A stretch of DNA of 36,721 nucleotides from a virus. Position 1 is the stretch's first letter. The number at the start of each line of letters is the position of its first letter. Below, piece after piece: positions 1-36,721 of the stretch. The translations under genes were made by a program, and so were the position numbers. The notes beneath the pieces are model-generated. The model was given only the letters and a program-made list of their open reading frames with translations. It had not been told where the DNA came from and did no database searches. Where the stretch lies: IMG/VR virus record IMGVR_UViG_3300031576_000739, positions 1-36,721 of that record. One strand, written 5' to 3'.

Positions 1-660
1 GAAGGTGACTATGAAACGGTTATGCCAGTAGATATTTATGGCATTCAAAGCAAAGCGACTGGCGGAATTATTATTGAGGATGCGGCTGAATATTTTGGGC
101 CTTTTCAATTCAAGGGGACGATTACTTGTTTTTCTTTTTATGTAAATAAGGTTATGACCACTGGAGTAGGTGGGGTTTGTATTACTAACGATGAAAATTT
201 GGCTAAGGAGATGAAACTTCTACGGCATCATTATTATGATGGTAAAAATTATTCTCATGCCAAAGATGGATACAATTTAACCATGTCTGGAATGCAGGCA
301 GCTTTAGGATTAGCTCAACTTAGAAGAATTGAGGAAATTTTAGAGAAAAGGCGATTTTTGGGGGAGCGCTATGTGAAAGAATTAAATGCCTGGATTTGCG
401 AATCCTATTGGTATCAACCATTACTTATGGAAAACAAACAACAAAGAAACGAATTGAAAGAATATTTGATTAAAAAAAATATTGCTAGCCGAGAGTTTTT
501 TCCTCCAATGCATGAACAGCCACCCTTTTTGATTGATGGGAATTTTTCTAATGCTAAAAAATTGAGTGACTGCGGAATTTTGTTGCCTTTATACAGTACC
601 ATGATCTTAGAGGAACAAGATTATGTGATTGAAGCTGTTAAAGAATTTTTGAATACTTGA
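1..660 (+). CDS. DegT/DnrJ/EryC1/StrS sugar aminotransferase, 5' truncated
   Basis: The reading frame is open from base 1, so only the last 219 residues of a PLP-dependent nucleotide-sugar aminotransferase are present. Visible hallmarks are VMPVDIYG (family form VMPVHLYG), the PLP-nitrogen aspartate in EDAAE, and the Schiff-base lysine in SFYVNKVMTTG followed by GGVCITND. Members convert a keto-sugar nucleotide to an amino sugar with glutamate as donor, in the cytosol. About 170 N-terminal residues should lie left of the window. It fits the sugar genes at the right end of the window (31260-36609). The C-terminus looks complete (PLYSTMILEEQDYVIEAVK, the usual family ending). The family is secure; the sugar made cannot be told. 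Confidence 0.9.
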   Translation, partial: EGDYETVMPVDIYGIQSKATGGIIIEDAAEYFGPFQFKGTITCFSFYVNKVMTTGVGGVCITNDENLAKEMKLLRHHYYDGKNYSHAKDGYNLTMSGMQAALGLAQLRRIEEILEKRRFLGERYVKELNAWICESYWYQPLLMENKQQRNELKEYLIKKNIASREFFPPMHEQPPFLIDGNFSNAKKLSDCGILLPLYSTMILEEQDYVIEAVKEFLNT

Positions 661-684
661 CTTTTATAGAAATTCCTGTTAAAT
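657..684 (+). promoter_or_regulatory. Possible sigma70-type promoter before portal
   Basis: TTGACT (657-662), a 16-nt spacer and TTAAAT (679-684). The -35 overlaps the aminotransferase stop codon. The -10 matches consensus at only 4 of 6 positions. Support comes mainly from the parallel layout at 23421-23449, where TTGACA precedes a related leader. A transcript would start near 691, just before the conserved leader block. Confidence 0.35.
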
Positions 685-694
685 AGAAAGTAAC

Positions 695-767
695 AACTTA
701 ATCAAGCTCAAGGAAAGACCTGGGATAGCATTGCGGAATGACCGCAAGCTTTCCTGGGTATTTTTTT
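695..767 (+). promoter_or_regulatory. Conserved 5' leader element, copy 1
   Basis: Bases 695-720 match 23460-23485 at 19 of 26 positions without gaps, ending in the shared block GGAAAGACC. Both copies then fold into a long two-part hairpin, followed by a U-run and immediately by the ATG of a gene (here portal at 768). No Shine-Dalgarno sequence lies between hairpin and ATG. The arrangement is that of a transcript leader with an intrinsic terminator, which could be the target of phage antitermination. That function is inferred; the duplication and fold are seen directly. Confidence 0.6.
719..767 (+). terminator. Terminator-type hairpin in portal leader
   Basis: CCTGGGA (719-725) pairs with TCCTGGG (752-758) with two G-U pairs. 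AGC (727-729) pairs with GCT (748-750). TTGCGG (731-736) pairs with CCGCAA (742-747) around an AATGA loop. A run of seven T follows at 761-767. The ATG at 738 sits in the apical loop, which is why the portal start was placed at 768. Confidence 0.65.
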
Positions 768-2543
768 ATGGATATTTTTGGTCTCGTAAAAGAGAAAATT
801 GACGACTTTTCTAGGGAAAGCATTGAAATCTCCCCAGGATATTTATTTAATCAGGCTGAAACTCTGAAAAAAATTGATTTTTACTATGGTTCTCAATTTA
901 TCACAGGTACACATGATCGAGAAGGTTTTAAAAAGTTTTTTTTCAATATCAACAAAAGCCGCGTCAATACCGCCAAAAAAGCAACTGATTTGGATACTAA
1001 AGACATTCGGGTAATTGCCGAAGAGGGGCAATCTTTTTATCCAGCTTGGTTTTTTGAAAAAGAACTAAGGCAATTTATGAAGGAGGAAAAATTTGGGGTC
1101 TTGCTTAATGAGATTGTGAGTAAAGCCCCCAGATACGGTTCGGTGGTAATTAAAGATGTAGATGGAAAACCACAAATAGTGTTGCTGCGGAATTTAGTTA
1201 ATGATCAAACGGTCAATTCGATTAAATCTTCTTCCCATGTCATCGAAAGACATTTATACAAAATTTCTGAATTCCGTGAATTAGGACAAAAAAAGGGCTG
1301 GGATAATGTTGAAGAAACCGTTGCTTTATACGAAAAGATGGGACAAGCAGAAATTTTAATGGCAGAATTTTACGGGTTCGTTCCAGAAAAAGAACTCGGA
1401 AAAAAACCCAAATCGGAAAAAATGGTAAAAACAATGTTTCTATTAACCGGAGTAGAATTTTATAACCCTACTCCTAAAAATAATGAAGAAGTCATAAAAC
1501 CATTTATACTTTTTAAGCAGGAAATTGACGAATGGCCGTATCGAGATTGGCACTGGGATAAAGAGGAAGGAAGATGGCTTGGGGTAGGAGTAGTCGAAGA
1601 TTTATTTGGAAATCAAGAAAGTGTTAATGAATTAAATAATCTTTTGCGAAAATCTCTTTATTGGTCTTCTAAAAAACTTTTCCAAACTAAAGATCAAACC
1701 GCGCCACGTAATCTATTTACCGAGGCGGAAAATGGCAGTGTATTCCAAGTTCGAGACGGCATCAATCCAGTTTCGATGGAAGAGCGCAATTTGCCCCAGT
1801 ACAATCTGGAATTTCAAAGATTGGAGAGAAACTCTGACCAAAGAGCATTTACTTTTGAAGTTAATACTGGTGAATCCTTGCCTTCAGGTACTCCCTTTAG
1901 ACTAGGGGCGATTTTGGCTAATGCGGTCAATTCTTATTACGCGTTCCAACGCGAAAATCTGGGAATGTTTATTAAAGAAATCATTGAAGATTTTATCATT
2001 CCTGGTTTTATAAAAAAGAAAAATAAAGCCCATGTTTTGAGTTTTGAAGGAGAATCAGATGAATTAGAAAAAATTGCGGGAATGATTACAAATCATCTTT
2101 TACAACAATCAATCCAAGATTTTTATACGCGCTTCGGCCGTTTTCCTACGGTTTCTGAATATCTTGAAGAACAAGCCATTGTTACGCAAAAAGTTTTGAA
2201 TAAAGGCCGAATTTATCTGGAAATTCCAGAAAAATTTTATAAGGATTTGAAATACCGAATTGACATCGTGATCACAGGAGAACAAATTGATCTGCCCAGT
2301 CAAATTGAAACTTTAACCAATCTTTTGACCTTGCTTGGCAACAATCCAGGAATTTTGCAAGACCCGCAAACTAAAATAATTCTCGAGAAAATTTTGAATA
2401 AAGCAGGAGAAAATCCTATTGGGATTATCAACGCCTTGCAGAAAAATATGTTTCAAGCAGGTGGATTGCCACAATTGCCACAGTTGGCATCCCAAACTCA
2501 ACCATCAAGTTTTAATGTACCGACAGGAGGTGGGGCGATATAA
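768..2543 (+). CDS. Phage portal protein
   Basis: 591 residues from the ATG at 768, the usual length for a portal. The portal is the dodecameric ring at the capsid vertex through which DNA enters. The assignment rests on overall composition: an alpha/beta body with KAPRYGSVVIKDVDG, a stem-like helical region around LFGNQESVNELNNLLRK, and a Gln/Pro/Gly-rich tail ending in PTGGGAI. It also rests on its place as first gene of a structural run followed by a connector-like gene. The frame stays open to an ATG at 738, but that codon is in the hairpin loop upstream. No ribosome site precedes 768, so translation may be leaderless-like or linked to the leader hairpin. Unusually, the portal lies far from terminase and capsid (21.5-25.6 kb). 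The identification is good but lacks a single diagnostic motif. Confidence 0.75.
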   Translation: MDIFGLVKEKIDDFSRESIEISPGYLFNQAETLKKIDFYYGSQFITGTHDREGFKKFFFNINKSRVNTAKKATDLDTKDIRVIAEEGQSFYPAWFFEKELRQFMKEEKFGVLLNEIVSKAPRYGSVVIKDVDGKPQIVLLRNLVNDQTVNSIKSSSHVIERHLYKISEFRELGQKKGWDNVEETVALYEKMGQAEILMAEFYGFVPEKELGKKPKSEKMVKTMFLLTGVEFYNPTPKNNEEVIKPFILFKQEIDEWPYRDWHWDKEEGRWLGVGVVEDLFGNQESVNELNNLLRKSLYWSSKKLFQTKDQTAPRNLFTEAENGSVFQVRDGINPVSMEERNLPQYNLEFQRLERNSDQRAFTFEVNTGESLPSGTPFRLGAILANAVNSYYAFQRENLGMFIKEIIEDFIIPGFIKKKNKAHVLSFEGESDELEKIAGMITNHLLQQSIQDFYTRFGRFPTVSEYLEEQAIVTQKVLNKGRIYLEIPEKFYKDLKYRIDIVITGEQIDLPSQIETLTNLLTLLGNNPGILQDPQTKIILEKILNKAGENPIGIINALQKNMFQAGGLPQLPQLASQTQPSSFNVPTGGGAI

Positions 2544-2575
2544 AATTTCACGATACAACCGCCGCTCAAGATAGT

Positions 2576-3265
2576 TTGACTCATTATGTCAATTTTCTTT
2601 TAGGATTTGCCGTTGGTTCAACAAATGAGTTCCCTTTGGCTGACAAGGCAAGGGCTACTAATACCGCGAAATATGAATTGGCAATTGATGTCTGGCAGAT
2701 GGCGGCCAGTTACGGCTGGGATTTCGATGACAGCGGAAACTCTGGGTTACCGGAATCTGATTTGAACATGGTTGACAATACCCAAGACGTGACTTTACCG
2801 ACTGGCACTTTGGAAATAGATCGCATCGAAGTTTTGGATTCTAATAGTATTTGGAATAAATTACATCCTTTGGAAAAAGCAAATATTGATACCTCAATTG
2901 AGGAATATCTGAAAACCAAAGGGATTCCCCGATTTTATGATTTGACTAAGAATACCATCAAACTCTATCCACCGCCTGCAAGTGCGAGCGTAACTTTGAC
3001 GGCGGGACTACGAGTCTTTTTCAAAAAAGAGATTGCAGAATTTACGGCTGCCACGACCACTTCTGAAATTGGGTTTGACGAGTTAGGAGATAGGATAGTG
3101 GCCCATGTGGTAGCGTATGAGTTTGCTAGTAACCGTACCATGAGAATGGCAAACACTCTCAAGCTTCGAGGAGAAGAATTGAGAGCAAAATTTTTAAGTC
3201 ATATGGCAAATCGCTGGCGGGATTTAAAACCGCGAATCAGGATTAAAAGAGATTATTACGAATAA
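2576..3265 (+). CDS. Putative head-tail connector/adaptor protein
   Basis: About 229 residues from a TTG at 2576. Composition resembles small connector proteins that dock under the portal. An N-terminal helical part is followed by a beta-strand pattern with PTGTLEIDRIEVLD, then IKLYPPPASASVTLTAGLRV and a helical C-terminus. The start is a puzzle. The frame is open back to a stop near 2512 and contains no ATG or GTG, yet a perfect AGGAGG (2525-2530) lies 9 nt before an in-frame ATA at 2540. Starting there adds IKFHDTTAAQDS, which reads like coding sequence. The ATA may be the true start, with TTG the fallback. The gene ends in TAATG shared with the next gene. Function is inferred from position. 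Confidence 0.6.
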   Translation: MTHYVNFLLGFAVGSTNEFPLADKARATNTAKYELAIDVWQMAASYGWDFDDSGNSGLPESDLNMVDNTQDVTLPTGTLEIDRIEVLDSNSIWNKLHPLEKANIDTSIEEYLKTKGIPRFYDLTKNTIKLYPPPASASVTLTAGLRVFFKKEIAEFTAATTTSEIGFDELGDRIVAHVVAYEFASNRTMRMANTLKLRGEELRAKFLSHMANRWRDLKPRIRIKRDYYE

Positions 3266-4737
3266 TGCCGAGTATTGAAAAAAAACAAGCATTAGTAATT
3301 CGAGATTGGCACAATGGAATTGCGGAAAGCGAACATTTGGGGTTTGCTGATATGCGCAATGTTGATATTTATACCACTCCTGGTGCGTTAAAAGCAAATT
3401 TTCGTACCGATAAAGTTTCCGCTTCTGTAGTTACTGATTTGGTTAAATGGTTTGTGATTAACCCTGTCAATGGAGACATTTATGGACTAGGGGATACAGG
3501 TAAAGTCTGGCGTTCCACTGATGATGGGACCACCTGGGCGCAGATTACTGGGAATACTACCACTAATGCTTCTGGGGATGGCTTGGCGATCTGGAAAGAT
3601 TATTTGTTTGTGGCAAGAAATACAATTTTGGACGTTTACGGGCCATTGTCAGGAGCAGCAGCTTGGACAAATAGCTGGCAGACAAATTTGACCGCGGCTG
3701 GTGGTTTTCATCCCATGCTAATTGGTCAAGATGACATTTTATATATCGGTAATCAAAGATATATAGCGTCAGTAAAAGAATTGACAACCTTTGTTCCGGC
3801 AACCGCTTCCAGTTATACCTATACGGTTCAAGCTCTGGATTTGCCAGCGAATTATAAAGTGAAATGTTTGGCAGAGATTGGAAAATGGCTTTTGGTCGGA
3901 ACTTGGATGGGAAGCTCGGTTTTTGAGATCAGGATTGCGGATATTTTCCCGTGGGATAGAGTATCCTCATCTTTTGATTTTCCAGTTCGGTTGGATGAAT
4001 ATGGAGTCCATCAGATGATTGTAAAGGATAATCTCCTGTGGATTCATGCTGGAGTTTTGGGGAATATTTATGTCAGCAATCTCTCATCGGCAAAATTGAT
4101 AAGAAGTTTACCCTTTTCAGTAACAAATATGGATACGACAATTTTTTTGAGTAATTATCCGGGAGCGATCATGAAACATAAAAATCGCGTTCATTTTGGA
4201 ATCGCTAGTGGCACGACTAATTCGAGTTTGGATGGCTATGGAGTTTGGAGTGTAACTGATGCAGGAAATATCGTTTTTGAAAATCAAATCTCCACTGATA
4301 CGACTTCTCCTGCCAATGCTTTACAAATTGGTGCTCTTCTTCCCACAGGTGCTCAAACTTATTTAATCGGGTGGCGGGATAATACCACTTATGGCATTGA
4401 CCAAGTCAGCAATTCTCAACGTTATCCGACCTATAAAGCTTATGTTACTTCTGCTATCTATCATATCGGTACACCTTACAACAAACGAACATTTGAGGAA
4501 ATTACTTTTGAATTAGATCGTCCTTTGATTGCTGCTCAAGGGGTGCGACTGAAATATCGAACAGATTTAGCGGCTTCTTTTACGACAATTGGCACTTTTG
4601 ATTTTGCGACCTACGGGGCGATTAGAAGTTTCACCACTGGCCCTGGCATTGTAGATGCAGAATTTGTGCAGATTCGGGCTGAAATTGCGGAAACTGGGAA
4701 TGCCCCAATTGCTTTAAGGGAAATAAGACTCGTATGA
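3265..4737 (+). CDS. Beta-propeller-like virion (tail) protein
   Basis: 490 residues, all beta in character. It contains repeated blade-like stretches such as VWRSTDDGTTWAQITG (an Asp-box-like S-x-D-x-G-x-T-W motif of sialidase-type propellers), LWIHAGVLGNIYVSNL and THLAEIGKWLLVGTW-like segments. The C-terminal quarter (FEEITFELDRPL onward) looks like a separate beta-sandwich. It starts on the TAATG of the connector gene and ends on the ATGA of the tail spike, so the three are translationally coupled. Likely part of the tail hub or adsorption apparatus. No catalytic assignment is possible. Confidence 0.65.
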   Translation: MPSIEKKQALVIRDWHNGIAESEHLGFADMRNVDIYTTPGALKANFRTDKVSASVVTDLVKWFVINPVNGDIYGLGDTGKVWRSTDDGTTWAQITGNTTTNASGDGLAIWKDYLFVARNTILDVYGPLSGAAAWTNSWQTNLTAAGGFHPMLIGQDDILYIGNQRYIASVKELTTFVPATASSYTYTVQALDLPANYKVKCLAEIGKWLLVGTWMGSSVFEIRIADIFPWDRVSSSFDFPVRLDEYGVHQMIVKDNLLWIHAGVLGNIYVSNLSSAKLIRSLPFSVTNMDTTIFLSNYPGAIMKHKNRVHFGIASGTTNSSLDGYGVWSVTDAGNIVFENQISTDTTSPANALQIGALLPTGAQTYLIGWRDNTTYGIDQVSNSQRYPTYKAYVTSAIYHIGTPYNKRTFEEITFELDRPLIAAQGVRLKYRTDLAASFTTIGTFDFATYGAIRSFTTGPGIVDAEFVQIRAEIAETGNAPIALREIRLV

Positions 4738-6098
4738 CGACTTTTGAAAAAGATTTACATATTACCCCTGATCCAATACAGGATTTTAACTTTGAAGGTA
4801 TCAATGCAGTAATTCCTTATCATACGCATAACGGGATAGATTCGCCGAGGATTGTACCAGAAAGTTCGGGGGGATTAAAAAGTTGTACTTTTATAATTGC
4901 TCCTGTTGGAATACCCGCAGATTATACAACTGATGGGGTAGATGACGATGTCCAAATCCAAGCGGCGATAGATGCCTTGCCGACGAATGGAGGAAGAATA
5001 ATTTTTAGGGAAGGAACATATACTTTAGGAGCGGTGGTAACAATCGCCAAAAATGGAGTAACTTTGCAGGGACAGGGAAAAGGAACCATTATTCAGGCAA
5101 AAAATAGTTTAAATGCAAATATGATTCAACTTGGAAGTAATACTACACAATATTTTAATTGCGTAATTAAAGACATTTATTTTGATGGAAGGCAAAGCCA
5201 ACAAGGAAGTGGCACTATTATTTACAACGGTGCTTTGACTTATCCGATAGATAATTTAGAAGTTCTTGATTGTTACCTTGTAAATGCTTTTGATGCCTGT
5301 ATACAATTACTTTTAAATGGTGCTGCTACAAATTCCAATTTGATAGAAGGCAATTATTTTCAAAACTGGAAAGGGGGTGCCACAAGAGCAGCAATTATTA
5401 CTACCGATTGCTTAGATTTGATTACTCACAATACATTTATCAATACAGATACTGCAGCCGACTATATTCAATCAGGTTCACAATCAATCATTAAAGGTAA
5501 TATGTTTTTTATTCCAAATACTTACGCGGGAACTGTTGTAGATGGCGGAAATATCACAAGTGATAATTATTTTACCATGATTTCTGGTTCACATGGCACG
5601 GGGGTAATCATTTTAGCAGGACTTACTTGTAACAATAATAATTTCTTTTTAGGCTCAGTAGCAGATGTCCTTGGAGATGTGATTCGTTATGCTGACTCGA
5701 TATCTGGAAATTTCATTGACGGGGGAGGAACAGGAATTAGAGCGGATTCTTTATCTAATGTTACGGGGAACGCCCTTTGGAATCTACGGGGAGATGGCAT
5801 TGACGCTACGTCAGCCGACCTTACTATTGTCGGAAATATCATAAATAATGCAGGAAGAGCGACAAATAATACCTATTCTGCAATTTTGTTGTTAGGTTCT
5901 AACAATTCAAAGACAGTAGTTTCTGGAAATAGAATTAGAAGCTCGGCTACCAATAAACCTCAATATGGAATTAGAGAAAATACTTCGGGAACCACGGCTG
6001 GAAATGTTATCACCAATAATGTGGTCTATAACGCGGTTACGGCCCAAATTTCCACACAAAATACCTCTACTGTTGTTGCTCATAATATAACTGTTTAA
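4734..6098 (+). CDS. Tail spike with right-handed beta-helix (pectate-lyase-like fold)
   Basis: 454 residues. After a short N-terminal attachment part, residues around 60-110 carry the classic entry to a Pectate_lyase_3 helix: DDVQIQAAIDALPTNGGRI, then FREGTYTLG and VTLQGQGKGTII. The rest is made of rung-like repeats rich in N, G and V (EGNYFQNW, THNTFINT, SGNFIDGGG, VGNIINNAG, SGNRIRSS). Such trimeric spikes bind and often cleave host surface polysaccharide. Catalytic residues are not obvious, so depolymerase activity is inferred from the fold. It overlaps the upstream gene by ATGA and is followed after one base by the next virion gene. Confidence 0.85.
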   Translation: MTTFEKDLHITPDPIQDFNFEGINAVIPYHTHNGIDSPRIVPESSGGLKSCTFIIAPVGIPADYTTDGVDDDVQIQAAIDALPTNGGRIIFREGTYTLGAVVTIAKNGVTLQGQGKGTIIQAKNSLNANMIQLGSNTTQYFNCVIKDIYFDGRQSQQGSGTIIYNGALTYPIDNLEVLDCYLVNAFDACIQLLLNGAATNSNLIEGNYFQNWKGGATRAAIITTDCLDLITHNTFINTDTAADYIQSGSQSIIKGNMFFIPNTYAGTVVDGGNITSDNYFTMISGSHGTGVIILAGLTCNNNNFFLGSVADVLGDVIRYADSISGNFIDGGGTGIRADSLSNVTGNALWNLRGDGIDATSADLTIVGNIINNAGRATNNTYSAILLLGSNNSKTVVSGNRIRSSATNKPQYGIRENTSGTTAGNVITNNVVYNAVTAQISTQNTSTVVAHNITV

Positions 6099-6099
6099 T

Positions 6100-6549
6100 A
6101 TGCCCGAAATTCACACAATTCCAGTTCCGACTGTAACCACCCAATTCGACAAAACAAATGATGCAACTTTAGCGAATATTACTGGATTATCTCAAGATTT
6201 AATTGCTAGTCGAGTTTATATCTTTGAAGCTGTATTATGGGTTGATGCTAATGTTACGGGTGGAAGCAAATTTGCCATTGCAGGAACGGCAACGGCCACG
6301 AATATAAAATATGACATTATGCTTTTAGATGAAGGCACTGATGCTTATACAATCGTCTCCCGACAAACTGCTTTAGCTGGGTCAGCCGGACAAGCTGGGA
6401 CGACAGCAGGACTTTGTATTATCAAAGGATTGATTACTGTAAATGCCGCAGGAACGTTTACTGTTCAATTTGCTCAAAATGCAGCTACTCCAGCGACTAC
6501 CTCTAGTGTTTTAGTAGGTTCATTTTTTAATGTCGAATTGATAACTTAA
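6100..6549 (+). CDS. Small beta-rich virion protein
   Basis: 149 residues with alternating strands, many T, A, V and G, and few charges. Stretches such as SRVYIFEAVLWVDANVTGG and GTFTVQFAQNAATPATTSSV resemble jelly-roll domains found in phage fibres and decoration proteins. It begins one base after the tail-spike stop, suggesting a spike- or fibre-associated role. No specific family is recognised. Composition resembles the proteins at 26870 and 27260, so all three may be surface or tip domains. Confidence 0.55.
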   Translation: MPEIHTIPVPTVTTQFDKTNDATLANITGLSQDLIASRVYIFEAVLWVDANVTGGSKFAIAGTATATNIKYDIMLLDEGTDAYTIVSRQTALAGSAGQAGTTAGLCIIKGLITVNAAGTFTVQFAQNAATPATTSSVLVGSFFNVELIT

Positions 6550-6553
6550 ATTT

Positions 6554-8107
6554 ATGGCAACATTCACAGGATATTACAAAACCCCAACTGACCCCACTGT
6601 TTACGGGGTACTTGAGGGTGGGCAGAGAGTGGGATTTCAAGATCCAAATCAATTAGCCCAAGCTCAAGGCGGCACAACTGCTGATTTTAGTGTTGTCAAA
6701 GTTGATCCGACTTTTAATCCGGCAGGATTTATCACCTATCCCGAATATCAAAAAACTTTAACTCCAACTACAACTACAACTACCCCCACTACTCCAACTC
6801 TCCAAACCCAAGTCCCCCAAACTTTTTCTGCTCAAACTGTGCAGCAAGCTTTTACCAATCCCATCAGTAATGATGAAATTTTGAGAACTCTGCGACAACA
6901 AGAAACACTGCAACAACAACTTCTACAAGCCCAACAGCCTGGTCCCGAAGTCGAAAGTTTGCAACAACAATTATCGGGATTACAAAGTCAAGCAGAAAGA
7001 CAACGATTATCTGCCCAAGCAGGACTGGAACAAATTGAAGGACAACCTGTACCCACGCCATTTATAACTGGACAACAAGCCGCTTTGCAAAGACAAGCTA
7101 ATTTACAATTACAAACCTTAGCTTCTCAAGAAAGAAGTATTGTTGATCGTTTAAGGCTTGCTCAAGAAAAACAGACAGGGGTTTTTGAACGGGCAAGAAC
7201 TGCGCTCGGTTTTGGTCAACAAAATCTGGAGAATCTTTTGAACATTTCTCGATACTTCAAAGGATTTTCTGATGAAGCAAAACAAGAATCAAGAAATCTT
7301 TTAGAGAATATTTTGAATTTCACGCAAGGTACTCCCTGGACACAACTGGATGCGGAGACACAGACAAGGATTACTCAACTGGCAGCAGATAGTAATTTGC
7401 CTTTAGGAGCGATTAAGACTGGATTGTCTTCAGCCTTCGCAAAGCTGAATAACATCACTATGCAGTTTTATAAATATCCTAATGATCCGACAGTTTATCG
7501 AACGTCTGATAGTAAAGCCTATTCTACACCAGAGCAGTTCTTTGCAGATGGGGGATCAAAGAATTTCAGTAATGTGCAGACGATTACAACTGCTGGACAA
7601 CAAAAACTCCTTGAAGTTAGTCCAGGGGCGACTTTATATAATCCAGCAACGGGACAACCAGTTTATACGGCACCGACAACGAGACAGTTAAGTGGAACTG
7701 GAACCGGTATTATACCGACTGGGAATATTGGCTCAACCACTACTCAAGCAGCAAAGCGAGGTTATACCAGACAATATAATTCAATTGGAGGAATCGCTTT
7801 TCTAAAAAATGGTCAACCAATTTCTTTGCTTGATTGGATACAACAAAGCGGAGTTACGTTAGATAAAGCTCTTGAAGGCAGCCGTGATCCTGGAGATGTT
7901 ATGTTTTTGTCAGCTTATAAAGAAGCCCTAGATGCTATTGCAGAAGGTGCTCCTGCTGGTCAAGTTTTTGCCAGATTACAAGCACAATTTCCTGGATATT
8001 TCGTAACACAAAGTACAGATATTTTATCATCTCCGACGGTAGCGACTGATTATCTTAATAATTTTTTGCAATCTCAAAGTTTACCAACTAATACAATATT
8101 AAAATAA
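6554..8107 (+). CDS. Q/T-rich virion protein with internal duplication
   Basis: 517 residues. Residues 4-50 and about 300-345 contain related modules: YYKTPTDPTVYG...PNQLAQAQGG...FSVVKV and FYKYPNDPTVYR...PEQFFADGGS...FSNVQT. The first module is followed by a Thr/Pro linker and a long Gln-rich helical or coiled-coil region (LRQQETLQQQLLQAQQ). The second is followed by a low-complexity T/G stretch and a helical C-terminus. The architecture suggests an internal or tail-tube-associated structural protein that bridges others. It lies between the spike group and the very large 872-residue protein. No enzymatic motif is seen. Confidence 0.5.
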   Translation: MATFTGYYKTPTDPTVYGVLEGGQRVGFQDPNQLAQAQGGTTADFSVVKVDPTFNPAGFITYPEYQKTLTPTTTTTTPTTPTLQTQVPQTFSAQTVQQAFTNPISNDEILRTLRQQETLQQQLLQAQQPGPEVESLQQQLSGLQSQAERQRLSAQAGLEQIEGQPVPTPFITGQQAALQRQANLQLQTLASQERSIVDRLRLAQEKQTGVFERARTALGFGQQNLENLLNISRYFKGFSDEAKQESRNLLENILNFTQGTPWTQLDAETQTRITQLAADSNLPLGAIKTGLSSAFAKLNNITMQFYKYPNDPTVYRTSDSKAYSTPEQFFADGGSKNFSNVQTITTAGQQKLLEVSPGATLYNPATGQPVYTAPTTRQLSGTGTGIIPTGNIGSTTTQAAKRGYTRQYNSIGGIAFLKNGQPISLLDWIQQSGVTLDKALEGSRDPGDVMFLSAYKEALDAIAEGAPAGQVFARLQAQFPGYFVTQSTDILSSPTVATDYLNNFLQSQSLPTNTILK

Positions 8108-8113
8108 TCTAAC

Positions 8114-10732
8114 ATGGGAAGATTTGATGATTTAATCCCAACTAAGACAATTACTCCTACAACTACTAATCGCTTCGGTGATCTGATACCTGGAAGTGGT
8201 AAAAAAAAGAAAGAATTGGATTTGGAAGAACTTGCTCGTCAAGCAAATATTCCCATTCCCAGTCGAGAACCAAAATTGTCTTTTTTGCAACGGTTGGGGG
8301 CTGGCTTGGGAGCTTTTACTACTGGAGAGGCAGTGGCTACTGGTCTTGAAAAAGGATTTGGAATTGGGGCAAAAACCTATTTGAAAGGGGTTGGCAAGGG
8401 TTTGGCTTCAGCTATTACTGGTCGAGATATAGGAGAGACTCAAAAAAGAAGTTATAAAGATATTTTGGAAAAAGCAGGAATGGAAAACAAAATCGCAAAA
8501 TTTGGATTAGGATTTCTGGGTGATGTATTACTTGACCCTACTACTTATTTTGGTGGTGCGATTGCCAAAGGAGTTGTAAAAGGGTTCAAAGTTGGCACTG
8601 GAGGTATTTTAAAAGGAATCGGCAAGGCAGCACCAAAAGCAGAAATAGGTTTACGCTTAGCTGGAAAGGGAGTAGAGGAGGCGTTTGGGAAAGCATTTAA
8701 GTTTGGATACGGAACAAGTAAGGGATTGCCAGAGAAAGCTTTGGAAATACAAAGTGCGCTTGCAAAAACAAAAGAAGGAATTGTTAGAAGTAATATAGAA
8801 AGACTTGGAACTGGGATACTTTCTAAATCACAGCAAGAAGAATTGGTTTCTAAACTTTTGGCAGGTAAAAGGGCAGAATTTGCAGGTCAAACTTCTGAAC
8901 AAGCATTGCAAATAGCTAAAAGTACTGATCCCCTAGTTCAAAAAACAATCCAAGAGCAAATTCAACGTTCTAGTAAGTTTGCTAAAGTCGCGGGAATAGA
9001 TGATCCCTATACTGTATATTTTCCTGGTATCGCTAAAGACAGATTGAAAAGATTTTTTGAAGGCACGCGAAATTTCCGAGTAGGAAGTGAAGGATATAAA
9101 AAGGAATTTAAGAATTTGCTCAAAGATGATGAATTAATAAGAAATCCAGCCGAAGCGTTTGCTCGCAGGGAATTTGAAATTGCCAAAGATAGCATTGTCA
9201 GAACGCAACTTAATAATATTGTCAAAGAGTTTGGCAAAAGAACAGATGAATTCAAAAATGCCGACGAAGCTTTGAAAGCAGGTTATCAGGCGGTAAAAGA
9301 AAAAGGAATGTTTGGTAAGGAAATTGGATATTTATTGGAAAAAGACAAAAAGTTTTTAGACAATCTTATTAGTCCCGAATTTTCAACAATAGATGCAATC
9401 GCCAAACATATTGGTTTTGATGCAATTACTAGTCTATTTAAGCGCTCAGTGACAGGACTATTTGCTCCTTTTCATGTTCGCAACTATGTTTCTGGTTTAA
9501 TTCAAAATTATGAAGTTTTGGGGATAGCAGCTTTGCGACCAGATAATATCGCTTTGGGACAGAGAATAGCATATAAAATGGCACGTGGAACAAATTTCGG
9601 AAATGAAACAATTAAACTATCAACTGGAATATTTAAACTTGATGCACTTGCAGCGAAATTTGTAAATAGGTTTGGCAATTCTTCTAGTTATATTGCAGAT
9701 ATTGCTGATGCAACTCGTGGAGCAGGAAATATTCCAGGCAGAATTTTCAGCAAACAAAGTTTAAAGACTACAGCTAAAACTTTGGGTTTAGGTCAACAAG
9801 CAATTCCTTTTCGGATAGCAAGAACAATAGGTAATTTTATTGAAACACAACAAAAGGCGACTGCTTATGTTACTGCTTTAAAAAAGGGTTTGAATATCGA
9901 GGAAGCATTGCATTTAGCAACCCGCGCCGGATTTGATTATCGGGCATTGACGGGTTTTGAAAGTAAAATACTACGGCGTATAATTCCTTTTTATTCTTTT
10001 ACCAGAAAAAATATAGAACTTCAGTTAAAAACTTTGGGTGAGAATCCGCAGAGAATAAATAATATAATTAAACTTTTAGGAGATATAGATATTGGAGGTA
10101 AGGTTTCAACTGAAGAGAAAGAAAATCTAGCAGATTTTCAAAAAGAACAATTTGTAACAAGAATTCCTGGTTTATCAAAATTTGGAGAACGGCAAATTGG
10201 TGTTGGATTTGGTACTCCCATAGAACAATTCGCTTCATTATTTGGACGAAATCCGATATTAAAACAAATTAGCTCATTTAATCCCTTAATTAAAGTTCCG
10301 ATTGAATTGAATATCGGCAAAGATACTTTCCGACAAAGAGATTTGAAAGATTCATATACTGCAAATGAATATAGTGCTGCACCACAATTTCTTAAAAATT
10401 TACTTAAAATACGACCAGTAGAAAAAGATGTTTATATTGAAGGTGAAAAAACTGGACAAAAGAAAACAACCTTTGTGGCTGATCCATATAGATTGTTGGT
10501 TGCTCGCAGTTTATTTACAGCGAGAGGAGCGAGTTATTTAGATAAAATGTTCGATGGTGATTTACAGGGATTTGCTAAATTTTTGGATTTGACCACAGGC
10601 GTTAAGGCCCAAGTGTTGGATGTCGAATCACAAAAATTCTTTAAAGAACGAGACAAACAACGAGAATTAGAAGAAATACTTGATCGTTACGATCTAATTA
10701 AAAAATTTGAGAAATATTATGTGCCTAAATAA
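8114..10732 (+). CDS. Large internal/ejected virion protein candidate
   Basis: 872 residues, the largest protein in the window. The N-terminus is basic and repeats NRFGDLIPG/GRFDDLIPT. It continues with Gly/Ala-rich amphipathic helices (LGAGLGAFTTGEAVATGLEKG, GFLGDVLLDPTTYFGG) and a long helical middle. A conserved-looking C-terminal block includes APFHVRNYVSGLIQNY and RIIPFYSFTRKNIELQL. This last pattern occurs in large inner-core or ejected proteins of short-tailed phages, which enter the host with the DNA. There is no lysozyme or protease motif. The lack of a tape measure elsewhere makes an ejection protein plausible. Function is inferred from length, composition and location. Confidence 0.5.
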   Translation: MGRFDDLIPTKTITPTTTNRFGDLIPGSGKKKKELDLEELARQANIPIPSREPKLSFLQRLGAGLGAFTTGEAVATGLEKGFGIGAKTYLKGVGKGLASAITGRDIGETQKRSYKDILEKAGMENKIAKFGLGFLGDVLLDPTTYFGGAIAKGVVKGFKVGTGGILKGIGKAAPKAEIGLRLAGKGVEEAFGKAFKFGYGTSKGLPEKALEIQSALAKTKEGIVRSNIERLGTGILSKSQQEELVSKLLAGKRAEFAGQTSEQALQIAKSTDPLVQKTIQEQIQRSSKFAKVAGIDDPYTVYFPGIAKDRLKRFFEGTRNFRVGSEGYKKEFKNLLKDDELIRNPAEAFARREFEIAKDSIVRTQLNNIVKEFGKRTDEFKNADEALKAGYQAVKEKGMFGKEIGYLLEKDKKFLDNLISPEFSTIDAIAKHIGFDAITSLFKRSVTGLFAPFHVRNYVSGLIQNYEVLGIAALRPDNIALGQRIAYKMARGTNFGNETIKLSTGIFKLDALAAKFVNRFGNSSSYIADIADATRGAGNIPGRIFSKQSLKTTAKTLGLGQQAIPFRIARTIGNFIETQQKATAYVTALKKGLNIEEALHLATRAGFDYRALTGFESKILRRIIPFYSFTRKNIELQLKTLGENPQRINNIIKLLGDIDIGGKVSTEEKENLADFQKEQFVTRIPGLSKFGERQIGVGFGTPIEQFASLFGRNPILKQISSFNPLIKVPIELNIGKDTFRQRDLKDSYTANEYSAAPQFLKNLLKIRPVEKDVYIEGEKTGQKKTTFVADPYRLLVARSLFTARGASYLDKMFDGDLQGFAKFLDLTTGVKAQVLDVESQKFFKERDKQRELEEILDRYDLIKKFEKYYVPK

Positions 10733-10951
10733 TTAACATGAGCTCCCGCCTGGCCCACACCATTGTTCTCGATCATCAGGATAACTTTCATTATTTATTG
10801 CTTGTTTATTAAATACGCCAATTAACCAAAGAATTCCTATATATAAAATTATGCCAATCAAAATCGAAGCCCAAACAGGAACATCAGGATATCCTTTTCG
10901 TTTTCGATCTTCATTAAGATTAAGAAGATCAGGTTGTATATCTTGTAACAT
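10733..10951 (-). CDS. Small single-pass membrane protein on the minus strand
   Basis: 72 residues and the only convincing minus-strand gene. A charged N-terminus (NEDRKRKGYPDVPVW) leads into a transmembrane helix (ASILIGIILYIGILWLIGVF) and a Cys-containing tail (WCGPGGSSC). Codon use in this frame looks as natural as in + strand genes. Its stop abuts the stop of the 872-residue gene, so the two converge, and it diverges from the holin-like gene at 11031. No clear promoter or ribosome site was found upstream. Placed next to the lysis genes, it might modulate lysis or exclude superinfection, but that is a guess. Confidence 0.55.
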   Translation of the reverse strand: MLQDIQPDLLNLNEDRKRKGYPDVPVWASILIGIILYIGILWLIGVFNKQAINNESYPDDREQWCGPGGSSC

Positions 10952-11030
10952 TATATTATTAACTCTTAAACATTAAGTAATTTTTGTCAAATGCCTCAAG
11001 ATTTTTCTCAATTAGGTGTAGAAACTTAAA

Positions 11031-11276
11031 ATGTCCGAACTCAATCCCGAAACGGTAGGAATAGGAGCGATTGCCTTAGCCCTCATTGGGCTTGTTTGGA
11101 AAATCTGGAAGGAACATTCCAGATTGACTGATAAAGTTGCTGATGTACTAGAAAAAAATGCTGTTAGCCATGAACATCTCAATCAATCAGTCAAGGAAAA
11201 TACCCAAGTTACTAAACAGACTCGAGATACTTTTTCTAAACTCATCACCCAGATTCTTAAAAGACCAAAAAAATAA
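11031..11276 (+). CDS. Holin-like/XhlA-like membrane protein
   Basis: 81 residues. An N-terminal transmembrane helix (TVGIGAIALALIGLVWKIW) is followed by a polar coiled-coil region (LTDKVADVLEKNAVSHEHLNQSVKEN) and a basic tail (ILKRPKK). This is the layout of single-span holin or XhlA/BhlA-type lysis proteins. It overlaps the next membrane protein through TAATG and sits just upstream of cell-wall enzymes, the normal place for a holin. Confidence 0.6.
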   Translation: MSELNPETVGIGAIALALIGLVWKIWKEHSRLTDKVADVLEKNAVSHEHLNQSVKENTQVTKQTRDTFSKLITQILKRPKK

Positions 11277-11602
11277 TGTTGGAACAAATCCTCAATATTG
11301 CCATTTTAGTAATCAGATTTCTGATTTTTGTTCCCTTGATTTGGTTTATCACTTGGCAATGGCCGATGAGAAAAATCAATGGTGATGCAATAATTATTAG
11401 ACGAATTGTATTGAAATTTGTCATTTCCATCGCTCTTTTGATTGGCAATTTGCTGTATAGCAGAATTTGGTTGTTTTTGGGACAGCCAGAAATAGCTCTA
11501 AATTTGACTACATCCTTTATTTTTCTTATTACCAATTCAATAGTTTTATTTACTGTGTGGCAAGCGGTTATTGAAATTAGAAAATTAAACAAGAACCAAT
11601 AA
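11276..11602 (+). CDS. Holin-like multi-span membrane protein
   Basis: 108 residues with about three hydrophobic helices (IAILVIRFLIFVPLIWFITW, IVLKFVISIALLIGNLLY, LTTSFIFLITNSIVLFTVW) and a short basic C-terminus. It starts on the TAATG of the previous membrane gene and is followed one base after its stop by the papain-like peptidase gene. A partner holin or antiholin is the most economical reading. No family motif is visible. Confidence 0.55.
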   Translation: MLEQILNIAILVIRFLIFVPLIWFITWQWPMRKINGDAIIIRRIVLKFVISIALLIGNLLYSRIWLFLGQPEIALNLTTSFIFLITNSIVLFTVWQAVIEIRKLNKNQ

Positions 11603-11603
11603 A

Positions 11604-12524
11604 ATGGTTAATAAACAAATAATTGAACAATTAGGAACAGGATCAGTAAAACAACCCAAAGATATTCGGGATTTTCGGGCCGAACCTGTATTTGGAGTTG
11701 TGGTCATTGACTGGTCAAAAGAGTTTAGATTATCTGAACCACCGAATGAAAATCAAGATGGTTCTAATTCTTGCGTTTCCCAAGCCTGGAGTTATTATCA
11801 CTGGCAATTGACTGGTAAAAACTATTCCAGACGGAGTTTATACTCTCGCATATTTTTACCTCAAAGCGGGGCTTATCTGCGGGATGGCGGCAAGGAGCTG
11901 ACCAGTAAGGGCCAAGCCACCCGCGATGAGGCATCTGATCCAATGCCGCAGACCGAAACTGCCATGCGTTTGCGAGAAGGGATCACTGCTGAAGAGGAAG
12001 CCTCGGATATTGAGCAAGCCTATTACGCCTTTCAGGAAGAGGTAATAGATTATTACGCGGTTTCTATCAGGGATTATAAAGGTGTCATATTTGGAGTACG
12101 AGGCACTTGGCAAGCCTGGGCTGATTTAACCAATCCAGTTCTGCCAACTGATAATAATTACTGGTATCACGCTCTCTATGGCATGGGTTACCACCTGCAC
12201 AATGGACAAAAATGTATTATCGCGAAATCTAGCTGGTGTGGGACCCAATCAGGTCATCACGAACATCATATTAAAGAGGATTACTTCAAATCAGGAGGAA
12301 TTTATAATAATTGGGTTTTAATCCCAAAGGAGACAAAAATCATGATCGAGTTCGTAAAAAACGAATCTATCCCCGGAGAATATGGCATTCTCGTTTCCTC
12401 CAAAGTGGGGACACAGTATGTACCTGCTTCCACGCCAGAGGATTTGAAACAAAGAATGCCTAATGTGCCTGTCAATCCTGATGGCACGATTGATTATTCT
12501 AAAGCTAGAAAAATAATATTATAA
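11604..12524 (+). CDS. Papain-like (C1A-type) cysteine peptidase
   Basis: 306 residues. The papain signature is present in variant form: oxyanion Gln51 and catalytic Cys57 in NQDGSNSCVSQAW, and catalytic His189 in YWYHALYGMGYHLHNG. The strand leading to the third catalytic residue is IIAKSSWCG. In canonical C1A enzymes this reads KNSWG; here the Asn is Ser209, which may weaken or retune activity. An Asp/Glu-rich insertion lies at about 110-150. The C-terminal 70 residues after the catalytic domain are unassigned. No signal peptide is seen. Sitting between holin-like and CHAP genes, it may help lysis by cutting peptide cross-links or envelope protein, though a maturation or host-targeted protease is also possible. 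Confidence 0.75.
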   Translation: MVNKQIIEQLGTGSVKQPKDIRDFRAEPVFGVVVIDWSKEFRLSEPPNENQDGSNSCVSQAWSYYHWQLTGKNYSRRSLYSRIFLPQSGAYLRDGGKELTSKGQATRDEASDPMPQTETAMRLREGITAEEEASDIEQAYYAFQEEVIDYYAVSIRDYKGVIFGVRGTWQAWADLTNPVLPTDNNYWYHALYGMGYHLHNGQKCIIAKSSWCGTQSGHHEHHIKEDYFKSGGIYNNWVLIPKETKIMIEFVKNESIPGEYGILVSSKVGTQYVPASTPEDLKQRMPNVPVNPDGTIDYSKARKIIL

Positions 12525-12536
12525 CTTATAAGTTAT
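12521..12536. repeat. 16-bp perfect palindrome
   Basis: ATAACTTATAAGTTAT is self-complementary. It overlaps the stop codon of the peptidase gene and ends one base before the ATG of the next small ORF. It could be a dimeric-protein operator or a weak hairpin. No T-run follows. Confidence 0.5.
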
Positions 12537-12665
12537 ATGTCCAAAAATTTAGCCACATCGATTGGCGAAAAAGAGGACTTGGATATTGATTGGATTCCTC
12601 TAGAAGAAGATTTGGATGAGCCTCCTCCTCCTTTTCCTCTCGCGCCAGCTAGTGTTAATCCTTAA
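12537..12665 (+). CDS. 42-residue acidic/proline-rich ORF, in frame with CHAP gene
   Basis: Runs from ATG 12537 to TAA 12663-12665. The sequence is acidic (GEKEDLDIDWIPLEEDLDE) and ends in a Pro-rich stretch (PPPPFPLAPASVNP). The next codons in the same frame (HYHTKR) run into the transmembrane helix of the CHAP protein with no further stop. It therefore reads like the cytoplasmic tail of that protein, separated by one TAA. It may be an independent small gene, the upstream half of a readthrough product, or the 5' part of a broken gene. Confidence 0.5.
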   Translation: MSKNLATSIGEKEDLDIDWIPLEEDLDEPPPPFPLAPASVNP

Positions 12666-12692
12666 CATTATCATACGAAACGATTTTTAGTT

Positions 12693-13160
12693 TTGCTGGC
12701 GGTTGTAATTTTCTTACTGATATTCCTTCTGTTATTTGTCAAGAAAGCCAAAAGCCAACCTAATTATGACTTACCTCACCAAATTCATCCTTTGGCTGGC
12801 CTTCATCAGGGAGTTTTATACAAAAATGAAGAAAAAACCCGAATGGCCTATGATATTTGGCGAGCCGAACAGCTCGTGGGACGATATGGGGGACAATGCA
12901 TCATCTTTGCCCGTTTCTTTACTGGAAGAGATGAAGTGGCGGGCATGGCGAAAAATCTTCAAACTAATTCAAATACAGCAAGCATTGGGGCAATCGTTAA
13001 AACCCGCGAATCTGCAGATGGCCACGTGGCCGTTGTCCTGGACATCCAGAATGAAGCCATATATGTGGTTGAATCAAACTATAATCTTACCGGACGAATT
13101 ACGACCAGATGGTTGGAGCTGGGAGATAAAAATATAATTGATTATTTAACTTTTGATTGA
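12693..13160 (+). CDS. Membrane-anchored CHAP-domain cell-wall hydrolase
   Basis: 155 residues if translation starts at TTG 12693. An N-terminal transmembrane anchor (VVIFLLIFLLLFV) is followed by a CHAP-type domain. Catalytic Cys69 lies in GGQCIIFARFF, His111 in GHVAVVLDI, and polar residues in YVVESNYN provide the third position. CHAP enzymes are amidases or endopeptidases that cut peptidoglycan; the anchor suggests display across the host membrane. The length is short for an endolysin but enough for one CHAP domain. There is no ATG and no ribosome site. The frame is continuous, through one TAA, with the 42-residue ORF upstream, so this could be the distal part of a longer protein. Confidence 0.7.
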   Translation: MLAVVIFLLIFLLLFVKKAKSQPNYDLPHQIHPLAGLHQGVLYKNEEKTRMAYDIWRAEQLVGRYGGQCIIFARFFTGRDEVAGMAKNLQTNSNTASIGAIVKTRESADGHVAVVLDIQNEAIYVVESNYNLTGRITTRWLELGDKNIIDYLTFD

Positions 13161-13174
13161 GAGGGGGTGAAAAA

Positions 13175-13345
13175 ATGACTTTTTTTCTTACTTTTTTGAA
13201 AGGGAAATTAACGTATTTTGTAGCTGGAGTAATAGTTGTTTGGGCTTTTGTTGGTTATTTTTCAGGTAATCATGATTGGGAAGCGGCATCAAAGCTATTA
13301 TTTGAAGGATTGGCTGTTTTTGGAATAAGGCGAGCTATTACTTAA
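13175..13345 (+). CDS. Small membrane protein
   Basis: 56 residues from ATG 13175, chosen because the purine-rich GAGGGGGTGA lies just before it. One transmembrane helix (LTYFVAGVIVVWAFVGYF) is followed by an amphipathic end (WEAASKLLFEGLAVFGIRRAI) that resembles the tails of small phage lysis-region membrane proteins. The stop lies inside the base of the folded element at 13343-13431. A holin accessory role is possible, but no family is recognised. Confidence 0.6.
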   Translation: MTFFLTFLKGKLTYFVAGVIVVWAFVGYFSGNHDWEAASKLLFEGLAVFGIRRAIT

Positions 13346-13431
13346 TAGCTTTTAACTGGGCTGGAAGCCATAAAACAATATAGTTTCTTTTTAGAAACTA
13401 GGGCTTTATCCAGCCTAGCCAAAAACTATTA
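13343..13431 (+). ncRNA. Folded RNA element upstream of HNH endonuclease
   Basis: Nested pairing spans the whole stretch. TAATAG+TTTT (13343-13353) pairs with AAAA+CTATTA (13421-13431), with one mismatch. CTGGGCTGGA (13356-13365) pairs with TCCAGCCTAG (13409-13418), with one G-U. AGCC (13366-13369) pairs with GGCT (13402-13405). An apical hairpin TAGTTTC/GAAACTA occupies 13381-13400. The last paired base touches the ribosome site AAGGAGG (13431-13437). It may be a translational regulator of the downstream gene, a processing site or a free RNA. No T-run follows, so it is not an ordinary terminator. Confidence 0.55.
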
Positions 13432-13441
13432 AGGAGGAACT

Positions 13442-14089
13442 ATGCGAGTACAGGGAGAATTGTATTGCAAGAGTGTTTACTTAATAATAGTATTGATTTA
13501 TAATACATTCATGGTAAACAAAACTTGCAATATATGTAGCAGGTCATTTAAGGTGGATAACTATAGAAGGCTTAGTGCAAAGTTCTGTTCGATAATTTGT
13601 CGCTCTAAGTGGCAGAGTCAGAACATCGTCCTTAATAAGCACCCTGGATGGAAAGGGGGTAGAATAAGACATTCAGAGGGTTATATGCTAATTAAGCAAC
13701 CCAATCATCCATTTGCTAATAAGGGTGGTTATCTTCCAGAACATCGATTAATTCTTGAAAAACTTTTGGGCAAATTTATTGACCCACAAAAGTTTCATGT
13801 TCACCATATCGATGGGGTAAAGACAAATAATTCTACAAATAATTTGTTGTTACTTAGCCCTCTCGAACATTATAGGATAGAAAAAGGGTGGAAGATAATT
13901 GACGGTATATGGTGGAAAACCTGTGGCTTTTGTAAAAGATTCCTGAAAACAGAAGGAAACTTTTATAAAAGGACAACAGGACAATACGTTTCCCAATGTA
14001 TCGAATGTTGTGCCTTGATTTATGAACAGAAAAAGGAGAAACAAAAATGGTTGCTAAGGAAGAAAAAGTTTGCGACTACTGCCACCTGA
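13442..14089 (+). CDS. HNH homing endonuclease (free-standing)
   Basis: 215 residues from ATG 13442, preceded by a perfect AAGGAGG. Two zinc-knuckle-like Cys pairs in the N-terminal part (CNICSRSF, FCSIICRSKW) lead to the HNH core: GGYLPEHRLILEKLLG, HVHHIDGVKTNNSTNNLLLLS, then LEHYRIEK. A C-terminal Cys cluster (CGFCKRF, CIECC) follows. Such HNH_3-type enzymes nick or cut DNA and spread as mobile genes between phages. An in-frame ATG at 13511 begins MVNKTCNIC, a more usual start for the family; TATAAT at 13499 lies just before it. The first 23 residues may thus be an added leader. It overlaps the next gene by 43 nt. No split gene or intron was seen around it. Confidence 0.85.
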   Translation: MRVQGELYCKSVYLIIVLIYNTFMVNKTCNICSRSFKVDNYRRLSAKFCSIICRSKWQSQNIVLNKHPGWKGGRIRHSEGYMLIKQPNHPFANKGGYLPEHRLILEKLLGKFIDPQKFHVHHIDGVKTNNSTNNLLLLSPLEHYRIEKGWKIIDGIWWKTCGFCKRFLKTEGNFYKRTTGQYVSQCIECCALIYEQKKEKQKWLLRKKKFATTAT

Positions 14090-14265
14090 TTATCAGTCTA
14101 GGAATGAAGCACGTAACCTTCAAGAAGCCAGGTACTAAAGGACTTGATCCCAAAGATTACCTGCATTTCCACAGTCGGACTGATGACGATTGTGCCACCA
14201 AGCAAATGCGCCAGTCGAATCAGAAGAGGAGAGAAAATGAAAAACATCTATCTCATCTTCTGTGA
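14047..14265 (+). CDS. Small zinc-binding phage protein
   Basis: 72 residues from an ATG with AAGGAG at 14033-14038. A CDYC pair near the N-terminus, His in HVTF, and LHFHSRTDDDCATK suggest one bound zinc formed by Cys and His ligands. The C-terminus is basic and helical. It overlaps the end of the HNH gene and the start of the next small zinc gene. It may bind nucleic acid or a host protein; no specific role can be read. Confidence 0.6.
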   Translation: MVAKEEKVCDYCHLIISLGMKHVTFKKPGTKGLDPKDYLHFHSRTDDDCATKQMRQSNQKRRENEKHLSHLL

Positions 14266-14434
14266 GCGATGCATGAAACTCACCAAACACGCGTTGGCAC
14301 ACCACGACCACGGGGCCTTTATCATCTGCCTGGAGTGTTATCTCAAAGCACTTCAGATACTCAAACAAAGCTCACCAAGAAGGTCAAATGATGAGGACGC
14401 TAAAGACGTTCTCACGTCAATTCTCCTGCCTTAG
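14237..14434 (+). CDS. Small zinc-ribbon protein
   Basis: 65 residues from ATG 14237, chosen over upstream starts because AGAGGAG lies 5 nt before it. Two CxxC pairs (FCERCMKL and ICLECYLK) about 22 residues apart suggest a zinc ribbon, with His-rich AHHDHG between. It ends just before a rho-independent terminator, so this is the last gene of its transcription unit. Confidence 0.6.
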   Translation: MKNIYLIFCERCMKLTKHALAHHDHGAFIICLECYLKALQILKQSSPRRSNDEDAKDVLTSILLP

Positions 14435-14446
14435 CCCGCCAGGGCA

Positions 14447-14477
14447 CCGCTTAAGTTCATGCTTAGGCGGTTTTCTT
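14447..14477 (+). terminator. Rho-independent terminator
   Basis: CCGCTTAAG (14447-14455) pairs with CTTAGGCGG (14462-14470) with one G-U, around a TTCATG loop. TTTTCTT follows directly. It ends the transcript that contains the small zinc genes and is followed within 3 nt by a new promoter. Confidence 0.8.
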
Positions 14478-14479
14478 AC

Positions 14480-14509
14480 TTGACAAAATAAGGGGGTATT
14501 ATTTATTAT
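14480..14509 (+). promoter_or_regulatory. Promoter with AGGGGGTAT motif, copy 1
   Basis: TTGACA (14480-14485), an 18-nt spacer and TATTAT (14504-14509). A perfect TATAAT at 14507 would give a 21-nt spacer. Transcription would start at about 14516, essentially at the ATG of the next gene, giving a leaderless message. The spacer contains AGGGGGTAT, which also occurs in the promoter at 14659. Confidence 0.7.
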
Positions 14510-14516
14510 AATAAAT

Positions 14517-14675
14517 ATGGCTACTAAACTTGAAAAAACTTTTGCCTTAGAGGAATTCAAGGAATGGGGCAGAAAAGGCGGATTAAAGACTGCCGAATTA
14601 TATCCTTTGGAAATTCGCAGAAAATACTGGAAAAGAGTAGGTAGACCCAAAAAGAGACTTGACAAAAAGAAATAG
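14517..14675 (+). CDS. Small basic KGG/AT-hook-like protein
   Basis: 52 residues, strongly basic. EWGRKGG (residues 16-22) resembles the KGG repeat of small stress-type proteins, and VGRPKKR (41-47) matches the core of an AT-hook that inserts in the minor groove of A/T DNA. The C-terminus is DKKK. It sits between two promoters sharing AGGGGGTAT, and its stop codon overlaps the second copy. It could bind these sites and control both, but that is inferred from position. No ribosome site exists, in line with a leaderless transcript. Confidence 0.6.
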   Translation: MATKLEKTFALEEFKEWGRKGGLKTAELYPLEIRRKYWKRVGRPKKRLDKKK

Positions 14676-14687
14676 GGGGTATATACT
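14659..14687 (+). promoter_or_regulatory. Promoter with AGGGGGTAT motif, copy 2
   Basis: TTGACA (14659-14664), exactly 17 nt, TATACT (14682-14687). The -35 lies within the 3' end of the basic small gene. AGGGGGTAT occupies 14674-14682, directly before the -10. This should drive the run of small genes and the SSB-like gene that follow. Confidence 0.75.
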
Positions 14688-14701
14688 ATCTCCGTAAGCT
14701 C

Positions 14702-14805
14702 GTTAATTAACAAATTGTGGATAACCAAAAAGACATGAAATTAGGCAAAGCGTTTGAGCTAGAACAATATGTATTCCACAAAGAAGTGTCGAGTTTGTGG
14801 ATAAC
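14702..14805. other. Candidate replication origin: DnaA boxes
   Basis: Two perfect DnaA boxes in the same orientation (TGTGGATAA at 14716-14724 and 14796-14804; reverse complement TTATCCACA) are embedded in identical TTGTGGATAAC 11-mers exactly 80 bp apart. A two-mismatch box in the other orientation (TATTCCACA) is at 14772-14780. A 10-bp palindrome GTTAATTAAC (14702-14711) lies just left. The region is AT-rich and directly downstream of a strong promoter. This suggests host DnaA recruitment to start phage replication, or DnaA-regulated transcription. Confidence 0.5.
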
Positions 14806-14860
14806 AATACCTTTCTTAATCTTTATGCTATCCCTTTTATGGGATTTGTTAATAAGGTAA
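14735..14860 (+). CDS. 41-residue membrane peptide
   Basis: Begins ATG 14735 and ends TAA 14858-14860. A charged start (MKLGKAFELEQYVFHKE) runs into one hydrophobic helix (SLWITIPFLIFMLSLLWDLL). It is the first ORF after the promoter at 14659 and ends 2 nt before the next ATG. It overlaps the second DnaA box. No ribosome site is seen. The amphipathic-plus-transmembrane pattern supports a real peptide, but evidence is limited. Confidence 0.4.
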   Translation: MKLGKAFELEQYVFHKEVSSLWITIPFLIFMLSLLWDLLIR

Positions 14861-14862
14861 TT

Positions 14863-15003
14863 ATGAATCTCTTACAAGCCAAAATTTTGAATAGTTATAA
14901 AATTGACGATTTAGATAATCCGGATACTACAGAAATCTTGGAAATGACCTTTGATAGTGAAACACGAGATCAATATATCCGCGAATATGAACTCAAGGAT
15001 TGA
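14863..15003 (+). CDS. Small hypothetical protein
   Basis: 46 residues from ATG 14863, 2 nt after the previous stop. The frame also has an upstream GTG at 14797 inside the DnaA box, which is less likely. The sequence is acidic and helical, with DDLDNPDTTEILEMTFDSETRDQY. No family is recognised. It overlaps the next zinc gene by 17 nt and belongs to the operon driven from 14659. Confidence 0.5.
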   Translation: MNLLQAKILNSYKIDDLDNPDTTEILEMTFDSETRDQYIREYELKD

Positions 15004-15199
15004 AGAACGAATCCAATGCGACTGTTGCATGCAGATGGTCAGAATAGGCACTTTGCGGGAAGGCTCGGCTGAAAGAGGTCCTAGATGGTGCTCGTGGTGC
15101 TATTATGGAAGTGGAAACCATCTAACTGAATGTCCGGGCCTTAATCACTCTCAATCATTAAATCTTAATAAGGAGAAGCATGTCAAACTTTCTGCCTGA
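14987..15199 (+). CDS. Small zinc-binding protein
   Basis: 70 residues from ATG 14987. Two Cys pairs (CDCCMQM and WCSWCYYG) separated by about 23 residues, plus HLTECPGLNH, suggest a zinc ribbon or knuckle. Its 3' end overlaps the SSB-like gene by 20 nt and contains the recurring CATTAAATCTTAAT (15156-15169) followed by the ribosome site of the next gene. It may serve nucleic-acid binding; nothing more specific is visible. Confidence 0.55.
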   Translation: MNSRIEERIQCDCCMQMVRIGTLREGSAERGPRWCSWCYYGSGNHLTECPGLNHSQSLNLNKEKHVKLSA

Positions 15200-15758
15200 T
15201 GATTACAAAAAGATTCCGACCAGTGGCGGTAATTATATGCGTCTCAAAGATGGAGCAAACACTTTTCGGGTCTTGTCATCAGCGATTATTGGCTGGGAAT
15301 ACTGGACAGAGGATAAAAAACCCGTGCGGGCCAAAGAACGATGGCTAACTATGCCTAAAAATATCCGCATTGAAGATGACGGAAGTTATAAGATAAAGCA
15401 TTTTTGGGCGTTTGCGGTCTGGAACTGTCAAGACAAAGCTGTTCAGATTCTGGAACTCACCCAAGCGACAATCATGCGTGGCGTAAAAGCTCTGGTGGAT
15501 AATCCTAAATGGGGTGATCCGAAAAATTATGATATTACTATAACTCGGACTGGGGAAGGATTTGAGACAGAATATCATGTAGCTGGCGATCCGCCGCTTG
15601 GCCCGACTGATTCTCAAATATTAGCGGCTTATAAACAAAAACCCGTTAATCTGGAAGCTCTATATGACGGCGATGATCCGTTTGCGGCTGAATCAATGAG
15701 AATTACAGTAGATAAATACGATGAGGAAATTAAAAAAATAGGAAATAGCATTAAATAA
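15180..15758 (+). CDS. Phage single-stranded DNA-binding-like protein
   Basis: 192 residues with a strong AAGGAG site at 15170-15175. The sequence shows a five-strand OB-like pattern with aromatic residues: GWEYWTED, HFWAFAVWNCQDKAVQILEL, then NYDITITRTGEGFETEYHVAG. The C-terminal part is acidic (GDDPFAAESMRITVDKYDEEIKK), as in SSBs that recruit partners through an acidic tail. This layout resembles gp32-like SSBs of uncultivated phages. It follows the candidate origin, which fits a replication role. The fold is inferred from pattern, not from a catalytic signature. Confidence 0.6.
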   Translation: MSNFLPDDYKKIPTSGGNYMRLKDGANTFRVLSSAIIGWEYWTEDKKPVRAKERWLTMPKNIRIEDDGSYKIKHFWAFAVWNCQDKAVQILELTQATIMRGVKALVDNPKWGDPKNYDITITRTGEGFETEYHVAGDPPLGPTDSQILAAYKQKPVNLEALYDGDDPFAAESMRITVDKYDEEIKKIGNSIK

Positions 15759-15775
15759 TTAAAAGGAAATCAAAA

Positions 15776-16120
15776 ATGCCTACAATCGAAGTCTCGGAGG
15801 AGACGTTAATAAAACTCAAAGAGCAACTAGGTGAAGATAGTTTTAAGGAAATCAAATCCTATGAGGATTTAGTCGGAGAAAAAGTCTTTTTTCGCACAGT
15901 AACTTACCACGCAATCGGTGAAGTTAAAAAGATTGTCGGACGGTTTGTACATTTGAAAACCGCCTCATGGGTTGCTGATACTGGCAGATTTATGAATTTT
16001 ATTAGAGATGGAGTGCAATCTAATTCCGAAATTGAACCAGTTGGGGAGATGTTTCTAAATATGGATACTGTAGTTGATTTCTTTATTTGGAAACATTCTC
16101 TGCCAAAAGACCAAAAATGA
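15776..16120 (+). CDS. Hypothetical protein next to SSB-like gene
   Basis: 114 residues with AAAGGA before the ATG. An N-terminal helix (SEETLIKLKEQLGEDSFKEIK) is followed by a compact beta-rich part (EKVFFRTVTYHAIGEVKKIVGRF...LKTASWVADTGRFMNF). The N-terminus (MPTIEVSEE) resembles that of many small phage accessory proteins. The 3' end forms ATGA with the repeat-encoded ORF at 16117. No family is recognised. Confidence 0.55.
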   Translation: MPTIEVSEETLIKLKEQLGEDSFKEIKSYEDLVGEKVFFRTVTYHAIGEVKKIVGRFVHLKTASWVADTGRFMNFIRDGVQSNSEIEPVGEMFLNMDTVVDFFIWKHSLPKDQK

Positions 16121-16308
16121 TTGGAATAATTGGAAATATAAACACCTTATATTGGTCTAGGTCTTGGTCTGGGTCTAGGTCTTGGTCTGGGTCTTGGTCT
16201 AGGTCTTGGTCTGGGTCTTGGTCTAGGTCTGGGTCTTGGTCTAGGTCTAGGTCTGGGTCTAGGTCTAGGTCTGGGTCTAGGTCTTGGTCTGGGTCTAGGT
16301 CTAAATAA
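16117..16308 (+). CDS. Ser-Arg/Ser-Trp/Ser-Gly repeat protein
   Basis: 63 residues starting at an ATG that shares ATGA with the previous stop. After a hydrophobic start (MIGIIGNINTLYW) the whole remainder is dipeptides of Ser followed by Arg, Trp or Gly, from 25 copies of the hexamer GGTCTN. The product would be disordered, basic and Trp-rich, possibly able to bind nucleic acid or form condensates. Indels of whole hexamers keep the frame. Translational coupling favours expression, but the ORF could exist simply because the repeat has no stop codons. Confidence 0.4.
   Translation: MIGIIGNINTLYWSRSWSGSRSWSGSWSRSWSGSWSRSGSWSRSRSGSRSRSGSRSWSGSRSK
16154..16303. repeat. 25 tandem copies of hexamer GGTCTN (N = A, T or G)
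   Basis: 150 bp of perfect 6-bp units in which five positions are invariant and the sixth is A, T or G but never C. The order is irregular, with ATG and AAG triplets recurring (A,T,G,A,T,G,T,A at the start; A,A,G,A,A,G near the end). The pattern suggests replication slippage plus drift confined to one codon position. Both strands are open through it: Ser-X on the + strand and Asp-X on the - strand. Confidence 0.95.
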
Positions 16309-16327
16309 TTAAAATTCAAAAACCAAC

Positions 16328-16816
16328 ATGAAAATCAACAAAAACAAACTAGCCACTTATCTCGTAATCGCTCTTTTGATCCTCATGACTTTAGGCATTA
16401 TCTGGAATGGTCTGGGGCTTCTCTACGCAGAAAGCGAAAATCTGTTCTTTAACTACTTTTATGGCCGAGCAATGAGAGATTATCAGTTTATCGAGTACAA
16501 AGCCAAGCAATTATCGGAATTGCCCGTAGAGGCCATTATCTCGCGTGTGTGGGGCAATGAGGCTAAAACCGCCATAATGGTCAGCTGGGCCGAGAACGGG
16601 GCTAGAAAGTGCGATTTAGAGGTCGCAGAGCCTAATGGCTCGGTATCCTATGGGATTTTTATGCTAAACAGCGTGCATTTCAAGAAAGGCTACACGGAAG
16701 CGGATTTCAAGGATTGCGTCAAGAATGTTCAGATCGCCAAGAAGTTCTATAACGAGAGCGGCTGGCATTTGTGGAGCGCTTGGAGGAATAAAAGCTATCT
16801 GGCTTATAAGAAATAA
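16328..16816 (+). CDS. Membrane-anchored lysozyme/transglycosylase-like protein
   Basis: 162 residues. An N-terminal signal-anchor (LATYLVIALLILMTLGIIW) is followed by a small lysozyme-fold domain. The catalytic Glu is probably Glu89 in VSWAENGARKCD. SYGIFMLNSVHF corresponds to the SYGLFQIN-type strand of lytic transglycosylases, and NVQIAKKFYNESGWHLWSAW to the conserved A.KI...G...W.AW helix. It should act on peptidoglycan glycan strands outside the membrane. It is separate from the lysis group at 11-13 kb, so it may serve virion entry or be a second lysin. No ribosome site is seen. Confidence 0.7.
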   Translation: MKINKNKLATYLVIALLILMTLGIIWNGLGLLYAESENLFFNYFYGRAMRDYQFIEYKAKQLSELPVEAIISRVWGNEAKTAIMVSWAENGARKCDLEVAEPNGSVSYGIFMLNSVHFKKGYTEADFKDCVKNVQIAKKFYNESGWHLWSAWRNKSYLAYKK

Positions 16817-17107
16817 ATGTCACTTAACCAACAATTAGTGGATTTAATAAAAAAACAAGGTCGAATCCATTGGAAAGATTTAGAAAGATTCTGCGATAAA
16901 AATGGTTATCGCTGGGCCGATAACGGCACAAAAAGACTAAGAGAAGTCAGAGAAACGCACCACCCGAATTACGACCCAGAAATTGATGTCGAATATTACA
17001 AGGATTCAAAGATTATAGAGTTTTATGTTTATCGGCCAGTTAAAGAATGGTGGAAAGAGGCCCGTTATCAGCACAAACAGCCCGCACCTTTACAACCTTT
17101 ATTTTAA
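16817..17107 (+). CDS. Winged-helix-like small protein
   Basis: 96 residues starting directly after the previous stop. The N-terminal part, QQLVDLIKKQGRIHWKDLERFCDKNGYRWADNGTKRLREVRE (in pieces: a helix, a turn, then a second helix), looks like a helix-turn-helix or winged-helix DNA-binding domain. The C-terminus is basic and aromatic (VYRPVKEWWKEARYQHK). It lies just before the non-coding control region at 17108-17516 and may be a regulator. That role is inferred from fold appearance and position. Confidence 0.45.
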   Translation: MSLNQQLVDLIKKQGRIHWKDLERFCDKNGYRWADNGTKRLREVRETHHPNYDPEIDVEYYKDSKIIEFYVYRPVKEWWKEARYQHKQPAPLQPLF

Positions 17108-17122
17108 CTCTGCGAACCCTCT

Positions 17123-17174
17123 CCTCTCCCAGTCGGAGAATCAACCATTACTTCAGTCTCGAAGATGGGAGAGG
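17123..17174. repeat. 9-bp inverted repeat before promoters
   Basis: CCTCTCCCA (17123-17131) and TGGGAGAGG (17166-17174) form a perfect inverted repeat with a 34-nt interior. It lies 28 nt upstream of the first -35. It could be a cruciform, a looped RNA at the end of the preceding message, or a protein-binding dyad. Confidence 0.5.
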
Positions 17175-17201
17175 ACGGGTTGGCGGATGTGGACAAGCTC
17201 C

Positions 17202-17229
17202 TTGACAAATAAATAGAATGGATTATGAT
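17202..17229 (+). promoter_or_regulatory. Strong sigma70-type promoter (first of two)
   Basis: Perfect TTGACA (17202-17207), a 16-nt spacer and TATGAT (17224-17229). It is followed 19 nt later by the -35 of a second promoter. Confidence 0.7.
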
Positions 17230-17248
17230 GTATCTAGTAAGTTGAAAT

Positions 17249-17277
17249 TTGACATTTTACTGGATTCCGCTTATTAT
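17249..17277 (+). promoter_or_regulatory. Strong sigma70-type promoter (second of two)
   Basis: Perfect TTGACA (17249-17254), an exact 17-nt spacer and TATTAT (17272-17277). The spacer contains CTGGATTCCGC (17260-17270), whose exact complement recurs at 17307-17317 inside the downstream hairpin. This gives an operator-like dyad that straddles the start site (about 17284). Confidence 0.8.
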
Positions 17278-17283
17278 CTATAG

Positions 17284-17340
17284 AGTCCCTAGATGGGGAT
17301 TCTCTGGCGGAATCCAGAGTCTCCATCTAGGGATTTTAAT
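17284..17340 (+). promoter_or_regulatory. 5'-terminal hairpin with alternative pairings (attenuator-like)
   Basis: CCCTAGATGG+GGA (17287-17299) pairs with TCTCCATCTAGGG (17320-17332), with one G-U. CTCTGG (17302-17307) pairs with CCAGAG (17314-17319) inside it, giving a nearly continuous stem with loop CGGAAT, followed by ATTTTAATTT. Competing pairings exist. The loop and 3' arm of the inner stem are complementary to 17260-17270, GGATTC/GAATCC can form within 17297-17315, and TAGATGGG (17290-17297) also matches CCCATCTA at 17399-17406. A transcript from 17284 would begin with this structure. Confidence 0.6.
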
Positions 17341-17486
17341 TTACTCGTGAGTTTTAGTGGTCATACGATAGTTTGATCCTACCCCGGGGAACGGACTACC
17401 CATCTACTAGCAAAGGCTAGAGCTTAACAACGCCGTCGCTCACAAACTTCTTTTTCTCTTTTTTCTTATAGTGAGCGGGGGATATT
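17341..17486 (+). other. Non-coding control region with further hairpins
   Basis: No credible ORF. Visible structures are an 8-bp CCCCGGGG palindrome (17382-17389), a CCCATCTA segment (17399-17406) able to pair with the upstream hairpin arm, a small hairpin CTAGC/GCTAG (17407-17420), and CGCTCAC/GTGAGCG (17437-17443 with 17471-17477) enclosing a 27-nt pyrimidine-rich loop. With the promoters before it and the repressor-like gene after it, this is a long structured 5' leader or a small RNA. No tRNA fold was found. Confidence 0.55.
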
Positions 17487-17519
17487 GCACCACAATAGCA
17501 CTACCATGGCACTACAATG
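17487..17519. repeat. Three 11-bp tandem repeats overlapping start of RHH gene
   Basis: GCACCACAATA (17487-17497), GCACTACCATG (17498-17508) and GCACTACAATG (17509-17519) are consecutive 11-mers. The third includes the ATG of the ribbon-helix-helix gene. A repeat of about one helical turn is typical of operators bound cooperatively by RHH dimers on one DNA face, so autoregulation is likely. The regulation is inferred. Confidence 0.65.
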
Positions 17520-17687
17520 CGAAATAAACATTACAAAGGTAGAAATTTTAGATTATCAGACGAGATTTATGAATCCTTGCAGGAATTAAAAAATACTTTA
17601 GAAATAAGTTGGAATTTGCTTTTTAAGAATTTATTAAATGACTCTAAACGAACTCAAAAATCTAGAAGGCACAAAAGCCGAACGTAA
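17517..17687 (+). CDS. Ribbon-helix-helix (CopG/Arc-like) regulator
   Basis: 56 residues from ATG 17517. An N-terminal basic part and a strand (NFRLSDEIYESL) lead to two helices (DEIYESLQELKNTL and SWNLLFKNLLND), the pattern of the RHH fold in which a dimer's paired strands read the major groove. The C-terminus is basic (RTQKSRRHKSR). Three 11-bp repeats overlap its start codon, suggesting that it represses its own promoter. It overlaps the next gene by 50 nt. No ribosome site is apparent. Confidence 0.6.
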   Translation: MRNKHYKGRNFRLSDEIYESLQELKNTLEISWNLLFKNLLNDSKRTQKSRRHKSRT

Positions 17688-17871
17688 AAAACTTTGGCAA
17701 CTTTGTGAAGAAAAGAAACTGAAATACGTAGACGCAGTAATGATTTTAAGATATTGGTCGAAACGAAAAAACAAAGATACTTTAATTGACGAAATCGGAA
17801 AAGCCCAATTTACAGAAATATTCGGCAATACGCCCGAAGTGGTAAAGCAAAGTGAAGAATTATTTGGATGA
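17638..17871 (+). CDS. Hypothetical helical protein
   Basis: 77 residues, mostly helical and charged (NLEGTKAERKKLWQLCEEKKLKYVDAVMILRYW, then SKRKNKDTLIDEIG). It overlaps the RHH gene's 3' end and joins the methyltransferase gene by ATGA, so it is co-translated with the modification genes. There is no recognised domain. A partner or specificity accessory is possible. Confidence 0.5.
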   Translation: MTLNELKNLEGTKAERKKLWQLCEEKKLKYVDAVMILRYWSKRKNKDTLIDEIGKAQFTEIFGNTPEVVKQSEELFG

Positions 17872-19016
17872 AAATTAACGAAATAATAATGGGAGATACT
17901 TTGTCAGTTTTGAAAACTTGGCCTGATAATGTGATAGATTGCATCATCACATCGCCGCCGTATTGGTCCTTGAGATCATATCTTCCCAAAGACCATCCCG
18001 ATAAGCCGAAAGAGATTGGGCTTGAACCGACATTCAAAGAATACTTGAATAAATTATTTGCGATTTTTGAGGAGACAAAACGGGTTTTGAAACCGACTGG
18101 CAGTTTATGGGTAAATATGGGGGATAGTTATGGTACTCACGCATCTGCTGGTGGTAAAGGACAGTTTGGTTTGAATATGATGGATGATAGCAGGAGTGCT
18201 AGGAGTTGGAAAAAACCAAACTTGGGCTATGAAAAATCCCTCATTGGTCAGCCATGGCGATTGGCCCTGAAACTGATTGACGATGGTAAGTGGATTTTAA
18301 GAGCGGATATAATTTGGGCGAAGCAAATTTACTTCGGCAAAGAACGAAAAACGAAAGGATCGGCAATGCCATCAAGCGTGAAAGATCGGGTGAATATGAC
18401 CCACGAGCATTTGTTTCATTTCACGAAAAGCAAGAAGTATTTTTACGATTTAGACGCGGTGAGGATAAAACAGCAAACTTTTGAGGATAGACCAGATGGT
18501 TTTACTCGCAGTAGAGAGTTCAAATATAATAGCAAATTTTTAGAGGATTATTCGCCACAGACCAAACAATCGGGTCACAGGTTCAACTATCGCGTCCAAT
18601 CAGTAGCGGCCGGAAAAATCAAAGGGCCGCAGTTTAAGGCGAGCGAGGAGGAGATAAGGAATTATCGTGATGAAAGAGCAAAAAAAGCAACAGAGGAAAA
18701 AATGATAACTTTTTATAGCCATTCTAATCGTGGTGAAGAATATAACAATCCCAATGGCAAAAACATTCCTTCGGTCTGGCTCATCGGAACTGAACCTTCC
18801 AAAGAACTGCATTTCGCTAAATTCCCGGAAGGGTTAGTGGAAATTCCGATAAAATCTACTTGTCCGAAAGATGGGATAGTGTGTGATATTTTTATGGGTT
18901 CAGGGACCGTGGCTAAAGTTGCTAGATATTTAGGAAGAAATTTTGTAGGAATTGAATTGAATGGAGAATATATTAAATTGGCAGAGAAAAGATTAGCACA
19001 GCAAGTTCTGGGATGA
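17868..19016 (+). CDS. DNA methyltransferase, beta class (amino-methylating)
   Basis: 382 residues. Catalytic motif IV TSPPYW (residues 28-33) is near the N-terminus and SAM-binding motif I FMGSG (about 342-346) near the C-terminus, followed by GRNFVGIELNGEY. This circular order defines beta-class enzymes that methylate the exocyclic amine of cytosine (N4) or adenine (N6); TSPPYW with Trp favours N4-cytosine. The middle region (roughly 180-300) should hold target recognition. It acts on phage DNA, probably to avoid host restriction. It starts on ATGA of the previous gene and itself overlaps an HNH gene by ATGA. Confidence 0.88.
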   Translation: MKINEIIMGDTLSVLKTWPDNVIDCIITSPPYWSLRSYLPKDHPDKPKEIGLEPTFKEYLNKLFAIFEETKRVLKPTGSLWVNMGDSYGTHASAGGKGQFGLNMMDDSRSARSWKKPNLGYEKSLIGQPWRLALKLIDDGKWILRADIIWAKQIYFGKERKTKGSAMPSSVKDRVNMTHEHLFHFTKSKKYFYDLDAVRIKQQTFEDRPDGFTRSREFKYNSKFLEDYSPQTKQSGHRFNYRVQSVAAGKIKGPQFKASEEEIRNYRDERAKKATEEKMITFYSHSNRGEEYNNPNGKNIPSVWLIGTEPSKELHFAKFPEGLVEIPIKSTCPKDGIVCDIFMGSGTVAKVARYLGRNFVGIELNGEYIKLAEKRLAQQVLG

Positions 19017-19378
19017 CCAAATCTGAACGCAAAGAGTTGAACGCACTTTTACATGAATTATTGAGACTGCGGGATAAATCGTGTCTGCGGTGCGGTAATC
19101 CAGAATTTCAATTAAGCCACGTTAAACCGAAAGGAAAATATCGTAAACTAGAGTTCGATTCAAAAAATATCCTTGCACTTTGCTTTTCTTGCCATTTGGG
19201 ATGGTGGCACAAGGATGTAACCGAGGCTGGGGAATGGTTTGAAGAAAAATATCCTGAACGATACAAATATTTACTGCTTCGTTCGCAAGCAAGTGGACAA
19301 GGAACAAGAAATTATAAATTATTAAAAGTTTTTATTAGCGAGGAGATAAAAAAATATGGAACAATCACTCACAAATGA
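19013..19378 (+). CDS. HNH/NinG-like endonuclease
   Basis: 121 residues. Zinc-binding CLRCG, then FQLSHVKPKGKYRKLEFD (the HNH His with a conserved basic loop), then NILALCFSCHLGWWHKD with the second Cys pair and final His. This matches small phage HNH proteins related to NinG-type recombination nucleases. It overlaps the methyltransferase by ATGA, so the pair is co-expressed. It could act in recombination or packaging, or be the restriction partner of the methyltransferase; sequence does not decide. Confidence 0.7.
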   Translation: MTKSERKELNALLHELLRLRDKSCLRCGNPEFQLSHVKPKGKYRKLEFDSKNILALCFSCHLGWWHKDVTEAGEWFEEKYPERYKYLLLRSQASGQGTRNYKLLKVFISEEIKKYGTITHK

Positions 19379-19547
19379 AACAATCCCTAATTGGTATATT
19401 TGTGTCCATTGTGGCGAATATATCGGTAAGATTAAAAAGATGTATTGTCAATATTGTACAACGGTCACACAGCGAAAAGAAATAGATAAGCAGAATGAAG
19501 AAATTTTTGCTAAGCATGGACTACAATATAGCCATAAAAAGACTTAG
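19356..19547 (+). CDS. Small zinc-ribbon protein
   Basis: 63 residues. CVHCGEYIGKIKKMYCQYC forms two CxxC pairs 13 residues apart, a compact zinc ribbon. The rest is charged and helical. AGGAG lies about 9 nt before its ATG. It overlaps both neighbours. It may bind nucleic acid or regulate. Confidence 0.6.
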   Translation: MEQSLTNETIPNWYICVHCGEYIGKIKKMYCQYCTTVTQRKEIDKQNEEIFAKHGLQYSHKKT

Positions 19548-19839
19548 AGATGTTGCTCTTTCGCCAGGAGAGCTTTCGGAGCTAAAAGCATGGATGGCGG
19601 CTGAATATGCCTTTTTGGCAGGACAAATGGCTGATATATTGTCCCTGAAACCCCAGGAATGGGCTAGGTTGCGTGAAAAGGCCACAAGTGATAGTCAGGC
19701 CGAGAAAGCGTGGGAACTCATGCCAGAGGGCAAATTTGAGCTTTCAGCGAGATACCGAATGAAAGGTTTAACTGCTATGATGAGCGCGATAAATACCAGA
19801 ATAAGAATTTTGGAAGGCGAATCAAAAGCACAATTTTAA
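19516..19839 (+). CDS. Hypothetical helical phage protein
   Basis: 107 residues from ATG 19516 (MDYNIAIKRL); an in-frame ATG at 19495 would add seven residues. Almost fully helical, with LSPGELSELKAWMAAEYAFLAGQMADIL and RYRMKGLTAMMSAINTRIRILEGE. It resembles small unassigned proteins of the recombination/SSB neighbourhood in many phages. No catalytic motif is visible. Confidence 0.55.
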   Translation: MDYNIAIKRLRDVALSPGELSELKAWMAAEYAFLAGQMADILSLKPQEWARLREKATSDSQAEKAWELMPEGKFELSARYRMKGLTAMMSAINTRIRILEGESKAQF

Positions 19840-19871
19840 TAGAAATCAATAATTAAAGAAAGGAGAAGCAG

Positions 19872-20048
19872 ATGAAGAAAAAAATAACTACATTTGGAGA
19901 AGTACTCTGTAGTAAGACTGGATGCAAAAAGGTAATTGGCCATAAAGGATACAATGGAAGAGTTCGCTGGTACGAAGGCGTTCATCAATGCGGATATTTT
20001 TCTACTTGTAGCGATAAACATTTAAAAATGGCGATGGACAGGCAGTAA
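19872..20048 (+). CDS. Small Cys-rich (zinc-binding) protein
   Basis: 58 residues with AAAGGAG shortly before ATG 19872. Cys at LCSKTGCKK and QCGYFSTCSDKH, with two His residues, are suitable zinc ligands. The sequence is basic overall. It stands alone between two longer genes. No family is recognised. Confidence 0.6.
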   Translation: MKKKITTFGEVLCSKTGCKKVIGHKGYNGRVRWYEGVHQCGYFSTCSDKHLKMAMDRQ

Positions 20049-20253
20049 CTCTAAAAGAAGCGAAATGATTCTAGATAAGGGATACCAAAAGCTAAACATT
20101 AACCTCGATGGAATCTGAATAAATTCACAATAATCCTTTTAATCTTTTCTATAATAATTGGGACATGTTTAGGAAAAATTGTTAAATCTATGATAACACA
20201 AGAATGTCAATCTCTCTTTTATGTTTTTGAAGTATGTGCAAAGAAAAACCCCC
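20049..20253. other. Gap without confident gene
   Basis: About 205 nt with only very short ATG ORFs. One frame (about 20113-20270) encodes a hydrophobic stretch (FTIILLIFSIIIG) but has no ATG, GTG or TTG start. The downstream gene has a second possible start at 20221, inside this gap. No clear promoter or terminator was seen. Confidence 0.5.
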
Positions 20254-20814
20254 ATGACCAAATCTAACACCAGAAAAGAGGGAGAGAACCCAACAATAAA
20301 ACATTCAATGAAATGCCCGAAACTGTATGGGCAGGAGTGTAATTGTAATCCTCAACCAATTACCCCTCCTCCACAAGAACATTATCTAGACAGTCGAACT
20401 CCCGAAGAACGGGTCGAAGATATGAAAACATTTGAGGAAAGTACAACAACATCTCCCCCACAAGAGCAAGAATGGGAGGAGAGATTTGATAGGATCGCAC
20501 CAGCACAATTAGAGATCCCTTTTGGCACATTTAATTTAGAGCCAGTTATTTCTCCGATTAAAGAATTTATTAGACAACTCCTCTCCCAAACTCAAGCTGA
20601 AGTAATCAGGGAGATGAAGAAAATGATCCTAGAAAACCGTAAAGACTCTTTATGGGTTGAACAGAATCCCGAAACAGAGGAATTTGAGATTGCTGAACCA
20701 GACTTGGAGAACCATTTATGGGGTGAGGATATGGCTTTTGGCTACAATCAAGCTCTACAAGATTTAGAGGCTAAATTAAAGCAGAAATATGACCTTTTAA
20801 ATCTTAATTACTAA
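20254..20814 (+). CDS. Hypothetical protein, acidic and helical
   Basis: 186 residues from ATG 20254; an in-frame ATG at 20221 would add eleven. An N-terminal Cys cluster (MKCPKLYGQECNCNP) precedes a Pro/Glu-rich linker and a long helix (IKEFIRQLLSQTQAEVIREMKKMI). The C-terminus is acidic and ends in LLNLNY, encoded by the recurring TTAAATCTTAATTACT. This type of protein is common and unassigned in metagenomic phages. No ribosome site marks either start. Confidence 0.5.
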   Translation: MTKSNTRKEGENPTIKHSMKCPKLYGQECNCNPQPITPPPQEHYLDSRTPEERVEDMKTFEESTTTSPPQEQEWEERFDRIAPAQLEIPFGTFNLEPVISPIKEFIRQLLSQTQAEVIREMKKMILENRKDSLWVEQNPETEEFEIAEPDLENHLWGEDMAFGYNQALQDLEAKLKQKYDLLNLNY

Positions 20815-20838
20815 ACAACATTGCCATTGATTAAGTCA

Positions 20839-21315
20839 ATGGTTTCTAGCAAAAACAATGAATGGGCTACACCGCAAGATTTATTTGATAGATTGAATGA
20901 TGAGTTTCACTTCACGTTAGATGTAGCAGCCACGCATGAAAATGCTAAATGCAGAAATCATTTTACAATAGAAGATGATGGGTTAAAACAAGACTGGGGA
21001 CAAAATGTATGCTGGATGAATCCGCCGTATGGGGGAAACACAGGTAAGTGGATTGCTAAAGCATGGTTAGCTGGTCGAAAAGGCGCGACAGTTGTATGTT
21101 TGATAGTTAGTTCAACAGATAGAAGCTACTGGCACGATTATATTTTCCCTTATGCGTATGAAATCCGATTTATTCGTGGCCGATTGAAATTTGGTATGGC
21201 TACCTCGACAGCCCCATTCGCTAGCGCATTAGTCGTTTTCAATGGAATAAGTAGTCAGACACAACCTCGGATTGTATATCAACAAAAACAAACATTAAAT
21301 CTTAATTACTCATAA
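20839..21315 (+). CDS. Phage DNA N6-adenine methyltransferase (Dam-like)
   Basis: 158 residues from ATG 20839; an upstream in-frame TTG at 20821 is less likely. EWATPQDLFDRLNDEF at the N-terminus and LDVAATHENAKC belong to the phage Dam family (phage_N6A_MTase). NPPYGG in CWMNPPYGGNTGKWI is motif IV, which positions the target adenine amine. The family is normally about 150-180 residues, so this is full length. It probably protects phage DNA or marks it for packaging or replication. It is the second DNA methyltransferase in the window. Confidence 0.88.
   Translation: MVSSKNNEWATPQDLFDRLNDEFHFTLDVAATHENAKCRNHFTIEDDGLKQDWGQNVCWMNPPYGGNTGKWIAKAWLAGRKGATVVCLIVSSTDRSYWHDYIFPYAYEIRFIRGRLKFGMATSTAPFASALVVFNGISSQTQPRIVYQQKQTLNLNYS
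21293..21310 (+). repeat. Dispersed motif CATTAAATCTTAATTACT (three copies)
   Basis: The 16-mer TTAAATCTTAATTACT occurs at 20797-20812 and 21295-21310. CATTAAATCTTAAT occurs at 15156-15169 and 21293-21306. Each copy is at the 3' end of a gene just before the next start and encodes LNLN. It contains TTAA-N3-TTAA symmetry and AT-rich -10-like sequence. It may be a regulator-binding or promoter motif. Confidence 0.5.
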
Positions 21316-21331
21316 AGGAGAACATTGAAGA

Positions 21332-21496
21332 ATGAAAATAGAAAATGAAATCAAATTTTGGAAAGAAGCCAAGAAAATTATCCGTCAAGGATACGGTAAG
21401 TCGTGTAAAGAGTTTAATTTAAGTTGTTCAGCTTGTCAGGCGAATCTTGTTTATTCTTGGATTGATAATCATATTGCATTATTGAAATGGAAATGA
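21332..21496 (+). CDS. Small Cys-containing protein
   Basis: 54 residues from ATG 21332, with AAAGGAG about 14 nt upstream. A charged helix is followed by CKEFNLSCSACQANLVYSW, three Cys that might bind metal. It lies directly upstream of the terminase genes. No family is recognised. Confidence 0.5.
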   Translation: MKIENEIKFWKEAKKIIRQGYGKSCKEFNLSCSACQANLVYSWIDNHIALLKWK

Positions 21497-21582
21497 AAAA
21501 AACAATCATATTTCCTTCAACCAACAGGGTTCATTTATCAAGACAACAAAGAGAAAGAATTGAGAATAAATGGCTACTTTAA
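21487..21582 (+). CDS. Possible 31-residue peptide
   Basis: ATG 21487 to TAA 21580-21582, encoding MEMKKTIIFPSTNRVHLSRQ and a basic end. It overlaps the previous ORF by 10 nt and the terminase small subunit start by 13 nt, which fits the local packing style. There is no independent support, and it may be chance. Confidence 0.25.
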   Translation: MEMKKTIIFPSTNRVHLSRQQRERIENKWLL

Positions 21583-22067
21583 GACAAAAAAAGGCTCTAG
21601 AAAAATTGGCTGAAAATGGCGGAAGATCAGTAAGTCGAGCTATGGTTGAAGCAGGGTATAGTCCGATGACTGCTAAACGGCCTGATAAATTAACTAAAAG
21701 TAAAGGATTTCAAGAACTGGCAAGAGAATATTTACCAGACAATCTGCTTTTAGAAAAACATGTTGAAGGCTTAGAAGCCACTAAAATTATTATTTCTCAT
21801 ACTGAACCTGACAAAGAAGTTCCTGATTTTTTGATAAGACATAAATATCTTGAAACAGGATACAAAATCCGTCAGAAATTAGTGGACAGTGATGTTAAAG
21901 ACGAAAAAATTATCGTTAATTTGATTCAATTTAATGCCCCAGATAACACTGCCCCACAACATAGATTTCAGGCGAAGACCGTATCAGTGGCAAGTGATGG
22001 CTCATCCGGCAAAGTACAAGTCGTTGATTTTGCACCGGAAAGCGGGGAAAACAGCCCTCGCGCTTAA
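21570..22067 (+). CDS. terS: Terminase small subunit
   Basis: 165 residues. The N-terminal helix-turn-helix is typical of TerS: LRQKKALEKLAENGGRSVSR, then AMVEAGYSPMTAKRPDKL, KSKGFQEL and EYLPDNLLLEKHVEGL. TerS rings recognise the packaging site and load the large subunit. The final 45 residues are encoded in DNA that also encodes the start of TerL, including its Walker A motif. This tail is Ala/Ser/Gln-rich and probably flexible. No clear ribosome site precedes the ATG. Confidence 0.85.
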   Translation: MATLRQKKALEKLAENGGRSVSRAMVEAGYSPMTAKRPDKLTKSKGFQELAREYLPDNLLLEKHVEGLEATKIIISHTEPDKEVPDFLIRHKYLETGYKIRQKLVDSDVKDEKIIVNLIQFNAPDNTAPQHRFQAKTVSVASDGSSGKVQVVDFAPESGENSPRA

Positions 22068-23250
22068 TAAACTCATTTACGAGGCTTTCAAAAATCCAAA
22101 GAAAGTTTTTTGGTATGTTGCGCCAACTTATAGACAAGCTAAAGAGATTATTTGGCGTGATCCAGAAATGTTGCAAAAGTATTTACCGATGGAAATTGTT
22201 GATAAGAAAAACGATACGGAATTGGTGATTTATCTTAAAAATGGATCAGTCATTGGCGTCAAAGGGGCAGATGAGCCTGATAGTTTAAGAGGGCCGAATC
22301 CTTTAGGCGTAGTTTTAGATGAATTTGCTTTGATGAAAAAAGTAATATGGGAAGAGATTATTTCGCCGATCATGTTTGCTAACCCAGATGCTTGGTGCTG
22401 GTTTATAGGAACACCTAAACCAATAGGCATGCATTTTCAGCAATTACATGAACGAGCTAAAACTCTTGAGAATTGGCTTGCTTTGATGCAAACTGCTGAA
22501 CAGACCAAAATCATTCCAGAGTCTCAATTGGCGGAGGCTAAAAAAACAATGACCGAGATGGCTTATCGTCAAGAATTTTTATGCGAATGGTTCACTGAAG
22601 GCGGCGTAGTGTTTCGAGGGATTGAACGATGTTTGGAAAATAAAGTTTATGAACCAGACTTGCCTGATCCACGATTTACTTATCAGTTTGGCATTGATTT
22701 GGCGCAATTGGTTGATTGGACAGTTAAAATTGGGATTAACATTCAACGACAACGAATCGGGTATTTTGAGAGATATAATCAGCTCGATTATCGTACCCAG
22801 CGAGCAAGAATTGAAGCGGTGTTGCGGCGTTATGGTAATGCTTTGGCGAATGTAGATCAAACTGGAATTGGGGAGGTAATTACTCAAGATTTGCTGGATG
22901 CCAATCTTAATATCAATGGCATTAAATTCACCGAAGCTATAAAGCGAGACTTGATCAATAATCTTGCCATAATGATGGAACAAGGACAAATTAAATTTCC
23001 TAATATTCCCGAACTTATTGAAGAATTGCGGATTTTTGGATTTGAAATTATGCCTTCTGGACGGATTCGCTATGGAGCGCCGGAAGGCTATCACGATGAT
23101 TGTGTGATTGCTTTGGCTTTGGCGGTTTGGAATTTACCAGGAAGATTACCAACTTTTACCCAGTTATCGGCAATTGCTAAAGAGACAAACCGAATTTTAG
23201 AATCTGGAGAATATAAAGGACAGAATGTAATGGGTGGAGATCAAGAATAA
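21934..23250 (+). CDS. terL: Terminase large subunit
   Basis: 438 residues with both enzyme halves. ATPase: Walker A HRKAGKT (residues 34-40), Walker B LGVVLDE (124-130) and the coupling motif IGTPKP (158-163). RNase-H-like nuclease: Asp255 in FGIDLAQ, Asp308 in VDQTGIG, and Asp388/389 in YHDDCVIALA. It pumps DNA into the prohead and cuts it. The start lies 134 nt inside terS in another frame, and the Walker A itself is in the overlap. No alternative start downstream would keep the Walker A, so the overlap is real. It ends in TAATG shared with the next gene. Confidence 0.93.
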   Translation: MPQITLPHNIDFRRRPYQWQVMAHPAKYKSLILHRKAGKTALALNKLIYEAFKNPKKVFWYVAPTYRQAKEIIWRDPEMLQKYLPMEIVDKKNDTELVIYLKNGSVIGVKGADEPDSLRGPNPLGVVLDEFALMKKVIWEEIISPIMFANPDAWCWFIGTPKPIGMHFQQLHERAKTLENWLALMQTAEQTKIIPESQLAEAKKTMTEMAYRQEFLCEWFTEGGVVFRGIERCLENKVYEPDLPDPRFTYQFGIDLAQLVDWTVKIGINIQRQRIGYFERYNQLDYRTQRARIEAVLRRYGNALANVDQTGIGEVITQDLLDANLNINGIKFTEAIKRDLINNLAIMMEQGQIKFPNIPELIEELRIFGFEIMPSGRIRYGAPEGYHDDCVIALALAVWNLPGRLPTFTQLSAIAKETNRILESGEYKGQNVMGGDQE

Positions 23251-23438
23251 TGGAGATGAGTGCGACAGAGCGAGCGATTATTGAGCTGATCCGCGAAATG
23301 CGGCCCTTTGAGAAATTAGAAATTACCAAAGACCAGCTAGGAAGACCCGAATATTATATCCTCGTTCGTTCTCAAAAATTGGTGATTCATAAAAATCAAA
23401 AACAATATCTACGCTATGACTTGACAGTGGGAGAATAG
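23250..23438 (+). CDS. Small protein downstream of terminase
   Basis: 62 residues starting on the TAATG of terL. A helix (TERAIIELIREMRPFEKLEIT) is followed by strands (RPEYYILVRSQKLVIH). Such small proteins often follow terL in phages of this kind, but the role is unknown. Its 3' end holds the -35 of the promoter for the capsid module. Confidence 0.55.
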   Translation: MEMSATERAIIELIREMRPFEKLEITKDQLGRPEYYILVRSQKLVIHKNQKQYLRYDLTVGE

Positions 23439-23449
23439 TCTGCTAATTT
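23421..23449 (+). promoter_or_regulatory. Likely promoter of capsid module
   Basis: Perfect TTGACA (23421-23426), a 17-nt spacer and TAATTT (23444-23449) preceded by TG (extended -10 type, TGCTAATTT). The hexamer at -10 is weak, but the -35 and TG compensate. A start near 23456 would put the transcript right at the conserved leader. Confidence 0.5.
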
Positions 23450-23459
23450 TGAGATAGCA

Positions 23460-23529
23460 AACTGAATATTGCCTACGGAAAGACCGAGGAACGTTTCGCA
23501 AGAACTGCGAAAGTCCTCGGATTTTTGTT
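23460..23529 (+). promoter_or_regulatory. Conserved 5' leader element, copy 2
   Basis: Matches copy 1 (695-767) in its first 26 bases at 19 positions, including GGAAAGACC (23477-23485), then has a hairpin of the same plan but different sequence, then a U-run, then the ATG at 23530. The same element thus precedes both structural modules. No ribosome site separates hairpin and start codon. Confidence 0.6.
23484..23526 (+). terminator. Terminator-type hairpin before capsid module
   Basis: CCGAGGA (23484-23490) pairs with TCCTCGG (23514-23520) and TTTCGCA (23494-23500) with TGCGAAA (23506-23512) around AGAAC. ATTTTTG follows. It has the form of a strong intrinsic terminator, placed before rather than after the genes of the capsid module. 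Confidence 0.75.
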
Positions 23530-23796
23530 ATGGAGATAAAGCTTTCAGAGAAAGAAATAGAGGGATTGCGCCGCCTAGCTCGCGGTTATCACGGCAAAAC
23601 TCTCATAGATTATCTAAACCGATTAGTCAATGAGCTTAAAGATTTGACTACTTTGAAAGAAACTGAAGCGGAAAAACTTTTCATTGCCCATAAAGGTCGA
23701 GAAGAGGCTATAAAGCTGATTCAGGATAATTTAATAGATTTTTTAATTAAACTTAAACCTGAAATCGAAGAGCAAAATTTTGGAGAGTACGAATAA
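23530..23796 (+). CDS. Small helical protein at head of capsid module
   Basis: 88 residues, helical and highly charged (LSEKEIEGLRRLARGYHGKTLIDYLNRLVNELKDL). Proteins with this KLSEKEIEALRRLA...GKTLIDYL pattern are common and unassigned in the structural modules of environmental phages. Its ATG follows the leader hairpin directly. It abuts the next gene with no gap. Confidence 0.6.
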   Translation: MEIKLSEKEIEGLRRLARGYHGKTLIDYLNRLVNELKDLTTLKETEAEKLFIAHKGREEAIKLIQDNLIDFLIKLKPEIEEQNFGEYE

Positions 23797-23982
23797 ATGG
23801 CATACCATCATCATTCCAAAAAAGCACGCAGTTTTGTAAGCGCAAAAATCAGAAAGATAAAAAAGGAAGGGATAAGAGATCGAAAGGTGCCAACTAAACA
23901 AGCTATCGCTATCGCTTTATCAATGGCTCGTAAAAAAGGACTTAAAGTGGGAGGGAAAAGGAAAAAGAAATATGCAAGATGA
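23797..23982 (+). CDS. Small very basic phage protein (DUF6496-like)
   Basis: 61 residues, about a third Lys or Arg. His-rich start (MAYHHHSKKARSF), then KVPTKQAIAIALSMARKKG, the KQAIAI(A/G)LSxAR pattern of a widespread family of tiny basic proteins, and a Lys-rich end (KRKKKYAR). It probably binds DNA or RNA. It overlaps the next, acidic ORF by 11 nt. Confidence 0.6.
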   Translation: MAYHHHSKKARSFVSAKIRKIKKEGIRDRKVPTKQAIAIALSMARKKGLKVGGKRKKKYAR

Positions 23983-24067
23983 TACCAAAACCCCAGTCGA
24001 GGAAACTCCAGAAGTTCCAGAAGTTCCAACTGAAGAGACTTCGTCTGAATCTACTCCCTCCGAATAA
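23972..24067 (+). CDS. 31-residue acidic peptide
   Basis: ATG 23972 to TAA 24065-24067. Made of P, E, T, V and S (ETPEVPEVPTEETSSE), so unstructured. AAAGGA lies shortly before. Paired with the basic protein upstream and the acidic N-terminus of the scaffold downstream, it may be a real small gene. Its 3' end can form CTCCGA/TCGGAG. Confidence 0.4.
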   Translation: MQDDTKTPVEETPEVPEVPTEETSSESTPSE

Positions 24068-24109
24068 TCGGAGTGAGTGATGTTTAGAGGAATTAACCTC
24101 ATTAAAAAT

Positions 24110-24153
24110 TAAGGAGCTATCCAGAATAGCAATAAGGAGCCATCCAAAATGGC
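24110..24153 (+). promoter_or_regulatory. Tandem ribosome-site hairpins with compensatory change
   Basis: Two 21-nt units (24110-24130 and 24133-24153) begin TAAGGAG and then fold into 5-bp hairpins: GCTAT-CCAGA-ATAGC and GCCAT-CCAAA-ATGGC. The third stem pair is T-A in one and C-G in the other, so pairing is kept by a double change. The ATG of the scaffold gene (24149) is in the 3' arm of the second hairpin. This suggests a selected RNA structure controlling initiation. Confidence 0.6.
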
Positions 24154-24697
24154 AGAACAAGAAGAGTTGCAGGACTCACCAACACCTGAAGAGGAGTCGG
24201 TAACCTCATCTGAAGCCGAAGAGGCGGAAGGAGAAACCCCGCCAGAAGATACAGTCTCCAGGGCCGAGTTTGATAAAGTTTATGCTCGTGCCAAAAAAGC
24301 TGAAGACGCAATGAAAGAGTATAGGGAACAGCTTGCCGTTCTGAAACCGAAACCTAAAACAGAGACAACGATTCCCCAATTTGACCCAGAAGAAATTGAA
24401 TCCCGCGTGGATTTACGCTTGCGAGGTTATAACAAAGAAGAGATTGATTATGCTAACCGCTACGCAAAGGCAGCGGGACAGAAATTGGGTGAAATAATCA
24501 ACGATCCATTCGTGCAGGGAGGAATTGAAAAGGTACGAGAAAGAGCGAAAGTCGAGCAGGCCAAGCCCGCTCCTTCTTCAAGAGCCGCAGTCCAGAAAGA
24601 AGAAGTAAGTTTTGCCAAATTGCCGATGAATGAACAACGGCGAGTATGGTCTGAAGCTTTGGCTAAACGTCAACGTTCTGGACAAACTTTTGAGTAA
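24149..24697 (+). CDS. Scaffolding protein
   Basis: 182 residues directly before the major capsid gene. The N-terminus is highly acidic and unstructured (EELQDSPTPEEESVTSSE), the centre helical (AEFDKVYARAKKAEDAMKEY, IDYANRYAKAAGQKLGEI), and the C-terminus basic (EQRRVWSEALAKRQRSGQ). This acid-helix-base layout is typical of scaffolds whose basic end binds coat protein during prohead assembly. The start codon is in a hairpin with AAGGAG 9 nt upstream. Confidence 0.75.
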   Translation: MAEQEELQDSPTPEEESVTSSEAEEAEGETPPEDTVSRAEFDKVYARAKKAEDAMKEYREQLAVLKPKPKTETTIPQFDPEEIESRVDLRLRGYNKEEIDYANRYAKAAGQKLGEIINDPFVQGGIEKVRERAKVEQAKPAPSSRAAVQKEEVSFAKLPMNEQRRVWSEALAKRQRSGQTFE

Positions 24698-24723
24698 GGA
24701 AGCTAAAAAAAGAAATATAAGAA

Positions 24724-25644
24724 ATGACAGGAACTAATACTTATAGTGCTGCTGATCTAGTAGCAGTTATTCCAGAAATTTGGACACCGGTGGTTTTGGA
24801 AGCCTATTTTGCCAAGACCGTAGCTGGTAACTTTTTCCTTGATCTCTCTGATGAAGGAAAAGGTGGAGGCGACATCTTCCATGTAGCGGACATCTTTACC
24901 AACGTTTTGACTTCGGCGGCCAAAACTGCCGCGGCAGAAGTTACTTTGGTAAGTCCTGCTTCGGTGGATATCAGCATTACGGTTAATACTTGGCGTCATA
25001 TAGCTTATCTGATTGAGGATTTAGAGCTTCAGCATTCGCCTGATGGTTACCAGATCGTTCGTAGATTGGCGGAACAAGGTGGTCGAGTATTGGCTGATGA
25101 TTTAGAAGATAACCTTTTGGCCCTTTGGTCTGGCCTTTCCCAAACAGGGGGATCAACTGGTTCGGCCGTAACCGATCTTCAGATCAGAACAGCAATTAGA
25201 ACTCTGGACGCCAACAATGTTTCCAAAGAGAATCGCGGCTGGTTTATTCACCCGCGAGTTTTTTGGGATCAGATTGCGGCTTTGGCCAAGTTCTATGACG
25301 CCTCGATTCGCGGGCCTAATACCATGCCAGGGCCGACAGTAACAGGAAACTTTGGAGATTTTGATCTGAATCGAGGTCTCTATGGCTACCTTTACGGCGA
25401 CCCAGTGTTTATTACCACGAACGTAGTGACCAACCTGACAGCTTACCGAAATATCTACGCTCACCGTGATGCTTTTGGTTTCTTGGTAATTACGCCTGGC
25501 GGAAATCGTGTCCGGATGCAGAGCAAATATGTCCTAGAAAACTTAGGCATTTTGACTGTTATGGATACGATTTACGGTTCAGCCGAATTGCGCGACCTGA
25601 ATGGCTATGTCCTAAATGGATCAACCACTGCAACTGCTGCTTAA
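24724..25644 (+). CDS. Major capsid protein (HK97 fold)
   Basis: 306 residues, a typical size without a fused protease domain. Features: an N-terminal arm (AADLVAVIPEIWTPVVLEAY), an E-loop/strand part (GDIFHVADIF, VDISITVNTWRHIAYLIEDL), a spine helix (VRRLAEQGGRVLADDLEDNLLAL), and P-domain/A-domain strands (NRGWFIHPRVFWDQIAAL, LYGDPVFITTNV, YRNIYAHRDAFGFLV). It builds the icosahedral head. It follows the scaffold after 26 nt. The family assignment rests on pattern and context. Confidence 0.85.
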   Translation: MTGTNTYSAADLVAVIPEIWTPVVLEAYFAKTVAGNFFLDLSDEGKGGGDIFHVADIFTNVLTSAAKTAAAEVTLVSPASVDISITVNTWRHIAYLIEDLELQHSPDGYQIVRRLAEQGGRVLADDLEDNLLALWSGLSQTGGSTGSAVTDLQIRTAIRTLDANNVSKENRGWFIHPRVFWDQIAALAKFYDASIRGPNTMPGPTVTGNFGDFDLNRGLYGYLYGDPVFITTNVVTNLTAYRNIYAHRDAFGFLVITPGGNRVRMQSKYVLENLGILTVMDTIYGSAELRDLNGYVLNGSTTATAA

Positions 25645-25647
25645 AGA

Positions 25648-26103
25648 TTGGAAGAGTGGGCCACCAGCTCTTTAACTCAATGGTGGCAATCCATGGATTT
25701 AGAAGAAAAAAAGAAAAAGCTGAACTCGGAAATGCCCTTTTTATGTGCTAGTTGTTGGGAAGGTTTTACAAATAAAAATGAATTCCAAATACATCGCAAA
25801 ACCCATGATAACCAAATTGATTTTGGGATAATTCCGGAACAAATCTTTTTGTTTCTCACCCACGATGAAAGAATAGTAACTCTAAATGCAAAACATGCTC
25901 TGGAATGGTTGGAGAATCGGCAAAATTTCAAAGAGTATTTGGGGATGATTGAAACCGCTGATGATTCAATCCTGGATAAAAAAGTAGAGGAAATCCGAGC
26001 TATGAATCTGCCGAAATTAAAACCTCGCGAAATGAGACGAACCATCAGTGGGCGGTCAATCGGCGCAAATGTGCCTTATAGTCGTTTGAGCGATGTGATA
26101 TGA
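25648..26103 (+). CDS. C2H2 zinc-finger protein in capsid module
   Basis: 151 residues if started at TTG 25648; the next in-frame ATG is 25693. Contains a textbook classical zinc finger, FLCASCWEGFTNKNEFQIH plus RKTH: C33-x2-C36-x12-H49-x3-H53 with Phe at the core positions. The remainder is helical with a basic end (REMRRTISGRSIGANVPYSR). It follows the major capsid gene after 3 nt and joins the next gene by ATGA. Its role is unknown; DNA or protein binding in the head is possible. Confidence 0.65.
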   Translation: MEEWATSSLTQWWQSMDLEEKKKKLNSEMPFLCASCWEGFTNKNEFQIHRKTHDNQIDFGIIPEQIFLFLTHDERIVTLNAKHALEWLENRQNFKEYLGMIETADDSILDKKVEEIRAMNLPKLKPREMRRTISGRSIGANVPYSRLSDVI

Positions 26104-26438
26104 GCGGTTTAGATGTAAAACTGGCGAAATTAGCTAAGCAACTTCCGAAAAGTTTAAGAGACAAAATTACGCAAAGAGTTGATGTTTTCAAGGAACAGCG
26201 CGAACACTTAAACGAATTGGCAAATAAGCGAGGAATGACCATAAAACAAAGAGAAGGGCTTATCCGCTTAAAGAATCAAGAATACTTATATAAACAAAAA
26301 GAGGAAGTCAACCAAGAAGTGGCAAAGAAAATGGATAAAGAATTGAATAATTTAATCAAAACAAAAATCAATCGGGGGGAGCTCAATTTGAACGAAGGTC
26401 GAAAAGAATATTTAAGATTTATGAATTCAAGGAGATAA
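26100..26438 (+). CDS. Helical charged protein
   Basis: 112 residues, nearly all coiled-coil-like helix (AKLAKQLPKSLRDKITQRVDVFKEQREHLNEL, KQKEEVNQEVAKKMDKELNNL). ATGA overlap with the finger gene. Its C-terminus supplies the AAGGAG ribosome site of the next gene. Likely a minor head component or assembly factor by position only. Confidence 0.5.
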   Translation: MSGLDVKLAKLAKQLPKSLRDKITQRVDVFKEQREHLNELANKRGMTIKQREGLIRLKNQEYLYKQKEEVNQEVAKKMDKELNNLIKTKINRGELNLNEGRKEYLRFMNSRR

Positions 26439-26439
26439 T

Positions 26440-26646
26440 ATGCCGCTTTCAACAAATGAATTACCAATCCCGGAAGACGTGGACGCCAAAAATGCTACCA
26501 TGCCGCAAGCTAATAAAGAACTTTTTGTCAAAAGAATCGTGGCAGAGGGAATGAAGTTTTTGAGCAATCGTTTTCGTAAAGTTGGAAAATTGGAAATGGA
26601 AAAAGACCAAGATAAATATACTGGCCGCATTTGGCCCGGACACTAA
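26440..26646 (+). CDS. Small hypothetical head-module protein
   Basis: 68 residues, with AAGGAG upstream of ATG. PEDVDAKNATMPQANKELF is followed by a basic helix (VKRIVAEGMKFLSNRFRKVGKLE). It abuts the next gene with no gap. No family is recognised. Confidence 0.5.
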   Translation: MPLSTNELPIPEDVDAKNATMPQANKELFVKRIVAEGMKFLSNRFRKVGKLEMEKDQDKYTGRIWPGH

Positions 26647-26868
26647 ATGCCAATCACTTTTGATAATCGGCCTTTGGATAAGAATATCTTGTCCAAGGTT
26701 TTAACTGAACAGACGGAAAAGCTGGAACGGTTGCGGATTGATCGCTCATTTTTGGAATTTAATCAGGCCATGGGCGGAAAATATGCGGCTAAACTAACTA
26801 ACATCCGCAGTGAAATTGAAGTGATTAAAAAGTTTATTGAGTATTTGGAAATGAAATTGAGAGAATAA
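26647..26868 (+). CDS. Small helical head-module protein
   Basis: 73 residues, helical with possible coiled coil (ILSKVLTEQTEKLERLRIDR, LTNIRSEIEVIKKFIEYLEM). It starts directly at the preceding stop and ends one base before the next ATG, so this set of small genes is one operon. Function unknown. Confidence 0.5.
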   Translation: MPITFDNRPLDKNILSKVLTEQTEKLERLRIDRSFLEFNQAMGGKYAAKLTNIRSEIEVIKKFIEYLEMKLRE

Positions 26869-26869
26869 T

Positions 26870-27220
26870 ATGCCGCAAGCCTATGATCCAAGAGTTAATA
26901 AGCTTGGATATACACAAAATACCATTACTTTGTCTGACACCACAGAAACGATTTTAATTTCCGCTGGGGGAGCAGGCGTTTTCCATGATTTGACTTTGTT
27001 ATGGGTGACAAATTCTTCCGTAACAGCAGTCAGGGTAGATTTTAGGGATGCAACTGGAGGAACTGTTAGATTCTCTTTAGCTTTAGCAGCAAATGGAGGG
27101 GCAGTCCCTCCAATTTTGATTCCGATTGCGCAAATTACGGCAAATAATAATTGGACAGCACAATTATCGAGTGCTGTGACTGATGTAAGAATCTTTGCTC
27201 AAATGGTGAAAAATGTATAA
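26870..27220 (+). CDS. Beta-sandwich virion protein (decoration/fibre-like)
   Basis: 116 residues, rich in T, A, V and G with alternating strands (NTITLSDTTETILISAGGAG, HDLTLLWVTNSSVTAVRVDF, NNWTAQLSSAVTDVRIFAQM). This pattern resembles small capsid decoration or fibre-tip domains. The gene lies just downstream of the head module and just before a protein of similar composition at 27260. Confidence 0.55.
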   Translation: MPQAYDPRVNKLGYTQNTITLSDTTETILISAGGAGVFHDLTLLWVTNSSVTAVRVDFRDATGGTVRFSLALAANGGAVPPILIPIAQITANNNWTAQLSSAVTDVRIFAQMVKNV

Positions 27221-27259
27221 AGGTCGAAAATTATCATTAACTTTTAAGGAGAACAAAAA

Positions 27260-27703
27260 ATGCGCAAATACGCGATTGAAGGTCAGGCTGCTGCCGGGAC
27301 TAATTTGACCATCCTTCAGTTGGTCGCAGCCACAACTACCAGAGGTTGGATTTACGATATTATTGTTGGTTCAGATGCTACGCCCGCAGATGTCGCAACT
27401 GAATTTAATGTGATTCGGGGGACAGTCTCTGGAACAGGAACTGCGGTTACACCTAGATCATTGGATGGCGGAAACCCCGCTGCCTTGCTTGCTGGGGAAC
27501 AAGGAACCTTTACCGGTCAAACAAAAACTGCTAGCAGTGCTTTGCTCAACATTGCTCTAAACCAAAGAGCTACGTTTCGATGGGTAGCGGCACCCGGTGG
27601 TGAATTAGTAGTGCCCGCTACTTCTGATAACTGGGTTGGATTAGAAAGCATTGCTTCAGGCGGAACGCCGAATATCAACTGCACAATCCATTATGAAGAA
27701 TAA
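27260..27703 (+). CDS. Beta-rich virion protein
   Basis: 147 residues preceded by AAGGAG. Strand-rich (GWIYDIIVGSDATPADVATEF, SALLNIALNQRATFRWVAAP, CTIHYEE). Similar in composition to 26870 and 6100 but not an obvious duplicate. A decoration or stabilising protein is likely by context. The stop codon forms the loop of a 10-bp hairpin. Confidence 0.55.
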   Translation: MRKYAIEGQAAAGTNLTILQLVAATTTRGWIYDIIVGSDATPADVATEFNVIRGTVSGTGTAVTPRSLDGGNPAALLAGEQGTFTGQTKTASSALLNIALNQRATFRWVAAPGGELVVPATSDNWVGLESIASGGTPNINCTIHYEE

Positions 27704-27713
27704 TTCTTCATAA
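27691..27713 (+). terminator. 10-bp hairpin around a stop codon
   Basis: TTATGAAGAA (27691-27700) and TTCTTCATAA (27704-27713) are perfectly complementary, leaving the stop codon TAA as the 3-nt loop. It is AT-rich and not followed by a T-run, so termination would be weak. It may protect the 3' end of the structural message or slow ribosomes. Confidence 0.4.
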
Positions 27714-27724
27714 AAGTTGTAACT

Positions 27725-28063
27725 ATGCAAGATTTAGAAGGCAAACCTTTATATCATTTCCAAGAATGTCCGACTTGCAAGGAATGGAAAGAAAAGGAGC
27801 TAGAGGAAGTAGTTTTGGAAAATGGATATTCTAAAAAACGCTTGAAAGGCGTTCTTCCCTGTCAGGGATGTTGGCAAGATATTGAACCAATCCCAGAAGT
27901 GCCTTTTGGTTATCAAGGGTTAATTACTCACCATTGGCATATTCGTTCCCAGAATCTGCAAACCGGTGGTCTTGGTATTCAGGGCATACTTAAACGACTA
28001 TGCCCTGTTTGTTATAGGAAAGAATGGATTGTTGTTTATCCCGATTTACCTTGCAGAGTATGA
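27725..28063 (+). CDS. Zinc-ribbon protein with three CxxC pairs
   Basis: 112 residues. CPTCKEW, LPCQGCW and LCPVCYRKEW give six Cys in three pairs, plus GLITHHWHIRSQ. Two of the pairs may share zinc. It overlaps the next zinc protein by ATGA. Position between virion genes suggests a virion-associated or regulatory factor; no family is recognised. Confidence 0.55.
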   Translation: MQDLEGKPLYHFQECPTCKEWKEKELEEVVLENGYSKKRLKGVLPCQGCWQDIEPIPEVPFGYQGLITHHWHIRSQNLQTGGLGIQGILKRLCPVCYRKEWIVVYPDLPCRV

Positions 28064-28386
28064 ACAATGAGTTGTTTGGAGTTCCAGGGGAACAAGAATT
28101 TAAGCCATTGGCGGTAAAAAAACCAGCAGGACATATTTTTCTTGATAACAAAGTTATTGCTGATACTTTACAATGCAAGCATTGCGGTATACATTGGATT
28201 CCCATCAAAGGTAGTAAAAAAAGGCGAGGTTTTTGTATGAAATGTTTTGGAACAACTTGCGGCAAACTGGCTTGCGATGTCTGTATCCCTTTTGAAGTAA
28301 AACTGGACATTCACGAAGGGAAAAGTGCGGGGAAATGGTGGAAGGAAGTTGAGTTAGTGAAAAAGAAAAGAGATAGTTTTATTTAA
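28060..28386 (+). CDS. Zinc-binding protein
   Basis: 108 residues from ATG 28060, chosen for the ATGA overlap over an upstream start at 28024. CKHCGIHW, FCMKCFG, TCGKLACDVC give a dense Cys cluster, probably two zinc sites. N-terminal GHIFLDNKVIAD is a compact hairpin-like part. Appears coupled to 27725. Function unknown. Confidence 0.55.
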   Translation: MNNELFGVPGEQEFKPLAVKKPAGHIFLDNKVIADTLQCKHCGIHWIPIKGSKKRRGFCMKCFGTTCGKLACDVCIPFEVKLDIHEGKSAGKWWKEVELVKKKRDSFI

Positions 28387-28395
28387 TATATAAAT

Positions 28396-29010
28396 ATGCC
28401 AGTCTTACAACCTTCCGAATACGATATTTCTTATTTTGACCCGCAACTGACTTCTCTGCGGCATAACGCAGGCTATTCTTTGGGCTACAAAAAATGGCCT
28501 CGGATAAACGATGACTTTGTGCCTCACGCTGAAAGCACGGGTGAGTTTTACGGGGATTTAGGAAAATATCTTGTCCAAAAGTTTAACCTCGCTGGCAAAA
28601 AGATTCTTGATTTGGGCTGTGCCAAAGGTTTTGTGGTAGAGGGGTTGCGAAACGCTGGTGCTGATGCATGGGGACTTGATGTTTCCGATTACGCCGTGAA
28701 CGTAGCCGAACCAGCAGTCAAGCCATATTTGATAATCGGGGATGCACGGACAGCTTTTTCACAATTCAACAACAATGAATTTGATATTCTGTTTTCCCGT
28801 TGGACGCTTTCTTGTTTTGATGATGCGGATTTACCCGCTCTGATTTCAGAGATGAATCGGATAGCCAGATTGCAAGTCCATCTTATCTGGGAAGACTTTA
28901 TGCCAAATTACTATAATTGTAAACCTCTGGCTGATTGGAAAGCGATGGGATTTAAAAAAGGCACGATTCTGATTCCGAAGAATAGAGTTAATAATTTCTT
29001 GACTAAATAA
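28396..29010 (+). CDS. Class I SAM-dependent methyltransferase
   Basis: 204 residues. Motif I LDLGCAKGFVVEGL and motif II GLDVSDYAV bind SAM; FDILFSRWTLSCFDDADL forms motif IV/V. Substrate is unknown. It precedes the tail propeller and the repeat protein, a little apart from the main sugar gene run at 31.2-36.6 kb. It may methylate a glycan or small molecule. AATATATAA lies just upstream but no clear ribosome site. Confidence 0.8.
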   Translation: MPVLQPSEYDISYFDPQLTSLRHNAGYSLGYKKWPRINDDFVPHAESTGEFYGDLGKYLVQKFNLAGKKILDLGCAKGFVVEGLRNAGADAWGLDVSDYAVNVAEPAVKPYLIIGDARTAFSQFNNNEFDILFSRWTLSCFDDADLPALISEMNRIARLQVHLIWEDFMPNYYNCKPLADWKAMGFKKGTILIPKNRVNNFLTK

Positions 29011-29011
29011 A

Positions 29012-30211
29012 ATGGCGGCGGTTCAAGTAACATCGGTAAATACTAATAGGCAGATAAACAGTTCAAGAGTAAGTGTCCGTACTTCCGCAGGAATACCATA
29101 TGTTATTGTCAACCAAATTTTAGGAATAATACAAGTTTTTAAGGGAAATTCTGTAACTCCAACTTCTTTTACTATACAAGATGATGCCAATGACCCTGCA
29201 GGGACAACATATGGGTCTTCTTCTGCGGCTATTGACTCAACGGGAGTAATTCACATTTCTTACCACTACTACAATGGTAAGACATCCGAACTTCGCTATG
29301 TTACCTTTAACACTGGGACAGATACTTTCTCTGGCGATGCACAGCTTGTAGCAGACATTGGTGGCGATCCGACAGCTATCACCAATCTCTACACGGCCAT
29401 AGCGATTGACTCAAATAATGTCCCACACATAGCTCACTCCCAATTCCCAAGCAAAGGCGGCCTGCCCTCGCTTTACTACATGAACAAAGTGGGCGGAGCT
29501 TGGAATGCGGCGGTGGAGATTGAGGGAGGGACGAATGGGAATGAATGTAAACATTACGACATTGCGATTTCTGAAGATAACATTCCAGAAATTTCATATG
29601 TTAATGACACTGATGGGGATTTAGGTGCGGCTCTTGGTAATGTCAATAATGCTACATCCTTTACTTTATTCGATCCTGATATAACTGCTGTTACTTCAAA
29701 TGTTACTTCTATCGTTATAGATTCAGCAGGCAATACATACATAGGATATGAAGATATTAATCCTAAAATAGTTGAACATCTTGACGCAGATGCGTGGACA
29801 ACATGGCAAACACCGATTGCTCCTGCCACTGGTATTATGAACTCTACAAATATTTTATCAATAGTAGCAAATGGGACAGATATATATGTTTTTTATGAAG
29901 ACGACGGACATGATATTTCCTACAATAAATATACTGGAAGTTGGGGTTCTCCAGTTGAACTCGAAACTGGCACCTTCAACACCGCTAAAGCAAAGTGGGC
30001 GAGATATGTAGATTATGATTCTTCGGGAGCAAACAGGGCGGGAGCTGGAGGAAGATTGGAACTTGACTACACCTTCACCGATGAAACAGCCAGTGCTGAT
30101 GTGTGGTTTAATAGTTTGAGCTTAGTGACTCTTGATGTCGCGACTATCGCGGCTTACGCGGTCGTTGCTCCAAGCATTATCAATTCACCAATAGGCACGG
30201 TTGGTTATTAA
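29012..30211 (+). CDS. Beta-propeller/sialidase-like tail protein
   Basis: 399 residues in blade-like repeats, each with I-D-S-x-G-x-x-H/Y-I-x-Y: AAIDSTGVIHISYHYYNG, IAIDSNNVPHIAHSQF, ISEDNIPEISYVND, VIDSAGNTYIGYED, and VANGTDIYVFYEDDGHDI. This is the BNR/six-bladed propeller pattern seen in fibre and host-binding proteins. The C-terminus (AAYAVVAPSIINSPIGTVGY) is a small separate segment. Probably a receptor-binding component. No catalytic triad can be named. Confidence 0.65.
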   Translation: MAAVQVTSVNTNRQINSSRVSVRTSAGIPYVIVNQILGIIQVFKGNSVTPTSFTIQDDANDPAGTTYGSSSAAIDSTGVIHISYHYYNGKTSELRYVTFNTGTDTFSGDAQLVADIGGDPTAITNLYTAIAIDSNNVPHIAHSQFPSKGGLPSLYYMNKVGGAWNAAVEIEGGTNGNECKHYDIAISEDNIPEISYVNDTDGDLGAALGNVNNATSFTLFDPDITAVTSNVTSIVIDSAGNTYIGYEDINPKIVEHLDADAWTTWQTPIAPATGIMNSTNILSIVANGTDIYVFYEDDGHDISYNKYTGSWGSPVELETGTFNTAKAKWARYVDYDSSGANRAGAGGRLELDYTFTDETASADVWFNSLSLVTLDVATIAAYAVVAPSIINSPIGTVGY

Positions 30212-30213
30212 AT

Positions 30214-31263
30214 ATGCGCATAAACAGAAGAAAGTTTTTACAATATCTCATCCGTGTTGAACCACGGATAACTTCGTTTGGGGAAGATTTCCAGCATGTG
30301 GTTAAGTGGTTTGTCCAGCATTTTAATCAAGCCATCAGACGAAAAAGAAGTCCGGAGCGCTATCCTTTTCTTTATTGGTATACTGAAACGCCAGTCGCCG
30401 CAGAAGAAATTACTCTTGATAAATGGTATGTTCAGCCTTCTGAACGAGTTGGTCAAGCTCGCGACAAAAAGCGCTGGCAGTTTCTTTATCCGTTTTTTGA
30501 GATTGATGCCAATCTTTTAACGCAAGGGGAAGATTTCCAGCATGTGGTTAAGTGGTTGCCAGGTTTCCCTGATATTGTCTTTGACCGCAAACGACAGCAA
30601 TGGAGTTATCCGTACTTTAATATTGATACCAATATACTCACGCAAGGCGAGGATTTTCAGCATGTAACAAAGTGGTGGCAGCCTGCTTCTGAACCCAGAT
30701 GGGATAAACCTAGAAGGCAATGGTATTTTCCAAATTTCTTTGGATATATTGAAGAGGAAGCACCAGAAGAGCCGAATGTTCCTGAATGGTATCAACAACA
30801 ATTACCGAGATTTGACAAAAAGCGCTGGCAGTTTTTGCATCCCAGCTTTGAGATTGACAGCAATCTTTTAACGCAAGCTGAAAATATTACTCTTGATAAA
30901 TGGTATCACCCAACAGGAGAACCTCTTTTTGAAATACCAAATAGAAATATTGCTTATCCGTCCTTATTCTTTGACCCTAATCCAGTAGTAGTTGCGGAAG
31001 TTACAGTTGATAGTTGGCATCCAGAAATTCAAAGACCTCTTAAAGGTAAAAAGCCTAATTACACTTTCACTTATCCTAGTTTTGTTACTGATCCTGGTTC
31101 AGCGATAGAAGTAACAATAACAGTTGATATGTGGGGACAGGCAATTAGTTGGCCGTTGCAAAAATTAGTTAGCAGTAGAGATGCGCTTTATACAACCTCA
31201 ATCAGTCAACCTTTAATAACTGGTGGAAATAATCAATTGATGCTGGTTGGAGTCGGTACATGA
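30214..31263 (+). CDS. Repeat protein with about eight W-centred units
   Basis: 349 residues built from about eight units of 36-42 residues. Each has E-x(2-6)-K-W (EDFQHVVKW three times, EEITLDKWY, ENITLDKWY, EVTVDSWH), a Pro- and aromatic-rich loop, a basic K/R-rich segment (DKKRWQF) and YPxFxxD. Units 2 and 5 and units 1 and 3 are near-identical in DNA too, so duplication is recent. It lies in the tail region and joins the glycosyltransferase gene by ATGA. Probably a virion surface or fibre protein. No known family is recognised with confidence. Confidence 0.55.
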   Translation: MRINRRKFLQYLIRVEPRITSFGEDFQHVVKWFVQHFNQAIRRKRSPERYPFLYWYTETPVAAEEITLDKWYVQPSERVGQARDKKRWQFLYPFFEIDANLLTQGEDFQHVVKWLPGFPDIVFDRKRQQWSYPYFNIDTNILTQGEDFQHVTKWWQPASEPRWDKPRRQWYFPNFFGYIEEEAPEEPNVPEWYQQQLPRFDKKRWQFLHPSFEIDSNLLTQAENITLDKWYHPTGEPLFEIPNRNIAYPSLFFDPNPVVVAEVTVDSWHPEIQRPLKGKKPNYTFTYPSFVTDPGSAIEVTITVDMWGQAISWPLQKLVSSRDALYTTSISQPLITGGNNQLMLVGVGT

Positions 31264-32267
31264 GGATTGTTGGCGCAATGGTAGTGGGAGCAGGAGAAGG
31301 CGAAAAATGGTTAGATCAATGCCTAGAGCAGCTTCATGGATTATGCGATAAGGTCGTAATTTGCCAAAATAAAACTGATTTCAAAACTAAACGGATAATT
31401 TTTAAACATAAATTTCTAACCTATGAAGATAATCGGGAATGGGGAAAAGAACAATGGCGAATCAAACAAAACCTTCTTGAGCAGAGGATTGCGCCGCTCA
31501 AGCCTGATTGGATTGTGGCACTAGATGCAGACGAGTTCTTTGATAAAAGATTTACCAGAGCGAAAGCCGAGGAGCTGGCCTCAAAACCTTATGACGTTGC
31601 TTATTATTTTTGGTGTGTAGAATTGTGGGATAAAGAAAATCAGTATAACCCCGATTATTTGTTTGAGGATATAAGATTTTATAAGTTTTTACCGCAGACA
31701 GGATTAAATTTCAAAAATCAGCCAGTACACGGAGGAATTGCGCCTGAATATGCCTACAATTGGGGAACTCATACCGATTTAATTTTTAAGCATTATGGGC
31801 TTCTAAAATTAACGGATCGGCAAGCGAAGGTCGAACGCTATAGAAAATATGATCCAGAAGGGAAATATCTGCCGAAGACTTGGTATGAAGGATTACTTTC
31901 ATCAAATTCTCTAAAACCTTTTGTGGAGGAGGAGTTTGTGAAAAATATCGCGCCAGTTAAATTTCGGCAAAAACCTATGCCATTTGCAAAACAATCAGAA
32001 CAATCAAAAAAAGTTTGGAAGTTTCTTAACCCTCATGGGGTTTTGATCACTCTGGATAAGGAAAAACATTTTGAGGAAACGAGAAAACGGCGTGGTTTTC
32101 AGTTTTTGGGAGAGGAAACTCTTGGAGTTTTTGATCGAGAAGAAATACCGGTGGTAGAGAAGACAGAAGAAAAACCAAAACCGATGTCTTGGTCATGCGA
32201 TCAATGCTCTTTGGTGGCTTATTCGGAAGTGGGGCTTAAAATTCACAAGAGCCGGATGCATAAATGA
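31260..32267 (+). CDS. Family 2-like glycosyltransferase fused to a C2H2 zinc finger
   Basis: 335 residues. GT-A fold: VGAMVVGAGEGEKWLDQCL at the start and the metal/nucleotide-sugar motif LDADEFF (about 88-94) are hallmarks of GT2 enzymes. The central part (NWGTHTDLIFKHYGLLKLTD) is a conserved GT segment. The last 26 residues are a classical C2H2 finger, C313-x2-C316-x12-H329-x4-H334, after a Lys/Pro linker. It transfers a sugar from a nucleotide donor in the cytosol. It starts by ATGA from the repeat protein and is joined by ATGA to the next methyltransferase. The finger is unusual in a glycosyltransferase. Confidence 0.8.
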   Translation: MRIVGAMVVGAGEGEKWLDQCLEQLHGLCDKVVICQNKTDFKTKRIIFKHKFLTYEDNREWGKEQWRIKQNLLEQRIAPLKPDWIVALDADEFFDKRFTRAKAEELASKPYDVAYYFWCVELWDKENQYNPDYLFEDIRFYKFLPQTGLNFKNQPVHGGIAPEYAYNWGTHTDLIFKHYGLLKLTDRQAKVERYRKYDPEGKYLPKTWYEGLLSSNSLKPFVEEEFVKNIAPVKFRQKPMPFAKQSEQSKKVWKFLNPHGVLITLDKEKHFEETRKRRGFQFLGEETLGVFDREEIPVVEKTEEKPKPMSWSCDQCSLVAYSEVGLKIHKSRMHK

Positions 32268-32908
32268 CAAATGAAAAGTGGAGGAAGTATCAGGCTTGGT
32301 TGAATTATCCGGCTAGTTTAACTTCTAAAGATGAAAGTAGAAGGAAAGAAGCACGGGAATATATCAGTAAAGCCACGCAAGGTTTTGATAAAAATTGGGA
32401 GATTTTGGTTTTGGGGTGTGGAGATGGCTATGAAGTTAAAATGATTAAAGAGGCAGGTTTTAATAAAATCAAGGGCATTACTTTTGCTGATCAAGAATAC
32501 CAAAATGCTAGGACAATGGGGTTGGAGGAAGAAGTCGTACAGGGAGATATTCACGAATTGCCCTTTGCAAATGAAATTTTTGACGCGGTAATTTCCAAAG
32601 AAACTTTAGAACATCTATTATCCCCTTTCATTGCTTTGTGTGAAATCAACCGGGTAATGAAAATTCACGCTAAATTTGTCCACTATATTCCCACTGGTTC
32701 GGATAAACAACGAGATTGGTATCATCTAAATTGTTTTCCAGAATATATCTGGATAGATTTAATGCATAAAACGGGTTTTGAGGTAAAAAAAGTTTTTTCT
32801 GACATAGCTCAACTCCGTTATGAAGGAAATAAATTGAAAAACAAAGATTCGATAAATGAAGCGGAACTTTATGATTTAGGATTGTATATGGCCAGAGTCA
32901 GACAATAA
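32264..32908 (+). CDS. SAM-dependent methyltransferase (class I)
   Basis: 214 residues. Motif I ILVLGCGDGYEVKMIKEAG, acidic motif ITFADQEYQNA, motif IV GDIHELPFANEIFDAVISKETLEHL, the UbiE/Methyltransf_11 layout. Its place in the glycosyltransferase operon suggests O- or N-methylation of a sugar or of a linked group. ATGA overlap upstream and a 3-nt gap downstream keep it in the operon. Confidence 0.82.
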   Translation: MTNEKWRKYQAWLNYPASLTSKDESRRKEAREYISKATQGFDKNWEILVLGCGDGYEVKMIKEAGFNKIKGITFADQEYQNARTMGLEEEVVQGDIHELPFANEIFDAVISKETLEHLLSPFIALCEINRVMKIHAKFVHYIPTGSDKQRDWYHLNCFPEYIWIDLMHKTGFEVKKVFSDIAQLRYEGNKLKNKDSINEAELYDLGLYMARVRQ

Positions 32909-32911
32909 AAT

Positions 32912-33760
32912 ATGAGACTTTGTTACATTGCCAATCATCATAATTTTGGAGTTGATGACACAGAAGGTCATATCACTTATGGTTTTCGTCAGAGAGGCTG
33001 GGTAGTCATGGAAATCATGGAGGAAAATTATAGAGAAGCACAAAACATGGAAGTTGATTTGTTGTTGTTCCATCACTGGGATATTCCTGAACGATTGGAA
33101 TTTATAAAAACTCACCCGGCTAAAAAAAAAGCCTTTTGGTATTTTGACAAAATTTATGGACAGAAAAGACCTCAACTTATTCAAGAAAATTTGAAAGTTA
33201 TAGATTACGCCTTTATAGGAGATGGCAGTTATGCACAAAATAATCCTCATTCCAAATTTCACATTTTAAGGCAAGGAATAGGGGATAGATTGGTTGCACA
33301 AGGACTGGGTATAGCCAAACCAGGGGTCTATAAGGCCAAAATTGCGTTTGTGGGAGGCGTTTATAGCGCAGAACGAGAGAAATGGGCTACCGACCTAAAA
33401 ATGCGCTATGGTGAGGATTTTCAAGTTTATCAAGGAGTATATAACCGGGATTTGTTTGATTTATGTACTACCGTGCCAATTATAATTGGCCCAAATTATC
33501 CGGTAGATAATCATTATTGGGGTAACCGGGCATATCTGATAACTGGCAGTGGGGGATTTTTGATCCATTATGCTTGCCAGGATTTACAAGAAGAATTTTC
33601 TGAATTGGTCTTTTATGAAAATATGGAGGATTTATATCAAGAGATTGACTATTATCTCTCGAACGAACAGAGACGAAAGGAAAAGCAAATTGAACAGTTT
33701 GGAAAGGCGAAACAATTATCAATGGCATTTCGAGTAAAACAGCTTTTGGGGATGTTATGA
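32912..33760 (+). CDS. GT-B glycosyltransferase (CgeB-like)
   Basis: 282 residues. The C-terminal half has YPVDNHYWGNRAYLITGSGGF and YACQDLQEEFSELVFYENMEDLYQEI, the pattern of the CgeB-like glycosyltransferase family where the donor binds (LITGSGGFLI...). N-terminal half is a Rossmann-type domain (MRLCYIANHHNFG). It probably adds a sugar to the growing glycan. ATGA joins it to the next GT. Confidence 0.7.
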   Translation: MRLCYIANHHNFGVDDTEGHITYGFRQRGWVVMEIMEENYREAQNMEVDLLLFHHWDIPERLEFIKTHPAKKKAFWYFDKIYGQKRPQLIQENLKVIDYAFIGDGSYAQNNPHSKFHILRQGIGDRLVAQGLGIAKPGVYKAKIAFVGGVYSAEREKWATDLKMRYGEDFQVYQGVYNRDLFDLCTTVPIIIGPNYPVDNHYWGNRAYLITGSGGFLIHYACQDLQEEFSELVFYENMEDLYQEIDYYLSNEQRRKEKQIEQFGKAKQLSMAFRVKQLLGML

Positions 33761-34737
33761 AAATCGGATTGGTAGCACGGGCAGATAATACGGGATTGGG
33801 GATGCTGTCTTGGGAGTTCTTTGAAAATTTAAGAGAATATATGGCTAAAGTAATTATTTATGATGGTGGGGCATTCCAGATTTTTCCTGAACGGTTTGAC
33901 AATCCAGAGATTATAACTAAAGATCAAATCCCTGATGATTTTTTAGAAGGAATTGACCTGATTTTAGCCATTGAAACGCCTTATGATTGGAGTATTTTTG
34001 GCAGAGCTAAGACAAGAGGTATTAAAACGGTTTTGATTCCCATGTTTGAATGCAATCAAAAGCCGCTTGAGGCTTATCCTGATTTGATTGTTTGTCCTTC
34101 GCAAATTGATTTTGAATCTTTTTGGGGAGAATTAGCAAGATTAGAAATATTACCACTACCAGTAAATCGGAAACGAGTCTCATTTAAGTTAAGACAGAAA
34201 GCCAGAGTTTTTCTTCACAACGTAGGACACGGTGGATTGCATGGTCGAACAGGCACCGGAAAATTTTTGAAAGCCATCGAAATGGTAAAAACTAACGTAA
34301 GATTTTTAATCCATTCACAAATTAAAATTCCCAAAGTGAATGATGTCCGAGTAGAAATCAGAATCGGCAATCTAAAAAATTACTGGGATTTATGGCAGAG
34401 AGGCGATGTATATGTATTTCCTACCAATCAAGAGATGATCTCCATGCCAGTACAAGAAGCACTGGCCGCCGGAATGCCGGTTTTGATGCCGAAATTTAGT
34501 ATTTATGATTTTCCTGATAATTGGATAATTTCTTCAAAAAATAAGTTTCGAGCAAAAATAATAGACCGTTTTATGAATTTTTTTGAAATTGAACCCCGAG
34601 CCATAGCGGAAAAAATTGACGAATGGGCGAATCGGGATATAACTGGGGCTTCAAAGATTGCTGACAAGCTGGCTAGCACTCTGGACTGGAGAGTGCTAAA
34701 ATCTGAATGGATTGAATTATTAAAGTCAATTTTGTGA
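33757..34737 (+). CDS. Glycosyltransferase (GT4-like, GT-B fold)
   Basis: 326 residues. N-terminal MKIGLVARADNTGLGMLSWE is an acceptor-side loop with the GxG motif; C-terminal VYVFPTNQEMISMPVQEALAAGMPVLMP is the GT4 donor-binding segment (the EX7E-like region with the first Glu in NQEMIS and later Glu in QEAL). Probably a retaining GT that extends the glycan. ATGA from the previous gene; the next ORF starts shortly after the stop. Confidence 0.78.
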   Translation: MKIGLVARADNTGLGMLSWEFFENLREYMAKVIIYDGGAFQIFPERFDNPEIITKDQIPDDFLEGIDLILAIETPYDWSIFGRAKTRGIKTVLIPMFECNQKPLEAYPDLIVCPSQIDFESFWGELARLEILPLPVNRKRVSFKLRQKARVFLHNVGHGGLHGRTGTGKFLKAIEMVKTNVRFLIHSQIKIPKVNDVRVEIRIGNLKNYWDLWQRGDVYVFPTNQEMISMPVQEALAAGMPVLMPKFSIYDFPDNWIISSKNKFRAKIIDRFMNFFEIEPRAIAEKIDEWANRDITGASKIADKLASTLDWRVLKSEWIELLKSIL

Positions 34738-34767
34738 AAATTGATAAACATAACAATTCTAAATACT

Positions 34768-34932
34768 ATGGAAAAAAAATGTAAGCATCAATGGGAAGTA
34801 GCTGTTTGGGAGTATAAACGAATGAATGGAGCCGTAGTGCCTACTCATACGGTAGCGAATACTTTGTACTGCAAATTGTGTTTGGCGATTAAACAGCTAA
34901 GCGAAGAGCATTACAAGAAAAGTCGTATATGA
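34768..34932 (+). CDS. Small zinc-binding protein within glycan gene set
   Basis: 54 residues from ATG 34768; a TTG at 34741 would add nine. Cys/His pattern CKHQW near the start and LYCKLCLAI near the end form a probable zinc site. It overlaps the next methyltransferase gene by ATGA. Role unknown. Confidence 0.5.
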   Translation: MEKKCKHQWEVAVWEYKRMNGAVVPTHTVANTLYCKLCLAIKQLSEEHYKKSRI

Positions 34933-35465
34933 AAAACCCAATTTTTGAACAAAGTTTTTGGCAAATAAGACTAGCCGAAGCGCAAAAGATCGGACTTTTA
35001 GAACATGCCATTGGGCAAGGATTTGATTTCAAAAAGATTGATGTTCTTCATCAGGAAATTGTCCAAAAACAGATCAAACCAGAAGAAACGATATTGGATA
35101 TTGGATGCGGTTATGGTCGTATCGTAAATTGGTTTTCTGATAAACAATATACTGGTATTGATTTTGTACCTAGTTTTATCCGGCTAGCTCAAAAAATTCA
35201 TCCCGCTAAGTATTTTATCTTGGGAGATATGCGAAACTTGTCAGAAATTTTTAAGGATACTCAATTTGATTGGGGTTTGCTTATTTCCATAAAAGAAATG
35301 ATTAGAAGAGACATCGGTAGGGACGAATGGCAAAAAATCGAAAATGGACTTTTGCGAGTCTGTAAAAAACTTTTAATTCTTGAATATGGAAACAGCCGCG
35401 AGGAAGAAATAAAAAAATATGAGATCGTATCGCACGATCAACAAGTGCAGAGTTTGTCGCTCTAA
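34929..35465 (+). CDS. SAM-dependent methyltransferase (class I)
   Basis: 178 residues. Motif I ILDIGCGYGRIVNWF, GIDFVPSFIRLAQK (motif II), ILGDMRNLSEIFKDTQFDW (motif IV). Shorter than the 32264 enzyme, and its tail overlaps the next gene by 47 nt. Probably sugar or glycan methylation by context. Target unknown. Confidence 0.82.
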   Translation: MKNPIFEQSFWQIRLAEAQKIGLLEHAIGQGFDFKKIDVLHQEIVQKQIKPEETILDIGCGYGRIVNWFSDKQYTGIDFVPSFIRLAQKIHPAKYFILGDMRNLSEIFKDTQFDWGLLISIKEMIRRDIGRDEWQKIENGLLRVCKKLLILEYGNSREEEIKKYEIVSHDQQVQSLSL

Positions 35466-36609
35466 GCGATTAGAATCAATTTGGAATCTGGGTAACTTTT
35501 ATATCTCGACTTTTGTTAAAAAGCCTGGACAAAATATTGGTCGCACGCCACTTGAACTTGTTAAATGCCAAAATTGCACTTTGATGCAATTAAGACATAC
35601 TGCTCCGCAGGAACTTTTGTATAAGCGGATTTATTGGTATAAGTCGGGAAATAACCCAATTATCGTTAGAACTTTGAAAGAGATTGCAACGGAAGCCATA
35701 AAAATTGCTAAACCCAAAGATGGTGATGTTTTTTTGGACATCGGCGCAAATGATGGAACGCTTTTGAAATTTGTGCCTAAAGATTACTTTCGAATTGCTT
35801 GTGAACCTGCGAAAAACTTTCATAAAGAATTGGAAGACTTGAATCTTGATTTTTACATTTTTGATTTTTGGAAAGCGACATATCTCAAAAATGTGTCTAA
35901 AGCCAAGATTATCACAGCAATTGGTATGTTTTATGATATGGATGATCCACTTAAATTTCTGAAAGATTGCGTTGCGGTATTGGATAAGGATGGAATTTTT
36001 GTAACCCAAATGGAAATGATGGAAACGATGGTAAAAAATAATGAATTCAGCAATATTTGCCATGAACATTTAGAATACTATTCTTTGCAGTCCTTAAAAT
36101 ACTTGTTTGAAAAATCGGGTTTGGAGATTTTCAAAGTCGAAGTCAAAAAAAATTCAATTGATGGAGAGAGCTACCGGTTTTATGCTAGACATTATCAAAA
36201 AGGAAGTATTATTTTGCCTTATCGAAAAATGGATTTGGAAAATTTCAAAAGAAAGGTTGAATTGAACAGAAAACAGACTGTAAATTTTATTCTTACAGAA
36301 AGAGCGAGAAATAAAAAAATTTATAGTTATGCTGCCTCGACTAGGGGAAATACGATTTTGCAATATTATCAATTGAATTATCCTTATCTTTCTGGAGCGG
36401 CAGATATTAACTCTCGAAAATGGGGAAAATATACTGTAGGGACATGGATACCGATTATGTCTGAAAAAAAGGCCAGAGAAAAGGCTGATTACTTTTTGGT
36501 ATTGCCTTGGGGATATATCAAGGCTTTCATTAAAAAAGAAAAAGGCTGGCTCAAAAAGGGAGGTAAGTTTATAATTTGTATTCCTCAATTTAAGGTGATT
36601 GGCAAATAA
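35419..36609 (+). CDS. Sugar C-methyltransferase (NDP-hexose 3-C-methyltransferase type)
   Basis: 396 residues with the full three-part layout. Zinc-binding N-terminus (CRVCRSKRL and CQNCTLMQL). SAM domain (FLDIGANDGTLLKF). The family hallmark HEHLEYYSL, then GESYRFYARH. C-terminal Methyltransf_14 domain with YAASTRGNTILQYYQL (family GASTKGNTLLQY). Such enzymes add a methyl branch to C3 of a keto-deoxysugar nucleotide, or act on related substrates. With the DegT aminotransferase at the left end of the window it suggests a branched amino sugar. The overlap with the previous gene is 47 nt. Confidence 0.88.
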   Translation: MRSYRTINKCRVCRSKRLESIWNLGNFYISTFVKKPGQNIGRTPLELVKCQNCTLMQLRHTAPQELLYKRIYWYKSGNNPIIVRTLKEIATEAIKIAKPKDGDVFLDIGANDGTLLKFVPKDYFRIACEPAKNFHKELEDLNLDFYIFDFWKATYLKNVSKAKIITAIGMFYDMDDPLKFLKDCVAVLDKDGIFVTQMEMMETMVKNNEFSNICHEHLEYYSLQSLKYLFEKSGLEIFKVEVKKNSIDGESYRFYARHYQKGSIILPYRKMDLENFKRKVELNRKQTVNFILTERARNKKIYSYAASTRGNTILQYYQLNYPYLSGAADINSRKWGKYTVGTWIPIMSEKKAREKADYFLVLPWGYIKAFIKKEKGWLKKGGKFIICIPQFKVIGK

Positions 36610-36721
36610 ATGTTTGGCAAAAAAACAAAACGCTACAATCTCGAACAAATTTTGGAATATCCAGTGGAATTGAGTAAGGAACTTCTAAAAAAAATGATTG
36701 CCGAAACAGAACTTACGGCTA
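36610..36721 (+). CDS. Unidentified gene, 3' truncated
   Basis: ATG 36610 directly after the previous stop; 37 codons are visible (MFGKKTKRYNLEQILEYP, then VELSKELLKKMIAETEL), basic then helical. It continues beyond the window. Too short to classify. It belongs to the same transcription unit as the sugar methyltransferase. Confidence 0.5.
   Translation, partial: MFGKKTKRYNLEQILEYPVELSKELLKKMIAETELTA

Follow-up and report, generated by a model that had tools for sequence, protein, structure and literature searches.

Xp10 P7 is a small phage protein that activates late genes by bypassing the intrinsic terminators ahead of them (PMC6624301). By analogy, it is a close functional precedent for the element described here, since intrinsic terminators stand ahead of late genes in both (PMC6624301). 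However, no P7 homolog was recognized in the DNA that we analyzed, and the present terminators differ in having a short box beside each of them and a U-run that extends up to the start codon. In the pR'-tR' arrangement of lambda, which involves Q, a late promoter is followed by a terminator that has to be passed for late expression (PMC7171158), and the present element likewise places a promoter and then a terminator ahead of late genes. Lambda has one such leader of about 190 nt, whereas here the leaders measure about 50 to 90 nt and occur two or three times per genome; lambda Q loads at a promoter-proximal pause, whereas here the terminator touches the start codon and no Q homolog was seen. 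The lambda N/nut system offers a second likeness in boxB, a small purine-rich pentaloop leader hairpin comparable as a possible docking site, but here the stem has 3 bp, the loop is AAAGA or AAGAA rather than GNRNA, the hairpin overlaps a terminator arm, and neither a boxA nor an N protein was identified. In the RAT antiterminators of the LicT/BglG/SacY type, a protein-bound RNA stem overlaps the 5' arm of a terminator and excludes it. A predicted RNA stem overlaps the terminator 5' arm here as well, but RAT elements are about 30 nt long and serve sugar operons, and no such protein family was found among the window proteins scanned. The put RNA of HK022 is similar as a leader RNA that may act as an antitermination signal in cis (PMC9378689), but its targets are terminators far downstream, and put does not itself terminate transcription. 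A limited search of the open-access literature gave no description of the present element, which is real, recurrent, and apparently undescribed. Most likely, it is a late-operon conditional terminator, an established principle that here takes a new form.

Two leaders in the window

The window, meaning the whole stretch of DNA analyzed, covers all 36,721 bases of the linear IMG/VR record IMGVR_UViG_3300031576_000739, a genome judged incomplete because a DegT gene is truncated at the left end of the record. The large genes lie on the plus strand, as do all of the features of the two leaders. The first leader (copy 1) is located between the DegT gene (stop codon at 658 to 660) and the portal protein gene (768 to 2543, plus strand; 591 amino acids), which was assigned by homology and is the first gene of a portal-adaptor-tail module. 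The ORF caller had placed the portal start at 738, inside the hairpin loop of copy 1; we set it at 768 because homologs align from there. The portal gene is no longer in its usual place after the gene of the terminase large subunit (TerL) and now stands behind a block of glycosyltransferase, methyltransferase, and DegT genes. The second leader (copy 2) follows the TerL gene (21934 to 23250, plus strand) and a 62-codon gene, ORF62 (23250 to 23438, plus strand), and precedes a gene for an 88-amino-acid protein (23530 to 23796, plus strand). The latter is the first gene of the scaffold and major capsid module, and its homolog is found directly 3' of the portal gene in the relative L068. The gene order in L189, L196, and L230 is ORF62 homolog, element, portal. 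We infer that copy 2 occupies the ancestral site and copy 1 a new head, so that each structural module still opens with the element.

The two leaders, whose shared elements span 695 to 767 and 23460 to 23529, are built in the same order: putative promoter, the box GGAAAGACC, hairpin, U-run, and an ATG abutting the U-run. The putative promoter of copy 1 (657 to 685) consists of TTGACT (657 to 662), which overlaps the DegT stop codon, a 17-nt spacer, and a TG-preceded TAAATA (680 to 685) that falls below the promoter-scan threshold. The box follows as a mini stem-loop, AGG[AAAGA]CCU, at 711 to 721, with GGAAAGACC at 712 to 720, and its 3' strand is overlapped by the 5' arm of a terminator-like hairpin (718 to 759; -25.1 kcal/mol), after which the U-run ATTTTTTT (760 to 767) leads directly into the ATG at 768. 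In copy 2, the putative promoter (23421 to 23449) has TTGACA (23421 to 23426), a 17-nt spacer, and a TG-preceded TAATTT (23444 to 23449); the mini stem-loop CGG[AAAGA]CCG lies at 23476 to 23486, with GGAAAGACC at 23477 to 23485, followed by a terminator-like hairpin (23484 to 23520; -20.6 kcal/mol) and the U-run ATTTTTGTT (23521 to 23529), which abuts the ATG at 23530. As RNA, the two boxes read AGGAAAGACCU and CGGAAAGACCG. The promoters appear plausible, not strong, because the -10 hexamers are TG preceded but poor. Each copy has the sequence hallmark of an intrinsic terminator, a stable GC hairpin with a U-run immediately behind it, and the two hairpins rank third and fifth in stability among all 60-nt windows on both strands, ranks one and two being the two strands of one site at 17281. 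Searches against Rfam gave no match at the gathering score in the window or in 12 relatives.

A first-pass annotation of this DNA had reported a 26-nt block common to both regions, hairpins of differing sequence, and U-runs reaching the ATG. All three were confirmed, with 19 of 26 identities between 695 to 720 and 23460 to 23485. By itself, the 26-nt match is not rare, because 2172 ungapped pairs with at least 19 of 26 identities exist in the window. The whole 141-nt regions align with a score of 32, versus 24 for the best of 1000 dinucleotide shuffles, and the box alone scores above all 1000 shuffles. The similarity upstream of the box is not significant alone (46 and 184 of 1000 shuffles), and homology 5' of the box was not demonstrable by this test. 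The annotation had also suggested looking for further copies; across the whole window and on either strand, GGAAAGACC is found only at 712 and 23477.

Three other features of the window may be recorded here. Between 14480 and 14687 are two near-consensus promoters, TTGACA-18-TATTAT and TTGACA-17-TATACT, with AGGGGGTAT common to both before or in the -10, and this pair is likely to represent early promoters. A degenerate array of GGTCT[AGT] hexamers with 12- and 18-nt periods (16154 to 16310) reads as Ser-Arg/Trp/Gly repeats on the plus strand and as Asp-Leu/Pro/Gln repeats on the minus strand. Two promoter-like sites in tandem, with TTGACA at 17202 and 17249, stand immediately before the strongest hairpin of the record (17281 to 17340; -38.7 kcal/mol), 3' of which no clear gene begins until about 17517; the segment from 17202 to 17340 is possibly an early noncoding RNA.

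Recurrence in relatives

Searches with portal and capsid profiles provided about 220 neighborhoods, some of them overlapping. No close relatives were found in the collections searched. Single-protein searches of IMG/VR with the portal protein and TerL found nothing, and the only match to the capsid protein, in the P2-like phage L012, was spurious. An IMG/VR scan for GGAAAGACC followed after 20 to 45 nt by TTTTTNNATGGA gave 8 contigs, all chance matches, in none of which a terminator hairpin stands where a gene begins, and genome-wide regular-expression scans for terminators returned mostly coding-sequence noise.

Within the phage clade, a promoter and box followed by a GC hairpin, in most cases a U-run, and a start codon occur in this arrangement about 20 times, heading portal, adaptor, or fiber-like operons; the relatives' copies were collected by searching for that architecture, and their number alone is not evidence. 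Hairpin, U-run, and start codon are found at the portal gene in L110, L113, L171, L174, L178, L181, L189, L196, and L230, and at the adaptor gene in L174, L182, L189, L196, and L230. In L178 and L212, a hairpin and U-run also precede a small ORF, which lies ahead of the adaptor in the former and of the portal in the latter; a third such site in L230 lies before a fiber-like gene. Six genomes (the window, L189, L196, L230, L174, and L178) carry two or three copies each, all before virion genes. In most copies, at least four Us directly follow the hairpin, and the distance to the ATG is 0 to 9 nt.

The leader is not the rule at this position. Terminator-type leaders stand at 11 of 155 portal heads, and among the portal homologs of the first searches the hairpin was found only in L110 and L113. 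In most neighborhoods, no hairpin is present, and the portal gene is closely preceded by another gene or follows a near-leaderless TGGTATAAT promoter. In L021 (4001), L129 (1403), L131 (2477), L134 (2459), and L148 (2468), the portal ATG comes shortly 3' of a TGGTATAAT extended -10, which suggests that these portal mRNAs are nearly leaderless. L211 has a box and hairpin but lacks the U-run. The U-run is also missing from L208, L218, and L219, in which the box differs (CAG..CUG) and the hairpin is weaker. This boxB-like variant, CAG[GAAAA/GUGAA/GAGAA]CUG, precedes the portal start in L208 (343), L218 (1341), L219 (2053), and L222 (2023), three of the four lacking a U-run. The adaptor leader of L104 has promoter, hairpin, and ATG, also without a U-run.

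The sequence beside the hairpin differs between genomes: GGAAAGACC in the window, ACCGAAGAACGGGG in L189, ACCGAAAGACGG in L196, ACCG..TACGG in L230, AGCCAATG in L174, and CCAACGG in L178. The copies within one genome have their box in common, with shuffle P values of 0.016 or less by local alignment in each of six genomes. Such a private box suggests site-specific recognition. A mini-stem of 3 bp (CCG/CGG, CGG/CCG, or AGG/CCU) can form in the window, L189, L196, L230, L211, and L181, enclosing a loop of 4 to 9 nt that is mostly AAAGA or AAGAA, and its 3' strand either abuts the beginning of the terminator arm or extends into it. The mini-stem can form in 11 of 11 sequences versus 2.2 expected from shuffles, a comparison that overstates independence, the 11 being related. 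In the seven alignable copies, all mini-stem cells pair, and two of the three pairs have changed on both sides. The mini-stem was not demonstrated in L174, L178, L110, and L113.

A covariance model was built from the two window copies only, as the first-pass annotation had proposed, and was searched against 734 kb comprising the capsid-homolog set, L110, L113, and two whole-record pieces. The window itself was matched on both strands. The six best matches outside the window (L196 8683, L222 1961, L189 2347, L113 2417, L189 7567, and L196 2144) all map to the start of a portal or adaptor gene, with individual E values of 0.05 to 1.8; the next, in L192 and L194 (E value, 4.8), are located elsewhere. 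In 708 kb of other portal neighborhoods, the same model gave four weak matches, and no portal start was among them. What convinces in the first search is that the positions agree, not any single E value.

Promoters are excellent in several relatives. TTGACA-18-TATAAT precedes the hairpin in L110, TTGACA-17-TAGAAT in L113, and TTGACA with TGTTATAAT (portal) or TGTTATACT (adaptor) in L174, and TGCTATAAT is found 5' of the hairpin in L196, L181, and L230 (portal and third copies). In several other copies, including both in the window, a scan with TGNTATAAT gave no clear promoter beyond the level of shuffles. Elsewhere in the clade, the usual order of terminator, promoter, and near-leaderless ATG occurs at the L022 adaptor and at L219 161, and the reversed order is therefore not forced by compactness. 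Two proposals of the first-pass annotation, selection on structure and a terminator heading late operons behind a promoter, have in this way gained support well beyond the window, from the recurrence of the arrangement before portal and adaptor genes of distant relatives and from the promoters just described.

Proposed conditional termination and its alternatives

We lean toward a conditional terminator that would hold the late operons off until a trans-acting factor permits read-through. The element lies between a promoter, with a weak -10 in the window, and virion genes, and a transcript that meets a terminator at the first virion start codon would make sense if read-through were regulated. 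The element would be a leader at the 5' end of a late (virion) operon, acting as a conditional transcription gate. Transcription would start about 50 to 90 nt 5' of the ATG and take in the box before reaching an intrinsic terminator, the U-run of which stops at the start codon or a few nucleotides short of it. By default, RNA would stop at the terminator and structural mRNA would be absent. Late in infection, a trans-acting factor would bind the box, either as an RNA mini-hairpin or as DNA, RNA polymerase would read through, and the portal/capsid and adaptor/tail operons would be turned on jointly. We infer the firing of the promoter, termination, its relief, and the relieving factor; release of such terminators by antitermination is reasonable to suppose by analogy with the systems described above.

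A less probable explanation is that the hairpin is an insulator, which only ends the DegT or TerL-ORF62 transcripts while the structural operon is expressed by weak read-through or from an unrecognized promoter. Both hairpins do lie within about 110 nt of the upstream stop codon, and operons are often bordered by intrinsic terminators, as after the capsid gene of L178 (3866). However, several relatives have near-consensus promoters that lie 3' of the upstream gene but 5' of the hairpin and would be blocked, the copies of a genome have a specific box in common, and the best covariance matches fall only at portal and adaptor heads.

To a role in mRNA stability or translation we give a similarly low probability. 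The leader would then be a 5' untranslated element, such as a 5' hairpin, an RNase III site, or a protein-controlled start, with the U-rich stretch supporting initiation without a Shine-Dalgarno sequence. Many window genes have no Shine-Dalgarno sequence, and the hairpin without a U-run at the L104 adaptor fits this reading. The lack of a U-run behind the box and hairpin of L211, L208, L218, and L219 means that termination is perhaps not universal and keeps a translational or stability role alive. Against it, the Us that follow the hairpin in most copies, whatever the distance to the ATG, fit termination, and a strong hairpin 8 nt 5' of the AUG would impede initiation.

A ribosome-mediated attenuator would have a translated leader peptide, and neither window copy has an ATG from which one could start between its promoter and its hairpin; copy 2 may have a non-ATG start. 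Hairpins are reported to split the ribosome-binding site in T4 genes 25 and 38, and the GGAAAG 5' of the hairpin could in the same way be a Shine-Dalgarno sequence brought to the AUG at an effective spacing of about 10 to 13 nt in both window copies, but this is very improbable, as L189, L196, L230, L110, and L113 have no GGAG/GGAA-like run there and the sequence is not a feature of all copies.

A candidate factor and the meaning of the element

The first-pass annotation had seen no obvious Q- or N-like factor, and family scans of the window proteins, which covered some of the ORFs of an incomplete record, gave none either. The positional candidate is ORF62, a small conserved protein of 62 amino acids encoded directly upstream of copy 2, with a start that overlaps the TerL stop. 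Homologs of about 42 to 69 amino acids occur at 14 other distinct loci near the TerL-portal junction, in most of them immediately 5' of the portal gene. The AlphaFold2 model has one helix and two strands (mean pLDDT, 83), and the family has no Pfam or PHROG match and no convincing structural neighbor. Homology to ORF62 was not demonstrable for the small ORFs upstream in L110 and L113 (hhalign probability, 1.7). A first count of ORF62 against hairpin leaders gave a Fisher P value of 0.30, with a U-run test that misread hairpins extending into the U-run; four exploratory settings with changed criteria gave values from 1.3e-6 to 0.047, which are inflated by related genomes. A role for ORF62 as the regulator is speculative, and we offer it as a lead only.

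Conditional termination might, with a low probability of its own, take the form of a distinct antitermination system, in which each genome would have a private RNA box, a mini-hairpin overlapping the terminators of all its late operons, that is read by a cognate small protein, possibly of the ORF62 family. If so, box and factor would coevolve lineage by lineage. The element predicts which operons are coregulated and points to a switch for late genes in a clade of uncultivated phages. For a compact terminator/antiterminator pair, it provides a set of cis-acting variants and a candidate small protein.

Follow-up and report, generated by a model that had tools for sequence, protein, structure and literature searches.

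The c4 immunity RNA of phage P1 follows an antisense logic like that of the CI RNA of phage P4. In phage HK022, the put RNA suppresses termination through RNA polymerase and, to our knowledge, no loop-to-leader complementarity is known for it. Phage P4 prevents its replication genes from being expressed by terminating transcription prematurely, for which the CI RNA pairs with two targets, seqA on its upstream side and seqC on its downstream side (PMC4825925). For IsrK of Salmonella Gifsy-1, a short terminated RNA and a read-through mRNA arise from a single promoter region, with the shorter RNA acting in trans on the longer (PMC4825925).

Here we describe a leader in a 36,721-base virus record, the whole of which is called the window below and whose annotated genes all lie on the + strand. 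We regard as evenly balanced the proposal that this segment is a regulatory leader in which RNA pairing controls read-through into the downstream operon, with a hairpin RNA acting in trans as in P4 CI and P1 c4.

Comparison with described systems

The window shares with P4 CI and with the c4 RNAs of P1 and P7 a same-strand antisense logic placed between promoter and operon, as well as a stable hairpin RNA that is complementary to an upstream leader segment and is proposed to cause early termination. An upstream target comparable to seqA is present as the segment pair b:b' described below; the same complementarity metric applied to P4 itself, 250 nt upstream, is not significant (147/200). The window hairpin differs from P4 CI and c4 in being itself T-tailed and in having a promoter-like site, P2, whose predicted start lies at its foot. 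P4 CI further differs by seqC, since a seqC-like second target downstream of the window hairpin does not rise above chance (245 of 300 shuffles are as good). Neither of the Rfam models C4 (RF01695) and isrK (RF01394) matches anywhere in the window, and 14 related loci likewise gave no match; the P4 control matches both. The operon controlled in P4 is the replication operon (PMC4825925), as in the replication-organizer leaders considered below; beside the window element no replication gene was identified. Because there is no Rfam match, no seqC and no replication gene identified beside the element, we do not claim membership in the P4 CI/C4 class.

The likeness to HK022 put lies in a structured RNA immediately 3' of early phage promoters. 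The likeness to IsrK (PMC4825925) lies in a short terminated and a read-through RNA from one promoter region and in action in trans, all of which would apply to the window by analogy; IsrK differs in activating translation and has no sequence match in the window. Among the open-licence papers searched, no description of this hairpin-loop/leader layout was found.

Organization of the locus

The element sits in an intergenic stretch (17108-17516) flanked by ORFs of 96 aa and 56 aa (the second at 17517-17687). The latter heads an operon that continues on the + strand with a 77-aa ORF, a DNA methylase (17868-19016), an HNH-like ORF (19013), Dam (20821) and the terminase (21934-23250). None of the window ORFs scanned against Pfam is an integrase or a recognised repressor, the gene downstream of the element is not a replication organizer, and no tRNA or tmRNA was found. 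GC skew is uninformative for a replication origin because nearly all genes share one strand.

Two TTGACA promoter-like sites spaced 47 bp apart, reported in the first-pass annotation, are indeed present on the + strand, each with 11 of 12 matches: P1 (TTGACA-16-TATGAT, 17202-17229) and P2 (TTGACA-17-TATTAT, 17249-17277). With starts set seven bases past each -10, the P1 RNA is predicted to begin near 17236 and the P2 RNA near 17284, at the hairpin foot. Four + strand sites in the window combine a perfect TTGACA with at least 5/6 matches in the -10, against a mean of 0.40 in 300 whole-window shuffles, and none of these shuffles (0/300) contains such a pair less than 60 bp apart.

The terminator-like hairpin at 17281-17339 (+ strand; about 24 bp, a UU bulge and the loop CGGAAU) is the most stable 60-nt fold of the window on either strand (-38.7 kcal/mol), and the segment 17230-17345 has a folding z of -6.94. 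All four non-Watson-Crick positions in its 23-nt arms are G-T on the + strand, which indicates selection on the + strand RNA. The hairpin is followed by ATTTTAATTT, as had been noted, and the T-rich tail ATTTTAATTTACT (17332-17345), here called a', can pair with leader segment a (17236-17249), carried only by the P1 RNA. The T-tail is weak, and this hairpin is absent from the calls of a terminator scan of the window. Hairpins are not generally enriched after promoters (78 sites, mean z -0.55).

A second leader segment, b (CTGGATTCCGC, 17260-17271), lies within the P2 spacer, is likewise confined to the P1 RNA and is complementary to b' (17306-17317), which comprises the hairpin loop and the inner 3' arm. 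The first reading of the sequence had correctly identified 17260-17270 as the exact reverse complement of 17307-17317; an exact inverted repeat of at least 11 arises in 6/2000 shuffles of 17202-17340 and in 32/2000 of 17108-17516. The b:b' duplex is worth -20.9 kcal/mol, against -6.3 for b with the six loop bases alone, and because b' extends into the inner stem, full pairing breaks that stem. A proposed fourth arm at 17399-17406 proved to be at chance level (73/300 shuffles equal it, and forcing its pairing costs 14.7 kcal/mol). Structure 3' of the hairpin is not significant across 17339-17516 (z -1.60), and what remains of the leader before the next ORF (17346-17516, + strand) is only weakly structured. 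A separate and very stable + strand hairpin A (17109-17187, stem AACCC..TCCTCTCCCA / TGGGAGAGGA..GGGTT, z -3.37) lies 3' of the 96-aa ORF and 5' of P1 and has no T-run.

Competing folds of the two predicted leader RNAs

The multi-state folding anticipated in the first-pass annotation is evident in the predicted P1 RNA (17236-17345), where the hairpin fold (-43.6 kcal/mol) and the best hairpin-free fold (-42.0 kcal/mol) are separated by a gap of 1.6 kcal/mol. A gap this small was reached by none of 1500 shuffled leaders and none of 1460 native 46-mers, and control leaders have mean gaps of 13.7-15.9 kcal/mol. The hairpin-free fold nests a:a' (17236-17249/17332-17345) with b:b'. For the P2 RNA the gap is 17.6 kcal/mol and there is no comparable alternative fold; its predicted start lies at the hairpin foot, and it can form the hairpin only.

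In P1 RNA truncated at 17318-17326, the b:b' helix predominates as an intermediate (P 0.998). Truncated RNAs of equal stability are obtained with 93 of 987 native 46-mers. The equilibrium probability of b:b' is 0.07 in 17236-17345, 0.03 in 17236-17516 and 0.000 with the RNA end at 17338, so that the hairpin dominates once its 3' arm is complete. It is strongly favoured where termination would probably occur, and a' is transcribed only once the likely point of release has been passed. Any switch must therefore be kinetic or factor-assisted.

We envisage that b in the P1 RNA would pair with b' over 12 bp as soon as the loop emerges, delaying or preventing the terminator-like hairpin, and that the 5' end of the same RNA could additionally pair with the T-rich tail. 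The P2 RNA would fold into the hairpin at once because a and b are absent from it. If terminated, it would be a small RNA of about 55 nt, a hairpin whose loop contains b'. Such an RNA could act in trans by binding b on newly made P1 transcripts, which would free b' and force the hairpin.

Recurrence of the layout in distant phages

Searches with single proteins (RHH-like, 96-aa, lysozyme-like and terminase) found no close relatives, and the intergenic segment has no DNA similarity in phage records, with a best E of about 0.1 in fetched loci. Distant phages were collected through terminase alignment. The nearest terminases among those found are 49% identical (L091/G001), and the closest relative, at this identity, has no DNA match to the window. 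Hairpin homology between the window and locus G010 (local score 26, second of 450) is not claimed, since an unrelated hairpin scores at least as well (27), and a pattern scan for the hairpin sequence returned G010 and one chance match only. The first-pass annotation had made its proposal depend on conservation of the dyad in relatives; the dyad is not conserved as sequence, and it is the layout that recurs.

Among promoter-proximal T-tailed hairpins, the loop is significantly complementary to the leader in 5/30: the window's own leader (WIN), L136, L131, L009 and L179, with L131 and L009 carrying identical sequence. The L179 and L136 hairpins lie directly 5' of a gene from one protein family, cultured homologues of which are annotated as replisome organizer or DnaD-like. 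A scan of this replication-organizer family gave 36 loci, or 31 after dropping five near-identical ones. A rule-based picker that took no account of complementarity identified T-tailed hairpins in 21 of the 31 leaders and none in the other 10. Loop-to-leader complementarity reaches p<=0.05 in 5/21 and p<=0.01 in 3/21 (combined p 4e-4), where L187 (seen beforehand) and L195 had helped to suggest the feature and the automatic L195 pick among the five is another hairpin than the ATG-proximal one; WIN and L131 had also shown the feature before the test. Control T-tailed hairpins elsewhere reach p<=0.05 in 94/1353 (6.9%). At a stem score of at least 27, 4/9 replication-organizer leaders are positive versus controls (Fisher 0.0024, rank test 2.6e-4). 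An earlier picker, which misassigned some hairpins, gave p<=0.05 in 5/30 replication-organizer leaders plus WIN and L131. For hairpins named by eye, 0 (L195), 10 (L221), 12 (L211) and 28 (L193) of 2000 shuffles are as good. Many replication-organizer leaders lack such a loop-complementary hairpin.

Loop-to-leader complementarity thus recurs at replication operons of distant phages, and this recurrence is the new element reported here. The recurrent layout consists of a leader segment b, a T-tailed hairpin with b' in its loop and then the replication-organizer gene, with sequences that differ among phages. In the alignable leaders of L205 and L215, both of which contain ATGCCTAAAA, b and b' differ together. 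The b:b' helix is the intermediate at P of at least 0.94 in 11 of 12 hand-listed leaders, and the gap of the G010/L179 leader is not reduced relative to shuffles (683/1500). Five leaders have a start codon at most 12 nt upstream of b, an ATG in L191, L205, L215 and L219 and a GTG in L208. The frames extend to or past the hairpin end in four of these five, that of L219 stopping 8 nt short. An RNA bound at b would block these leader ORFs too, if they are translated. The window leader has only TTG starts and these are without a clear Shine-Dalgarno match. As a separate observation, the leader frame that opens at the L208 GTG is in phase with the replication-organizer gene, whose ATG lies further downstream, and continues across the hairpin into it.

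The best cultured homologue of the replication-organizer protein belongs to Tenacibaculum phage JQ. Here AGCATCCTACTT lies 5' of a small ORF preceding the gene, and AGGTAGGATGCT follows about 56 bases further, inside the loop of a T-tailed hairpin whose start is near position 36004 of the JQ record. The resulting 12-bp b:b' helix is matched by 0/2000 shuffles, for a hairpin named by eye, and the JQ leader fold retains b:b' even with the hairpin complete. JQ is the one positive among 11 cultured regions examined, from 22 matching records. The picker, run on seven gaps of five cultured phages, found a T-tailed hairpin in four gaps, none at p<=0.05, and missed the JQ hairpin.

Alternative explanations and wider reading

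The recurrent layout could also be read as a structure acting only in cis, in which b and the loop of the finished hairpin form a long-range pseudoknot, or in which the RNA acts on RNA polymerase in the manner of HK022 put, with no trans RNA involved. By inspection, b' lies wholly within the loop in most of the listed leaders, so that b:b' and the stem can coexist there, and several of the elements are directly 3' of promoter-like sites. The window itself fits this reading poorly, given that its b' cannot pair fully with b while the inner stem is intact and that P2 provides a start without b; we consider a purely cis role unlikely. We give somewhat less credence to a plain 5' stabilising hairpin or ordinary terminator with a chance b:b' match. 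The same phage does have other T-tailed hairpins just 5' of genes (764, 23524), and inverted repeats of at least 11 do arise in shuffles of the whole intergenic segment (32/2000), but the fold-gap statistics and the recurrence of the layout argue against it.

A role in DNA was also weighed, namely that CTGGATTCCGC and its inverted copy serve as binding sites for a repressor and overlap both P2 and the transcription start. The copies lie 47 bp apart, one of them between the -35 and -10 of P2, as would suit an operator. This would leave the G-T-only mismatches, the fold competition and the same layout with other sequences elsewhere unexplained, and we judge it improbable. For operator control the first-pass annotation had pointed to the neighbouring RHH gene; the 56-aa ORF is only weakly RHH-like, with matches to RHH_1 (E 0.12) and VAPB_antitox (0.048) that both fall below Pfam cut-offs, so that operator control by this protein is not supported. 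Its idea of an attenuator or structured small RNA pointed in the right direction, given the competing-fold statistics and the same layout in distant phages. Its further suggestion, that this is the phage genetic switch, is unproven at a locus followed by methylase, HNH-like, Dam and terminase genes and in a window with no integrase or recognised repressor among its Pfam-scanned ORFs.

It is conceivable, though doubtful, that many phages share an RNA-only system of immunity and attenuation without sequence relationship to P4 CI or c4. The loop and target of each phage would then diverge together and define its immunity group. The window phage would add a second promoter from which only the hairpin RNA is made, and the choice of start site would set the switch. 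If the proposed control by RNA pairing is right, phages of uncultured hosts use it in place of a repressor protein to regulate early genes and perhaps superinfection. Specificity would be readable from sequence by comparing loop and leader, and RNA-based phage immunity would be findable by layout and not by sequence family, with the cultured phage JQ making the idea testable.

Other features of the window and its relatives

A second pair of strong promoter-like sites (14480-14509 and 14659-14687) flanks a 52-aa basic ORF in the window; in both sites AATA(A)GGGGGTAT precedes the -10 or falls within it. T-tailed hairpins at 710-768 and 23467-23539 start with a purine-rich GAAAGACC motif and end directly at an ATG. 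In G001, the closest relative, a T-tailed hairpin with a GGGGAGACC motif lies directly 3' of a TTGACA-17-TATACT site and just upstream of the homologue of window gene 738. A terminase segment of L089 (10001-10730), on a contig titled Candidatus Bathyarchaeota archaeon, is 51% identical to that of the window. Just 5' of the lysozyme-like ORF, positions 16154-16303 of the window hold about 25 tandem GGTCTN hexamers, in which N is A, T or G and never C.
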